From Microthrixaceae bacterium (GTDB taxonomy: Bacteria; Actinomycetota; Acidimicrobiia; Acidimicrobiales; Microtrichaceae): a DNA stretch of 40,961 nt. Below are positions 1 through 40,961 of this stretch, piece after piece. The DNA lies in assembly GCA_020027475.1 (NCBI GenBank), contig JAHRAZ010000067.1, positions 1 through 40,961 on the forward strand. The letters run 5' to 3'. A program made the position numbers and the translations under genes. Position 1 is the first letter of the stretch, and every line of letters starts with the position of its first letter. The notes under the pieces are model-generated. The model saw nothing but the letters and a program-made list of their open reading frames with translations, had not been told where the DNA came from and did not search any database.

Positions 1-128
1 CTGTCGCTGTCACTGCTGCTTGCATCGTCGTCGTCGTCACTGCAAGCAGCAGCGCCCACTCCCAACAGCAGCACCGCAGCCATCGCCGCAGGTATCGCAC
101 GACTCTTCATGATCCGGCCATTCAGCAT
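1..128 (-). CDS. Putative lipoprotein, N-terminal part (cut by window edge)
   Basis: Only the first 42 codons lie in the window and the gene continues beyond the left edge. The start ATG at 128 follows an AAGGAG ribosome binding site (134-139) at six bases. A second possible start is an in-frame Met six codons further on. The peptide has a short basic start, a hydrophobic stretch rich in Ala, Leu and Val, and a lipobox ending GAAAC. A run of Asp and Ser follows. This is the usual plan of an actinobacterial lipoprotein, whose Cys would be lipidated and whose acidic linker would lead to an extracytoplasmic domain. That domain is outside the window, so its function cannot be given. Confidence 0.75.
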   Translation of the reverse strand, partial: MLNGRIMKSRAIPAAMAAVLLLGVGAAACSDDDDDASSSDSD

Positions 129-349
129 CAAAGTCTCCTTGGGTCAGGGGTACCAGTGCAACTGACGCTACCGCCACGGTCGCCGTCGTGCGCCGGATTG
201 TTCAAGGGGTCTGTTTCCGGTTTGTTCACGGGATTGTTCAAGTCGCTGCAAGGGGAAACCGTGCAAGCGGAAACCAGCACGAATTTCGTTCCCCGCGGTC
301 TTGCCTCCCGGACCCTCCACCGAGGTCTGCGCACCAAATTCCGGGTTGG
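129..349. repeat. Intergenic stretch with short degenerate tandem repeats
   Basis: Two adjacent 15-bp units, gcaaggggaaaccgt (248-262) and gcaagcggaaaccag (263-277), differ at few positions. A 12-bp word, ggattgttcaag, occurs at 194-205 and again at 231-242. The block lies between the 3' end of the AlkD gene and the 5' end of the lipoprotein gene. No gene is supported here. The repeats match nothing else in the window. Confidence 0.6.
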
Positions 350-1012
350 TCAACCGGGTCGGTGTTTGGTGGCCTCGCGCCGGGACAGCCCGGACAGATC
401 CGGGTGAACATCGACCCAGGCCCACACTTCGTCCGGGTAGGTCCTCGCAAGGTCCCGCAAGGCCCACCCGATCGCCTTTCGGATGAAGAAATCGGAGTGA
501 CCGATCTGTTGCTCGCAATACGACATCACGACCTCAGGATCACCACGATCCTTCCAGGACAGTTGATGCAGGATCGCCGCCCGCACCACCCACATGTTCT
601 CAGCGAGAATCCAACGGTCCATTTCATCGGCCAATTCGGGATGTGAAAGGACCAGCATGCCGATCACCTTGGCCAGTGAATCCACCGTGTCCCACCAGGA
701 TTTGGTCTCGATCGCCCAACGCACCAGGCCAAGCGATTCAGCCGGCAATCGGGGCGCCGCCTTTCGCAGCAGGTCAGCGCCGACATACTGGAACTCGCGT
801 TCCGGCTCATTCCAGAGGGAGCGGATCACCCGGTCCAGCTCGCCAGGCTCGAGGGTGCGCCACTCGCCAACATAGGGGCGTTGTGCTTTGCGCCGCTCCA
901 CAGACCCCACACCCAGGAACGTGAACTGCTCCTTCAAGTATGCGGCCATCGGGGCGGCGCGATCCGGATCGGCCACCGACCCCAGTGCGACTCTCAGCTG
1001 GAGCAGATCCAC
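350..1012 (-). CDS. AlkD-like DNA alkylation repair protein (DNA glycosylase)
   Basis: A 220-residue protein with the helical HEAT-like pattern of the AlkD family, which excises bulky or positively charged alkylated bases such as 3-methyl- and 7-methylpurines. The family signature 'KSWWDTVD' is present at about residues 105-112, giving the Trp and Asp that act in the DNA-binding cleft. The segment 'HQLSWKD' and the run 'FFIRKAIGWALRDLA' match the conserved C-terminal half. The length fits the family (about 220-240). The start is GTG, six bases after the stop of the upstream AAA+ ATPase gene, with no clear ribosome binding site, so translation is probably coupled. Assignment to AlkD is fairly secure. 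The exact lesion range cannot be read from sequence. Confidence 0.85.
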   Translation of the reverse strand: MDLLQLRVALGSVADPDRAAPMAAYLKEQFTFLGVGSVERRKAQRPYVGEWRTLEPGELDRVIRSLWNEPEREFQYVGADLLRKAAPRLPAESLGLVRWAIETKSWWDTVDSLAKVIGMLVLSHPELADEMDRWILAENMWVVRAAILHQLSWKDRGDPEVVMSYCEQQIGHSDFFIRKAIGWALRDLARTYPDEVWAWVDVHPDLSGLSRREATKHRPG

Positions 1013-1018
1013 CGGCGA

Positions 1019-2419
1019 TCAGCGCGAACGGTATTGAGCCCGGGCGCCCAAGGCATCCTTGTTGAGGCGCTTCGAAAGGTGCAGACCCTCCAGAACGAAC
1101 TCGACCGCGGATGCAACCTGCGCCGCGCCGGCATCGGAGCCGACCAGCTCCTGCACCGGAGCCTTCAACGCGGGAGTCGCCTCCAGCAGCTCCACGTAGT
1201 CAGCCGGAACAATGTCTTCGCCTGTTTCGATCGACTCCAGATCCTCAATCCCGGAAACCACGCCGATCAGTGGTTGGGGAGTAACCCGTTCCCGGAAGAC
1301 TTCAAGAATCGCCGAACGAATGAGGTGGTCGAGAATCTGTCCTTCGCGACCATCTTCGAGTGTGTCGATCTCCACCTTGCCGGCAGTGGAAGCTGGGAGG
1401 GCCTCCATGTCGCAAACACGCGGGACCACGTCAGATTCACCTGATCGCAGGGTGCGCCGGGCGGCGTTGGCAACCAGGGTTTCGTAGTTGCTCACCGAGA
1501 GCCGCACGGATACCCCCGAGCGCTGCGAGATGTGGGCATTGTCTCTGGCGAGCTGCGAGATCGTGGCGATCACATCGGTCATGAAGTCAGGGACAGAGAC
1601 ATTCAGGCCCTCCGCCTCGAACGGCAAAGCTTCCTGACGGATAATCGCCACCTCGGTCTCGACATCGAGCGGGTAGTGGGTCCTCACCTGCGATCCGAAG
1701 CGATCCTTCAGCGGCGTTATCAGCCGGCCGCGATTGGTGTAATCCTCCGGGTTGGCCGATGCCACGAGGAGAACGTCCAGAGGAAGACTCACCTTGTAAC
1801 CACGGATCTGCACATCCCGTTCCTCGAGCACGTTCAGCAAACCCACCTGAATACGTTCGGCAAGGTCGGGCAGCTCATTGATGGCGAAGACTCCCCGGTT
1901 GGTGCGCGGCACCAACCCGTAGTGCAAGGTCAACTCATCGGACAGATAGCGACCCTCGGCCACCTTGATCGGATCAACCTCACCAATGAGGTCCGCAATC
2001 GAGGTGTCGGGGGTAGCAAGTTTCTCGCCGTAGCGCTGCGAGCGGTGAATCCAACTGATCGGTGTGGCCTCACCTTCGTCTTCAAGAAGGCTTCGGGCAT
2101 GCGCTGACACCGGATTGTAGGGATCATCGTTGATCTCCGATCCTTCAACGATCGGCATCCACTCATCGAGAAGGTTCACCAGCGCACGAATCATTCGCGT
2201 CTTCGCCTGACCCCGCTCCCCCAGGAAAATCACGTCATGGCCGGCCAGCAGGGCATTCTCCAGCTGCGGGAAGACAGTTTCCTCATACCCGAGGACCGAC
2301 GGGAACAGCGGTTCGCCCACCGTTATCCGGGTGACGGCATTTCTCCTGATCTCATCTTTGACGGATCGGGATTCCCAACCCGACGCACGCAGTTCTCCCA
2401 AAGTGGCTGGTTTCGACAT
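1019..2419 (-). CDS. ChlI/MoxR-type AAA+ ATPase (magnesium chelatase-like)
   Basis: A 466-residue ATPase of the helix-2-insert AAA+ clade. Walker A is GERGQAKT at about residues 67-74. The Walker B/sensor region reads 'GVFAINELPD', and 'LLVASANPEDYTNRGR' resembles the sensor-1 and arginine-finger segment of ChlI/MoxR proteins. Such ATPases usually work with a VWA-domain partner to insert metals or remodel complexes. No VWA gene is next to it here; only the AlkD gene follows, six bases downstream. It is therefore a stand-alone member, often labelled magnesium chelatase or sigma-54-interacting in automatic annotation, and neither role is shown here. The ATG at 2419 lacks a clear ribosome binding site, so the start is less certain than the frame. 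Confidence 0.85.
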   Translation of the reverse strand: MSKPATLGELRASGWESRSVKDEIRRNAVTRITVGEPLFPSVLGYEETVFPQLENALLAGHDVIFLGERGQAKTRMIRALVNLLDEWMPIVEGSEINDDPYNPVSAHARSLLEDEGEATPISWIHRSQRYGEKLATPDTSIADLIGEVDPIKVAEGRYLSDELTLHYGLVPRTNRGVFAINELPDLAERIQVGLLNVLEERDVQIRGYKVSLPLDVLLVASANPEDYTNRGRLITPLKDRFGSQVRTHYPLDVETEVAIIRQEALPFEAEGLNVSVPDFMTDVIATISQLARDNAHISQRSGVSVRLSVSNYETLVANAARRTLRSGESDVVPRVCDMEALPASTAGKVEIDTLEDGREGQILDHLIRSAILEVFRERVTPQPLIGVVSGIEDLESIETGEDIVPADYVELLEATPALKAPVQELVGSDAGAAQVASAVEFVLEGLHLSKRLNKDALGARAQYRSR

Positions 2420-2467
2420 AGCGGGGAACTTACCCGCAACGATCCCCCGACGCGGGTCGCTTCCGAA

Positions 2468-2595
2468 GGGAACCGCGCGTCGCCTTCAGCGGGAACAACG
2501 CGTGGCCCCCACAGGCAACCCCAAGTCGGCTTCAATGGGAGGCTCCAATGGGAACTGCGCGTCGCATTCACCGGGAACCCCAAGTCGCCCTCAAC
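2468..2595. repeat. 23-bp tandem repeat array
   Basis: Five 23-bp units begin at 2468, 2491, 2514, 2550 and 2573. Most start with GGGAAC or GGCAAC and end TTCAnn or close to it. A 13-bp partial unit sits at 2537-2549. Units 1 and 4 resemble each other (GCGCGTCGC core), as do units 3 and 5 (CCCAAGTCG core), so a higher-order duplication is likely. The array fills the space between the AAA+ ATPase start and the DUF427 start. Its period is not a multiple of three and it is not coding. Confidence 0.8.
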
Positions 2596-2630
2596 GGAAC
2601 ACTGTGGATCCCCGGTGGGTTACCACTCAC

Positions 2631-2909
2631 ATGCAGGCGACATGGAACGGCGAAGTCCTCGCCGAATCAGATGACACGATCATCGTTGGGGGCAACCACT
2701 ACTTCCCCCGGGACTCCCTCAACGGTGAGTTCTTCGGCCCCAATGACCGAACCTCCAGGTGCTTCTGGAAGGGCACTGCCGAGTACTTCGACGTGAACGT
2801 CAAGGGTGAGATCAACCCGGCCGCCGCCTGGCACTACCCCGAACCCCTCGACACCGCGGGGGAGATCCGCGACCGCGTGGCTTTCTGGAATGGCATCAGG
2901 GTCGGCTGA
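2631..2909 (+). CDS. DUF427 domain protein
   Basis: A 92-residue protein that is essentially one DUF427 domain. It has the N-terminal 'MQATWNGEVLAESDDT' strand, the 'NHYFPRDSL' segment, the 'SRCFWKGTAEYFDV' core and the final 'AWHYPEP' and 'VAFWNGI' segments. The domain is a small beta-barrel of unknown function that is common in actinobacteria. The chosen start removes a low-complexity upstream extension that is simply the translated 23-bp repeat array. There is no good ribosome binding site before this ATG. The gene is convergent with the PrmA-like gene. Confidence 0.85.
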   Translation: MQATWNGEVLAESDDTIIVGGNHYFPRDSLNGEFFGPNDRTSRCFWKGTAEYFDVNVKGEINPAAAWHYPEPLDTAGEIRDRVAFWNGIRVG

Positions 2910-3060
2910 GGAGGTACACACGCTCAACCCGTGAACCGGACACTCTGTGAGCCGGGCGTTCGAGACTCGGAAAGCCGGCCGGCCACTTGGAAGCGCTCCG
3001 TTGTGGTGGGCGAAGTGGAGGACCGCTACATGCGCTTCGGGGATCAAGCACGCGTGCGCC

Positions 3061-3093
3061 TCCTCATGGGTTCCTCAGAGGTTCCTCATGGGT
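3061..3093. repeat. Three 11-bp tandem repeats across the prmA stop codon
   Basis: Units tcctcatgggt (3061-3071), tcctcagaggt (3072-3082) and tcctcatgggt (3083-3093). The stop codon of the minus-strand methyltransferase (3064-3066) lies inside the first unit, so the last residues of that protein are encoded by the array. The period is not a multiple of three. Confidence 0.75.
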
Positions 3094-4170
3094 CAATGAC
3101 TCCCGCCGACCTGACTTGCCCTCACTGACTTCACCTTTCGCCGGCTTCGACAACCGGATGGCGAGCCATCCACCGAGTTCGCATTCCTGCACCGGTGTCA
3201 GCGGCGACAACGCCGCCAGCGCCCGTTCACGGTGTGAGATCAACAAACCGCTCACAATCAACTGCCCGCCCAGCGCAGTGGCGCGAATCAGGTCGGTGTT
3301 CAGCTCCTCGATCACGTTGATTAGCAGGTTGGCGAGGACCACGTCGTGGGATTCAGCCACCGCCGCCAAGTCGCCAACAGATGCGCCATACCGATCCCCC
3401 ACGCCATTCACCCGCGCAACCTCAGCCGACTGCAACAGCGCCTGCTGGTCGATGTCGATCCCTGTTGCAGTTCCTGCTCCGAGCTTCAGGGCGGCAACCG
3501 CCAGGATTCCGCTTCCGACTCCGACATCGAGCACGCTCAGATCAGCCAGGTTGCCGCTGTCAGCAGCCTCAAGGGCGGCCGGCAGCAATGCGAGGCAGGC
3601 TCGGGTCGTCGGGTGGCTACCAGAGCCAAACGTGTCCGCGGGATCCACCACCAGTTCGATCTGATCGCCCTGTCCCCACGGGAGTCCCCCGCCGGCGCAA
3701 GCCGGTTCTGCAACACGGGTTCCCGGGGACCCGGCATCCAGCCATGGGGGCCGGATCACAAAGCGCCCGGCGGTCCAGACCCTCGCATGCTCCTTCCAGG
3801 CATCACACCAGGCCGTTCCCGCGACGATGACCTCGAAGGCACAGATGGTCCCCCCGGCCGAGAGGCGCCCGATCACCATGGAGAGATCCGGAAGGTGTCG
3901 GCTGAGGATGTCGGCTGTGAGTTCGACCATCCCGACTCCCACATCTGCACCATCGAAGCCGTGTTCCGCGACCACCCCGACTTCGACAACAGGGCCTTCA
4001 ACATCCACATCCCCTTCAACAACACTGCCTTCACCTGGGGGCCCGCCATGCGTATCGGCGTCGTTCTCCGCCACCGCACTGGCTCCGAAGGCAAACAGTC
4101 GCTCCGAGATGATCTCGACTGCTGCCTTCTCGGAGCGCACGACAACCACCGACAGCGCGGTTTGATCCAT
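3064..4170 (-). CDS. prmA: PrmA-like ribosomal protein L11 methyltransferase
   Basis: A class I SAM-dependent methyltransferase of the PrmA family, which trimethylates ribosomal protein L11. The PrmA signature 'FGSGSHPTTRACL' lies about residue 195. The SAM-binding loop 'VLDVGVGSGILAVAALKLGA' follows, then 'GIDID' for ribose binding and the N-L-L motif in 'VVLANLLINVI'. The length of 368 residues is somewhat above the usual 290-320. Part of the excess is a long acidic Gly/Val segment in the N-terminal half and a C-terminal tail (residues after 'LAIRLSKPAKG') that runs into an 11-bp repeat array. I chose the ATG at 4170 because the N-terminus then reads as a normal strand. An in-frame ATG at 4311 would add 47 poorly conserved-looking residues. 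It is divergent from sdhC. Confidence 0.82.
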   Translation of the reverse strand: MDQTALSVVVVRSEKAAVEIISERLFAFGASAVAENDADTHGGPPGEGSVVEGDVDVEGPVVEVGVVAEHGFDGADVGVGMVELTADILSRHLPDLSMVIGRLSAGGTICAFEVIVAGTAWCDAWKEHARVWTAGRFVIRPPWLDAGSPGTRVAEPACAGGGLPWGQGDQIELVVDPADTFGSGSHPTTRACLALLPAALEAADSGNLADLSVLDVGVGSGILAVAALKLGAGTATGIDIDQQALLQSAEVARVNGVGDRYGASVGDLAAVAESHDVVLANLLINVIEELNTDLIRATALGGQLIVSGLLISHRERALAALSPLTPVQECELGGWLAIRLSKPAKGEVSEGKSGRRESLTHEEPLRNP

Positions 4171-4349
4171 GGTCTGCACGCTATGGGGCCTGCGGGTGCA
4201 GGTGACACTCCGCCCGGGCAATGGGTGCAATCCCACCTGGGCACGGCCGGTGACGCCACGTTGGTTATGTGGAGCGCGTTTTCCCGCATTAGTTTCGGTT
4301 GCGAGCGGCACGGTGTCGTTTCACACGGATTCTCCGCGGAGGAACAACG

Positions 4350-5108
4350 ATGACCCAGGCCACGGAAAGGCCCGGAGCAGAGGCTCCGAAGGTCAAAGGC
4401 CACCACAATCCATCAGACGCCAAGGCCAAGCCCTGGCCCGTCGAGTTCATGTCCACCGCAGTGGGCAAGAAGTGGATCATGGCCATCAGCGGAATCGCGC
4501 TGATGGGTTTCGTGTTCGCCCACATGTTCGGCAACCTCAAGATCTACTTGGGGCCAACCGATTACAACGACTACGCCCACTCGTTGCGCACACTGCTGCA
4601 CCCGATCTTTCCGAACGGTTTCCTGCTTTGGTTGATGCGCCTCGGCCTCATCGCAATGTTTCTGATTCACATCGGTTCTGCGATCTCGCTGACCCGGATG
4701 AACCAGACCTCCCGACCGGTCAAGTACCAGTCGCAACGCCGCTACCTTGCTGCTGACTTCGCGGCTCGTACGATGCGCTGGACCGGCTGGATCGTGTTCT
4801 TCTACCTGATCTATCACTTGGCCGACCTCACCTGGGGCTGGGCCAACCCGGACTTCGTGTACGGCGACGCCTACGGCAACGTGGTGGCCAGCTTCGAACG
4901 CTGGTACATCGCCCTGTTCTACATCGTGGCCAATCTCCTGCTCGGCATTCACCTCTACCATGGCGGCTGGTCGATCTTTCAGAGCCTGGGAGTGAACAGC
5001 CCCCGATACAACGGCATTCGCCGCGGGTTCGCAGTCACGTTCGCCGTGATCGTCACGATCGCCAACGTTTCATTCCCCCTGGCAGTCCAATTCGGCATCG
5101 TCAGCTGA
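4350..5108 (+). CDS. sdhC: Succinate dehydrogenase membrane anchor, cytochrome b558 type (SdhC)
   Basis: The 252-residue haem-binding membrane anchor of a type-B succinate:quinone oxidoreductase. Five hydrophobic spans are visible, and His residues are placed as for two b-type haems: 'FAHMFGN', 'FLIHIGSA', 'LIYHLAD' and 'GIHLYHGGW'. Single-subunit anchors of this kind occur in Bacillus and actinobacteria, and there is no separate SdhD. The start ATG is preceded by GGAGG (4338-4342) at seven bases. It opens the cluster sdhC-sdhA-sdhB. The roughly 180-bp divergent gap towards prmA should hold its promoter; I see no clear operator there. Confidence 0.93.
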
Positions 5109-5163
5109 CTGCCTGCATGACCATGAACTGCCCCAGCCTCTGGAACTCTCGACTGGAGACCAA

Positions 5164-7092
5164 GTGACGCTCAACCTCGATGCACACATCCCCGAAGGCC
5201 CATTGGCCGACAAGTGGACCAACCACAAGTTCGACCTGAATCTGGTCGCCCCCAACAACCGCCGCAAGTTCGAAGTAATCGTGGTTGGCACGGGCCTTGC
5301 CGGCGCCGGCGCTGCTGCCACTCTCGGCGAACTCGGTTACAACGTGAAGGTCTTCACCTATCACGATTCCCCCAGACGGGCACACTCAATCGCTGCTCAG
5401 GGCGGAATCAACGCTGCGAAGAACTACCGCAACGATGGCGACTCGATATTCCGGCTCTTCTACGACACGATCAAGGGCGGTGACTACCGCAGCCGCGAGG
5501 CCAACGTCTATCGCCTCGCCGAAGTGTCCAACAACATCATCGACCAGGCCACGGCCCAAGGTGTGCCCTTCGCACGCGAATACGGCGGCGGGCTCGACAA
5601 CCGCTCCTTTGGCGGGGCACAGGTGTCGCGTACCTTCTACGCCCGGGGACAGACCGGACAGCAGTTGCTGCTGGGTGCGTACCAAGCCCTTGCCCGCCAG
5701 ATCCATCTCGGAACAGTGACGCTGTACAACCGAACGGAGATGCTCGACCTGGTGCTCCACGAGGGACGCGCTGTTGGAATCACCACCCGCGATCTGCTCA
5801 ACGGTGAGGTCAGCTCGCATTCCGGGCACGCCGTGCTGATGGCCACAGGCGGATACGGCAACGTGTACTTCCTGTCGACAAATGCCAAGGCCTGCAATGT
5901 GACCGCCACCTGGCGTGCACACCGCAAGGGTGCAGCTTTTGCGAACCCCAGCTACACCCAGATCCATCCCACCTGCATCCCGCCCGCGGATGAATTCCAG
6001 TCGAAGCTCACGCTCATGTCGGAGTCGCTGCGCAACGACGGCCGTATTTGGGTTCCGGACGCCGAAGCCGACAATCGGGCTGCCGCTGACATTCCCGAAG
6101 ACGAGCGGGATTACTACCTCGAGCGAAAGTACCCGAGCTTCGGAAACCTCGTGCCTAGAGACGTCGCCTCTCGAAACGCCAAGACGGTGGTCGACGAGGG
6201 CCGGGGAATCGGACCCCTCAACAATGGTGTCTATCTGGACTTCGGAGCAGCGATGGAACGCTTCGGAGTGGACACCATCCAGGAGCGCTACGGCAACCTC
6301 TTCGACATGTACGAGCGCATCACCGGTGAGAACCCGTATGAGGTTCCGATGCGTATCTACCCGGCAACCCACTACACGATGGGTGGACTCTGGGTGGACT
6401 ACAACCTGGAAACCACAGTGCCCGGACTCTTCGCACTGGGCGAAGCGAACTTCTCGGATCACGGCGCCAACCGACTCGGCGCATCTGCACTAATGCAGGG
6501 GCTCGCAGATGGCTACTTCGTGGCTCCCACCACCCTGGCCGGCTACCTCGCCGATTGGCTCGGAACCGATCCGGTGCCAATCGATGATCCGGCGTTCACC
6601 GAATCCCACACCGAAACCCAGGACCGGATCAACCGCCTCATGTCGATCAACGGAACCCACACCGTGGACCATTACCACCGCGAACTGGGCAAGGTCATCT
6701 GGGAAGACTGTGGCATGAGCCGAAACAGGGCCGGACTGGAAAGGGCCCTCGTCGAGATCCCCCAGATTCGTGAGCAGTTCTGGACCGACGTCAAGGTTCC
6801 CGGAGATCCCAACGGCTGGAATCAGTCGTTGGAGAAGGCTCTCCGAGTGGCCGATTTCATGGAGATGGCCGAGCTCAAGGTTCGCGATGCACTGCATCGT
6901 GAAGAGAGCTGCGGTGGGCATTTCCGCGAAGAGCACCAGACCGCTGAAGGAGAAGCCCAGAGGGACGACGAGAACTTCGCCTACGTTGCTGCCTGGGAGT
7001 ATGGCGGCGAAGACATCCAGAACGACGCGGTACTCAACAAGGAACCGCTCGAGTTCGACAACGTGTCACTGACCCAGCGCAGCTACAAGTGA
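5164..7092 (+). CDS. sdhA: Succinate dehydrogenase/fumarate reductase flavoprotein subunit (SdhA)
   Basis: A 642-residue catalytic subunit that oxidises succinate to fumarate with covalently bound FAD. The dinucleotide-binding motif GTGLAG lies at residues 42-47. The likely flavinylated histidine is His74 in '[14 protein letters not shown]'. The segments '[12 protein letters not shown]' and '[12 protein letters not shown]' carry active-site residues of the family. The start is GTG with GGAG five bases upstream (5155-5158). It is the second gene of the operon, 55 bp after sdhC. A '[14 protein letters not shown]' capping-domain segment agrees with the b558 (type-B) subfamily. Confidence 0.95.
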
Positions 7093-7120
7093 CCACCCGG
7101 CGACAGGAAAGAGAACGACG

Positions 7121-7900
7121 ATGAGCAACATGTTGAACCTGACGCTGAAGGTGTGGAGACAAGATGGTCCCGACACCGCAGGCCAGTTCCAGACCTACAA
7201 GACCACCGTTGCCGACGATGCCTCCTTTCTGGAGATGCTCGATTACGTCAACGAGGAACTGATCGAAGCGGATGAAATACCGATCTCCTTCGACCATGAC
7301 TGCCGTGAGGGAATCTGCGGCAGCTGTGGTGTGATGATCGACGGTCGGGCCCACGGTCCCCAGAAGGGAACCGCAACCTGCCAGCTGCACATGCGGCAGT
7401 TCAGCGATGGCGACACCATCGAGATCGAACCATGGCGTGCGGCCGGTTTCCCGATCATCAAGGACCTGGTGGTCAACCGAGCAGCATTCGATCGCATCAT
7501 TGAGTCCGGTGGGTACATCTCGGTGACCACCGGTGCAGCTGAAGAGGCCAATGCAATTCCCATTCCCAAACACGCTGCAGATGCAGCCATGGACGCCGCT
7601 GCCTGCATCGGTTGTGGCGCCTGTGTGGCGGCTTGTCCGAACTCGGCTGCGAACCTGTTCACCGCAGCGAAGATGCAGCAACTGAACATGCTCCCCCAAG
7701 GGCAGGCGGAGCGGTACACAAGGTCCAATGACATGGTCGAGAGGATGGAGCAGTTCTTCGGATCCTGCACCAACTATGGCGAGTGCCAGGAGGCCTGCCC
7801 GAAGGAAATCACGATCGACTTCATCGCCATGATGAACCGGGATTATGTGAAGTCCCAGTTGGTCAACCGCCGGCGTCTCGGCGAGAAGAAGGTGGGATGA
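7121..7900 (+). CDS. sdhB: Succinate dehydrogenase iron-sulfur subunit (SdhB)
   Basis: The 259-residue electron-transfer subunit linking SdhA to the haem anchor. The [2Fe-2S] cysteines are C61, C66, C69 and C87, in '[10 protein letters not shown]' and 'TCQLH'. The C-terminal ferredoxin-like part has '[13 protein letters not shown]' from about residue 162 and '[14 protein letters not shown]' from about 216, giving ligands for the [4Fe-4S] and [3Fe-4S] clusters. An AGGAAAGAG ribosome binding site lies before the ATG. The TGA stop (7898-7900) overlaps the ATG of the downstream lipoprotein gene at 7897, so that gene is probably translated by coupling. Confidence 0.95.
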
Positions 7901-8361
7901 TGAGCAAGTCACTATCACTGATCCTTGCCTTGGTTTTCGCCCTTGGGCTCCTCGGAGCGGCGTGTGGAGGCAGCGACGACTCTTCTTCGACGACGGCTGG
8001 AGATACTGGCAACGGTCCGCCTGACACCGCGGAACTCGATGAAGCAATCAAGGAACTCGAGGAGAACCTGGATTACCTTCCGGATAACTTGGCCGACTGT
8101 GCCGAGATCAGCACTCGCTGGGCCTCACTCAACCTTGACACCCTGGGTGGCGGATCATCCGAGAGCATTGAGGAAGACTCCGACGCTCTCAAGGCATTGC
8201 TCCCCGATGATCTCCACGACGACGTTGACGTGATATCTGCCAACATGGCAAAGGTGGCGGATGAGGGCATCGTGGCAGCCGCTGATGACCTTGACTCCGA
8301 GGAGAGTTCTGCAGCCAACGACGCCATCTCTGATTATCTCGCAGAGACATGCGCCGGCTGA
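7897..8361 (+). CDS. Putative lipoprotein, first of a tandem paralogous pair
   Basis: A 154-residue exported protein of unknown function. It begins MMSKS, followed by a hydrophobic stretch and the lipobox LGAAC at about residues 20-24, then a Gly/Ser/Thr/Asp linker. The mature part is acidic and looks helical, with two widely spaced Cys ('LADCAEIST' and 'LAETCAG') that could form a disulfide. The central segment '[10 protein letters not shown]' and the end '[15 protein letters not shown]' recur in the next gene, so the two are paralogues. Translation may start at ATG 7897 or 7900, both overlapping the sdhB stop. I do not recognise a named family. Confidence 0.8.
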
Positions 8362-8978
8362 TCCGCAGCGGGCATCGATTGCGAGCCAGGTCCGGGGATC
8401 CCGAGCAAACTCGGCGCCACAGGCCCGGACACCGCGCAGCACTGCACCTCGCCGCTGCCCTCATGGTGATCGCGACATTCGGGTGCACCAGCCTGACCAG
8501 CTCGGACCTGGCATCAAGGACCTCACCACCGAGACCCGAGGATCCCGGCCTCGACATCGGCGACATCGGAGGTGCCCTGGAGGACTTCGGATCAGGATTC
8601 GAAGACTTCTTCAACGATCTGGGAGACACCTTCGAGTTGGACGACATACCGGGTGGAATAGCCGATGCCCTTCCCGATCTCGGCCTGGAAGCTGCTGGGG
8701 ACTGCCTGGAGGCCGTGACGTTGTACGGGGCCTTGTATCTGGAGGCGTTCTCCGGTGCCGACGAAGCAGAAATTCGGAATCGGGGAGCTGAACTAAAGGC
8801 GCATCTGCCGGACGATCTGGCCGACGATGTCGACACTGTGGTCGACGCTGTGGTCGAAACTGCAGAAGAGGGTTTGCTCGGCGACAGTGGGGCTCTGGAC
8901 TCTCGCGAGTACAGTCACGCGGACGAAACGATCTCGCAGCATCTGGATCAGATGTGCTCCGACACGGAGTTGAACTGA
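8349..8978 (+). CDS. Putative lipoprotein, second of a tandem paralogous pair
   Basis: A 209-residue protein that overlaps the previous gene by 13 bp in another frame. It starts with an unusually long basic N-region (about 30 residues, many Arg and His), then a hydrophobic core and a lipobox-like 'TFGC' near residue 46. A Gly/Asp-rich linker follows. The last 110 residues align with its neighbour: 'DCLEAVT' against 'DCAEIST', 'LKAHLPDDLADDVD' against '[14 protein letters not shown]', and a shared 'LDS-E-S-A---IS--L---C' ending. The two Cys are conserved. The function is unknown. The long N-region makes the start at 8349 less certain. Confidence 0.75.
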   Translation: MRRLIRSGHRLRARSGDPEQTRRHRPGHRAALHLAAALMVIATFGCTSLTSSDLASRTSPPRPEDPGLDIGDIGGALEDFGSGFEDFFNDLGDTFELDDIPGGIADALPDLGLEAAGDCLEAVTLYGALYLEAFSGADEAEIRNRGAELKAHLPDDLADDVDTVVDAVVETAEEGLLGDSGALDSREYSHADETISQHLDQMCSDTELN

Positions 8979-9037
8979 CAACTGTTGACCCGGTTGTTTC
9001 GCCCGGAATATCACATAGATGGCAGGGGAGATGCCAC

Positions 9038-9472
9038 ATGGAGCGTCACAAACTTTTCGATGCCGACGACGGGCCGCAGCCCGCCATGCTGGGTCGCGAC
9101 GTGTTGGGACACGAATACGGCCGCCTCGAGTTTTTCGAAGTCCCCTCACCGGTCCGCGTCAGCTTCGTCACAGAAGAGCTCGAGACCCTCTGCCCCGTGG
9201 TTGACTCGGTGCAACCCGACATCTACCGGGCAGAGATCACCTACACCGCCCACACACACGCGGTGGAGTCGAAGTCGCTGAAACTCTGGCTGATCACCTT
9301 CCGGGACCGACGGGTTTTCGCCGAACACCTCGCCGTGGAAATCTACGACATGTTGTCCATCCGTTCACCGCTGGTGAAGGACGTCAGCGTCCGCCTCACA
9401 CAGAACATCCGCGGCGGGATCGTCACAACGGTTGAGTTTCCGGTCCCCGGCTCGCACACACAGTTGGGCTGA
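9038..9472 (+). CDS. queF: QueF-like NADPH-dependent 7-cyano-7-deazaguanine reductase
   Basis: A 144-residue tunnelling-fold protein resembling type I QueF, which reduces preQ0 to preQ1 in queuosine synthesis. The NADPH-binding signature is clear in 'ESKSLKLW', and 'EHLAVEIYDML' carries the expected His-Leu region. The presumed catalytic Cys52 lies in 'LCPVVDSVQPD'. In standard QueF the motif is Cys-Pro-x-Thr-Gly-Gln-Pro-Asp, with Asp seven residues after Cys. Here Asp61 is nine after Cys52, so two residues are inserted. The ATG has GGGGAG (9025-9030) seven bases upstream. No other queuosine gene is nearby. The family call is good; the substrate is less certain because of the altered loop. 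Confidence 0.8.
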   Translation: MERHKLFDADDGPQPAMLGRDVLGHEYGRLEFFEVPSPVRVSFVTEELETLCPVVDSVQPDIYRAEITYTAHTHAVESKSLKLWLITFRDRRVFAEHLAVEIYDMLSIRSPLVKDVSVRLTQNIRGGIVTTVEFPVPGSHTQLG

Positions 9473-9719
9473 TCACCTTTGCCCGGGTTCGAACCGGCAA
9501 CGCTCTTGGATCACCAACACGCGCTGCCCGGCAGCGCCGGAGGAACTTCCCATCAATGCGCAGCATTTGGCTGTGGCAGTGTTCGATCGCCAACAACTCA
9601 CCCATACCCCGATCACAGCGACCAGGTCACAGCGGCCCCAATCACTGCGACTGGAGAGCCAATTGGGTAGATCTGCCGATGTTCTGCGACCCGCATCCGT
9701 CGTAGGTTGAACACAAGAA
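9473..9719. other. Gene-free stretch after queF
   Basis: No convincing ORF. It holds a GCGCTGC-ccg-GCAGCGC hairpin (9521-9537) about 48 bases after the queF stop, listed separately, and an imperfect palindrome around ggttcgaacc (9484-9498) that looks like a tRNA T-arm but has no tRNA body around it. The rest shows nothing I can interpret. Confidence 0.5.
9521..9537 (+). terminator. Possible queF terminator hairpin (no U tract)
   Basis: Seven perfect base pairs, GCGCTGC with GCAGCGC, around a three-base CCG loop. It lies shortly after the queF stop. No T-run follows, so it would be a hairpin-only terminator or an mRNA end-protecting structure at best. Confidence 0.35.
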
Positions 9720-9905
9720 GCCGCAACCGGATTGCCGAAGCAGCTTCAAAAGACCTTACGGTGGCTTTGCCGCCGTGTGGAGGGAACCAGCTGGCTTTGT
9801 TGGCCGGCACTACGGGAGAGAGACCCGGATGGAGTCGGTGGGCGAACCCACTCCGAGGAGGCCGATGTTGACAGGCTGTGTCAGCATCGGCCTTCGACCG
9901 TTTTC
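9720..9905 (+). ncRNA. Candidate structured RNA (run of hairpins ending in a terminator)
   Basis: A non-coding stretch with several nested or successive hairpins. These are ACGGTGGC-ttt-GCCGCCGT near 9757-9776, a GGG-agagaga-CCC loop near 9811-9826, a GGAGT..GTGGG-cgaa-CCCACTCC stem near 9832-9853, and a strong terminator hairpin at 9860-9892 followed by ttcgaccgtttt. On the minus strand the third hairpin would have a UUCG tetraloop. I could not match it to a known riboswitch or RNA. It could equally be the trailer of the K+ channel transcript on the minus strand. The limits are approximate. Confidence 0.35.
9860..9892. terminator. Strong terminator-like hairpin downstream of the K+ channel gene
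   Basis: GGCCGATG-T-TGACA, loop GGCTG, TGTCA-G-CATCGGCC: 13 Watson-Crick pairs plus one T.G pair. On the plus strand it is followed within eight bases by TTTT (9901-9904). On the minus strand it lies 21 bases after the K+ channel stop. It can therefore end transcripts arriving from either side, most clearly on the plus strand. Confidence 0.65.
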
Positions 9906-9913
9906 CGGCGACG

Positions 9914-10306
9914 TCAGCCGTCGCCTCCGGTCTTCCTCTTTGTGTTCCTTTTCCCGGCGTGGACTGCGTGTCGGCGGAGTCGTTCATTCAGAACGACCCC
10001 GATCAGGGACATGCCCATCACTATGTAGACGACCGTGAACAGCTTGGTGAAGTCGGTCGTGGGTAAAAAGTCACCGAAACCCACGGTGGTGATGGCGATC
10101 GCGCTGAAGTAAAAGGAATCCACCCAGCTCCAGTCTTCAGCTACCCGGTACACGATGGTCCCGGTCGCCAGAAGCACAAGGGCCCCTGCCAGGGCCATCT
10201 TGTAGACGTGATCGCGCAAGTCGCTCTGGGCTTGATAATCAGCAACGTCTGCGCTCTCATCTTCTGGATCTTCGTCGGCCGCGCCGCTGCTTCCGTCACC
10301 TGTCAT
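9914..10306 (-). CDS. Small two-transmembrane potassium channel
   Basis: A 130-residue protein of the ion-channel 2 (KcsA-like pore) family. An acidic N-terminus is followed by TM1 ('MALAGALVLLATGTIVY'), a pore helix ('SFYFSAIAITT'), the K+ selectivity filter 'TVGFGD', TM2 ('LFTVVYIVMGMSLIGVVL') and a basic C-terminal tail. It would form a tetrameric pore in the cytoplasmic membrane. There is no regulatory RCK domain. The ATG at 10306 has AAAGGAG seven bases upstream, which rules out the longer upstream reading frame. It lies 37 bp after the sulfatase maturase gene, in the same direction. Confidence 0.88.
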   Translation of the reverse strand: MTGDGSSGAADEDPEDESADVADYQAQSDLRDHVYKMALAGALVLLATGTIVYRVAEDWSWVDSFYFSAIAITTVGFGDFLPTTDFTKLFTVVYIVMGMSLIGVVLNERLRRHAVHAGKRNTKRKTGGDG

Positions 10307-10343
10307 GTCGATTCTCCTTTGAAGAAGCTTCCCACCGTTGCCG

Positions 10344-11717
10344 TCACGACTGTGGGTTTGCCGCTCCATGACACAACTTGAACTTGATGCCGCTCCCGCA
10401 GGGGCAGATGTCGTTGCGGCCGATGCCCGCGAATCTTGCGGCTTCCTCCTCGGCGAGGATCGCTGACACCTCCGACGGAGCCCGGTTCTGGTGCAACAGC
10501 TGGGACATGAGGCGCATCGGATGGTCGATGTGATTGAAGAACGCCTTGTAGGAGGGACACAGATAGTTGAGGCCGTCTTCGCCGTCGGGCGTCTGGGTGA
10601 AGCGGTTCTTTGGACAGCCGCCATGACAGGCGAAACGGACCTCACAGCTTCGACAGAACTCCGGCAGGCTTTCCCGCTTTGCCAGGCCGAATTCCACCTG
10701 CTTTGCAGAGGCAACCAGATCGATCATCGGCGTCTCCGCTATGTTGCCCAGCAGATAATCGGGTTCCACGTAGTGATCACACGAGTACAAGTCGCCGTTG
10801 TGTTCCAGGGCCACGGCAAGTCCGCACGTCTCGGAGAACACACACACTGCGCCGGGTTCTCCGTGCCAGTTCGCCAGCGCGGTGTCGAAATGCTGGATGA
10901 AGACCTCGCCCACGTCGTTCGCCACCCACTCGTCGAAGATGGTGTTCAGGAAGACACCGAAGGCCTCAGGGGCCACGGTGCGGTCGGTCACCTGATTTCC
11001 GGCCTGGACGTACAGCGGTCGTTTCTCCTTGTGTTTGCTGCTCCAGCCCAGATTGGCCAACGGCAGCAGCGTTTCGGTGGATCGTTCAACGATCGGGATG
11101 AACTGGATGTACTGCACTCCCAGGTCATCGCGGAAAAACCGGTACACATCCAGAGGGGAACTGACATTGGCCGCGTTGACCGTGCACAACACGTTGACGT
11201 CAACCTCATGGGCCTTCAGCGCGTCCATGCCGGCCATCACCCGGCTGAATGAGCCCTCACCGCGGGTGTCAACCCGATACGTGTCATGGAGTGCCTCAGG
11301 CCCGTCGACCGATAGCCCCACGAGGAACTCGTTTTCCTTGAAAAAGGCGGCCCAGTGATCATCGATGAGTGTGCCGTTGGTCTGGATCGTGTGCGAGATC
11401 GTCTGGCCAGGGCGCCGGTACTGCTCGATGAGCTCCACCGCCCGACGGAAGAAGTCCAGACCCATCATCGTGGGTTCCCCACCCTGCCAGGCCACCGTTA
11501 CTTCCGGGATTCGGTGGGACTCCAGCAGCTGGCAAATGTAGGTCTCCAGCATCTCGTCGGCCATCCGGAAGCGGTCGCCCGGATACAACTGCTCCTTGGA
11601 CAGGAAGAAGCAGTACTCACAATCCAGGTTGCAGATCGGCCCTGTTGGTTTGGCCAACACGTGGTAGGCGGGTGGACCGCCCTGCATCGTCAACATGTTC
11701 GGCCTCTCATTCGACAT
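10344..11717 (-). CDS. Anaerobic sulfatase-maturating enzyme (radical SAM/SPASM) with C-terminal SEC-C motif
   Basis: A 457-residue radical SAM enzyme that would convert a Cys or Ser of a sulfatase to formylglycine. The radical SAM cluster motif is CNLDCEYC (C29, C33, C36), followed by 'WQGGEPTMMG' for SAM binding and 'TNGTLID'. The SPASM part has the expected Cys set near 'CGLAVALEHNGDLYSCDHYV' and 'CRSCEVRFACHGGCPKNRF'. After that a SEC-C zinc motif is appended, 'NDICPCGSGIKFKLCHG', at about residues 435-452. The likely substrate is the Cys-type sulfatase encoded 103 bp upstream in the same direction. The maturase call is strong from motifs and context. The role of the SEC-C tail is unknown. 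Confidence 0.9.
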   Translation of the reverse strand: MSNERPNMLTMQGGPPAYHVLAKPTGPICNLDCEYCFFLSKEQLYPGDRFRMADEMLETYICQLLESHRIPEVTVAWQGGEPTMMGLDFFRRAVELIEQYRRPGQTISHTIQTNGTLIDDHWAAFFKENEFLVGLSVDGPEALHDTYRVDTRGEGSFSRVMAGMDALKAHEVDVNVLCTVNAANVSSPLDVYRFFRDDLGVQYIQFIPIVERSTETLLPLANLGWSSKHKEKRPLYVQAGNQVTDRTVAPEAFGVFLNTIFDEWVANDVGEVFIQHFDTALANWHGEPGAVCVFSETCGLAVALEHNGDLYSCDHYVEPDYLLGNIAETPMIDLVASAKQVEFGLAKRESLPEFCRSCEVRFACHGGCPKNRFTQTPDGEDGLNYLCPSYKAFFNHIDHPMRLMSQLLHQNRAPSEVSAILAEEEAARFAGIGRNDICPCGSGIKFKLCHGAANPQS

Positions 11718-11820
11718 CCAGTCGATGCTAGGTGTAGTCGAGGTTGAGTTGAAGTGCGCAAGGCCCGGCTCTGCGGAAACATGGTGATCGATGCCTCTGC
11801 AGGCCCGCGGCCCAACAGGA

Positions 11821-14172
11821 TCAGTCGCGCTTCATCGCCGCCATTGCTTCCTTCTCGAGATCAACGTACGCCTCGCCGGAAACATCGACTATCAACTTTT
11901 TGATCGTTCCGCCGGTGAATGTCCACGGGTGATCTCCGGCGTAGTCCGGTGTCACTGGAGCCCCGGCGCATCGGCCGACCATGAAGCCCTCACCAGCCAC
12001 GGAGAAGGCACCGAGTTGCGTTTCGATGTCCTGGCTCGCAACCTGCTTGTCGTTGATGTAGAGGGAGGCTGTCCCGCTGGTCTTCATCTTCTTCTTGTCC
12101 ACGCTCTTCATCTCGAATGACACACCAACGCTGCAGTCACCCTTTGGAAGATCCTGATCGGCAACAACGATCTGCTCCTTCAGCCCGATGAAGTTGTTCA
12201 CATACTTGAGCTTGCCTCCCTTGATGTACAGCGAATGTCCACCGAAACGGGAGCCGTTGGCGAAGAGAGCTCCCTCGGGGCTGTCGCCGAGGGAGACCTC
12301 GACAACGAACTTGTATGAGCGACCCCGGATGGAGGGCATGTCACTCTCGGGAACCATGGCTGTATTCGGGTAGAATAGGTACCGGTCCTTGGTGAGATCG
12401 ACCAGTGATGGCCGCACAGTGCCGCCAACCATCTCCGCCGGGGACCGGTCGTCGATCGGAAGACCATTGTATTTTGCAGCCTCGAAGAACCAGAGGTTGA
12501 TCATCTCCTGAAGCTTGCCGGGATAAGCCTCTGCCAGATCATGCATCTCGCTGCGATCCTCGTCGACGTTGTAGAGCTCCCACTTGTCGTTGCTGAAGTC
12601 GCTCCAACCGCCCGTCGCCGGGTGAACCGTATTGGCCTTCCACCCATCCTTGTAGATCGCACGGCTTCCGAGCAGGCCATAGAACTGGGTCCGAGGCGCT
12701 TGCTGGGTATCCGCGCTCTCGATCGTGTACTCGAAGCTCGTGCCCTCGAGGGGCATCTGCCAGTGACCATCGACAAACTCTGGAAACTCGATCCCGAGGA
12801 GATCGTAGAGCGTGGGCGCGATGTCGACGACGTGACAGTAATGGTCGCGGGATTCACCATGAGCCTTGATCTTGTCAGGCCAGGCAACGATGAGCGGATC
12901 ACAGATGCCGCCGTTCCAGGTGTACCGCTTGAACATTTTGTACGGGGCACAGAACGCCTGTGCCCACCCGGTCGGGTAGTGGTTGTACGTCTCGATACCA
13001 CCGAGAACGTCGAGATAGTTGATGTTGTTCGCCGTTGTGTCCGTGATCCCGTTGAAGAACAGGTTCTCGTTGACCGAACCCGTGGATGTGCCTTCGCCAG
13101 ATGCACCGTTGTCGGAAGTGACGATGAAGATCGTGTTGTCGAACTCGCCGAGGTCCTCGATGAAGTCAAGCAGGCGGCCCATCTCGTGATCGGTGTAGGA
13201 CTCGAACCCCGCCCATACCTCTGCCATGCGCTTGAACACCTCGAGCTCATCGTCATCGAGCGAATCCCACGGTTTCACGTAGTCGGACGCTGGCCATGCC
13301 GTGCCCTCGGAGCTCTTCTCGTCGTACATGCTGTTCGCCGGCGCCACCTCAGTGTTCTCCGGAATAAGCCCCAGCTTCTTCATGCGCTCTGTGGTCTGTT
13401 CGGCATACTGCTCGTACCCCATGTCGAACACACCTTTGTACTTGTCCGCCCACTCCTTGGGCACATGGTGCGGCGCATGCCCCGCTCCGGGAGTCATGTA
13501 CAGGAAGAAGGGCTTGTCGGGTGCGACCTGCTTCGCATCGCTGATCATTCCGATCGCCTGATCAACGAGATCCTTGCTCAGGTGATATCCGTCTTCAGGT
13601 GGATACGGCTGATCGATCATCGCGTTGTCACGGACCAGATCCGGGTACCACTGGTTCGTCTCGCCACCGAGGAAACTGTAGTTTCGGTCGAACCCGCGTT
13701 GGCTCGGCCAATGATCCTTCGTTGCGGCCATGTTCATCTCGTCGGTCGGTGTCATGTGCCACTTACCGGTCGTGAACGTGCTCCAACCTTTCTCCTGGAG
13801 TACTTGGGACATCATCGCGGCCTCATCCGGAATGTGTGTACTCAAGCCCGGGAAACCCATCGCGGCCTCGGAGATCGTGTTCATCCCAACCGACGACGCG
13901 TTGCGACCCGTCATCAGGCAGGCCCGGGTGGGCGAGCACAGCGCCGTCGTGTGGAACTGGGTGTATTTGAGTCCCTTGTCGGCGATCCGTTGCATGTTCG
14001 GCATCTTGACGAGGCCACCCCAGAAGTCCCACGAGGCAATGCCGGTGTCGTCCCAAAGGATGACGACCACGTTGGGCGAGCCTTCCGGCGGATCGGCTTG
14101 AGTGAACGCCGACCAGTCATCGGTGGAATTTCGAACGTCTGTCTCGATCTTGCCCTTGAACTTCTTGCTCAT
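11821..14172 (-). CDS. Arylsulfatase-type sulfatase (Cys-type active site)
   Basis: A 783-residue sulfatase of the alkaline phosphatase superfamily, hydrolysing a sulfate ester to alcohol plus sulfate. The metal-binding start is 'VVVILWDDTG' (Asp41, Asp42). The maturation signature is CSPTRACLMTGR with Cys79 as the residue to become formylglycine. 'GKWHMTP' and the 'TSDNGASGEG' metal segment follow. The last 200 residues form an extra beta-rich C-terminal domain. No signal peptide is visible, so it appears cytoplasmic unless exported otherwise. I chose the ATG at 14172, with AGAAAGAG upstream. The reading frame stays open to 14466, but that part is repeat-rich and holds the 18-bp motif. Its maturase follows. 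Confidence 0.92.
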   Translation of the reverse strand: MSKKFKGKIETDVRNSTDDWSAFTQADPPEGSPNVVVILWDDTGIASWDFWGGLVKMPNMQRIADKGLKYTQFHTTALCSPTRACLMTGRNASSVGMNTISEAAMGFPGLSTHIPDEAAMMSQVLQEKGWSTFTTGKWHMTPTDEMNMAATKDHWPSQRGFDRNYSFLGGETNQWYPDLVRDNAMIDQPYPPEDGYHLSKDLVDQAIGMISDAKQVAPDKPFFLYMTPGAGHAPHHVPKEWADKYKGVFDMGYEQYAEQTTERMKKLGLIPENTEVAPANSMYDEKSSEGTAWPASDYVKPWDSLDDDELEVFKRMAEVWAGFESYTDHEMGRLLDFIEDLGEFDNTIFIVTSDNGASGEGTSTGSVNENLFFNGITDTTANNINYLDVLGGIETYNHYPTGWAQAFCAPYKMFKRYTWNGGICDPLIVAWPDKIKAHGESRDHYCHVVDIAPTLYDLLGIEFPEFVDGHWQMPLEGTSFEYTIESADTQQAPRTQFYGLLGSRAIYKDGWKANTVHPATGGWSDFSNDKWELYNVDEDRSEMHDLAEAYPGKLQEMINLWFFEAAKYNGLPIDDRSPAEMVGGTVRPSLVDLTKDRYLFYPNTAMVPESDMPSIRGRSYKFVVEVSLGDSPEGALFANGSRFGGHSLYIKGGKLKYVNNFIGLKEQIVVADQDLPKGDCSVGVSFEMKSVDKKKMKTSGTASLYINDKQVASQDIETQLGAFSVAGEGFMVGRCAGAPVTPDYAGDHPWTFTGGTIKKLIVDVSGEAYVDLEKEAMAAMKRD

Positions 14173-14284
14173 TTCGGATCTCTTTCTGATCGGGTTCAGT
14201 CTTGGCGTCAATCGGGCCCATTTCAGCAAGTGCCAAGCATCAACGGGAACCCGAGAACAGGCACCCCAGCGCAAACACAGACCC

Positions 14285-14322
14285 AGAACGGGAGCTTCCA
14301 TCGAGAACGGGAGCTTCCATCG
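14285..14322. repeat. Perfect 19-bp tandem duplication
   Basis: The unit agaacgggagcttccatcg occurs at 14285-14303 and 14304-14322 without mismatch, in the sulfatase/HPF intergenic region. Confidence 0.85.
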
Positions 14323-14350
14323 CGAGCGTAGGTTTCCCGGGATCGCGCCA

Positions 14351-14368
14351 CTAGCCACAATCGGCACG
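14351..14368 (-). promoter_or_regulatory. 18-bp motif copy 1 (towards sulfatase)
   Basis: Plus strand ctagccacaatcggcacg; on the minus strand it reads CGTGCCGA-TTG-TGGCTAG towards the sulfatase start, about 180 bp away. It matches the consensus CTTGCCGA-n3-TGGCTAG except for one base. It is an imperfect dyad. The role is inferred from recurrence only. Confidence 0.5.
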
Positions 14369-14393
14369 TTTGTTCCGAGCGGTCGTTCCAGAA

Positions 14394-14411
14394 ATTGCCG
14401 ATGGTGGCTTG
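14394..14411 (+). promoter_or_regulatory. 18-bp motif, weaker copy (towards HPF)
   Basis: Plus strand attgccgatggtggcttg, reading towards the HPF start 155 bp downstream. It differs from the consensus at three positions. It lies in the same gap as copy 1 but in opposite orientation. Confidence 0.35.
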
Positions 14412-14565
14412 TGCCCCACACGGGTGGGCGATAGCCATGAGCGGGACAGACCCGGATGATCATCAACCAGAACGTCAGGCAACCAGGGCGTCACGGCCGA
14501 AATCAGGGTCCACAACAAGGGCGCTGAACCGCTTCAGAGCCGGCCCCGACCCGCGAGGAGACACC

Positions 14566-14883
14566 ATGATCAAGATTCAAGTAGAGGCAGAGAACTACGA
14601 TCTCGCCGCCGATCTCAAGAAGCACATCGAGGAGCGATTCGGCAGCCTCGACGAGTACATGGACACTCTCCAGGGAGGCCATGTAACCGTCTCCTGGGAA
14701 GGTGGCCCGAACGAACAAACGTGTGTGCGAGCGCAGATGTGGGCTCCGGGATACAACTTCGACGCCTCCGACACCGATTGGCATGCGGAGAAGGCGATCG
14801 ATTCCACGCGCCACAAGCTCGAGACGCAGATCCGTCGCGCCCATGGCAAAGAACTCTCGAAGCGCGATCACAAGCGCCGCTGA
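14566..14883 (+). CDS. hpf: Short HPF/RaiA-type ribosome hibernation factor
   Basis: A 105-residue S30AE-domain protein. The beginning 'MIKIQVEAENYDLAADLKKHIEERFGSL' and the second strand-helix unit ('WHAEKAIDSTRHKLETQIRR') match the beta-alpha-beta-beta-beta-alpha plan of HPF/YfiA/RaiA. It would bind the 30S decoding region and silence or dimerise ribosomes in starvation. It is the short form without the long-HPF C-terminal domain; the C-terminus is basic ('KRDHKRR'). GAGGAG (14555-14560) lies five bases before the ATG. It is a single gene, divergent from the sulfatase, with a weaker copy of the 18-bp motif upstream. Confidence 0.85.
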   Translation: MIKIQVEAENYDLAADLKKHIEERFGSLDEYMDTLQGGHVTVSWEGGPNEQTCVRAQMWAPGYNFDASDTDWHAEKAIDSTRHKLETQIRRAHGKELSKRDHKRR

Positions 14884-14992
14884 CTGCAACTCCTCCTCCG
14901 ACACCGGAAAGCCTCAGCCAGTTTCGACCCTATGGCTCGATCCGCCGGACGCGCGAACACTCCAGGATCTGATCTCCCCCACGTTTGGCGCC

Positions 14993-15010
14993 GCCCGGAC
15001 AAAGCCGGGC
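14993..15010. terminator. Weak hairpin between HPF and the small membrane ORFs
   Basis: GCCCGG at 14993-14998 pairs with CCGGGC at 15005-15010 around a six-base loop. It is 110 bases after the HPF stop and just after the last small minus-strand ORF, in a convergent gap. No T-run is present. Confidence 0.3.
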
Positions 15011-15017
15011 AGCTCAC

Positions 15018-15161
15018 CTACCGGTCCCCAGCACAATCATCGGGTAGGTGATTGCCCGAGACCCTGAACCCTTCACATGTGATGAAGCGATCGCTCAGCT
15101 CACCCATCGTGTATCCGAGGGTTGCAACGATCAACACGATGACCACGCTGGCGGCTTTCAA
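15018..15161 (-). CDS. Very small membrane protein (47 residues)
   Basis: A 47-residue ORF starting with TTG that overlaps the stop of the preceding ORF by three bases (TTGA). One transmembrane segment ('ASVVIVLIVATLGYTMG') is followed by a short polar tail with two Cys ('FITCEGF' and 'DDCAGDR'). The hydrophobic segment and the tight overlap support it. The rare start codon and short length weigh against it. Unknown function. Confidence 0.4.
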   Translation of the reverse strand: MKAASVVIVLIVATLGYTMGELSDRFITCEGFRVSGNHLPDDCAGDR

Positions 15162-15442
15162 CGGGGATTGGGCATGGCGAAGTACTCGGGAGCGAGCAAT
15201 CGCAGAAACACCCAGAACATCATGGGAATTGCCACCAAGGTGAGCACCAGGAATCCCCTGTTCACCACGGTGGTGACGAGTCCCCCATTCTCCACAATGT
15301 CGAAGGCACTCGATTCCCGACGCGAGACGAACAATCTGAAGGCGACCCACCCGAGCGGTACGGCCAGGATGCCCAACATCAACCAGTCGATGTGCGCCCG
15401 TCCCCTCACCGCGATCGCGCCGAGAACCACAACAATGCTCAC
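15158..15442 (-). CDS. Small multi-pass membrane protein
   Basis: A 94-residue hypothetical protein with two to three hydrophobic spans ('SIVVVLGAIAV', 'DWLMLGILAVPLGWVAFRLFV', 'GFLVLTLVAIPMMFWVFLRLL') separated by short charged loops. The start is GTG, nine bases after the stop of the preceding ORF and in the same frame as it, with no good ribosome binding site. The two ORFs could therefore be one gene broken by a TAA codon, or two coupled genes. I do not recognise a family. Confidence 0.5.
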   Translation of the reverse strand: MSIVVVLGAIAVRGRAHIDWLMLGILAVPLGWVAFRLFVSRRESSAFDIVENGGLVTTVVNRGFLVLTLVAIPMMFWVFLRLLAPEYFAMPNPR

Positions 15443-15451
15443 GACGAGGAG

Positions 15452-15688
15452 TTATTGCCTTTTCTCGAAAAAGACATGGTGGAAAGCACCGAGGTCGAAT
15501 GCAACGTCCCACACGATGAGCGCCGCGGCAACCGTTGAGGCAAAGAAGGTGCGGATCTCTCCATGACCCACCGCTTCGCGTTCGAATCCCGACAGGAGAT
15601 TGTGCCTGGCAACCAGACGGCGGACGGACCCGAAGAGCCGCGGTCTCGACCGATCTTGCCCGTGTTCCTCCTTCGATTCTGCGTCCAC
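15452..15688 (-). CDS. Small protein with one membrane segment
   Basis: A 78-residue ORF starting with GTG. The N-terminal 45 residues are polar and charged. A hydrophobic segment follows ('FFASTVAAALIVWDVAFDLGA'), then a short 'FHHVFFEKRQ' end. It lies 17 bp after the AI-2E transporter gene in the same direction and may be in the same transcript. No family recognised. AAGGAGG inside its first codons may be a ribosome binding site for a later start that I could not find. Confidence 0.45.
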   Translation of the reverse strand: MDAESKEEHGQDRSRPRLFGSVRRLVARHNLLSGFEREAVGHGEIRTFFASTVAAALIVWDVAFDLGAFHHVFFEKRQ

Positions 15689-15705
15689 AACGATTCTTTG
15701 CCGGT

Positions 15706-17034
15706 TCAGTCACCCGCGGGTAATGCAGAACTCCCCTGATCGTCGGGTGGTGCCGCCGTTGCACTTCCCTCATCGTCGGACGGCTTCTCCGATGCGGTGT
15801 CGTACCTCGAGTCGTACACGACGGCGTAACTCTTGCCCGTGTTGCTGATTATTGAGGTGATGAGCGCTGCAATGGGCAGAGCCATGAACGCGCCCATGGG
15901 TCCCGCAATTGCTCCACCGAAGAGGGCGGAGCCGAATGCCACGCCACCGTTGATGGACATCATCTTGGCGCTGAGTTTGGGGCTCAGCCAGTAATTCTCG
16001 CCCTGCTGATAGATCAGCGTCCACACCAGAAGGATCAGTGCAGCGCCGAATCCCTGAACAGCGAGCGTGATCAGGATCGGCACTGCCGCACCGATGTAGG
16101 TACCCACCGCCGGGATGAACTCGGCGACGAACCCTTCGAAGATTGACATCGGTAACGCATAAACCACCGGCATTCCGACCAACATCATCACCACGAAGAA
16201 CAAACTTCCGTTTATGACCATGAGCAGCAACCGCGAATAGAAGTAGCCGCCGGTCTGTTCGATCGCGGTGTCGGTCACCCATCCCGTGACCTTCTGCCGA
16301 TGGGGAGGCATTCGCGACAGCATCGCACGCTGAATCCGCGGCCAATCCGCCGCGAAGTAGAAGGTGAACAGGGCCATGGTCGCTATGTCGAAGACCAGGC
16401 CAAGCCCGGTTGACGCCGCACCGGCAATGTTGTCCGACCAACTCTTCAGGGCATCGTCGGTCGACACCACCGCATTGTCACCCGCCCCTTGCCCGATGAG
16501 GTCCTTCCCGAACAGATCCTGCGACTCGGAGTTCAGGTTGGCGATCCAGTCGTTGCCGTTCTTGCCGACCTCACTCGCGAAGTTGGCGATTCCGGGAATC
16601 AACACGACAACCATCAGCACCATCGCCAAGACCAACATGGCATAGATCACTCCCACCGCCGCCCCGCGCTTCCAGCCCCGCTTTTCGTGCAAGTGGTTGA
16701 CACCTGGAATCAACGCCAGAGCGAAAAACACCGACAGCCCGAGAAGCCGTAACAGGTGTTGCGCCCGCCAAGCCATGATGCCGAAAAACAACACCGCCAA
16801 CCCGACTGCCACAACCTTCCACAACGACTGCCACACCCAACGGCCCAGCCACGCGGGCTCCGACGGGCGAGTCTGCGTCTCTTGCGCCCCTACCTGAGCT
16901 GCCGCTACGACGTCGGCCGGGACCTCACTCCCGCTCGCATCGCTCTTCACAACCGTGGCGTCGGATCCTTGCGAGGTATCGGACGTATCCGGCCTATCGG
17001 ACGTGTTGCCTTCACCGTTGTCTTCATCGGCCAT
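15706..17034 (-). CDS. AI-2E family (PerM/TqsA-like) membrane transporter
   Basis: A 442-residue integral membrane protein of the AI-2E exporter/PerM family. About 65 disordered residues rich in Ser, Asp and Thr come first, then a pair of hydrophobic spans ('VVAVGLAVLFFGIMAW', 'LLRLLGLSVFFALALIPGVN') and a soluble insert with amphipathic helices. The conserved C-terminal block of the family follows: 'GFVAEFIPAVGTYIGAAVP', then 'GENYWLSPKL', then 'GGAIAGPMGAFMALPIAA'. Members have been linked to autoinducer-2 export or Na+/H+ antiport; the substrate here is unknown. The ATG overlaps the end of the pentapeptide-repeat gene by 11 bp, and AAAGGG precedes it, so the two are co-translated. Confidence 0.88.
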   Translation of the reverse strand: MADEDNGEGNTSDRPDTSDTSQGSDATVVKSDASGSEVPADVVAAAQVGAQETQTRPSEPAWLGRWVWQSLWKVVAVGLAVLFFGIMAWRAQHLLRLLGLSVFFALALIPGVNHLHEKRGWKRGAAVGVIYAMLVLAMVLMVVVLIPGIANFASEVGKNGNDWIANLNSESQDLFGKDLIGQGAGDNAVVSTDDALKSWSDNIAGAASTGLGLVFDIATMALFTFYFAADWPRIQRAMLSRMPPHRQKVTGWVTDTAIEQTGGYFYSRLLLMVINGSLFFVVMMLVGMPVVYALPMSIFEGFVAEFIPAVGTYIGAAVPILITLAVQGFGAALILLVWTLIYQQGENYWLSPKLSAKMMSINGGVAFGSALFGGAIAGPMGAFMALPIAALITSIISNTGKSYAVVYDSRYDTASEKPSDDEGSATAAPPDDQGSSALPAGD

Positions 17035-17956
17035 TGTTTTTCCCTTTCGAGGGATTCTTGGATGTATCGCTCTTGGATGTATCGCTCTCGGACGTGTCAG
17101 AGATTACCCCGACCAACAGGAACGGTCCCATACCTTCGTCCCAGATGGCACCGTCAAGCATGGCACCTTCGACGTCGCTCTGGAGCAGATGGCTGCCCGT
17201 GAAATCAACCCCGGTCAGATCGGCGCCGCTGAATCGGGTGCCCCGGCGGCTCACGATCCGATGAGCGATTTTGCGTAGTGGCTGGTAGCGGGGATCGGCG
17301 CTGAGAGCCCGTTTGGAGATGAGGACGAGCAGCACGCTAACCACGACCGCTGCCAAGCCACCGTGGGCCCGACCGGCCGCGAGGCCTCCGAGCAACGCCA
17401 CGATTCCGATGGACCATGCCCCGAAGGTGCCGCCGACGACTCGACCGAGCACGCCGGTCAACACTGCCAAGGCAAAACCCAGCAGGAGGCCGAGTCCGCT
17501 CAACAGGCTGTCCAGGTCCACATCGTCCCAGATGTAGTTTGCAACAACATTGGCGACTACCACCAGCGCCAGAATCAATGCGGCTATCCGAAACGCCCTC
17601 GAAACTCCGGGGAAAAGGAGGGCGACGACGAACACCACCGTCACCAGGATCATCGATAGGCCGCCGGCGACACCGTCCCAGTTCGAGTCACCGACCCGAT
17701 CCCGGACATCAGATGCGAAGAACCCGATGGAAACACCCGCAGCAAGGCACAGAATCAGCGCCAAGCCCAGCACAGAGGCCCCAACCAGGGGGCGAACGCC
17801 TATCCGGGCGTCCCTGAAACTGGCACTGGCGAGATGGGATTCGCTGAAGTCTGCACCGCGTACGTCAGCCCCGGAGAAGCTGGCGCCACCGAGAGCCTGG
17901 CCCCGGAACGAGTGACCACGCAGGTCCTTGTCGGAGTAATCCGCCGGAGAAGCCAT
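17024..17956 (-). CDS. Pentapeptide-repeat protein interrupted by a membrane domain
   Basis: A 310-residue protein of unusual build. Residues 1-52 form pentapeptide repeats with the A(D/S)-F/L pattern ('GASFSGADVRGADFSES'). Residues about 57-215 are a membrane domain with five to six hydrophobic spans. After it, a second pentapeptide block reads 'TRFSGADLTGVDFTGSHLLQ'. The C-terminus is a simple-sequence tail (SDTSESDTSKSDTSK) encoded by a 15-bp tandem repeat. The halves of the repeat helix could dock against each other in the cytoplasm. It is the first gene of a pair with the AI-2E transporter and has a copy of the 18-bp motif 140 bp upstream. Function unknown. Confidence 0.82.
   Translation of the reverse strand: MASPADYSDKDLRGHSFRGQALGGASFSGADVRGADFSESHLASASFRDARIGVRPLVGASVLGLALILCLAAGVSIGFFASDVRDRVGDSNWDGVAGGLSMILVTVVFVVALLFPGVSRAFRIAALILALVVVANVVANYIWDDVDLDSLLSGLGLLLGFALAVLTGVLGRVVGGTFGAWSIGIVALLGGLAAGRAHGGLAAVVVSVLLVLISKRALSADPRYQPLRKIAHRIVSRRGTRFSGADLTGVDFTGSHLLQSDVEGAMLDGAIWDEGMGPFLLVGVISDTSESDTSKSDTSKNPSKGKNNGR
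17056..17100. repeat. 15-bp tandem repeat encoding a Ser-Asp-Thr tail
   Basis: Unit tcttggatgtatcgc at 17056-17070 and 17071-17085, then a diverged unit at 17086-17100. In the minus-strand frame the unit encodes five residues (SDTSK or SDTSE), so the array keeps the reading frame of the pentapeptide protein. Confidence 0.8.
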
Positions 17957-18095
17957 CAGCCACCTGTGGGGCGACTCACACGAGACACTTCAACATCGAA
18001 ATGGGATCCGCCCAACGACGCCATTGCCAACAACCCTCCGGTACGACGGGTAACTCCCGAAGCCTTCCAAGTCTCGCCTCGCCCGCCCTTGCCGG

Positions 18096-18113
18096 CTAGC
18101 CACATTCGGCAAG
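18096..18113 (-). promoter_or_regulatory. 18-bp motif copy 2 (towards pentapeptide/AI-2E genes)
   Basis: Plus strand ctagccacattcggcaag; on the minus strand it is CTTGCCGA-ATG-TGGCTAG, a full consensus match. It lies 140 bp upstream of the pentapeptide start. A further CTTGCCG at 18088-18094 makes a perfect 7-bp inverted repeat with its CGGCAAG end. Confidence 0.55.
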
Positions 18114-18189
18114 TTGCGGGTCCCCCGCGCGAATTCGAGACACCGGCCGACCCTCTACGAAGTCTGGCCCCGGAGTCGGACGGGAGCGG

Positions 18190-18233
18190 AGATCCACCGG
18201 ACCACGGAGATCCACAGGACTAGATCCACAGGC
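18190..18233. repeat. Short degenerate repeats after the WS/DGAT gene
   Basis: The word agatccac(c/a)gga or a close variant occurs three times, with gatccac at 18191, 18209 and 18223, giving spacings of 18 and 14 bases. The array ends at the WS/DGAT stop codon. Confidence 0.55.
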
Positions 18234-19700
18234 CTACCGGGCTCGATCGATCAGGTCCGCAGCCGCGGCCCGGAGGTCCTCGAGGAAACCGTCGGCGTCA
18301 CGCACGACGCCGGGATCGACAGTGATACCCACCCCGAGTTGGTCGACATGGGAAAGCACTCCGACGATCAGTGCGATGTTGCCCACACCGGTGATGATCG
18401 GGTGCACCTCCGTCATCTGCGAGCCGAGCAGGTAAAGCGGCAGCCGTGAGCCAGGAATGTTCGTGACCGCCAGGTTCACGAATGGCTGGTGGGACAATAC
18501 GACGGGCGCCAGCCGGCGCAGGACCGGCAGCGGAACCAAGTCGATCACCGAGAACAGCGAGGATGCGGCAGATGACTGGCTCCCCCGTTTGTTCAGCTTC
18601 ATCTGAGCGTGGATCTCGGCGAGTTGCTCGAGCGGATCATCGTGGCGGACCGGAAGGTCGGCAACCACCATCGAGAAGGCGTTGCCGGCCTCATCGGTCA
18701 CGCCCGGGTCAAGAGCCCCAACCGGTACGAGGACCCTCGGCGGGTGCTCGGCAAGCCGGGCTGACTCCTCCGCCCCGAGATTGCGGCGCAATGCACCGGT
18801 GACCACGGCCAGTACCACGTCGTTCAGCGTTGTGCCACGGGCCCGCTTCACCTCCAGCAGTTCGGGCATCGACAGCGACGTCCACAAAAAGTCGCTTTTC
18901 GGGCCCACTTGGCCGTTCATGGGAAGCGTTGGAGCAGTCTGAACCCCCGAACCGACAGCACTCACCACGGAGCGCAGGGCGCTGATGGATCTGCGGGGAT
19001 CGATCATGGACGCGAGCCCCCGCAGGGAGCCGACGGCGATCGCCATCTGGTGCCGGGTTCTGGCGGCGAGCGCTTCGAACAAGAGGCGGTCGGCACCCGG
19101 AGCCGGTTCAGGCTTCCACCTGCCGGGCACATCCGGGTGTGGCCGCGGCTCGGCATCCAGCAGCAACAACGCAGCATCGAAGAGTGACAGTCCGTCCGCC
19201 ATCACATGATGCACCCGCAGCACCAGGGCGACCCGCTCATCGTGGATGCCGTCGACCAGCCAGAACTCCCACAACGGCCGATCCTCGTCGAATGGGCTCG
19301 AGAGCAGGTCGGCCACGAAGCTCCGCAGGCCGTCGACGCCGCCGGGAGCGGGCAGTGTTGTCGACTTCACATGGTTTGCCACGTCGAAATGGTCGTCGTC
19401 GAGCCACATTGGCCGGGCCGCGTCGAATGCAATGGTGGCGATGCGTTGTCGGAAGCGAGGCGACATTTCGAGCCGAGCCTCGACATGGGTGCGGAGGTCA
19501 TCCAGTCGCAGCGTTCGGTCCGGGTGCCGCAGCCCTGCGGCCTCGAAGAAGCAGAGGGCGCCGATCTGCAGCGGCGCCGCCGGATCGATGGCACACAGCA
19601 GCGTGGCGTCCTCCGGATACAGCGATTCGTGGGGCACGTTGCCTACTTGCGGTGGCCGGTATGCCTGGGGCGGTCGGTCTACTTGGGGTGGCCGGTACAC
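18234..19700 (-). CDS. WS/DGAT-type acyltransferase (wax ester synthase/diacylglycerol acyltransferase)
   Basis: A 488-residue acyl-CoA acyltransferase of the WS/DGAT family, which makes wax esters and/or triacylglycerol storage lipids. The active-site motif HHxxxDG is present as HHVMADG at about residue 165, in a chloramphenicol-acetyltransferase-like N-terminal domain. The later family segments include 'GTTLNDVVLAVVTGALR' and 'NLAVTNIPGSRLPLYLLG'. The reading frame starts at GTG 19700, but residues 2-19 are three repeats of (Y/D)RPPQ(V/A) from an 18-bp array. A GTG at 19637 gives a more typical N-terminus ('VPHESLYPEDATLL'). No strong ribosome binding site decides. It follows the alpha/beta hydrolase gene directly, probably as one transcript. 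Confidence 0.9.
   Translation of the reverse strand: MYRPPQVDRPPQAYRPPQVGNVPHESLYPEDATLLCAIDPAAPLQIGALCFFEAAGLRHPDRTLRLDDLRTHVEARLEMSPRFRQRIATIAFDAARPMWLDDDHFDVANHVKSTTLPAPGGVDGLRSFVADLLSSPFDEDRPLWEFWLVDGIHDERVALVLRVHHVMADGLSLFDAALLLLDAEPRPHPDVPGRWKPEPAPGADRLLFEALAARTRHQMAIAVGSLRGLASMIDPRRSISALRSVVSAVGSGVQTAPTLPMNGQVGPKSDFLWTSLSMPELLEVKRARGTTLNDVVLAVVTGALRRNLGAEESARLAEHPPRVLVPVGALDPGVTDEAGNAFSMVVADLPVRHDDPLEQLAEIHAQMKLNKRGSQSSAASSLFSVIDLVPLPVLRRLAPVVLSHQPFVNLAVTNIPGSRLPLYLLGSQMTEVHPIITGVGNIALIVGVLSHVDQLGVGITVDPGVVRDADGFLEDLRAAAADLIDRAR
19644..19697. repeat. 18-bp tandem repeat at the WS/DGAT start
   Basis: Units tacttgcggtggccggta (19644-19661), tgcctggggcggtcggtc (19662-19679) and tacttggggtggccggta (19680-19697). 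On the minus strand they encode YRPPQV, DRPPQA and YRPPQV. Whether they are translated depends on the WS/DGAT start used. Confidence 0.8.
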
Positions 19701-19709
19701 ATGGAGCGG

Positions 19710-20564
19710 CTACTTGGCGCGGTCGCCGGCTGCCGGCTCTTCGGCCGGGTCCTTGCCGCTGTAGGTGTCCTCGAGAAACGAGGCGACACAGTCGGTGAGG
19801 CGTTCCGGCCGCAGGCGCAGCTCGAGAGGCGAGCGCGCCCGCTCGAGGCGAGCATTGGGGAGCTGACCCACCAAGTTGACCGCGTCGTTGAACGGGTGGA
19901 TGAGGTCATTGCTGTGTGCCAGCACCAGGGTCGGCGCAACAATGGCCGAGCGCTGTTCGACCGTCGGAGCGACCGGACCCACCAGCACGCCGTGAAGGAT
20001 CGCCGACGACACTTCCGGCGGCAGCGCACCGGCGTGCAGCAATGCATTGAGGGGTCCCCACGGAGTCTTCGGGATCCGTCTCAATGCGTCCGCCAGAAAT
20101 CCCATCGCCGGGCGGCCGTAGTGCGCGGCAAGGAGCAGGGGTACGAAGACCATCGCAGCCGACGGCACGGCCCATTCGAGCACTGGCATCTCGAGGATCA
20201 AGCCCTCGACCCGCTCGGGCTCCAACACCGCAGTGAACAGACCGACGTTCGCACCGAGTGACAACCCACCGATCACAGCGCGCTCAACGCCGAGATGATC
20301 GAGAAGGGCAACGACCTGCGAGGCGTAGCTGTCGATGCGGTACTCCGACGCATGGGTCGGACGGTCGCTTCGGCCGTGGCCCAACAGGTCCAGCAGCACC
20401 ACCCGGTTGCCCCGCTCGGCGAGGGCGTCGGCGATTCCCCGGTTGAGCTCGGCGTCGAGCAGCAACCCGTGCATGTACACGAGCACATTGTCACCTGAGC
20501 CGTACTCGTCGTACACGAGCCGATGCCCCTGATAGGTGAAACTCGATGTGCGGTAGGTACTCAC
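19710..20564 (-). CDS. Alpha/beta hydrolase
   Basis: A 284-residue serine hydrolase. The oxyanion region is 'YMHGLLLD', the strand before the nucleophile leads to 'IGGLSLGANVG' with Ser in G-x-S-x-G context (about residue 105), and the acid region is 'TLVLAHSNDLIHPF'. The catalytic His, normally near the C-terminus, is not obvious in the 'RLERARSPLELRLRPERLTDCVASFL' region, so the triad is incomplete by eye. GTG 20564 is the preferred start, with GGAGGG and GTGAGGACA directly upstream. The frame stays open to 20636. It is encoded just before WS/DGAT, so a lipase or esterase role in storage-lipid turnover is plausible but inferred. Confidence 0.82.
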   Translation of the reverse strand: MSTYRTSSFTYQGHRLVYDEYGSGDNVLVYMHGLLLDAELNRGIADALAERGNRVVLLDLLGHGRSDRPTHASEYRIDSYASQVVALLDHLGVERAVIGGLSLGANVGLFTAVLEPERVEGLILEMPVLEWAVPSAAMVFVPLLLAAHYGRPAMGFLADALRRIPKTPWGPLNALLHAGALPPEVSSAILHGVLVGPVAPTVEQRSAIVAPTLVLAHSNDLIHPFNDAVNLVGQLPNARLERARSPLELRLRPERLTDCVASFLEDTYSGKDPAEEPAAGDRAK

Positions 20565-20576
20565 TGTCCTCACCCT

Positions 20577-20610
20577 CCGTTTGCCTGACCACGCTGTTTG
20601 CCTAACCACG
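20577..20610. repeat. 17-bp tandem duplication upstream of the hydrolase
   Basis: Units ccgtttgcctgaccacg (20577-20593) and ctgtttgcctaaccacg (20594-20610), with two mismatches. They lie 13 bases before the GTG start of the hydrolase, in its untranslated leader or promoter. Confidence 0.7.
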
Positions 20611-20620
20611 CCGCCAAAGG

Positions 20621-20647
20621 GGTCACGCAGTCTCACTCAGCGTGACC
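20621..20647. promoter_or_regulatory. Inverted repeat, possible operator or hairpin
   Basis: GGTCACGC (20621-20628) and GCGTGACC (20640-20647) are perfect inverted repeats with an 11-base spacer, 57-83 bp upstream of the alpha/beta hydrolase start. The spacing suits a regulator dimer or an RNA hairpin. A further ggtcac follows at about 20654. The regulator is unknown. Confidence 0.4.
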
Positions 20648-20803
20648 ACCAGCGGTCACTCGTCGTCACACCCAGTCTGACAGATCCCGGAGGGGATTCG
20701 CGCTTTGGCCCTGCTGCGCGCCAAAATCCGGGCAGCTACCCGGAAGCTCATGAACAGCCCGCTCCGGGCCGCCGATCAGCGCGAAACGCCTGCCGGTACT
20801 TGA

Positions 20804-20819
20804 CCGGGCGGCCGCCCGG
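20804..20819. terminator. 16-bp perfect palindrome after the DUF1269 gene
   Basis: CCGGGCGGCCGCCCGG is self-complementary and lies 15 bases after the DUF1269 stop (minus strand). It can form a GC-rich hairpin but no T-run follows, so termination is only one possibility. Confidence 0.4.
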
Positions 20820-20833
20820 AGCGGAGTGGCGGT

Positions 20834-21358
20834 TCAGGAATCGACCGCGTCACCCACGTCGGTAGCGGAGTCCGACACGGCCTTCTTGAGCTTGTCGTAG
20901 TCGTCTGAATCGATCGCCTTGCTGACCTTCTTGTTGGCGTTGTCCAGTGCTTTCTGAACTCGATCCAGGTACTTGTTGTCCATGACCACCACAACGGCCG
21001 ATGAGCTCGGCGGGAAGTACTCGTCGACTTCAACGCCAAGTTCCTTCTGTTCGTGCTTCTTGGTGAAGTGACCCAGCAGCGCCCCAATTCCGGCACCGAT
21101 GGCCGTGGCAGCGAGAAGTGGTGGTGCGAACAGACCGACCACCAGTCCGATTCCTCCACCGATCACGGCGCCGGCGCCGGTCTCTCCGCCGCCCTGCGAC
21201 AGAACGTCGACATTGCCGTCGGCGTCGCGGCTCATCACGACTGCCCCGAGGATCTTCAGGTCGTCGCCCTCCGCGTCCTTGAGTGACTGGAAGTCCGTAT
21301 TTGCCGAATCCGCATCGGAGTAGGCGGCTACATACAACGCAAGGTTGTCTTCTGACAT
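20834..21358 (-). CDS. DUF1269 family protein with glycine-zipper membrane segment
   Basis: A 174-residue protein of the DUF1269 family. The N-terminal ferredoxin-like part ('LALYVAAYSDADSANTDFQSLKDAE') is followed by a Gly/Ala-rich hydrophobic block ('GAGAVIGGGIGLVVGLFAPPLLAATAIGAGIGALLG') that resembles a glycine zipper. A second alpha/beta part follows ('FPPSSSAVVVVMDNKYLDRVQKAL'). The ending is acidic and Asp/Ser-rich. The family is often found in stress-related settings; the biochemical role is unknown. I use the ATG at 21358; the longer frame translates a perfect 30-bp duplication. It diverges from SulP and carries an 18-bp motif copy upstream. Confidence 0.85.
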   Translation of the reverse strand: MSEDNLALYVAAYSDADSANTDFQSLKDAEGDDLKILGAVVMSRDADGNVDVLSQGGGETGAGAVIGGGIGLVVGLFAPPLLAATAIGAGIGALLGHFTKKHEQKELGVEVDEYFPPSSSAVVVVMDNKYLDRVQKALDNANKKVSKAIDSDDYDKLKKAVSDSATDVGDAVDS

Positions 21359-21370
21359 GGTTCTCTCTCT

Positions 21371-21430
21371 ATTCTCTGTGGTTGGTTTTCGACTCTTGGC
21401 ATTCTCTGTGGTTGGTTTTCGACTCTTGGC
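21371..21430. repeat. Perfect 30-bp tandem duplication upstream of DUF1269
   Basis: Positions 21371-21400 and 21401-21430 are identical over 30 bases (beginning attctctgtg, ending gactcttggc). The duplication starts 13 bases before the DUF1269 start, so it lies in its leader or promoter. No mismatch means a recent event. Confidence 0.9.
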
Positions 21431-21597
21431 ACCAGCCCCGGCACGTTTGCCGGACAGGCACATCCGATTGTGACGGGCGGGGAGACCGCACGGCGGTCCC
21501 GCCCGAAGATCCATCATAAGGCCCGATGGGGACACACCATCCAAATTGGGGCGGCTCCCGCCAACCCATCAACTTTTATCCTGTTCGCCCGGGATCG

Positions 21598-21615
21598 CTA
21601 GCCATTTTCGGCAAG
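21598..21615 (-). promoter_or_regulatory. 18-bp motif copy 3 (towards DUF1269)
   Basis: Plus strand ctagccattttcggcaag; on the minus strand CTTGCCGA-AAA-TGGCTAG, a full match, 240 bp upstream of the DUF1269 start. It shares an adjoining cccgggatcg with copy 1, though with a 4-base difference in spacing. Confidence 0.55.
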
Positions 21616-21781
21616 ATCGCGTAACAAGGTGAATCGGGGTGCCACGTGGGGGACACTGGCTGAGAGGAGCTGGGCAATCACCGCCCGCAAGCCACCGAGG
21701 CGAACCACACTGCACAGCAAGCAACGACTCACGGAAGACAACCACAACAACCAACGCCGCGGGTCAATCAAGTGTCTCTTT

Positions 21782-21799
21782 CTTGCCGATACTGGCTAG
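21782..21799 (+). promoter_or_regulatory. 18-bp motif copy 4 (towards SulP)
   Basis: Plus strand cttgccgatactggctag, a full match, pointing to the SulP start 223 bp downstream. It is inverted relative to copy 3 in the same gap. Confidence 0.55.
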
Positions 21800-22021
21800 A
21801 TCACCCTGTTGCCGATTCATAGCCTTCAAGGCACCGGAAAGCTTTGGAACGTCTGACGGACCGGGAGATCACAATGGCCGGTGGAACACCATCGCCTGCG
21901 AGCACCGTTGGGTTTCCGACCGGACACCGTCGGGCAGCCGACTCGAAATGGCGACACCTTCCACTGGTCAACCTTTCCACGCTGAGTCATCAGCAAATCC
22001 GCGCCAAGCAGAATTGATCCC

Positions 22022-23806
22022 ATGAATTCCGCTCCTCCGAAACCCACTGCCCCCACCACATTGCAGCGGTGGTTCCCGATCGCGGTCTGGGGCCGTGCCT
22101 ACAACTGGCGCGGGTTCTTCGGCGCCGACCTGATCGCGGCAGTGAGTGTTGCCGCCTTGTTGATCCCCGAGTCCATGGGATACGCATCGGTGGCCGGAGT
22201 TCCCGCACAGGTCGGCTTGTATGCAGCACCGCTGGCACTGGTCGCATACGCGATGTTCGGCGGCTCGAAGCTGCTGGTCTTCGCCGCCGCCGGTTCGGTC
22301 GCCGCCGTGTCGGCAGGTGTGGTCAGTGGACTCTCGGGCGGCGATCAGTCCACCGCGCTGACCCTCACCGCAGCCCTGGCCTTCGCCTCCGGTGCGGTGT
22401 TCCTGGTCGCGGGACTCGCTCGGATGGGCTGGATCAGCAACTTCATGTCAAAAGCCGTGATGGGCGGCTTCATCATCGGTCTGTCCATCCAGATCATCAT
22501 CGGCCAGTTCGGGAAGCTGTTCGGTGTTGACCAGAGCGGCGACAACACGGTGCAGAAGCTCTGGTCGGTGATATCGGAGTTCGACAAATGGAACTGGACC
22601 GCCACGGCTGTCGGTGTCGGTTCACTGCTGGCCATCTTCGCCATACAGCGTTTCGTCCCGAAACTACCGGCAGCGCTCATCGCGGTGGCAGTGACGTCGG
22701 TGATCGTGGCGGTGTTCGATCCCGACCTCGACCTCGTGGCGAAGATTCCCCAGGGGCTCCCCTCTCCGGGGCTGCCGACAGGCATCGACGGGTCCACCTG
22801 GATCACCCTCCTGCTCGGTGCCGGCGTGGTGGCACTGGTCGGATTCTCCGAAGGTTGGGGAGCGTCGACAGCAGTGGCAGCCAAGACACACGACCAACTG
22901 AACACGGATCAGGAGTTCCGGGCCTACGGATTCGGCCAGTTCGGTGCAGGTCTGCTCGGCGGCATGGTCGTGACGGGGAGCCTCAGCAAGACGTCTGCGG
23001 CAGAAGCTGCCGGCGCGAAGACACAGATGTCGAATCTGATACTTGCCGGGCTGGTGCTGCTGACACTGGCTTTCCTGGCTCCCGCCTTTCAATGGCTGCC
23101 GGAGACCGTGCTGGCCGCCATCGTCATCAACGCCATGTGGAGTTCGGCGAGTCCCCACAAGCTTCAGGTGTTGTGGAAAGTCGATAAGGTCGATTTCTCC
23201 CTCGGGCTGATCACCTTGATCGCCGTCCTCCTCGTGGGCCTGCTGCCCGCGATGGTCACGGGCATCGTCCTCTCCATCGTCTACATGGTGTACCGGGTCA
23301 GCTTCCCGGGGCGCGCGGTGCTCGGCCAGCTTCCGGACAGTGGGGACTTCGTCGCCAAGAGCTGGATGTACGGTCGTCGACACGGCCGGATCGACAACGA
23401 GGCACAAGCAGTTCCGGGCGTCATCGTCTACCGATTCTCGGCACCGCTGATCTTCTCCAACGCCACGGCCTTCACCAACACCGGGAAAGCGATCCTCATC
23501 GAAGCGGCGGCGAAGGAGGGTCTCCCACGCAGACTCGTGATCGACTTCGAGGAGGTGTTCCTGGTGGACGCAACGGGCGCAGCCGCAGTAACAGCCCTGT
23601 TCGAATATGCAGGGCGTTATGGCGTCGAACTCGTTCTGGCCCGGGTGCACTCGGCCGCCCACGAACTTCTCATGGCGACGGGTGTCATCGACGCAGTCGG
23701 CGAAAAGCGGATCTATGGCACCATCCGCGGCGCAGTGGCGGCCGGACACACACAACCGGCGGATCCGACCGGCACTGATTCCAAGACTGACACTGATTCC
23801 AAGTGA
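22022..23806 (+). CDS. SulP family anion permease with STAS domain
   Basis: A 594-residue transporter of the SLC26/SulP family. The family signature near the N-terminus ('DLIAAVSVAALLIPESMGYASVAGVPAQVGLYAA') is clear, followed by about a dozen hydrophobic spans and the 'SLSKTSAAEAAGAKTQMSN' segment of the anion site. A cytoplasmic STAS domain runs from about residue 450 to 570 ('VIVYRFSAPLIFSNAT', 'LVIDFEEVFLVDATGAAAV'). Substrate could be sulfate, bicarbonate or another anion; sulfate is favoured only by the shared motif with the sulfatase. The C-terminus ends in TDSKTDTDSK, encoded by an 18-bp duplication. It is divergent from DUF1269. Confidence 0.92.
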   Translation: MNSAPPKPTAPTTLQRWFPIAVWGRAYNWRGFFGADLIAAVSVAALLIPESMGYASVAGVPAQVGLYAAPLALVAYAMFGGSKLLVFAAAGSVAAVSAGVVSGLSGGDQSTALTLTAALAFASGAVFLVAGLARMGWISNFMSKAVMGGFIIGLSIQIIIGQFGKLFGVDQSGDNTVQKLWSVISEFDKWNWTATAVGVGSLLAIFAIQRFVPKLPAALIAVAVTSVIVAVFDPDLDLVAKIPQGLPSPGLPTGIDGSTWITLLLGAGVVALVGFSEGWGASTAVAAKTHDQLNTDQEFRAYGFGQFGAGLLGGMVVTGSLSKTSAAEAAGAKTQMSNLILAGLVLLTLAFLAPAFQWLPETVLAAIVINAMWSSASPHKLQVLWKVDKVDFSLGLITLIAVLLVGLLPAMVTGIVLSIVYMVYRVSFPGRAVLGQLPDSGDFVAKSWMYGRRHGRIDNEAQAVPGVIVYRFSAPLIFSNATAFTNTGKAILIEAAAKEGLPRRLVIDFEEVFLVDATGAAAVTALFEYAGRYGVELVLARVHSAAHELLMATGVIDAVGEKRIYGTIRGAVAAGHTQPADPTGTDSKTDTDSK

Positions 23807-23838
23807 AGGAACCCAACCGCCGACAGAAGGAACCCAAC
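23774..23838. repeat. Tandem repeats across the SulP stop codon
   Basis: An 18-bp unit starting actgattccaag occurs at 23774-23791 and 23792-23809 and encodes the last SulP residues. After the stop a 13-bp word, gaaggaacccaac, occurs at 23805-23817 and 23826-23838. The two repeat families overlap by a few bases. Confidence 0.7.
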
Positions 23839-23874
23839 TGACGGCGCAGGAGCAGTTTGTGTCAGAAGCTCGTG

Positions 23875-24981
23875 TCAGAGCTGTCGACTGGGGTGCGTTC
23901 TGAGCGTTTCCGATGGACATTCGCCCCAGATATCCGCATACCGTTCAGCGAAGCGACCGAGGTGCCCGATGCCGAGCTCGACAGCCACTTCCGTCACGGA
24001 TGAGATTTCGGAGTCGTCGGCCGCGAGCAACGCCCGCGCAAGGTTGAGGCGGCGGAGGCGGAAGAATTCACCGGGTGACAAGTCGAAGGTGTCTGCGAAC
24101 GCATACCGCAGCCGTCGCTCCGACGTATGAGCCACTGTGGACAGCTCGGGGATCGACGGAATGCGCCCGATGGTCTCCACATGGTCGATACACGTGAAAA
24201 CAATTTTCCGACTATCGACATGTCGGCGCCCCGTGCCACCACTCACTTGATCGTCATCGGACAACAGGCCGACCAGAGCAGTCAGTACGTTCGAAGCCGC
24301 GGATGAGTCGCTGTACTCGGATTCGAGACCGATCGAGAACTTGCTCAGCGTCTTCACCAGCAGGCCATCCGGGAGCGGGCCTTCCAGTTCGGCAACCACA
24401 CCGCTCTCCGGAAGCTCGACACGCCGTTGGAGCTGGTCTGCCGTTTTCTCGATGTCTCGACAAGCCACGAGGGCAAATGAACACTCGAGGCCACTGTGGC
24501 TGATGCCGGTGTGATCGGATCCGGGACCATACAGAAGGACGGTTCCCGGGACGAGATCAACACCGGACCACCGACTCCCCGGAGGTGCGGAAGTGATCAG
24601 GGCGACAACAACGAAATCGTCAGCGATGGTCGTCCGGCCCACAACCGGAAACCCGACTGAGCAGGCGAACATCGCCACGTCATTCATCTCGAGTGTGGAA
24701 ACGGCGTTGGGACCGCTGCCGAGGCCGGTGCGGACAGCCTCGATGTGAACCCCGGACAGTGCACTGGCGTATCCATCCACTTCGTCCACAACAACCAGCC
24801 GCGACGTCGGGCACCGGCTGACCTCTGGCCCGTCTGGCGAGCGCTCAGGGACAGCCATCCCGGCCGGAGGCAGGCGCTCAATCAGAGGTAGGCGACCGGC
24901 CGACCCCCGGTTATCGGATCTCCGGATCTTGGTAGAGTTCACGTCCAAGACCTTACCGAAACCCTGCCGATCCCACCGCAT
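23875..24981 (-). CDS. AraC family transcriptional regulator
   Basis: A 368-residue regulator. The N-terminal part resembles the cupin-like sensing domain of AraC-type proteins that bind the ligand of catabolic operons ('DLVPGTVLLYGPGSDHTG'). The C-terminal 100 residues are a double helix-turn-helix: 'SIPELSTVAHTSERRLRYAFADTFDLSPGEFFRLRRLNLARALL', then 'SVTEVAVELGIGHLGRFAERYADIWGECPSETLR'. The ATG at 24981 is supported by GGAGGGG nine bases upstream. A Met 41 codons later has no such site. A three-copy palindrome lies 69 bp upstream. The target genes are unknown; the neighbouring DUF7064-like gene is a candidate. Confidence 0.9.
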   Translation of the reverse strand: MRWDRQGFGKVLDVNSTKIRRSDNRGSAGRLPLIERLPPAGMAVPERSPDGPEVSRCPTSRLVVVDEVDGYASALSGVHIEAVRTGLGSGPNAVSTLEMNDVAMFACSVGFPVVGRTTIADDFVVVALITSAPPGSRWSGVDLVPGTVLLYGPGSDHTGISHSGLECSFALVACRDIEKTADQLQRRVELPESGVVAELEGPLPDGLLVKTLSKFSIGLESEYSDSSAASNVLTALVGLLSDDDQVSGGTGRRHVDSRKIVFTCIDHVETIGRIPSIPELSTVAHTSERRLRYAFADTFDLSPGEFFRLRRLNLARALLAADDSEISSVTEVAVELGIGHLGRFAERYADIWGECPSETLRTHPSRQL

Positions 24982-25049
24982 GAAGCCGATCCCCTCCGCA
25001 TGACCTGCGCATGAACCTGCGCCCTGCCCGGGAGAAGCCCACCTGTCGC

Positions 25050-25097
25050 TTCTGTGATGGTCAGGTCGCGCTTTTGCGCGACCTGACCATCACAGAA
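25050..25097. repeat. 48-bp palindromic element, copy 1
   Basis: Left arm 25050-25071, loop TTTT (25072-25075), right arm 25076-25097: 22 perfect base pairs. The arm begins TTCTGTGATGG and ends GTCGCGC. It lies 41 bases downstream of the DUF7064-like gene and upstream of the AraC gene, both minus strand. Arms are identical in copies 2 and 3. It has no T-run after the stem. Confidence 0.9.
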
Positions 25098-25137
25098 CCC
25101 CGTTGTCGTCGCGGATGACCGTCAACTCCGTTGGGTA

Positions 25138-26064
25138 CTAGCTGGGCGGAGGCTGATTCCACTCGATCCATCCCCCACCGGTGCGGCCGTCAGCGGCGTC
25201 GAAACGGACCAGGGCCCGTGGGAATCGGTCCAGACGCCCGTCGTCGGGATGGACCAATCCCACCGGCGAGAAAGCCAGTGGAGTCACCTTCAGGTCGAGA
25301 TCCGCAAATCCGAGCCGCGACGATTCGGGCAGGCGCTCACGACCTTCAGTTGTCTCCAACCGCACCTGGTCGTAGTCCAGCATTTCGGAACCTTCACCTG
25401 GCATCTCGTAGGCAACGCCCCAGTCATCACCGGGGAAGATTCCCGCGAGCGTATGGAAGCGAGTGGAGTCCTCGAGTCTGCCTGCACTCCAGCACCACTC
25501 GTTGGCCCACCAGTCACGCGGAGATCCCCACGAATGGTCACGTTGACCCCAACCATTCACGCTGATCCGCTCGTCACCCACCATCACCACACCCTGCACC
25601 GAGCACGGGATCTCATAACGTGGAGTGACCGGAGGCCACATGTAGGCATTGCGGTCGGTGACAAAATCCAACTCGAGACCAAAGGGCACCCGCTCGCCGC
25701 GCATGTCGCCGTAGGTGTCGGCCGGGTCGTCCAGAGCGAGTGCGAACGCCTCGAGGTTCACCGACATGTGTTCGAGTGGAACCTCCACGGTGTGATCTGC
25801 CCAGAGGCCGTCATGGCGAATCTCCAGTGAACCGGCCGTGGGCATCTGCACATCATGATCGATGACCGTGACGAGTTGGCGACCCTCCCCGACGAGGCAG
25901 GCCCAGTACCAGACCTTGCCCAGGTTCGGATACAAACCAATCCGTACGTAGCCGCCCAGCGACAAGTCCTCCGTGAACCAGTCGAAGTAGTAGGACTCGT
26001 TCCAGAGCTGGATCTCGGGATCGGGAGTGTGGCGGGCTTCATCGGCTGGATCGACCTCAGGCAT
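25138..26064 (-). CDS. DUF7064-like (CrtC-like fold) protein of unknown function
   Basis: A 308-residue protein resembling the uncharacterised actinobacterial family that carries the motif 'GWGQRDHSWGSPRDWW' (here about residues 170-185). That motif and the beta-rich pattern recall the DUF7064/DUF7065 and hydroxyneurosporene synthase (CrtC)-like beta-barrels. 'ELDFVTDRNAYMWPP' and 'GLVHPDDGRLDRFPRALVRFD' are other conserved-looking segments. Trp and Asp content is high. No signal peptide. A hydrophobic-substrate or lipid role is possible but not shown. The ATG start is only about 33 bases from the divergent SCP2-domain gene, so the two promoters must overlap. Confidence 0.7.
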   Translation of the reverse strand: MPEVDPADEARHTPDPEIQLWNESYYFDWFTEDLSLGGYVRIGLYPNLGKVWYWACLVGEGRQLVTVIDHDVQMPTAGSLEIRHDGLWADHTVEVPLEHMSVNLEAFALALDDPADTYGDMRGERVPFGLELDFVTDRNAYMWPPVTPRYEIPCSVQGVVMVGDERISVNGWGQRDHSWGSPRDWWANEWCWSAGRLEDSTRFHTLAGIFPGDDWGVAYEMPGEGSEMLDYDQVRLETTEGRERLPESSRLGFADLDLKVTPLAFSPVGLVHPDDGRLDRFPRALVRFDAADGRTGGGWIEWNQPPPS

Positions 26065-26097
26065 CTGACCATTGTGCCAAACAAGTATCCTTTCGGC

Positions 26098-26472
26098 GTG
26101 CAGTACCTGAGCGAATCGTGGTTGGAAGCGGCCGACAAGGCCCTGGGCGGGATGGATGTGGGCACACCCGAGAGGCTGGCGGTTTCCTATGAAGTGACGG
26201 GCGCACCCCAGGGCAAGGTGAAGTACGCCCTGATTGCGGAATCCGGAAGTGTCTCCCTGAACCCGGGTGTCGTCTCCGACCCCGACGCCACCATGACCCT
26301 CGACTACGACACTGCCGCAGAGATCACCCGAGGTGAGATCTCCCCACAGGCAGCGTTCATGCAGGGGCGACTCAAGCTTGGCGGCGACGTGCTGGTACTG
26401 ATCGACCGGGCGCGCGACCTGGCATCAATCGGCGACGCCCTCGCAGGCCTCCGCAGTGAAACCGAATTCTAG
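26098..26472 (+). CDS. SCP2 sterol-binding domain protein
   Basis: A 124-residue single-domain SCP2 protein that could bind or carry lipids or acyl-CoA. The pattern 'YALIAESGSVSLNPG', 'PDATMTLDYDTAAEITRGEISPQAAFMQGRLKLGGD' matches the SCP2 core, with the 'FMQGRLKLGGD' segment diagnostic. Start choice is awkward. GTG 26098 has no ribosome binding site, but TATCCT sits at 26086-26091, twelve to seven bases before it, as expected for a leaderless message. GTG 26074 is an alternative. It diverges from the DUF7064-like gene at very short distance, so the two may be co-regulated. Confidence 0.85.
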   Translation: MQYLSESWLEAADKALGGMDVGTPERLAVSYEVTGAPQGKVKYALIAESGSVSLNPGVVSDPDATMTLDYDTAAEITRGEISPQAAFMQGRLKLGGDVLVLIDRARDLASIGDALAGLRSETEF

Positions 26473-26738
26473 ATTCGGATTCGGATTCGGATTCAGACCG
26501 GGACACCTGTTGACTCACCGCGCAGGCGCCGGCCCAACACTGCTTGACCGGGCATTGGCTGACCGGTGTGTGGCTGACCGGGTACTGGCCGATCGAGCAC
26601 TGGCTGATCAGGCATTGGCTGACCGGACATTGGCCTACCGAGCGACGAATCACCTGGCCACGAGAGCGCACCAACCAAGCAGGCTGACCATGATCCAGTC
26701 CGGCACCGCCGGAGCGGACCGATTCGGGCAGGGACGCG
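26473..26738. repeat. Repeat-rich gap before the Fpg-like gene
   Basis: A 266-bp gap. Near its left end a 6-bp repeat (attcgg, three or more copies, from about 26474) follows the SCP2 stop. A regular 15-bp array at 26545-26634 is listed separately. No ribosome binding site is followed by a recognisable coding sequence, although the frame over the array is open on both strands. Confidence 0.6.
26545..26634. repeat. Six-unit 15-bp tandem array
   Basis: Units start at 26545, 26560, 26575, 26590, 26605 and 26620. Consensus tgaccgggcattggc; each differs from it at one to four bases. On the plus strand the array can be read as repeated Ala-Leu-Ala-Asp-Arg, resembling pentapeptide repeats, but there is no start signal or hydrophobic-core pattern to make it a gene. 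Confidence 0.9.
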
Positions 26739-27578
26739 GTGCCTGAACTACCGGAGGTTCAGGCGCACGCCGAGCGTCTCACCGAGTCGCACGCCGGGGC
26801 CATGCTGCAACGGTTCGAGCCGATCACCTTCACCGCACTCAAGACCGCTGAAGTGAATCCCCGCGATGCGGTGGATCTGCCCTTCGACGGGTTCAGCCGC
26901 AGAGGCAAATTCCTCATCGCCACCTTCGGACCAGTCCGGTTCGTGATCCACCTCATGCAGGGTGGCCGACTGAAACCCGATGAGAAGCTGAGTGCAAAAC
27001 CACGCAATGGCATTGCCCGCTGGCGCTTCAAGGGCGACTTGCCGGCGCTTCTGCTCACTGAGGCCGGCAAGGAACACAAGGCCGGCGTGTGGGTGTTCAA
27101 CGAGGATCCGAACGAACTCGAACCGCTGAGCAAGCTCGGCCCCGACGCCGACCGGATCACCCGCGGCGAACTATCCACCGCTCTGGTCGAGAGGAACCAA
27201 CGCGTCCATGGATTCCTGCGAGACCAACGACACATTGCAGGCCTTGGCCGGATGCTGGCAAACGAGATCTGTCACCGGGGGAAACTCTCGCCGTTTGCGA
27301 TGAGCGCCAAGCTCAACGAGGTGCAGGTGGATGCCTTGGCACGGGCGATTGCCGACTGTGTCGCTGATGCCCTTGCGTTCGAGCGATCGCTCAGCGAGAT
27401 GTCGAAGTCAGCAGAGCGACCCGGCAACGTTCATCGCCGCAAGGGCGCTGAATGTCCCGTGTGCGGTGACACAATCCGTGCGGTGGAGTACAACGCCTAT
27501 GAGGTCGACTACTGCGCGACGTGTCAGACCGCCGGGAAGGTGCTCGCCGACAACACCACCAGCAAGTTCCTCAAATGA
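26739..27578 (+). CDS. Fpg/Nei-like DNA glycosylase
   Basis: A 279-residue DNA glycosylase/AP lyase of the formamidopyrimidine family. The N-terminus is the catalytic MPELPEV (Pro2, Glu3), and Lys57 is in 'RRGKF'. The helix-two-turn-helix region is 'HIAGLGRMLANEICHRGKLSP'. The C-terminal zinc finger has four Cys in 'CPVCGDT' and 'YCATCQT'. In typical Fpg an Arg in the finger (GR-T-YC) contacts DNA; here the segment reads 'YNAYEVDYCATC', so that Arg is missing, as in an Fpg-like subfamily. The start is GTG 26739, which gives the exact catalytic N-terminus after Met removal. A single gene on the plus strand. Confidence 0.9.
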   Translation: MPELPEVQAHAERLTESHAGAMLQRFEPITFTALKTAEVNPRDAVDLPFDGFSRRGKFLIATFGPVRFVIHLMQGGRLKPDEKLSAKPRNGIARWRFKGDLPALLLTEAGKEHKAGVWVFNEDPNELEPLSKLGPDADRITRGELSTALVERNQRVHGFLRDQRHIAGLGRMLANEICHRGKLSPFAMSAKLNEVQVDALARAIADCVADALAFERSLSEMSKSAERPGNVHRRKGAECPVCGDTIRAVEYNAYEVDYCATCQTAGKVLADNTTSKFLK

Positions 27579-27714
27579 CCCGGTGGCGCAGCCAACCCAG
27601 ACCCGCGACCAACCCGGTCCCGCGACAACGGTTCCACCGCCAATTGCTGAATTCCGGTGCTTCCGTCGCGGTCAGCCAGAACCGACGCACCGGAGAACCG
27701 AGAGACTCTGGACC

Positions 27715-28704
27715 TCAGATCAGGCCGAGTTCGGCCACCGCGTCGCGCTCGGCAGCCAGTTCTGCCACCGAGGCATCAATGCGGGCACGAGAGAACTCGT
27801 TGATCTCCAAGCCCTCAACGATGGAGTACTCACCATCGGAGCACACACACGGGAATGAAGAGATCAGGCCCTCGGGGACTCCGTAGGAACCATCTGAGGG
27901 TATGGCCATCGAGACCCAATCGCCCTCGGGGGTTCCCAACTGCCAACTGCGAATGTGATCAATGGCAGCATTGGCGGCCGAAGCGGCGGAACTTGCTCCA
28001 CGAGCTTCGATCACCGCAGCACCACGTTTGGCGACGGTCGGGATGAACTCGTTCTCGATCCAGGCCTGATCGTTGACCACCGCGGCGGCGTTCTTGCCGT
28101 TGACCTCGGCATGGAACAGGTCCGGGTACTGGGTGGTGGAGTGATTGCCCCAGATCGTCATCTTCTTCACGTCGCTGTCGGCAACATCGAGGTGATCGGA
28201 CAACTGCGCCATTGCCCTGTTGTGATCCAGGCGGGTCATTGCAGTGAACCGGCCGGGATCGAGGCCATCTGCATTGTTCATGGCGATCAGAGAGTTGGTG
28301 TTGGCGGGATTGCCCACAACGAGAATCTTGACGTCGCGTCGGGCGGAACGCCCGAGGGCCGCACCCTGTGGCTTGAAAATGCCGCCGTTGGCGCTCAGGA
28401 GATCGGAACGCTCCATGCCGGCCTTGCGAGGCATTGCACCCACAAGAAGCGCAACGTCGGCATCACCGAACGCGACGTCCGCGTCGTCGGTCTCAACCAT
28501 GTCGGCTAGCAGTGGGAAGGCGCAGTCATCGAGTTCCATGCCGACACCCTTGAGGGCGTCAAGCGCCGGAGTGATCTCGAGCATTTGGAGGATCACCGGC
28601 TGGTCCGGTCCCAACATGGCACCACTGGCAATGCGAAAGAGAAGGGAATAACCGATCTGGCCGGCGGCACCGGTAACGGCGACTCGAAGCGGAGTTGTGG
28701 ACAC
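27715..28704 (-). CDS. mdh: Malate dehydrogenase
   Basis: A 329-residue NAD-dependent malate dehydrogenase of the cytosolic-type (two-domain LDH/MDH superfamily, about 330 residues). NAD binding is in '[18 protein letters not shown]' at residues 8-25, the mobile loop has '[13 protein letters not shown]', and 'GNPANTNS' and 'TRLDHNRA' are the substrate and NAD segments. Catalytic His is in '[11 protein letters not shown]' at about residue 190. It interconverts malate and oxaloacetate in the TCA cycle. The start is GTG with TTAGGAGA eight bases upstream. It is convergent with the Fpg-like gene, and the ABC exporter gene ends 101 bp upstream. Confidence 0.95.
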
Positions 28705-28805
28705 TGGATCTCCTAAGGGGATGCGAATTGGGGCGCCATCAAGGTGCCCTGAACGGCTTCCAATCTACCGACCGCGGACCGGGTTGAGAAAATGGGAACT
28801 GCCGA

Positions 28806-30599
28806 TCAGGTATCGGCGCGGGTATTGCCGATCCAGCTCTCGTACAATCCGCCGTAGATCCCGCCCGCGGCCACCAATTCATCGTGGGTACCCTGCTGGA
28901 CCACTCGACCGGCGTCGAACACGATCACTCGGTCGGCAGCCTCCGCTGTGCTGAGGCGGTGGGCGATGCTCACCGTGGTGCGGCCTTGCGCCAGACGCGT
29001 CAGCGCCTGACCAAGCTTGCGTTCGGTTTCGGGGTCGATCGCCGATGTCGCCTCGTCGAGAATCAACAGGCCCGGATCAGCAAGTTGTGCTCTGGCCAGA
29101 GCCACGAGCTGACGCTCACCCACCGACAGGGCGTCGCCGCGCTCCCCGACTCCTGTGTCGAGACCATGTGGCAACGAGTTCACCCATTCGAGGAGACCGA
29201 GTGCGTCGAATGCAGCCCGGATTTCATCATCGCTTGAGTCCGGGCGACCGAATCGAACGTTTTCGAGGATCGTGTTGTTGAACAAGAAGCCGTCCTGGGG
29301 AACGAGTCGCACAGCAGTAGCCCGTTGGGTGCGGCCGACAGTTCGCATGTCGAGGCCACCCACCCGCACGGTTCCTTCAGTGGGATCGGCCAGTCGACAC
29401 AACAGCTTTGCCAGCGTGGACTTGCCGGAGCCGGTTTCGCCCACGATCGCCACGTTCAAACCCGCGTCGAAATCGAGGTTCACATCGAGAAGAACCGGCT
29501 CATCCACCTGATAAGAGAAGCCAACGTGGTCCACTTCCACGGCCAGTGCTCCCGGGGGCAGAACCTCGCTGTATTCGGGTTCAACCACGTCGATCGGCTC
29601 GTCGAGCAGCCCGAGAACCTTGTTCCAACCCGCCAGTGCGGTCTGGGTCTGATCAAGCACTTCGCCGATTTCGGCGATCGGCTGAACGATCAGGTTGGTG
29701 ATGAACAGACATGCAACCAACGTGCCTGCCGCCATGCCCCAGCCGGGTCCGAACCAGGCGCCCATTCCCACCACGGTCGCCAGGGCGAATCCGCTGAACA
29801 CGTCGGATACCGGGAACATGATGGCGAAGTAGAAGCGGGCCACAAGCTGGGTTCGGTACTGCTTCTCGATCGATTCGTGAAGCTCGCGGCGTGTGCGGCG
29901 GATTGCGCCGTAGGACCGCAGCACGCGAATGCCGCCAACTGTCTCCGAGATCTCCGAGAGCGTGTCGGCAACCCGGTTTCGATGATCGTCATAAGCGCGC
30001 AGCTGGTGGCGCTGGACGAAGCGCATCACCGGAATGACCGGCAGCAGGACCGCAGTGACCAGGAGTGCCAGTTGCCATTGGTAAACAGCCATCACGGCCA
30101 CTGCCACCACGATCATCGTGGAGTTGACCACCCAGGAGATCGCACCCCATGAGGCGAATTGGGCGAGCATCTCGATGTCGGAGGTGACTCGGGCCACCAA
30201 CACGCCACGCTTGGCATCGGCGTGGTGCGCCAAGCTCAGTTTGTGCACATAACCGAACGCCCTCTTGCGGAGTCCCAGCAACACGGCTTCAGCGGTTGTC
30301 AGCAGTCGCAGAAGGGTGATTCTGTCCAGCACCGCGAGTGCCATGATGGCGAGCGCGGCAGCCGCGCAAGCCCAGCCGATGAAAGTCCAGTCGGGCCCCG
30401 AATCGGTGAATCCCTTGTCGAGGATCTGCTGGATCGCAACCGGAACAACCAATCGGCCCGCTGCAGCAACCAGAGCGAAGCTGACTGAGGCGACAAAACC
30501 CTTTCGCAGCTCCGGGGACTTCTTCACTCCACGCCTGAGCACATCCAGCGCTTTGACCTCGACTGCGGCGGATTCCTCGGGTTGACGGGTAGTGGTCAT
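28806..30599 (-). CDS. ABC exporter half-transporter, catalytic-Glu subunit
   Basis: A 597-residue fused permease/ATPase. The N-terminal six-helix exporter domain runs to about residue 330. Then come Walker A GETGSGKS (about 385), a divergent signature LSVGERQ (about 490) where LSGGQ is usual, Walker B 'LLILDEATSAID' (about 508) with the catalytic Glu, and the H-loop in 'SIAHRLST'. It forms an asymmetric heterodimer with the product of the overlapping upstream gene. Its start ATG overlaps that gene's stop (ATGA), so the two are made in equal amounts. Substrate unknown: a multidrug or lipid exporter is usual for this family. Confidence 0.92.
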   Translation of the reverse strand: MTTTRQPEESAAVEVKALDVLRRGVKKSPELRKGFVASVSFALVAAAGRLVVPVAIQQILDKGFTDSGPDWTFIGWACAAAALAIMALAVLDRITLLRLLTTAEAVLLGLRKRAFGYVHKLSLAHHADAKRGVLVARVTSDIEMLAQFASWGAISWVVNSTMIVVAVAVMAVYQWQLALLVTAVLLPVIPVMRFVQRHQLRAYDDHRNRVADTLSEISETVGGIRVLRSYGAIRRTRRELHESIEKQYRTQLVARFYFAIMFPVSDVFSGFALATVVGMGAWFGPGWGMAAGTLVACLFITNLIVQPIAEIGEVLDQTQTALAGWNKVLGLLDEPIDVVEPEYSEVLPPGALAVEVDHVGFSYQVDEPVLLDVNLDFDAGLNVAIVGETGSGKSTLAKLLCRLADPTEGTVRVGGLDMRTVGRTQRATAVRLVPQDGFLFNNTILENVRFGRPDSSDDEIRAAFDALGLLEWVNSLPHGLDTGVGERGDALSVGERQLVALARAQLADPGLLILDEATSAIDPETERKLGQALTRLAQGRTTVSIAHRLSTAEAADRVIVFDAGRVVQQGTHDELVAAGGIYGGLYESWIGNTRADT

Positions 30600-32851
30600 C
30601 GATGCTCACCACCCTCTGTGTCAGCAGCGTTCGCAGTGTCAGCAGCGTTCCCCGTATCCGCAGGGTTCGCGGTGTCAGCAGAGTCCGCAGAGTTCGCGGG
30701 GTTCGCAGACTCAGCAGCGTTCGCCGTATCGACGGGGCTGGCTGGGCTGGCTGTACCGGCGGGGCCGGCCGTAGCGGCGGTGCTTGTGCTCGCTGTGCCC
30801 GCAGCGTTCGCTGTGCCCGCGGGGTTCACGCCCAAGCCGCTCCCCGCAGCGGCGTCTTGTTGTTCGTATGCCGTCACCAGAGCCACGTAGTCCGGGTCGG
30901 AAAGCAACTCCTCGTGGGTTCCGATGCCTTTGACCCGGCCACCTTCAAGATGCACCACCCGGTCCGCCAGCGTGATGGTTGACAGTCGGTGAGCCACGAT
31001 CAGCATCGTCGTGTCTCCACGGCGGAGCTCAGACAGGATCTTCGATTCGATCACCGGGTCCACTGCCGAGGTGGCGTCATCGAGGACCACCACACGAGGG
31101 TCATCTGCCAAGGCTCGTGCCAACGCCACTCGTTGCCGCTGACCGCCCGAGAGGGTCACTCCTCGTTCACCAACGACGGTTCCGATTCCGCCAGGCAGGT
31201 TATCCACGAACTGCTTGGCCAAGGCTCGCTGAAGTGACTTCTCTACATGGCCATCGGCGGTCTCGCGGTCGAGCGTGACATTGCTGCGGATCGACCGTGC
31301 AAACAGGTAACTCTCCTGAAAGGCCACAGCCAGGCTCTGACGTAACTCCACCGGGTCAACCTGGTTTTCGGGTATGCCGCCGATGAGAATTCGGCCGTCA
31401 GTCGGCTGATCCAGATGGGCGAGCAAGTTCACGAGCGTCGACTTGCCCGAGCCGGTTGGGCCGACAAGGGCAAGCACTTCACCCGGATTGGCGGTGAAGC
31501 TGACCGAGTCGAGGATCGGAATCGATTCGAAACTGAAACTCACCTCATCGAAGGTGACCGGCAGTGGACCCGTCGGTAGCGTCGTGCCGGTCTCCCTCAC
31601 CACATCAGGCTGGTCGACCGGCTGGTCGAGCAGACCTTCGTAGGCAGATTCAGTGGGTTCGGCCACGACACCGTCGACACGAGCGATCGACACGACCGCA
31701 CGGGGCATCGCCTGGAACAGGAAGCCAACGACTCGCATCGGAAAGGCGAGCCAACCGAAGAGAACCACAGCCTGGACCAGGTCACCGATGGTCGCTCCGG
31801 TCTGCTCGATCCGCACCGCTCCTGCCAGCACGAGCAGCACCATGCCGAGGCTCGGTAGCATCGTGATCAGCGGCTCGAATATCGACGTCATCCGGGCAAC
31901 ACCGAGTCGCTCATCAGCCAACTCGGTTGACGCTGCATCGAATCGTTCCCGCTCCTGGTCCTCGCGAGCCAGTGTCTTGACCACCATCACGCCGTCGAAT
32001 GATTCGTGCGCTATTGCGGCGACCTCGCCGAGCTTCTGCTGGATTCGGGCGGAAGGTTCGTGGATCCGACTCGTGTAGTAGCGGCTCAGGAAGGTCAGGG
32101 AGGGAAACAGGATCAGCGCAACCAGCGCAAAGAACGGATCTGACATCCACAGGCTCACCAGCGACACGATTCCGAGTGCCACGACTCCGAGCGAAAATGG
32201 CAGGGGCATCAGCATCTGGCACGCGGTAGTGACGTCCACGTCCGCAGTCGCGAGCAGTTGACCCGTGGGATGAGTCCGGTACGAAGACATCGGCATCACC
32301 AATAGCCGGTCGGCAACCGATTGCCGCAGCGACCTCTGCATCCGCGCTTCCATCACCGAACCGAACCAGCGACGAACGACCACCGACAGCCCGCGGAGCA
32401 AGCTCACAGCAATGATCGCCGCCACACCCGTCCATACCGTTTGGGCGGTAACACCGGTGGTGAACGCAGGAGTGATCACTTCATCGGTTACGCGGCCGAG
32501 AACGACACTGGCTGCAACCAGTGTCACGGCCCACGCGACTCCCCCGGAGATTGCGAGCACGAAGGGACCGGGGTGCATCCTCACGAACCGGACGATCAGG
32601 CGTACTCCCAGTCTTATCGACAGCGAAGCATCCGAGCCTTCCTCGGCCGTCGGGCCGGCGGCCGGGGCTGCGTCCTCCTCCGGATCCGCAAGTGATGGAT
32701 CCCCCACTCCGACGTTCGTGCGCAAGTCCGCTTCGTACGGCGACGCGTTCGTCCCCGATCGTGAAGTGTCGACAGGTGCGCCGTGATCCAGATCCAAGTT
32801 GCCGTCGAACTCGTCGTCGGGTACGAGTTCATCTGAGCGTGTGTGGGCCAA
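30596..32851 (-). CDS. ABC exporter half-transporter, degenerate-site subunit
   Basis: A 751-residue fused permease/ATPase. The first 85 residues are acidic and probably disordered. A six-helix exporter domain follows, then Walker A GPTGSGKS (about 463), a canonical signature LSGGQRQ (about 565), and Walker B 'VVVLDDATSAVD' (about 588) with Asp in place of the catalytic Glu. That replacement, together with the partner's altered signature LSVGE, falls into the same composite site, as in known heterodimeric exporters. The C-terminal 75 residues are a low-complexity Ala/Asn/Asp/Thr tail coded by an 18-bp array. The start is TTG 32851, with GGAG five bases upstream. Confidence 0.9.
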   Translation of the reverse strand: MAHTRSDELVPDDEFDGNLDLDHGAPVDTSRSGTNASPYEADLRTNVGVGDPSLADPEEDAAPAAGPTAEEGSDASLSIRLGVRLIVRFVRMHPGPFVLAISGGVAWAVTLVAASVVLGRVTDEVITPAFTTGVTAQTVWTGVAAIIAVSLLRGLSVVVRRWFGSVMEARMQRSLRQSVADRLLVMPMSSYRTHPTGQLLATADVDVTTACQMLMPLPFSLGVVALGIVSLVSLWMSDPFFALVALILFPSLTFLSRYYTSRIHEPSARIQQKLGEVAAIAHESFDGVMVVKTLAREDQERERFDAASTELADERLGVARMTSIFEPLITMLPSLGMVLLVLAGAVRIEQTGATIGDLVQAVVLFGWLAFPMRVVGFLFQAMPRAVVSIARVDGVVAEPTESAYEGLLDQPVDQPDVVRETGTTLPTGPLPVTFDEVSFSFESIPILDSVSFTANPGEVLALVGPTGSGKSTLVNLLAHLDQPTDGRILIGGIPENQVDPVELRQSLAVAFQESYLFARSIRSNVTLDRETADGHVEKSLQRALAKQFVDNLPGGIGTVVGERGVTLSGGQRQRVALARALADDPRVVVLDDATSAVDPVIESKILSELRRGDTTMLIVAHRLSTITLADRVVHLEGGRVKGIGTHEELLSDPDYVALVTAYEQQDAAAGSGLGVNPAGTANAAGTASTSTAATAGPAGTASPASPVDTANAAESANPANSADSADTANPADTGNAADTANAADTEGGEHR
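30621..30836. repeat. 18-bp tandem array encoding the ABC protein tail
   Basis: About twelve 18-bp units from 30621 to 30836, such as tcagcagcgttcgcagtg, then increasingly diverged ones. On the minus strand each unit encodes six residues (for example NAADTA, NPADTG, NSADSA). The reading frame is kept throughout, as the unit is a multiple of three. Units near the stop codon are most alike, so growth at that end seems the most recent. Confidence 0.85.
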
Positions 32852-33279
32852 CAGGTCTCCAGGTCGTCACGAAGGAACGCTCCACGCTAGATCTTCTGCG
32901 CTGAATGTGCCTCAGTAGTTTCAGGTGGGAGGAGGCTTTGGAAGGTGCGGGCGCTCCCGTGGGGCGAGGGTTTCCGGGAGCGAGGGTTTCGGACAACGGG
33001 CACTCGGTGATGCTGGAGTTTCCGTGAGGCAAGAGTCAGAGGGACAAGCCGATTCACACCCGAGTCAGTCCTCGTGCACGGCGACACGAGGTGAAGCCGG
33101 AAGACGGAGCCGGAACGCGAACCCGGAGCAGAACGCGAAACCAAGGTCGGAAGCGACACGAGGAGAAGCCGGAACGACCTGAATCAGAACGCAAAACCCA
33201 AGGTCGGAAGCGAAACCGGATCAGCACGCGAAACGAGGGCCGGACGAGCCGGCCCTCGAATGCCCAAAATTGATCCCGA
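32852..33279. repeat. Repeat-rich intergenic region after the aldehyde dehydrogenase gene
   Basis: A 428-bp gap between the ABC exporter start and the aldehyde dehydrogenase stop. It contains a 16-bp duplication beginning gcgagggtttc (32964-32979 and 32980-32995). A 28-29-bp word beginning cagaacgc and ending ggaagcga appears at 33129-33156 and 33185-33213, with a third partial copy from 33222. Shorter ccggaacg-type words lie between. No gene is supported. A terminator hairpin ends it (33234-33258). Confidence 0.7.
33234..33258 (-). terminator. Intrinsic terminator of the aldehyde dehydrogenase gene
   Basis: On the minus strand CGAGGGCCGG, loop CTCGT, CCGGCCCTCG: ten perfect pairs followed by TTTCG, starting 21 bases after the stop codon. 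Position, GC stem and short T-run fit a terminator. Confidence 0.65.
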
Positions 33280-34716
33280 TCAGACCGGAAGCTGGATTGA
33301 CTTGGTCTCAAGGAACTCTTCGAGTCCCCAGCGACCACGCTCACGGGTGTTACCCGACTGCTTGTAGCCACCAAATGGAGCGACAGAGTTGAACATGGCG
33401 CCGTTAATGTCCACCTGACCGGTGCGAATCTGGCGAGCGATCGCAACCGCACGCTCCTGGTCGCCCGACTGCACGCCTCCGGCAAGTCCGTATACGGAAT
33501 CGTTGGCGATACGCACGGCATCTTCATCATCGGTGTAGGTGATGATCGACATCACCGGCCCGAAGATCTCTTCCTGGGCGATGGTCATGTCAGCCGTTAC
33601 GTCGGTGAACACGGTTGGCTTCACGTAGAAGCCCTTGTCCATCCCGTCCGGCGCCTCGGGGCCGCCAACCGCAAGGGTTGCGCCCTCGTCGATGCCCTTC
33701 TGGATGTAGGAACGGACCCGTTCCATGTGAGCACGCGAACTCAGCGGACCCAGAGCACTGAACATGTCTTCACCATCGGCCTTCGGATCCACCAGACGCA
33801 TCTCAGAAGCCCTCTTCACCACAGCATCGGTGAACTCGTCCTTGCGGGATTCGGGCACCAGGAGGCGAGTCAGGGCAGAACAGGTCTGACCCGAGTTGAG
33901 GAAGCAGTTGAACACCGCACCGAAAGCAACGGTGTCGGGATCGGCATCGTCGAGAACGACATTCGCCGACTTGCCACCGAGTTCAAGACCGACACGTTTG
34001 GCCGTGGCGGCAGCCGCACGCTGAACCTCGGCACCTGCGCGGCCAGAACCGGTGAAGCTGACGGCATCCACGTCGGGATGCGAGGAGATGGCGGCGCCAA
34101 CCTCCGGCCCCGTACCGACGACCATGTTGAACACACCCGCCGGGAGTCCCACCTCGTGCAGAACCTCAGCGAGGATATAGGCGTTGAGCGGAGTCACCTC
34201 GGACGGCTTCAGCACCACGGTGCAGCCGGCGGCAAGGGCGGGAGTGATCTTGCAGATGATCAGGTAGAGCGGGTAGTTCCACGGAGTGATGGCACCAACA
34301 ACGCCGATCGGCTCGCGCACGACCAGCGAACTGCCGACCTGCTCTTCGAACTCGTAACTCTCCACCAAGTCGGCGAATAGATCCCATTCACCCAGGGGAA
34401 GCCCGGCCTGAACCATTTCGGCGAAGGCTTTTGGTGAGCCGACCTCGCCACTGATGGTGTCGACCAGGTCTGTGTATCGGCCGGCGAGCGCAGCGCCGAT
34501 GTCGCGCAGGTACTTGGCTCGCACATCGACCGGAGTCGTTGACCAGGCCGGGAACGCGGCCTTGGCGGCGGCAACGGCTGCGTCGACATCGGCAGCCGTA
34601 CCCTGCGGCACTCTTCCCATGACCTCTTCGGTCGCGGAGTCGATGACGTCGATGGTTTCATTCCCGGTGGAAGGCACCCATTTGCCATCGATATAGACGT
34701 TTTCGTAGACCTTCAC
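33280..34716 (-). CDS. Aldehyde dehydrogenase (NAD(P)+)
   Basis: A 478-residue member of the aldehyde dehydrogenase superfamily, oxidising an aldehyde to its acid. The cofactor segment is '[31 protein letters not shown]', the general-base Glu is in '[16 protein letters not shown]', and the nucleophilic Cys is in '[15 protein letters not shown]'. The C-terminal motif '[15 protein letters not shown]' is present. The length is normal (475-500). GTG 34716 is preferred, with AAGGGGG before it; a longer frame opens at 34803. The substrate cannot be told. It has its own terminator and a palindromic element 96 bases upstream. Confidence 0.95.
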
Positions 34717-34811
34717 ATTGCCCCCTTGGCTCTGGCTCGCCGTATCGGAAACGGCAAGAGCGCATGGTACATCCGCCCAACCAGCAGCGCCCATCGCGGC
34801 CAAAACCCTGC

Positions 34812-34859
34812 TTCTGTGATGGTCAGGTCGCGCAAATGCGCGACCTGACCATCACAGAA
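34812..34859. repeat. 48-bp palindromic element, copy 2
   Basis: Left arm 34812-34833, loop AAAT (34834-34837), right arm 34838-34859: 22 perfect pairs, with arms identical to copies 1 and 3. Since the other loops are TTTT (AAAA on the other strand), this copy is probably inverted relative to them, with one loop change. The stop codon of the AbiEi-like gene (34852-34854) lies in the right arm. Confidence 0.9.
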
Positions 34860-35823
34860 CGGAACGCTGGGTGTGGCGATGCGCCTCGGCGATTCCGGCC
34901 CGGACAAGTGAAACCACTTTGGAAGGTCTGGTCCAAACATCGATGTCGGTGATTTCGACAACCACGAACCCCGCATCGGACAGCCGTCCTATCCGCCTCG
35001 CATCTGCCCGGCTGTCAACCAGGCTTCCGTGGTGGAACTCGCTTTGCACTTCCAGCACAAACGGCACCGTCGGGTGACAGAAATCGACTCTGCCGAGCCA
35101 TGACGACTCGGATCCCAGGTTCACTTGCTGCCTGAGCAGGATCCCTGCGCCTTCGAGTAGTTGTCTCGTGCGGGACTCCAGCCCGGAATCAGATGGAATG
35201 TAGTCAGGACCTCGAACATCCAGATACCGACGAAGGGCCACAACCCCATTTCTGCCCCGCTTGGCCAGAGTTGCCAAGAACCGAATCAACGACCGGCCGT
35301 CGAGAAGTCCACCGGACCACATGGTCTCGACGATTCGTTCTGCGCGTTCATAGTGCGATGTCGCAAACAGGTGCAGGGCCACGTATTCGGGTCGAAGGGT
35401 CGGAACACCCATCAATTCGTCACGCCAGAGCGGCGGAAGGCTCCTTATCCGGTGCACGCGTGCGATCGGATTGTCGACGATCCAGGACTTGGATATGGAG
35501 ACATGGACCGGGTGGTCCAGATTCGAACCCCGGTGTCCCCACCAAGCCGCCGCCGATTCGTGTGACAAGAAGGCTTGTGGTCCTGCGTCCAAGACGGCAA
35601 TGGCTACCCCTTGGCCTTTGGTCCGTGAGGTGCCGCGCCGCCTCAATACCCTGGGAGTTGCTGCTTCCCATTGCGGTGACTTTGTGAGGCGGTACACACT
35701 CGACTTCGTCAGACCGAGATCAGCCAGTTGGTGGCGCCCTACAACGCCGTGCTGGTTCTCCACGAACTTTGTGACTGCCTCGAACACGGCGCAATGTTGC
35801 GTCCATTCCAAGGTCGGGTCCAT
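34852..35823 (-). CDS. AbiEi-like winged-helix protein with DUF559/VSR-like nuclease-type C-terminus
   Basis: A 323-residue protein of a type that is frequent in actinobacteria. Residues about 15-65 are a winged helix-turn-helix like the AbiEi antitoxin N-domain ('ENQHGVVGRHQLADLGLTKSSVYRLTKSPQWEAATPRVLRR'). The last 90 residues resemble the DUF559/VSR endonuclease fold: 'WLGRVDFCHPTVPFVLEVQSEFHH', then 'DARRIGRLSDAGFVVVEITDIDVW'. In many relatives the first strand pair has Asp and Glu-x-Asp/Glu; here the second acidic site is 'LEVQS', with Gln. ATG 35823 is chosen because the frame before it is repeat-derived. No toxin gene is adjacent, so a toxin-antitoxin role is doubtful. Confidence 0.78.
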   Translation of the reverse strand: MDPTLEWTQHCAVFEAVTKFVENQHGVVGRHQLADLGLTKSSVYRLTKSPQWEAATPRVLRRRGTSRTKGQGVAIAVLDAGPQAFLSHESAAAWWGHRGSNLDHPVHVSISKSWIVDNPIARVHRIRSLPPLWRDELMGVPTLRPEYVALHLFATSHYERAERIVETMWSGGLLDGRSLIRFLATLAKRGRNGVVALRRYLDVRGPDYIPSDSGLESRTRQLLEGAGILLRQQVNLGSESSWLGRVDFCHPTVPFVLEVQSEFHHGSLVDSRADARRIGRLSDAGFVVVEITDIDVWTRPSKVVSLVRAGIAEAHRHTQRSVL

Positions 35824-36167
35824 GGGCCTGACTACCCGGTCAGTCGACCACCCAGTCAGCCGACCACCCGGATCAGCCGAAGGAATCGCCCCGAACGCTC
35901 CACCCGACCGCCCCAGCGGAACCCCTACCCGGATCAACCCGAGCATCCCAGCCGTTTTGTGATGGGTTTGGTTGGATGAGCGACCGAACCACCCACAGAT
36001 CAGTCGCCCATCCGTGCCTTCCTGCCTCTCCCGTTCAGGTCGGCAAGACCATGGTGCGACATATTTCACACGATAGGAATATGGAGGACTACCCAAATGG
36101 CTCGGATTCGGCCGCCCAACCATGGGCGGATTCACCCGGATTGGGCGCGGCGTCCGCCCCTGGGCGG
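35824..36167. repeat. Gap before the AbiEi-like gene, with 16-bp repeats
   Basis: A 344-bp stretch between the AbiEi-like start and palindrome copy 3. Just upstream of the start are 16-bp units ccggtcagtcgaccac (35836-35851) and ccagtcagccgaccac (35852-35867) and a diverged third (35868-35883). The rest (35900-36167) contains no clear gene or motif. The frame over it is open on the minus strand but codes for a Pro/Arg-rich sequence without family resemblance. Confidence 0.6.
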
Positions 36168-36215
36168 TTCTGTGATGGTCAGGTCGCGCTTTTGCGCGAC
36201 CTGACCATCACAGAA
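36168..36215. repeat. 48-bp palindromic element, copy 3
   Basis: Left arm 36168-36189, loop TTTT (36190-36193), right arm 36194-36215: 22 perfect pairs. It lies 42 bases downstream of the PilX-like gene (minus strand), in the same place as the other two copies relative to their genes. The sequence is identical to copy 1 over all 48 bases. Confidence 0.9.
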
Positions 36216-36257
36216 CGACGAAAGGGGTGAGGGGATTGACTGCGGCAGGGTCCGCCG

Positions 36258-38987
36258 TCAGGGAGTGGGAACTGCGTCGACCTGGCAACCGTCGAGGTGA
36301 CACAACTGCCAGTCGGCAATCCTCGCGGCGTGAACTCCGATCTCCGAAGGATCAAGGAACACCCGGGCGACACCACGAATCGGTTCATCCGAATCCGGCG
36401 GATTCATCGTGGCCGTAAGCAGGGCATTGGGGAACTTCGGGCCACAACAAATCACTCCCACTCCGTCACCCACGTCGGAACCGGTCTGCCTACTGGCCAA
36501 TGAGTTGACCACAAGACTTCCGTTGAAGATCGACTCGAATGAAGCGGTTCCGGCCCAGTCAACATCCAGATCCAACAACTGGAAATCCGAATCTCCGTAT
36601 ACACGGACGCTGTCGCCACTTGCTTCATCGATGGTGATTCGAGCGGTCTGAACCTGCGGGTGTTCGCCCGTCTCACCAACCAGCCGAACATGGTCGATCT
36701 GCTGGATCTCCACGCCCAATCCCGGTTTCACATCTGCACCGACAAATATGTTCCGCTCGGGCAGAATCGAAACCGTGATCGAGGCGTCCTCAATAGCTGC
36801 CGCACTGGCAAGAAGAGACGAACAATTGCTCATATCCATGGTGTAGGTGCTGAGTGAACGGGTGTAGCCGGGAACAACCACCGCCTCACAGTCGTCGCCA
36901 TCCACAGTGACCATTACCATGGTCTCACCAAGATCCAGTCCAGGATGGGTAAGAGTTGGGTTCGCCACCACATCCGTGCCGCCGTGATTGTCGAACACCA
37001 GCTCCAGTGATGAAATCTTCGCCTGGGGGTCATGGCCAGGCAGCTCGAACCCGGAGATCGTGAACTCCTGACGCTGCAGCGGTGCATCCCTGAGTGGTCG
37101 TGCGCAGATGTCGGCAACGACTCCCCATGGAACACCGAGATCGTATGCACAGCCTTCCTCCGCTGCTGCGTACCCGCCACCAGCCGACAACAGCTTGTTG
37201 AAGTCAGACCATTGGCCTGGGGGCGAAGACGCAATCGTCGCGGAAATATCGATCTCATTGACGACCAGCTCGGCACCCCAGACCTGGATCGAATACGGAC
37301 ACTCGCCAATGCAGCCCGGCGGGTCTCCCGGCGGGCCAAGCGCGTCGGTACCGAACTCGACCTCAAGCCGCAGTCCTTGCAAGTCTTCCTCGTTCTTGAT
37401 CGCATCGGCACAGCCCTCAAGGAGGTCCACCTCAGACCCGACCCCATTTGTGCGGCCTCGGGCCAGATCCATTGTCTCGCAGATAGTATCCGAACCAGAG
37501 GCTGGCTTCAGTCGGACCCATATCTGCCTGTTGGCTCCAAACGCCACGGGATACTCGAGGCTGCTCCACCGAAACTTCAAAGAGGTGACCGGGCGTGAAC
37601 CGGTCGAGTTGATCTCCGCTTGGAAGATTGGAAAGCCGCAGGACGAGGCGTTGCACAGTATCGCCGCGGCCCTGTCGCCAGCAGCCGGATTCGGGTCCAC
37701 AAGATTGCCCGGGTTCGAAAAGTCCCAAGGTGCCGCCCTGCCGTTCACAGAGTTCAGGAGGGTAGGGCCGACGACATCGTCGTCCGCCGCTGTGTCGCTC
37801 TTGGCCAAAGCCGGCAGAGCGGGGTCAGCGGGGTCCTCCCCTGCACATATCGACAGATTTCCCTTTGTGTGTTTCAGGGTGGTGCTCGGACCGATTGTCA
37901 CCGACGTGTTCGAGGTGGACAGTGGATCACAATCGATGCCGGACGAATCCATTTCGCCGAACACGTAGTTGGCGCCGGTGGCACCAAAACGCAGCTCAAA
38001 GTTGTCGTCGGTGTGAGCATCGAACCAATAGTCACCCGGAGTGAAGTGGAACGTAGCGTCGGTGCAGGTTGACAAGAGGCCGTTCAGGGCCTGCGTCTTG
38101 ACGTTGCCGTAGTAACCCGGAGAGAAGGTCAGCGCATCGCAAGAAACTGACCCCGGGTCGGACGAAGTGTCGCCGAGCCCGAGGGGAACACTCGGATCGC
38201 TGCGGGTCAGGCCCGCAACGGCGGCATCGTTGCAAACAGGCTCACCGTCGTCAGCATCACGAATCTGGCGGGACACCGAAGAGGGAACAAACGACTCACT
38301 GAGTACCCCACACGCGACGCCGGGTTCAGAGCCACCGGTTCCGAGGTCACCCTGGAAGTAGTGTCCCGAGACCTCGGCGCCCACCTCGGCGCCACCATTT
38401 ACGGCCGAGCCATTCTTGACCAGGACGTCACCGACGAAGGACACAGGTTCCGAACCCTGATGGATGAGGTTCACCTCCGCGGGATCGGGGTCATCCGAAC
38501 CTGTGGCCACCCATGAGAACGGATTGGATGCGTCCGGAGTGTACGGCTCGCTCGCGATCACTCGCATGTCACCGCTGACATTGGGCGAGGGATCAAGAAC
38601 TGAGGCACACTCGACATGAACGTCGGAGTCGGCATCGATCCCGTCGGCGGTTGTGTCCATGGGTACCGTTGCAGGAAGCGGCTCACATGGATCACCGGGT
38701 TCGGGCGCATTCCGCATGAACTCCACTGATGCTTCCAGAGCTCCGTCGGCCGCCCGTCGCTCCTGCGCAAGCTGCTGCTGGGTGATCGCTGCGCGGTGAG
38801 TGCTGAACGACAGGCCAAGCAAGGCGGTGATGATGATCAAGCCCACCGCCATGGCCGCGAGCACTGTGCCCAGAATGTATCCGGATTCCGCACCCAAACT
38901 CATTGCCCGGCGATCCGACAGCCAGGTCAATCGGGTCGGGTGGGTGGAACCCGGAGACGGTGCGCGGTGGTTGGGAAGGAGTCTCAT
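36258..38987 (-). CDS. Large PilX-like pilus-associated surface protein
   Basis: A 909-residue protein. The N-terminus has one hydrophobic segment ('SGYILGTVLAAMAVGLIIITALLGLSF') preceded by about 30 basic and polar residues and followed by a coiled 'AAITQQQLAQERRAADGALEASVEFMRN', as in PilX-type minor pilins. The rest is a beta-rich exported region with many Asp, Gly, Cys and Pro, including segments such as 'SSLEYPVAFGANRQIWVRLKP' and 'GFELPGHDPQAKISSLELVFDNHGG'. Paired Cys suggest disulfides. The ATG at 38987 is four bases after the stop of the upstream gene, with GGGAGGG before it. It is the last gene of the pilin-like operon. Role in pilus assembly or adhesion is inferred. Confidence 0.75.
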   Translation of the reverse strand: MRLLPNHRAPSPGSTHPTRLTWLSDRRAMSLGAESGYILGTVLAAMAVGLIIITALLGLSFSTHRAAITQQQLAQERRAADGALEASVEFMRNAPEPGDPCEPLPATVPMDTTADGIDADSDVHVECASVLDPSPNVSGDMRVIASEPYTPDASNPFSWVATGSDDPDPAEVNLIHQGSEPVSFVGDVLVKNGSAVNGGAEVGAEVSGHYFQGDLGTGGSEPGVACGVLSESFVPSSVSRQIRDADDGEPVCNDAAVAGLTRSDPSVPLGLGDTSSDPGSVSCDALTFSPGYYGNVKTQALNGLLSTCTDATFHFTPGDYWFDAHTDDNFELRFGATGANYVFGEMDSSGIDCDPLSTSNTSVTIGPSTTLKHTKGNLSICAGEDPADPALPALAKSDTAADDDVVGPTLLNSVNGRAAPWDFSNPGNLVDPNPAAGDRAAAILCNASSCGFPIFQAEINSTGSRPVTSLKFRWSSLEYPVAFGANRQIWVRLKPASGSDTICETMDLARGRTNGVGSEVDLLEGCADAIKNEEDLQGLRLEVEFGTDALGPPGDPPGCIGECPYSIQVWGAELVVNEIDISATIASSPPGQWSDFNKLLSAGGGYAAAEEGCAYDLGVPWGVVADICARPLRDAPLQRQEFTISGFELPGHDPQAKISSLELVFDNHGGTDVVANPTLTHPGLDLGETMVMVTVDGDDCEAVVVPGYTRSLSTYTMDMSNCSSLLASAAAIEDASITVSILPERNIFVGADVKPGLGVEIQQIDHVRLVGETGEHPQVQTARITIDEASGDSVRVYGDSDFQLLDLDVDWAGTASFESIFNGSLVVNSLASRQTGSDVGDGVGVICCGPKFPNALLTATMNPPDSDEPIRGVARVFLDPSEIGVHAARIADWQLCHLDGCQVDAVPTP

Positions 38988-38991
38988 CGGA

Positions 38992-40902
38992 CTAGGGCCC
39001 TCCCGGGATTGTCGTGGTTGTTGTTGCCGGTCCTGCCGGAATTGTGATGGTTTCTGTGAACGAACCGATCGCACCGTCGACGTCGGTCACAGTGAGGGTG
39101 ACCTCGTAATCACCGGAGTCAGGGAAAAGAATATCGACTGTTTCGTCGGTGGACGTGCCGAGAGATCCGAAATCCCACAGTCGCGAGGTGATTCCAGCAT
39201 TACCTGCATAGGGCGGATCGGTTGAAAGATCGGTGAACGCAATGGACGTTGGCGCCGGGTTCGGCGTCGAATACGAAAATAGAGTCGATGGTGGATGATT
39301 GATCCGGAACTCGTCGAGGACTTCCCCGGTTGTCGTGAACTGGACGATCGTGTGGGTACCGCCTCCTGAAATGGGCACAACGTAGGTCCAGGATGGGTCC
39401 GTTGAACTGGCAACGGGAACTCCGGCGGAGTCACGCAACTCCCAAGACTGAAACAAGGGGGGATTGGACGGTGTGAATGTGATCGCGTGCCCGGTATCCA
39501 GATTCACCAGAGGCGGTGTCTTGGAAACATCGGGCAGCGGGAAGAACAGCGTGTCGGACTCGCCTCCCGGGGCCAGCAGTACCTGGACGGTCCGAACCAC
39601 CCTGCCACCATCTGCATCCGTGATCGTAAGGTCAACGGTCTGAGTGCCGGATGCATCCACAGGGAAGACATAACCTGTGACCGGATTGGTACTGAACTCC
39701 GCTCCGGGCAGCTGCCATTCGTATCCGAGGTCGGCCGACGACCCGTCCGGGTCGTACGCTTCGGCCTCGAAGGTGAATTCGGTGCTTCCTGCGATCCCGA
39801 TGAGGCGCCCATCCGCAAGAGTGATGCTGACGCCATCGATTATCGGCTGCTGATTCTCCAGAACCACCGTCTTTGAAACCCTGGAAACGTTGCCGGAGTC
39901 ATCGGTTACCCGCAGATTGATTTGCTTGGGTCCGGGGGTACTCCATTCAAAGACGGGTGCCACTCCGGTCGAGGAGGAAGGGGAGCCGCCAACCGCGGTC
40001 CATTGATACGTCAAGCCAGACGAGTCAGTGTCCAGATCCCAGGAACTCGCCCCCGACAGGTTCACTCTGTAGGGCGAGGACGGTGTTCGCGGCTCGATAA
40101 CGCCAACATCAATCACGGCCTGCGGTCGAAGGCTTCCGGGAATCAAGCCTTCCAACGCGGCTGCGGTTCCCCGACGGGTTGCACTGGTGTGCAGTGTTGC
40201 ACCGGACGCCAATTCTGCATCCACAACAACCTGTTTGCAGTATGCACCTGAGCAGGTCGCCGTGACTGACCCGGCGTCCGCCAAGCCATGGACGATTGTC
40301 TGGTTCTTGTGCTCCACGTGCGGGATGCCCAATGAGCAGGCACGGCGCACGAGAGCCGGTCCGGAATCCACGGTGGCTGTCTTGTACACAACCAATTCCG
40401 GCTCGGTTCCGAAATAGCGCAGGTTGAGAATCAAGCTGGGATCACCGGCGGGAGAAGCAGAAGGGGAGCAGTCGACAAGAGAGGTCCCTGTGGATGCCGC
40501 GAGGCTCTGGTCCAGGATCATCTCGGCGCTGGCAACGTCTCGGGCGATGTAAGTCTCCAGGAGTCGAGTCTGGGCAGCATCAGAGAATCGGCCGGCGGTT
40601 TCGCCCTGGCTGGTAATCGCCAAGACCATCCAGCCCCCGACGGGAGCAAGGACTATCCCTGCAATGGCCACGGTGAGCAAGATTTCGACAAGAGTGAACC
40701 CCGATTGGTTTCTTGATCTACGCAGGTGCGACACGCGTCCGGCCGGGGCAACCGAACCAGTGGAACCCAGATCGGCGGTTGCCGATTCTGCAGTGCCCAG
40801 ATCTGGGTTCAGCTGATTCAGGGTTCCAGATCCCGAACGCGGCCAACCAGCCGGGGGGATGGCGGCCACCTCATCCGAGTGGCGGTGATGAAAACCGATC
40901 AT
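38992..40902 (-). CDS. PilW-like prepilin with PKD-type domains
   Basis: A 636-residue prepilin-like protein. The type IV N-methylation motif is at about residues 67-85 ('SGFTLVEILLTVAIAGIVL'), with cleavage expected between Gly68 and Phe69. Three PKD-like immunoglobulin folds follow: about residues 270-345 ('LTYQWTAVGG'), 350-430 ('AYDPDGSSADLGYEWQLPG') and 545-625 ('FTDLSTDPPYAG', 'DSGDYEVTLTVTDVDG'), then a Thr-rich end. A 68-residue leader before the cleavage site is very long. A GTG at 40734 would leave a normal 12-residue leader, but the ATG at 40902 overlaps the stop of the upstream gene (ATGA), favouring the long form. Part of a surface-fibre operon. Confidence 0.8.
   Translation of the reverse strand: MIGFHHRHSDEVAAIPPAGWPRSGSGTLNQLNPDLGTAESATADLGSTGSVAPAGRVSHLRRSRNQSGFTLVEILLTVAIAGIVLAPVGGWMVLAITSQGETAGRFSDAAQTRLLETYIARDVASAEMILDQSLAASTGTSLVDCSPSASPAGDPSLILNLRYFGTEPELVVYKTATVDSGPALVRRACSLGIPHVEHKNQTIVHGLADAGSVTATCSGAYCKQVVVDAELASGATLHTSATRRGTAAALEGLIPGSLRPQAVIDVGVIEPRTPSSPYRVNLSGASSWDLDTDSSGLTYQWTAVGGSPSSSTGVAPVFEWSTPGPKQINLRVTDDSGNVSRVSKTVVLENQQPIIDGVSITLADGRLIGIAGSTEFTFEAEAYDPDGSSADLGYEWQLPGAEFSTNPVTGYVFPVDASGTQTVDLTITDADGGRVVRTVQVLLAPGGESDTLFFPLPDVSKTPPLVNLDTGHAITFTPSNPPLFQSWELRDSAGVPVASSTDPSWTYVVPISGGGTHTIVQFTTTGEVLDEFRINHPPSTLFSYSTPNPAPTSIAFTDLSTDPPYAGNAGITSRLWDFGSLGTSTDETVDILFPDSGDYEVTLTVTDVDGAIGSFTETITIPAGPATTTTTIPGGP
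40763..40810. repeat. Inverted repeat within the prepilin N-terminal extension
   Basis: gaacccagatc (40763-40773) and gatctgggttc (40800-40810) are perfect 11-bp inverted repeats around 26 bases. They lie inside the region translated only if the ATG at 40902 is used. A hairpin there would suit a leader or intercistronic RNA better than a coding region. Confidence 0.5.
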
Positions 40903-40961
40903 GGCTGTCCGACCACAACTTGTCCCACAACGAAGCTCGAGGAATCTGTGTTGTCGGTGAC
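40899..40961 (-). CDS. C-terminal end of an upstream pilin-operon gene (cut by window edge)
   Basis: The last 20 codons and a TGA stop (40899-40901) of a minus-strand gene that continues past the right edge. The visible end is Ser/Val/Gly-rich ('SSSFVVGQVVVGQP'). The stop overlaps the ATG of the PilW-like gene by two bases (ATGA), so it belongs to the same operon and is likely another pilin-like or minor pilin protein. Its identity cannot be given from this fragment. Confidence 0.6.
   Translation of the reverse strand, partial: VTDNTDSSSFVVGQVVVGQP

Follow-up and report, generated by a model that had tools for sequence, protein, structure and literature searches.

An open reading frame on the minus strand at positions 38992-40902, encoding 636 residues from an ATG at 40902, specifies what we consider a reasonably probable case of a modular minor pilin: it would occupy the PilW (GspJ) position in an operon for type IV pili, be translated from ATG 40902 with a leader lengthened by a repeat, and take part in a tip complex. 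The window analyzed here, by which we mean the whole stretch of 40961 bases, is a complete contig (C3) of an assembly (G000) that comprises 149 contigs and is 95% complete. The prepilin frame sits at the edge of this contig on the minus strand, so that the genes upstream of it are absent from the contig, and genomic context was supplied by the nearest relative (G001), a member of the same genus. The G001 contig carrying the orthologous pilW gene corresponds to record JAUXGW010000218.1 (Actinomycetes bacterium isolate CSMAG_2939), with identical sequence. Among 41 relatives and 33 family genomes searched, G001 was the only same-genus genome with an orthologue; scans of genome contigs for further orthologues returned only a locus (L068) identical to the G001 locus (L034), and none was found in the viral contigs scanned. 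All within-genus leader comparisons below involve these two genomes.

The type IV prepilin signature that a sequence-only reading had noticed in this frame is borne out by profile searches. The translation contains the motif SG/FTLVE at residues 67-73, and Pfam N_methyl scores 30.0 bits over residues 64-87 (cut-off 21.2). The protein shows the features of a class III signal, with a hydrophilic leader ending in Gly followed by a hydrophobic tract with Glu5. The mature pilin part (40129-40698, minus strand) consists of an α1N segment starting at Phe69 (F-T-L-V-E, with Glu5 kept) and a pilin head, whose end near residue 258 is an estimate. Residues 1-60 of the mature part are identical at 53 of 60 positions between the window protein and its orthologue.

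PKD_4 matched three stretches when the whole protein was compared with Pfam, and searches by segment resolved these matches further. The first PKD domain (residues 279-347; 39862-40068, minus strand) scores 24.1 bits with the PKD model (cut-off 23.5) and 26.4 with PKD_4, slightly under its cut-off of 27. The second module (residues 350-441; 39580-39855, minus strand) is a weak PKD/Ig-like domain with sub-threshold matches to both Big_9 (21.1, cut-off 23.6) and PKD_4 (17.2 over residues 370-435, cut-off 27). It is followed by a stretch without a domain (residues 446-538; 39289-39567, minus strand), in which strands appear solely in a low-confidence model and for which the segment search with residues 446-540 gave no Pfam match. 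The third PKD domain (residues 546-621; 39040-39267, minus strand) scores 41.3 bits for PKD_4 over residues 565-621 (cut-off 27) and 30.7 for PKD over residues 546-612 (cut-off 23.5). By these sequence criteria the frame is a real prepilin with two clear PKD domains and one weak PKD/Ig-like domain. The three PKD-like folds proposed earlier are thereby upheld for two modules and weakly for one, at the level of sequence matches, as an AlphaFold model calculated from two sequences (mean pLDDT 36.6) was too poor for folds to be read.

Among sequence relatives in the PDB, the N-terminal part gives weak matches to pilins and the C-terminal part matches collagenase, endoglucanase and protease chains, PKD domains among them. 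The C-terminal modules thus match in sequence the PKD domains of collagenase-type secreted enzymes; unlike in those enzymes, they are joined to a pilin, and no catalytic domain is present among the Pfam matches of the window protein. Classical PilW/GspJ proteins are not known to carry PKD modules, and in this respect the earlier remark that the protein departs from the usual PilW plan holds. Nevertheless, it joins a pilin module to domains that are not pilus-specific (PKD_4 and PKD, above cut-off), the arrangement that defines modular pilins, and these have already been described as a widespread class, with more than 1,200 proteins in 264 architectures counted in the accessible part of one survey (PMC8179133). 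As described there, PilB and PilC of Streptococcus sanguinis, both modular type IV pilins, likewise combine an N-terminal class III signal, a pilin module and a grafted module; the graft is a vWA or lectin module in S. sanguinis and PKD/Ig-like in the window protein, which comes from a different bacterial lineage, and the leader has 7 residues in S. sanguinis PilB against 68 here (PMC8179133). Among three further PilW-slot relatives, N_methyl and PKD occur together in two (G016 and G003), and the third (G002, 260 residues) matches N_methyl only. Searches of the literature on PKD-bearing pilins, long leaders and actinobacterial minor pilins revealed no like case in the titles and abstract openings listed.

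The leader preceding the cleavage site spans 68 residues including Gly68 (40699-40902, minus strand). Earlier it had been judged too long for a normal prepilin peptidase substrate, with GTG 40734 suggested as a possible true start, and its length does exceed the 6-51 residues given for prepilin leaders in the accessible part of one review (PMC6916266), as does that of the orthologue (66 residues), provided that these starts are used. This range is not a strict criterion, since another review, as far as its accessible text goes, treats leader length as variable and notes S. sanguinis major pilins whose leaders are very long (PMC10191384). Both place prepilin leaders in the cytoplasm (PMC6916266, PMC10191384, accessible parts). 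In that compartment, additional residues would not necessarily hinder export or cleavage.

The upstream gene bears on the position of the start. Its 3' end lies at 40899-40961 on the minus strand (the contig ends at 40961), its translation terminates in SSFVVGQVVVGQP before the stop codon, and it is assigned as a PilV-type prepilin through the G001 orthologue, whose C-terminus reads AAVGQVVVGQP. The TGA of this gene (40901-40899) overlaps the ATG of the prepilin frame (40902-40900) as ATGA, and the G001 orthologue has the same overlap (ATGATG, L034:354) and the same frame, with its leader at L034:354-551. By comparison of these sequences, translation appears to start at ATG 40902, coupled to the stop of the upstream pilV gene, and the unusually long leader is probably real.

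The chief alternative is that translation starts internally, at GTG 40734 here and at another codon elsewhere, giving a 12-residue leader and leaving 164 bp as a structured intercistronic spacer. The 164 bp that had been calculated for such a spacer are arithmetically correct, GTG 40734 is the in-frame codon 57, and what would remain of the leader (VSHLRRSRNQSG) is basic and normal-looking. Nonetheless, the orthologue offers no start codon where GTG 40734 aligns, the only ATG, GTG or TTG codons in frame in its leader being codons 1, 2, 15 and 40. By eye, no clear Shine-Dalgarno-like stretch precedes GTG 40734, and none precedes ATG 40902 either. Furthermore, under an internal start the ATGA overlap, the open frame and the whole-codon register of both species would be matters of chance, although openness in itself is weak evidence, as shuffling of the two leaders left a stop-free frame in 724 of 5000 and 1058 of 5000 cases, respectively.

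Comparison of the two leaders yields evidence on both sides of this question. MAFFT aligns them with one gap of 6 nt (2 codons). With this 2-codon shift, 56% of the nucleotides in codons 21-68 agree, compared with 41% at the second-best offset; codons 21-56 alone match at 53%, a value that none of 1000 mononucleotide shuffles reached at any offset. Few residues agree: 5 of 20 over residues 1-20 and 11 of 36 over codons 21-56. Searching each leader as nucleotide sequence against both genus genomes did not recover the other leader, which argues against strong sequence conservation. Conservation of the first 56 residues, to which the sequence-only reading had looked for support of a long leader, is therefore found in length and frame and only weakly in sequence. 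Mismatches at the three codon positions number 15, 15 and 21 of 36 in leader codons 21-56, whereas 60 codons of the mature part give 7, 0 and 21, so that the leader shows little sign of protein-level constraint and its translation remains presumptive. In the leader block, frame 0 has 11 of 35 identical residues against 7 and 10 (the latter in frame 2) in the other frames, and 21 of 35 similar residues against 10 and 16. This poor conservation and low codon-level constraint upstream of codon 57 fit an internal start.

An internal start could also draw on the 11-bp inverted repeat within 40763-40810, which is exact (40763-40773 and 40800-40810), extends to 20 bp at 85%, and is uncommon by chance: when the 204 nt of the leader were shuffled by mononucleotide, 14 of 5000 sequences contained such a repeat. 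Such inverted repeats occur at six places in the 41-kb window, three of which are copies of one dispersed hairpin. The repeat is no proof of non-coding DNA, because it falls within a block of 15-nt units that appear near-palindromic by eye. A structured non-coding spacer was considered and rejected, RNA folding being neither strong nor conserved (z-scores of -1.7 in the window and -0.7 in G001), even if the window value leans in its direction. We also examined the leader as a possible dispersed repeat and rejected this as well, since none of ten matched loci inspected by eye held a repeat array; besides self-matches, the best short match in the leader searches had an E-value of 0.0063 and the remainder at least 0.043, and the window leader matched its own inverted repeat at 0.97. 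On balance, an internal start appears unlikely. The claim that the leader is non-coding is not supported, given the ATGA overlap, frame, length and 15-nt periodicity kept by the orthologue, and neither is the proposal of GTG 40734 as the true start, given the missing start codon there.

The periodicity just mentioned stems from a decayed 15-nt (5-residue) repeat block at 40753-40827 on the minus strand (GTLNQ LNPDL GTAES ATADL GSTGS), whose unit boundaries were drawn by eye. The in-frame 5-residue units are LNPDL GTAES ATADL GSTGS in the window leader and ATPDP GTSSS GMPDP GTAGS in that of G001. TRF reports a period of 15 with 5.3 copies in the G001 leader and no repeat in the window leader. 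In autocorrelation, the three strongest self-matches of both leaders fall at lags of 15, 30 and 45. For G001, neither of the first two lags was reached in 1000 shuffles, nor the best of all lags in 300; in the window, 6 of 1000 shuffles attained the value at lag 15, as many that at lag 30, and 28 of 300 the best of all lags. On its own, the 15-nt periodicity of the window is weak.

Tandem arrays and hairpins also occur elsewhere in the window. The arrays lie at 26545-26634 and 30618-30780, with units of 15 nt in 6.0 copies, 18 nt in 5.9 copies (also 36 nt in 3.0 copies) and 18 nt in 2.3 copies. The dispersed hairpin is perfect and is found at 25050-25097, 34812-34859 and 36167-36216, with arms some 22-23 bp long (GTTCTGTGATGGTCAGGTCGCGC and its complement) and a short, variable loop (TTTT, AAAA, AAAT and others); one copy follows the pilX-like gene described below. 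In a search requiring exact arms, its inner 30-bp palindrome was found at 19 sites in G000 and 7 in the same-genus genome, and at none in the reversed control. From sequence, these hairpins look like REP/MITE-like elements, or else a shared terminator or binding site.

To place the long leader in a broader context, we surveyed leader lengths in relatives. Twenty-eight loci entered the survey and 24 gave rows, one being a duplicate (L018 of L051) and three rowless (L022, L037 and L060). Matches starting beyond query residue 30 and repeat places were dropped and the window gene was excluded, which left 29 distinct places, G001 among them; some of these are other pilins, for example the pilA-type matches of L035 and L040 and a piece of L052 that has 72 residues, and the motif of L021 was misplaced. 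More than 500 residues follow the cleavage Gly at 19 of the 29 places, G001 included. The start is coupled to an upstream stop at 23 of the 29 (again including G001), six being without coupling. Leaders at the coupled starts measure 13, 14 (eight times), 15, 15, 16, 16, 16, 20, 21, 22, 24, 25, 32, 41, 66 (G001) and 242 residues, the last (L038) being probably a false call, with a TTG start and several nearer GTGs. Outside the genus, 22 of 28 places are coupled, and 21 have leaders of 13-41 residues. A coupled start is thus common, with the genus differing by extra codons after it, and the predominance of leaders of 13-41 residues (21 of 28 outside places) suggests that the long leader is specific to the lineage. 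It looks like an in-frame repeat expansion under weak constraint.

The long leader might instead serve a function, such as delayed membrane insertion, binding of a chaperone or of the assembly platform, or subunit dosing. Its near-equal length in two species despite sequence turnover and its richness in P, G, S, T or A (35 of 68 residues in the window and 43 of 66 in G001) speak for such a role; the short leaders at 21 of the 22 coupled starts outside the genus and the low constraint, in a sample of two genomes, speak against it, and we hold it to be quite improbable.

Assignment of the protein to the PilW slot rests on gene order, the support from the type II secretion protein J model being weak (E = 0.11, residues 64-129) and the GspH model matching the N-terminus only (E = 0.0024, residues 66-92). 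One G001 contig carries pilC (T2SSF), pilA (N_methyl), a T2SSE ATPase, which we read as PilT-like, pilD (peptidase A24) and, at its edge, the 5' part of pilV (L044:3-281), in which the N_methyl match of this gene lies. The other opens inside a pilV-type frame, after which come the pilW-PKD gene and a large gene resembling pilX. The pilV fragments of the two contigs share an overlapping stretch with few residue differences (SAYSETVKAVPLSV against SAYSENIKATPLSV), from which we infer that the two contigs are likely adjacent. The PilV-type gene for which the upstream operon had been thought worth inspecting is hence found, with its N_methyl match, in G001.

In G000, pilC is located at the end of contig C38 together with a T2SSE ATPase (395 bits) that we interpret as PilB, and two more T2SSE matches lie on contigs C33 and C139. 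Compared with G000 DNA, the G001 operon contig matched only pilC and 31 further bases, among the 40 of 59 candidates that were scored. This result, together with a single N_methyl match in all of G000, indicates that pilA, pilD and pilV of G000 are most likely lost to a gap between contigs; the part of the operon holding the peptidase A24 gene in G001 was not recovered in G000.

Downstream of the prepilin frame, the gene at 36258-38987 (minus strand) encodes a 909-residue candidate for the large minor pilin of the PilX slot, with the N-terminal pattern ESG/YILGTVLAAM and no Glu5. The protein, which we take to be PilX from its position and N-terminal pattern, is 74% identical to the available part of its orthologue (L068:2251-4140) and gave no Pfam or family match; it may be a larger tip module. 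The prepilin would be flanked by a PilV-type N_methyl protein upstream (in G001) and a PilX candidate downstream, an order like that of the PilV-W-X (GspI-J-K) priming complex; Glu5 is kept, and the type II protein J model is matched weakly.

PilM_2 was found in none of six family genomes (G000, G001, G002, G005, G009 and G016, one of them a single contig) and in 9 of 14 control genomes, which indicates that this is not the textbook T4aP set. It went unseen even though the genus carries type IV pilus operon genes, namely those for T2SSE ATPases, pilC and pilD. Type II systems share the GspI/J/K gene order, and the protein could on that ground be a pseudopilin of a type II-like secretion system instead of a surface pilus subunit; the second, PilT-like ATPase of the G001 operon beside the PilB-like one on contig C38 of G000 speaks against this reading, which we consider very unlikely, and the absence of PilM_2 is no evidence for it.

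Taken together, these data favour a modular minor pilin encoded within an operon that, pieced together from contigs, would read pilB-pilC, pilA, a pilT-like gene, pilD, pilV, pilW and pilX. Coupling to the upstream pilV stop would bring about translation from ATG 40902. A 15-nt in-frame repeat would have expanded after the old start and ahead of the basic cleavage region, producing the 68-residue leader, which would stay in the cytoplasm, be cut after Gly68 by the PilD of the operon and, because it is cut off, be free to drift. At the pilus tip, the mature protein would then enter a priming complex that also contains PilV and the large PilX-like protein, and would carry the PKD/Ig modules outward as an adhesin for a putative ligand or as a spacer for an adhesin. 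A tip-complex minor pilin displaying PKD modules in this manner is the most likely role, and the earlier proposal of a tip adhesin is accordingly plausible for a prepilin fused to PKD-type modules beside a PilV-type gene. More tentatively, we envisage a translated, repeat-built leader that changes in 5-residue steps and exceeds the 6-51 range, on a PKD pilin at the tip of a PilM-less machine; this combination is conceivable without being probable.

The finding adds a PKD-bearing pilin from an uncultured member of a little-studied actinobacterial lineage, the grafting of PKD (immunoglobulin-like) domains onto pilins being a known way to make pili sticky. It also suggests how a prepilin leader can grow through an in-frame repeat while the start codon stays in place, and illustrates how a long leader may tempt a start caller or a reader toward a nearer start. 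Consequences for the biology of the pilus are probably modest; if the interpretation is true, the repeat-built leader would constitute a natural test of the leader length that a prepilin peptidase and its assembly machine tolerate.
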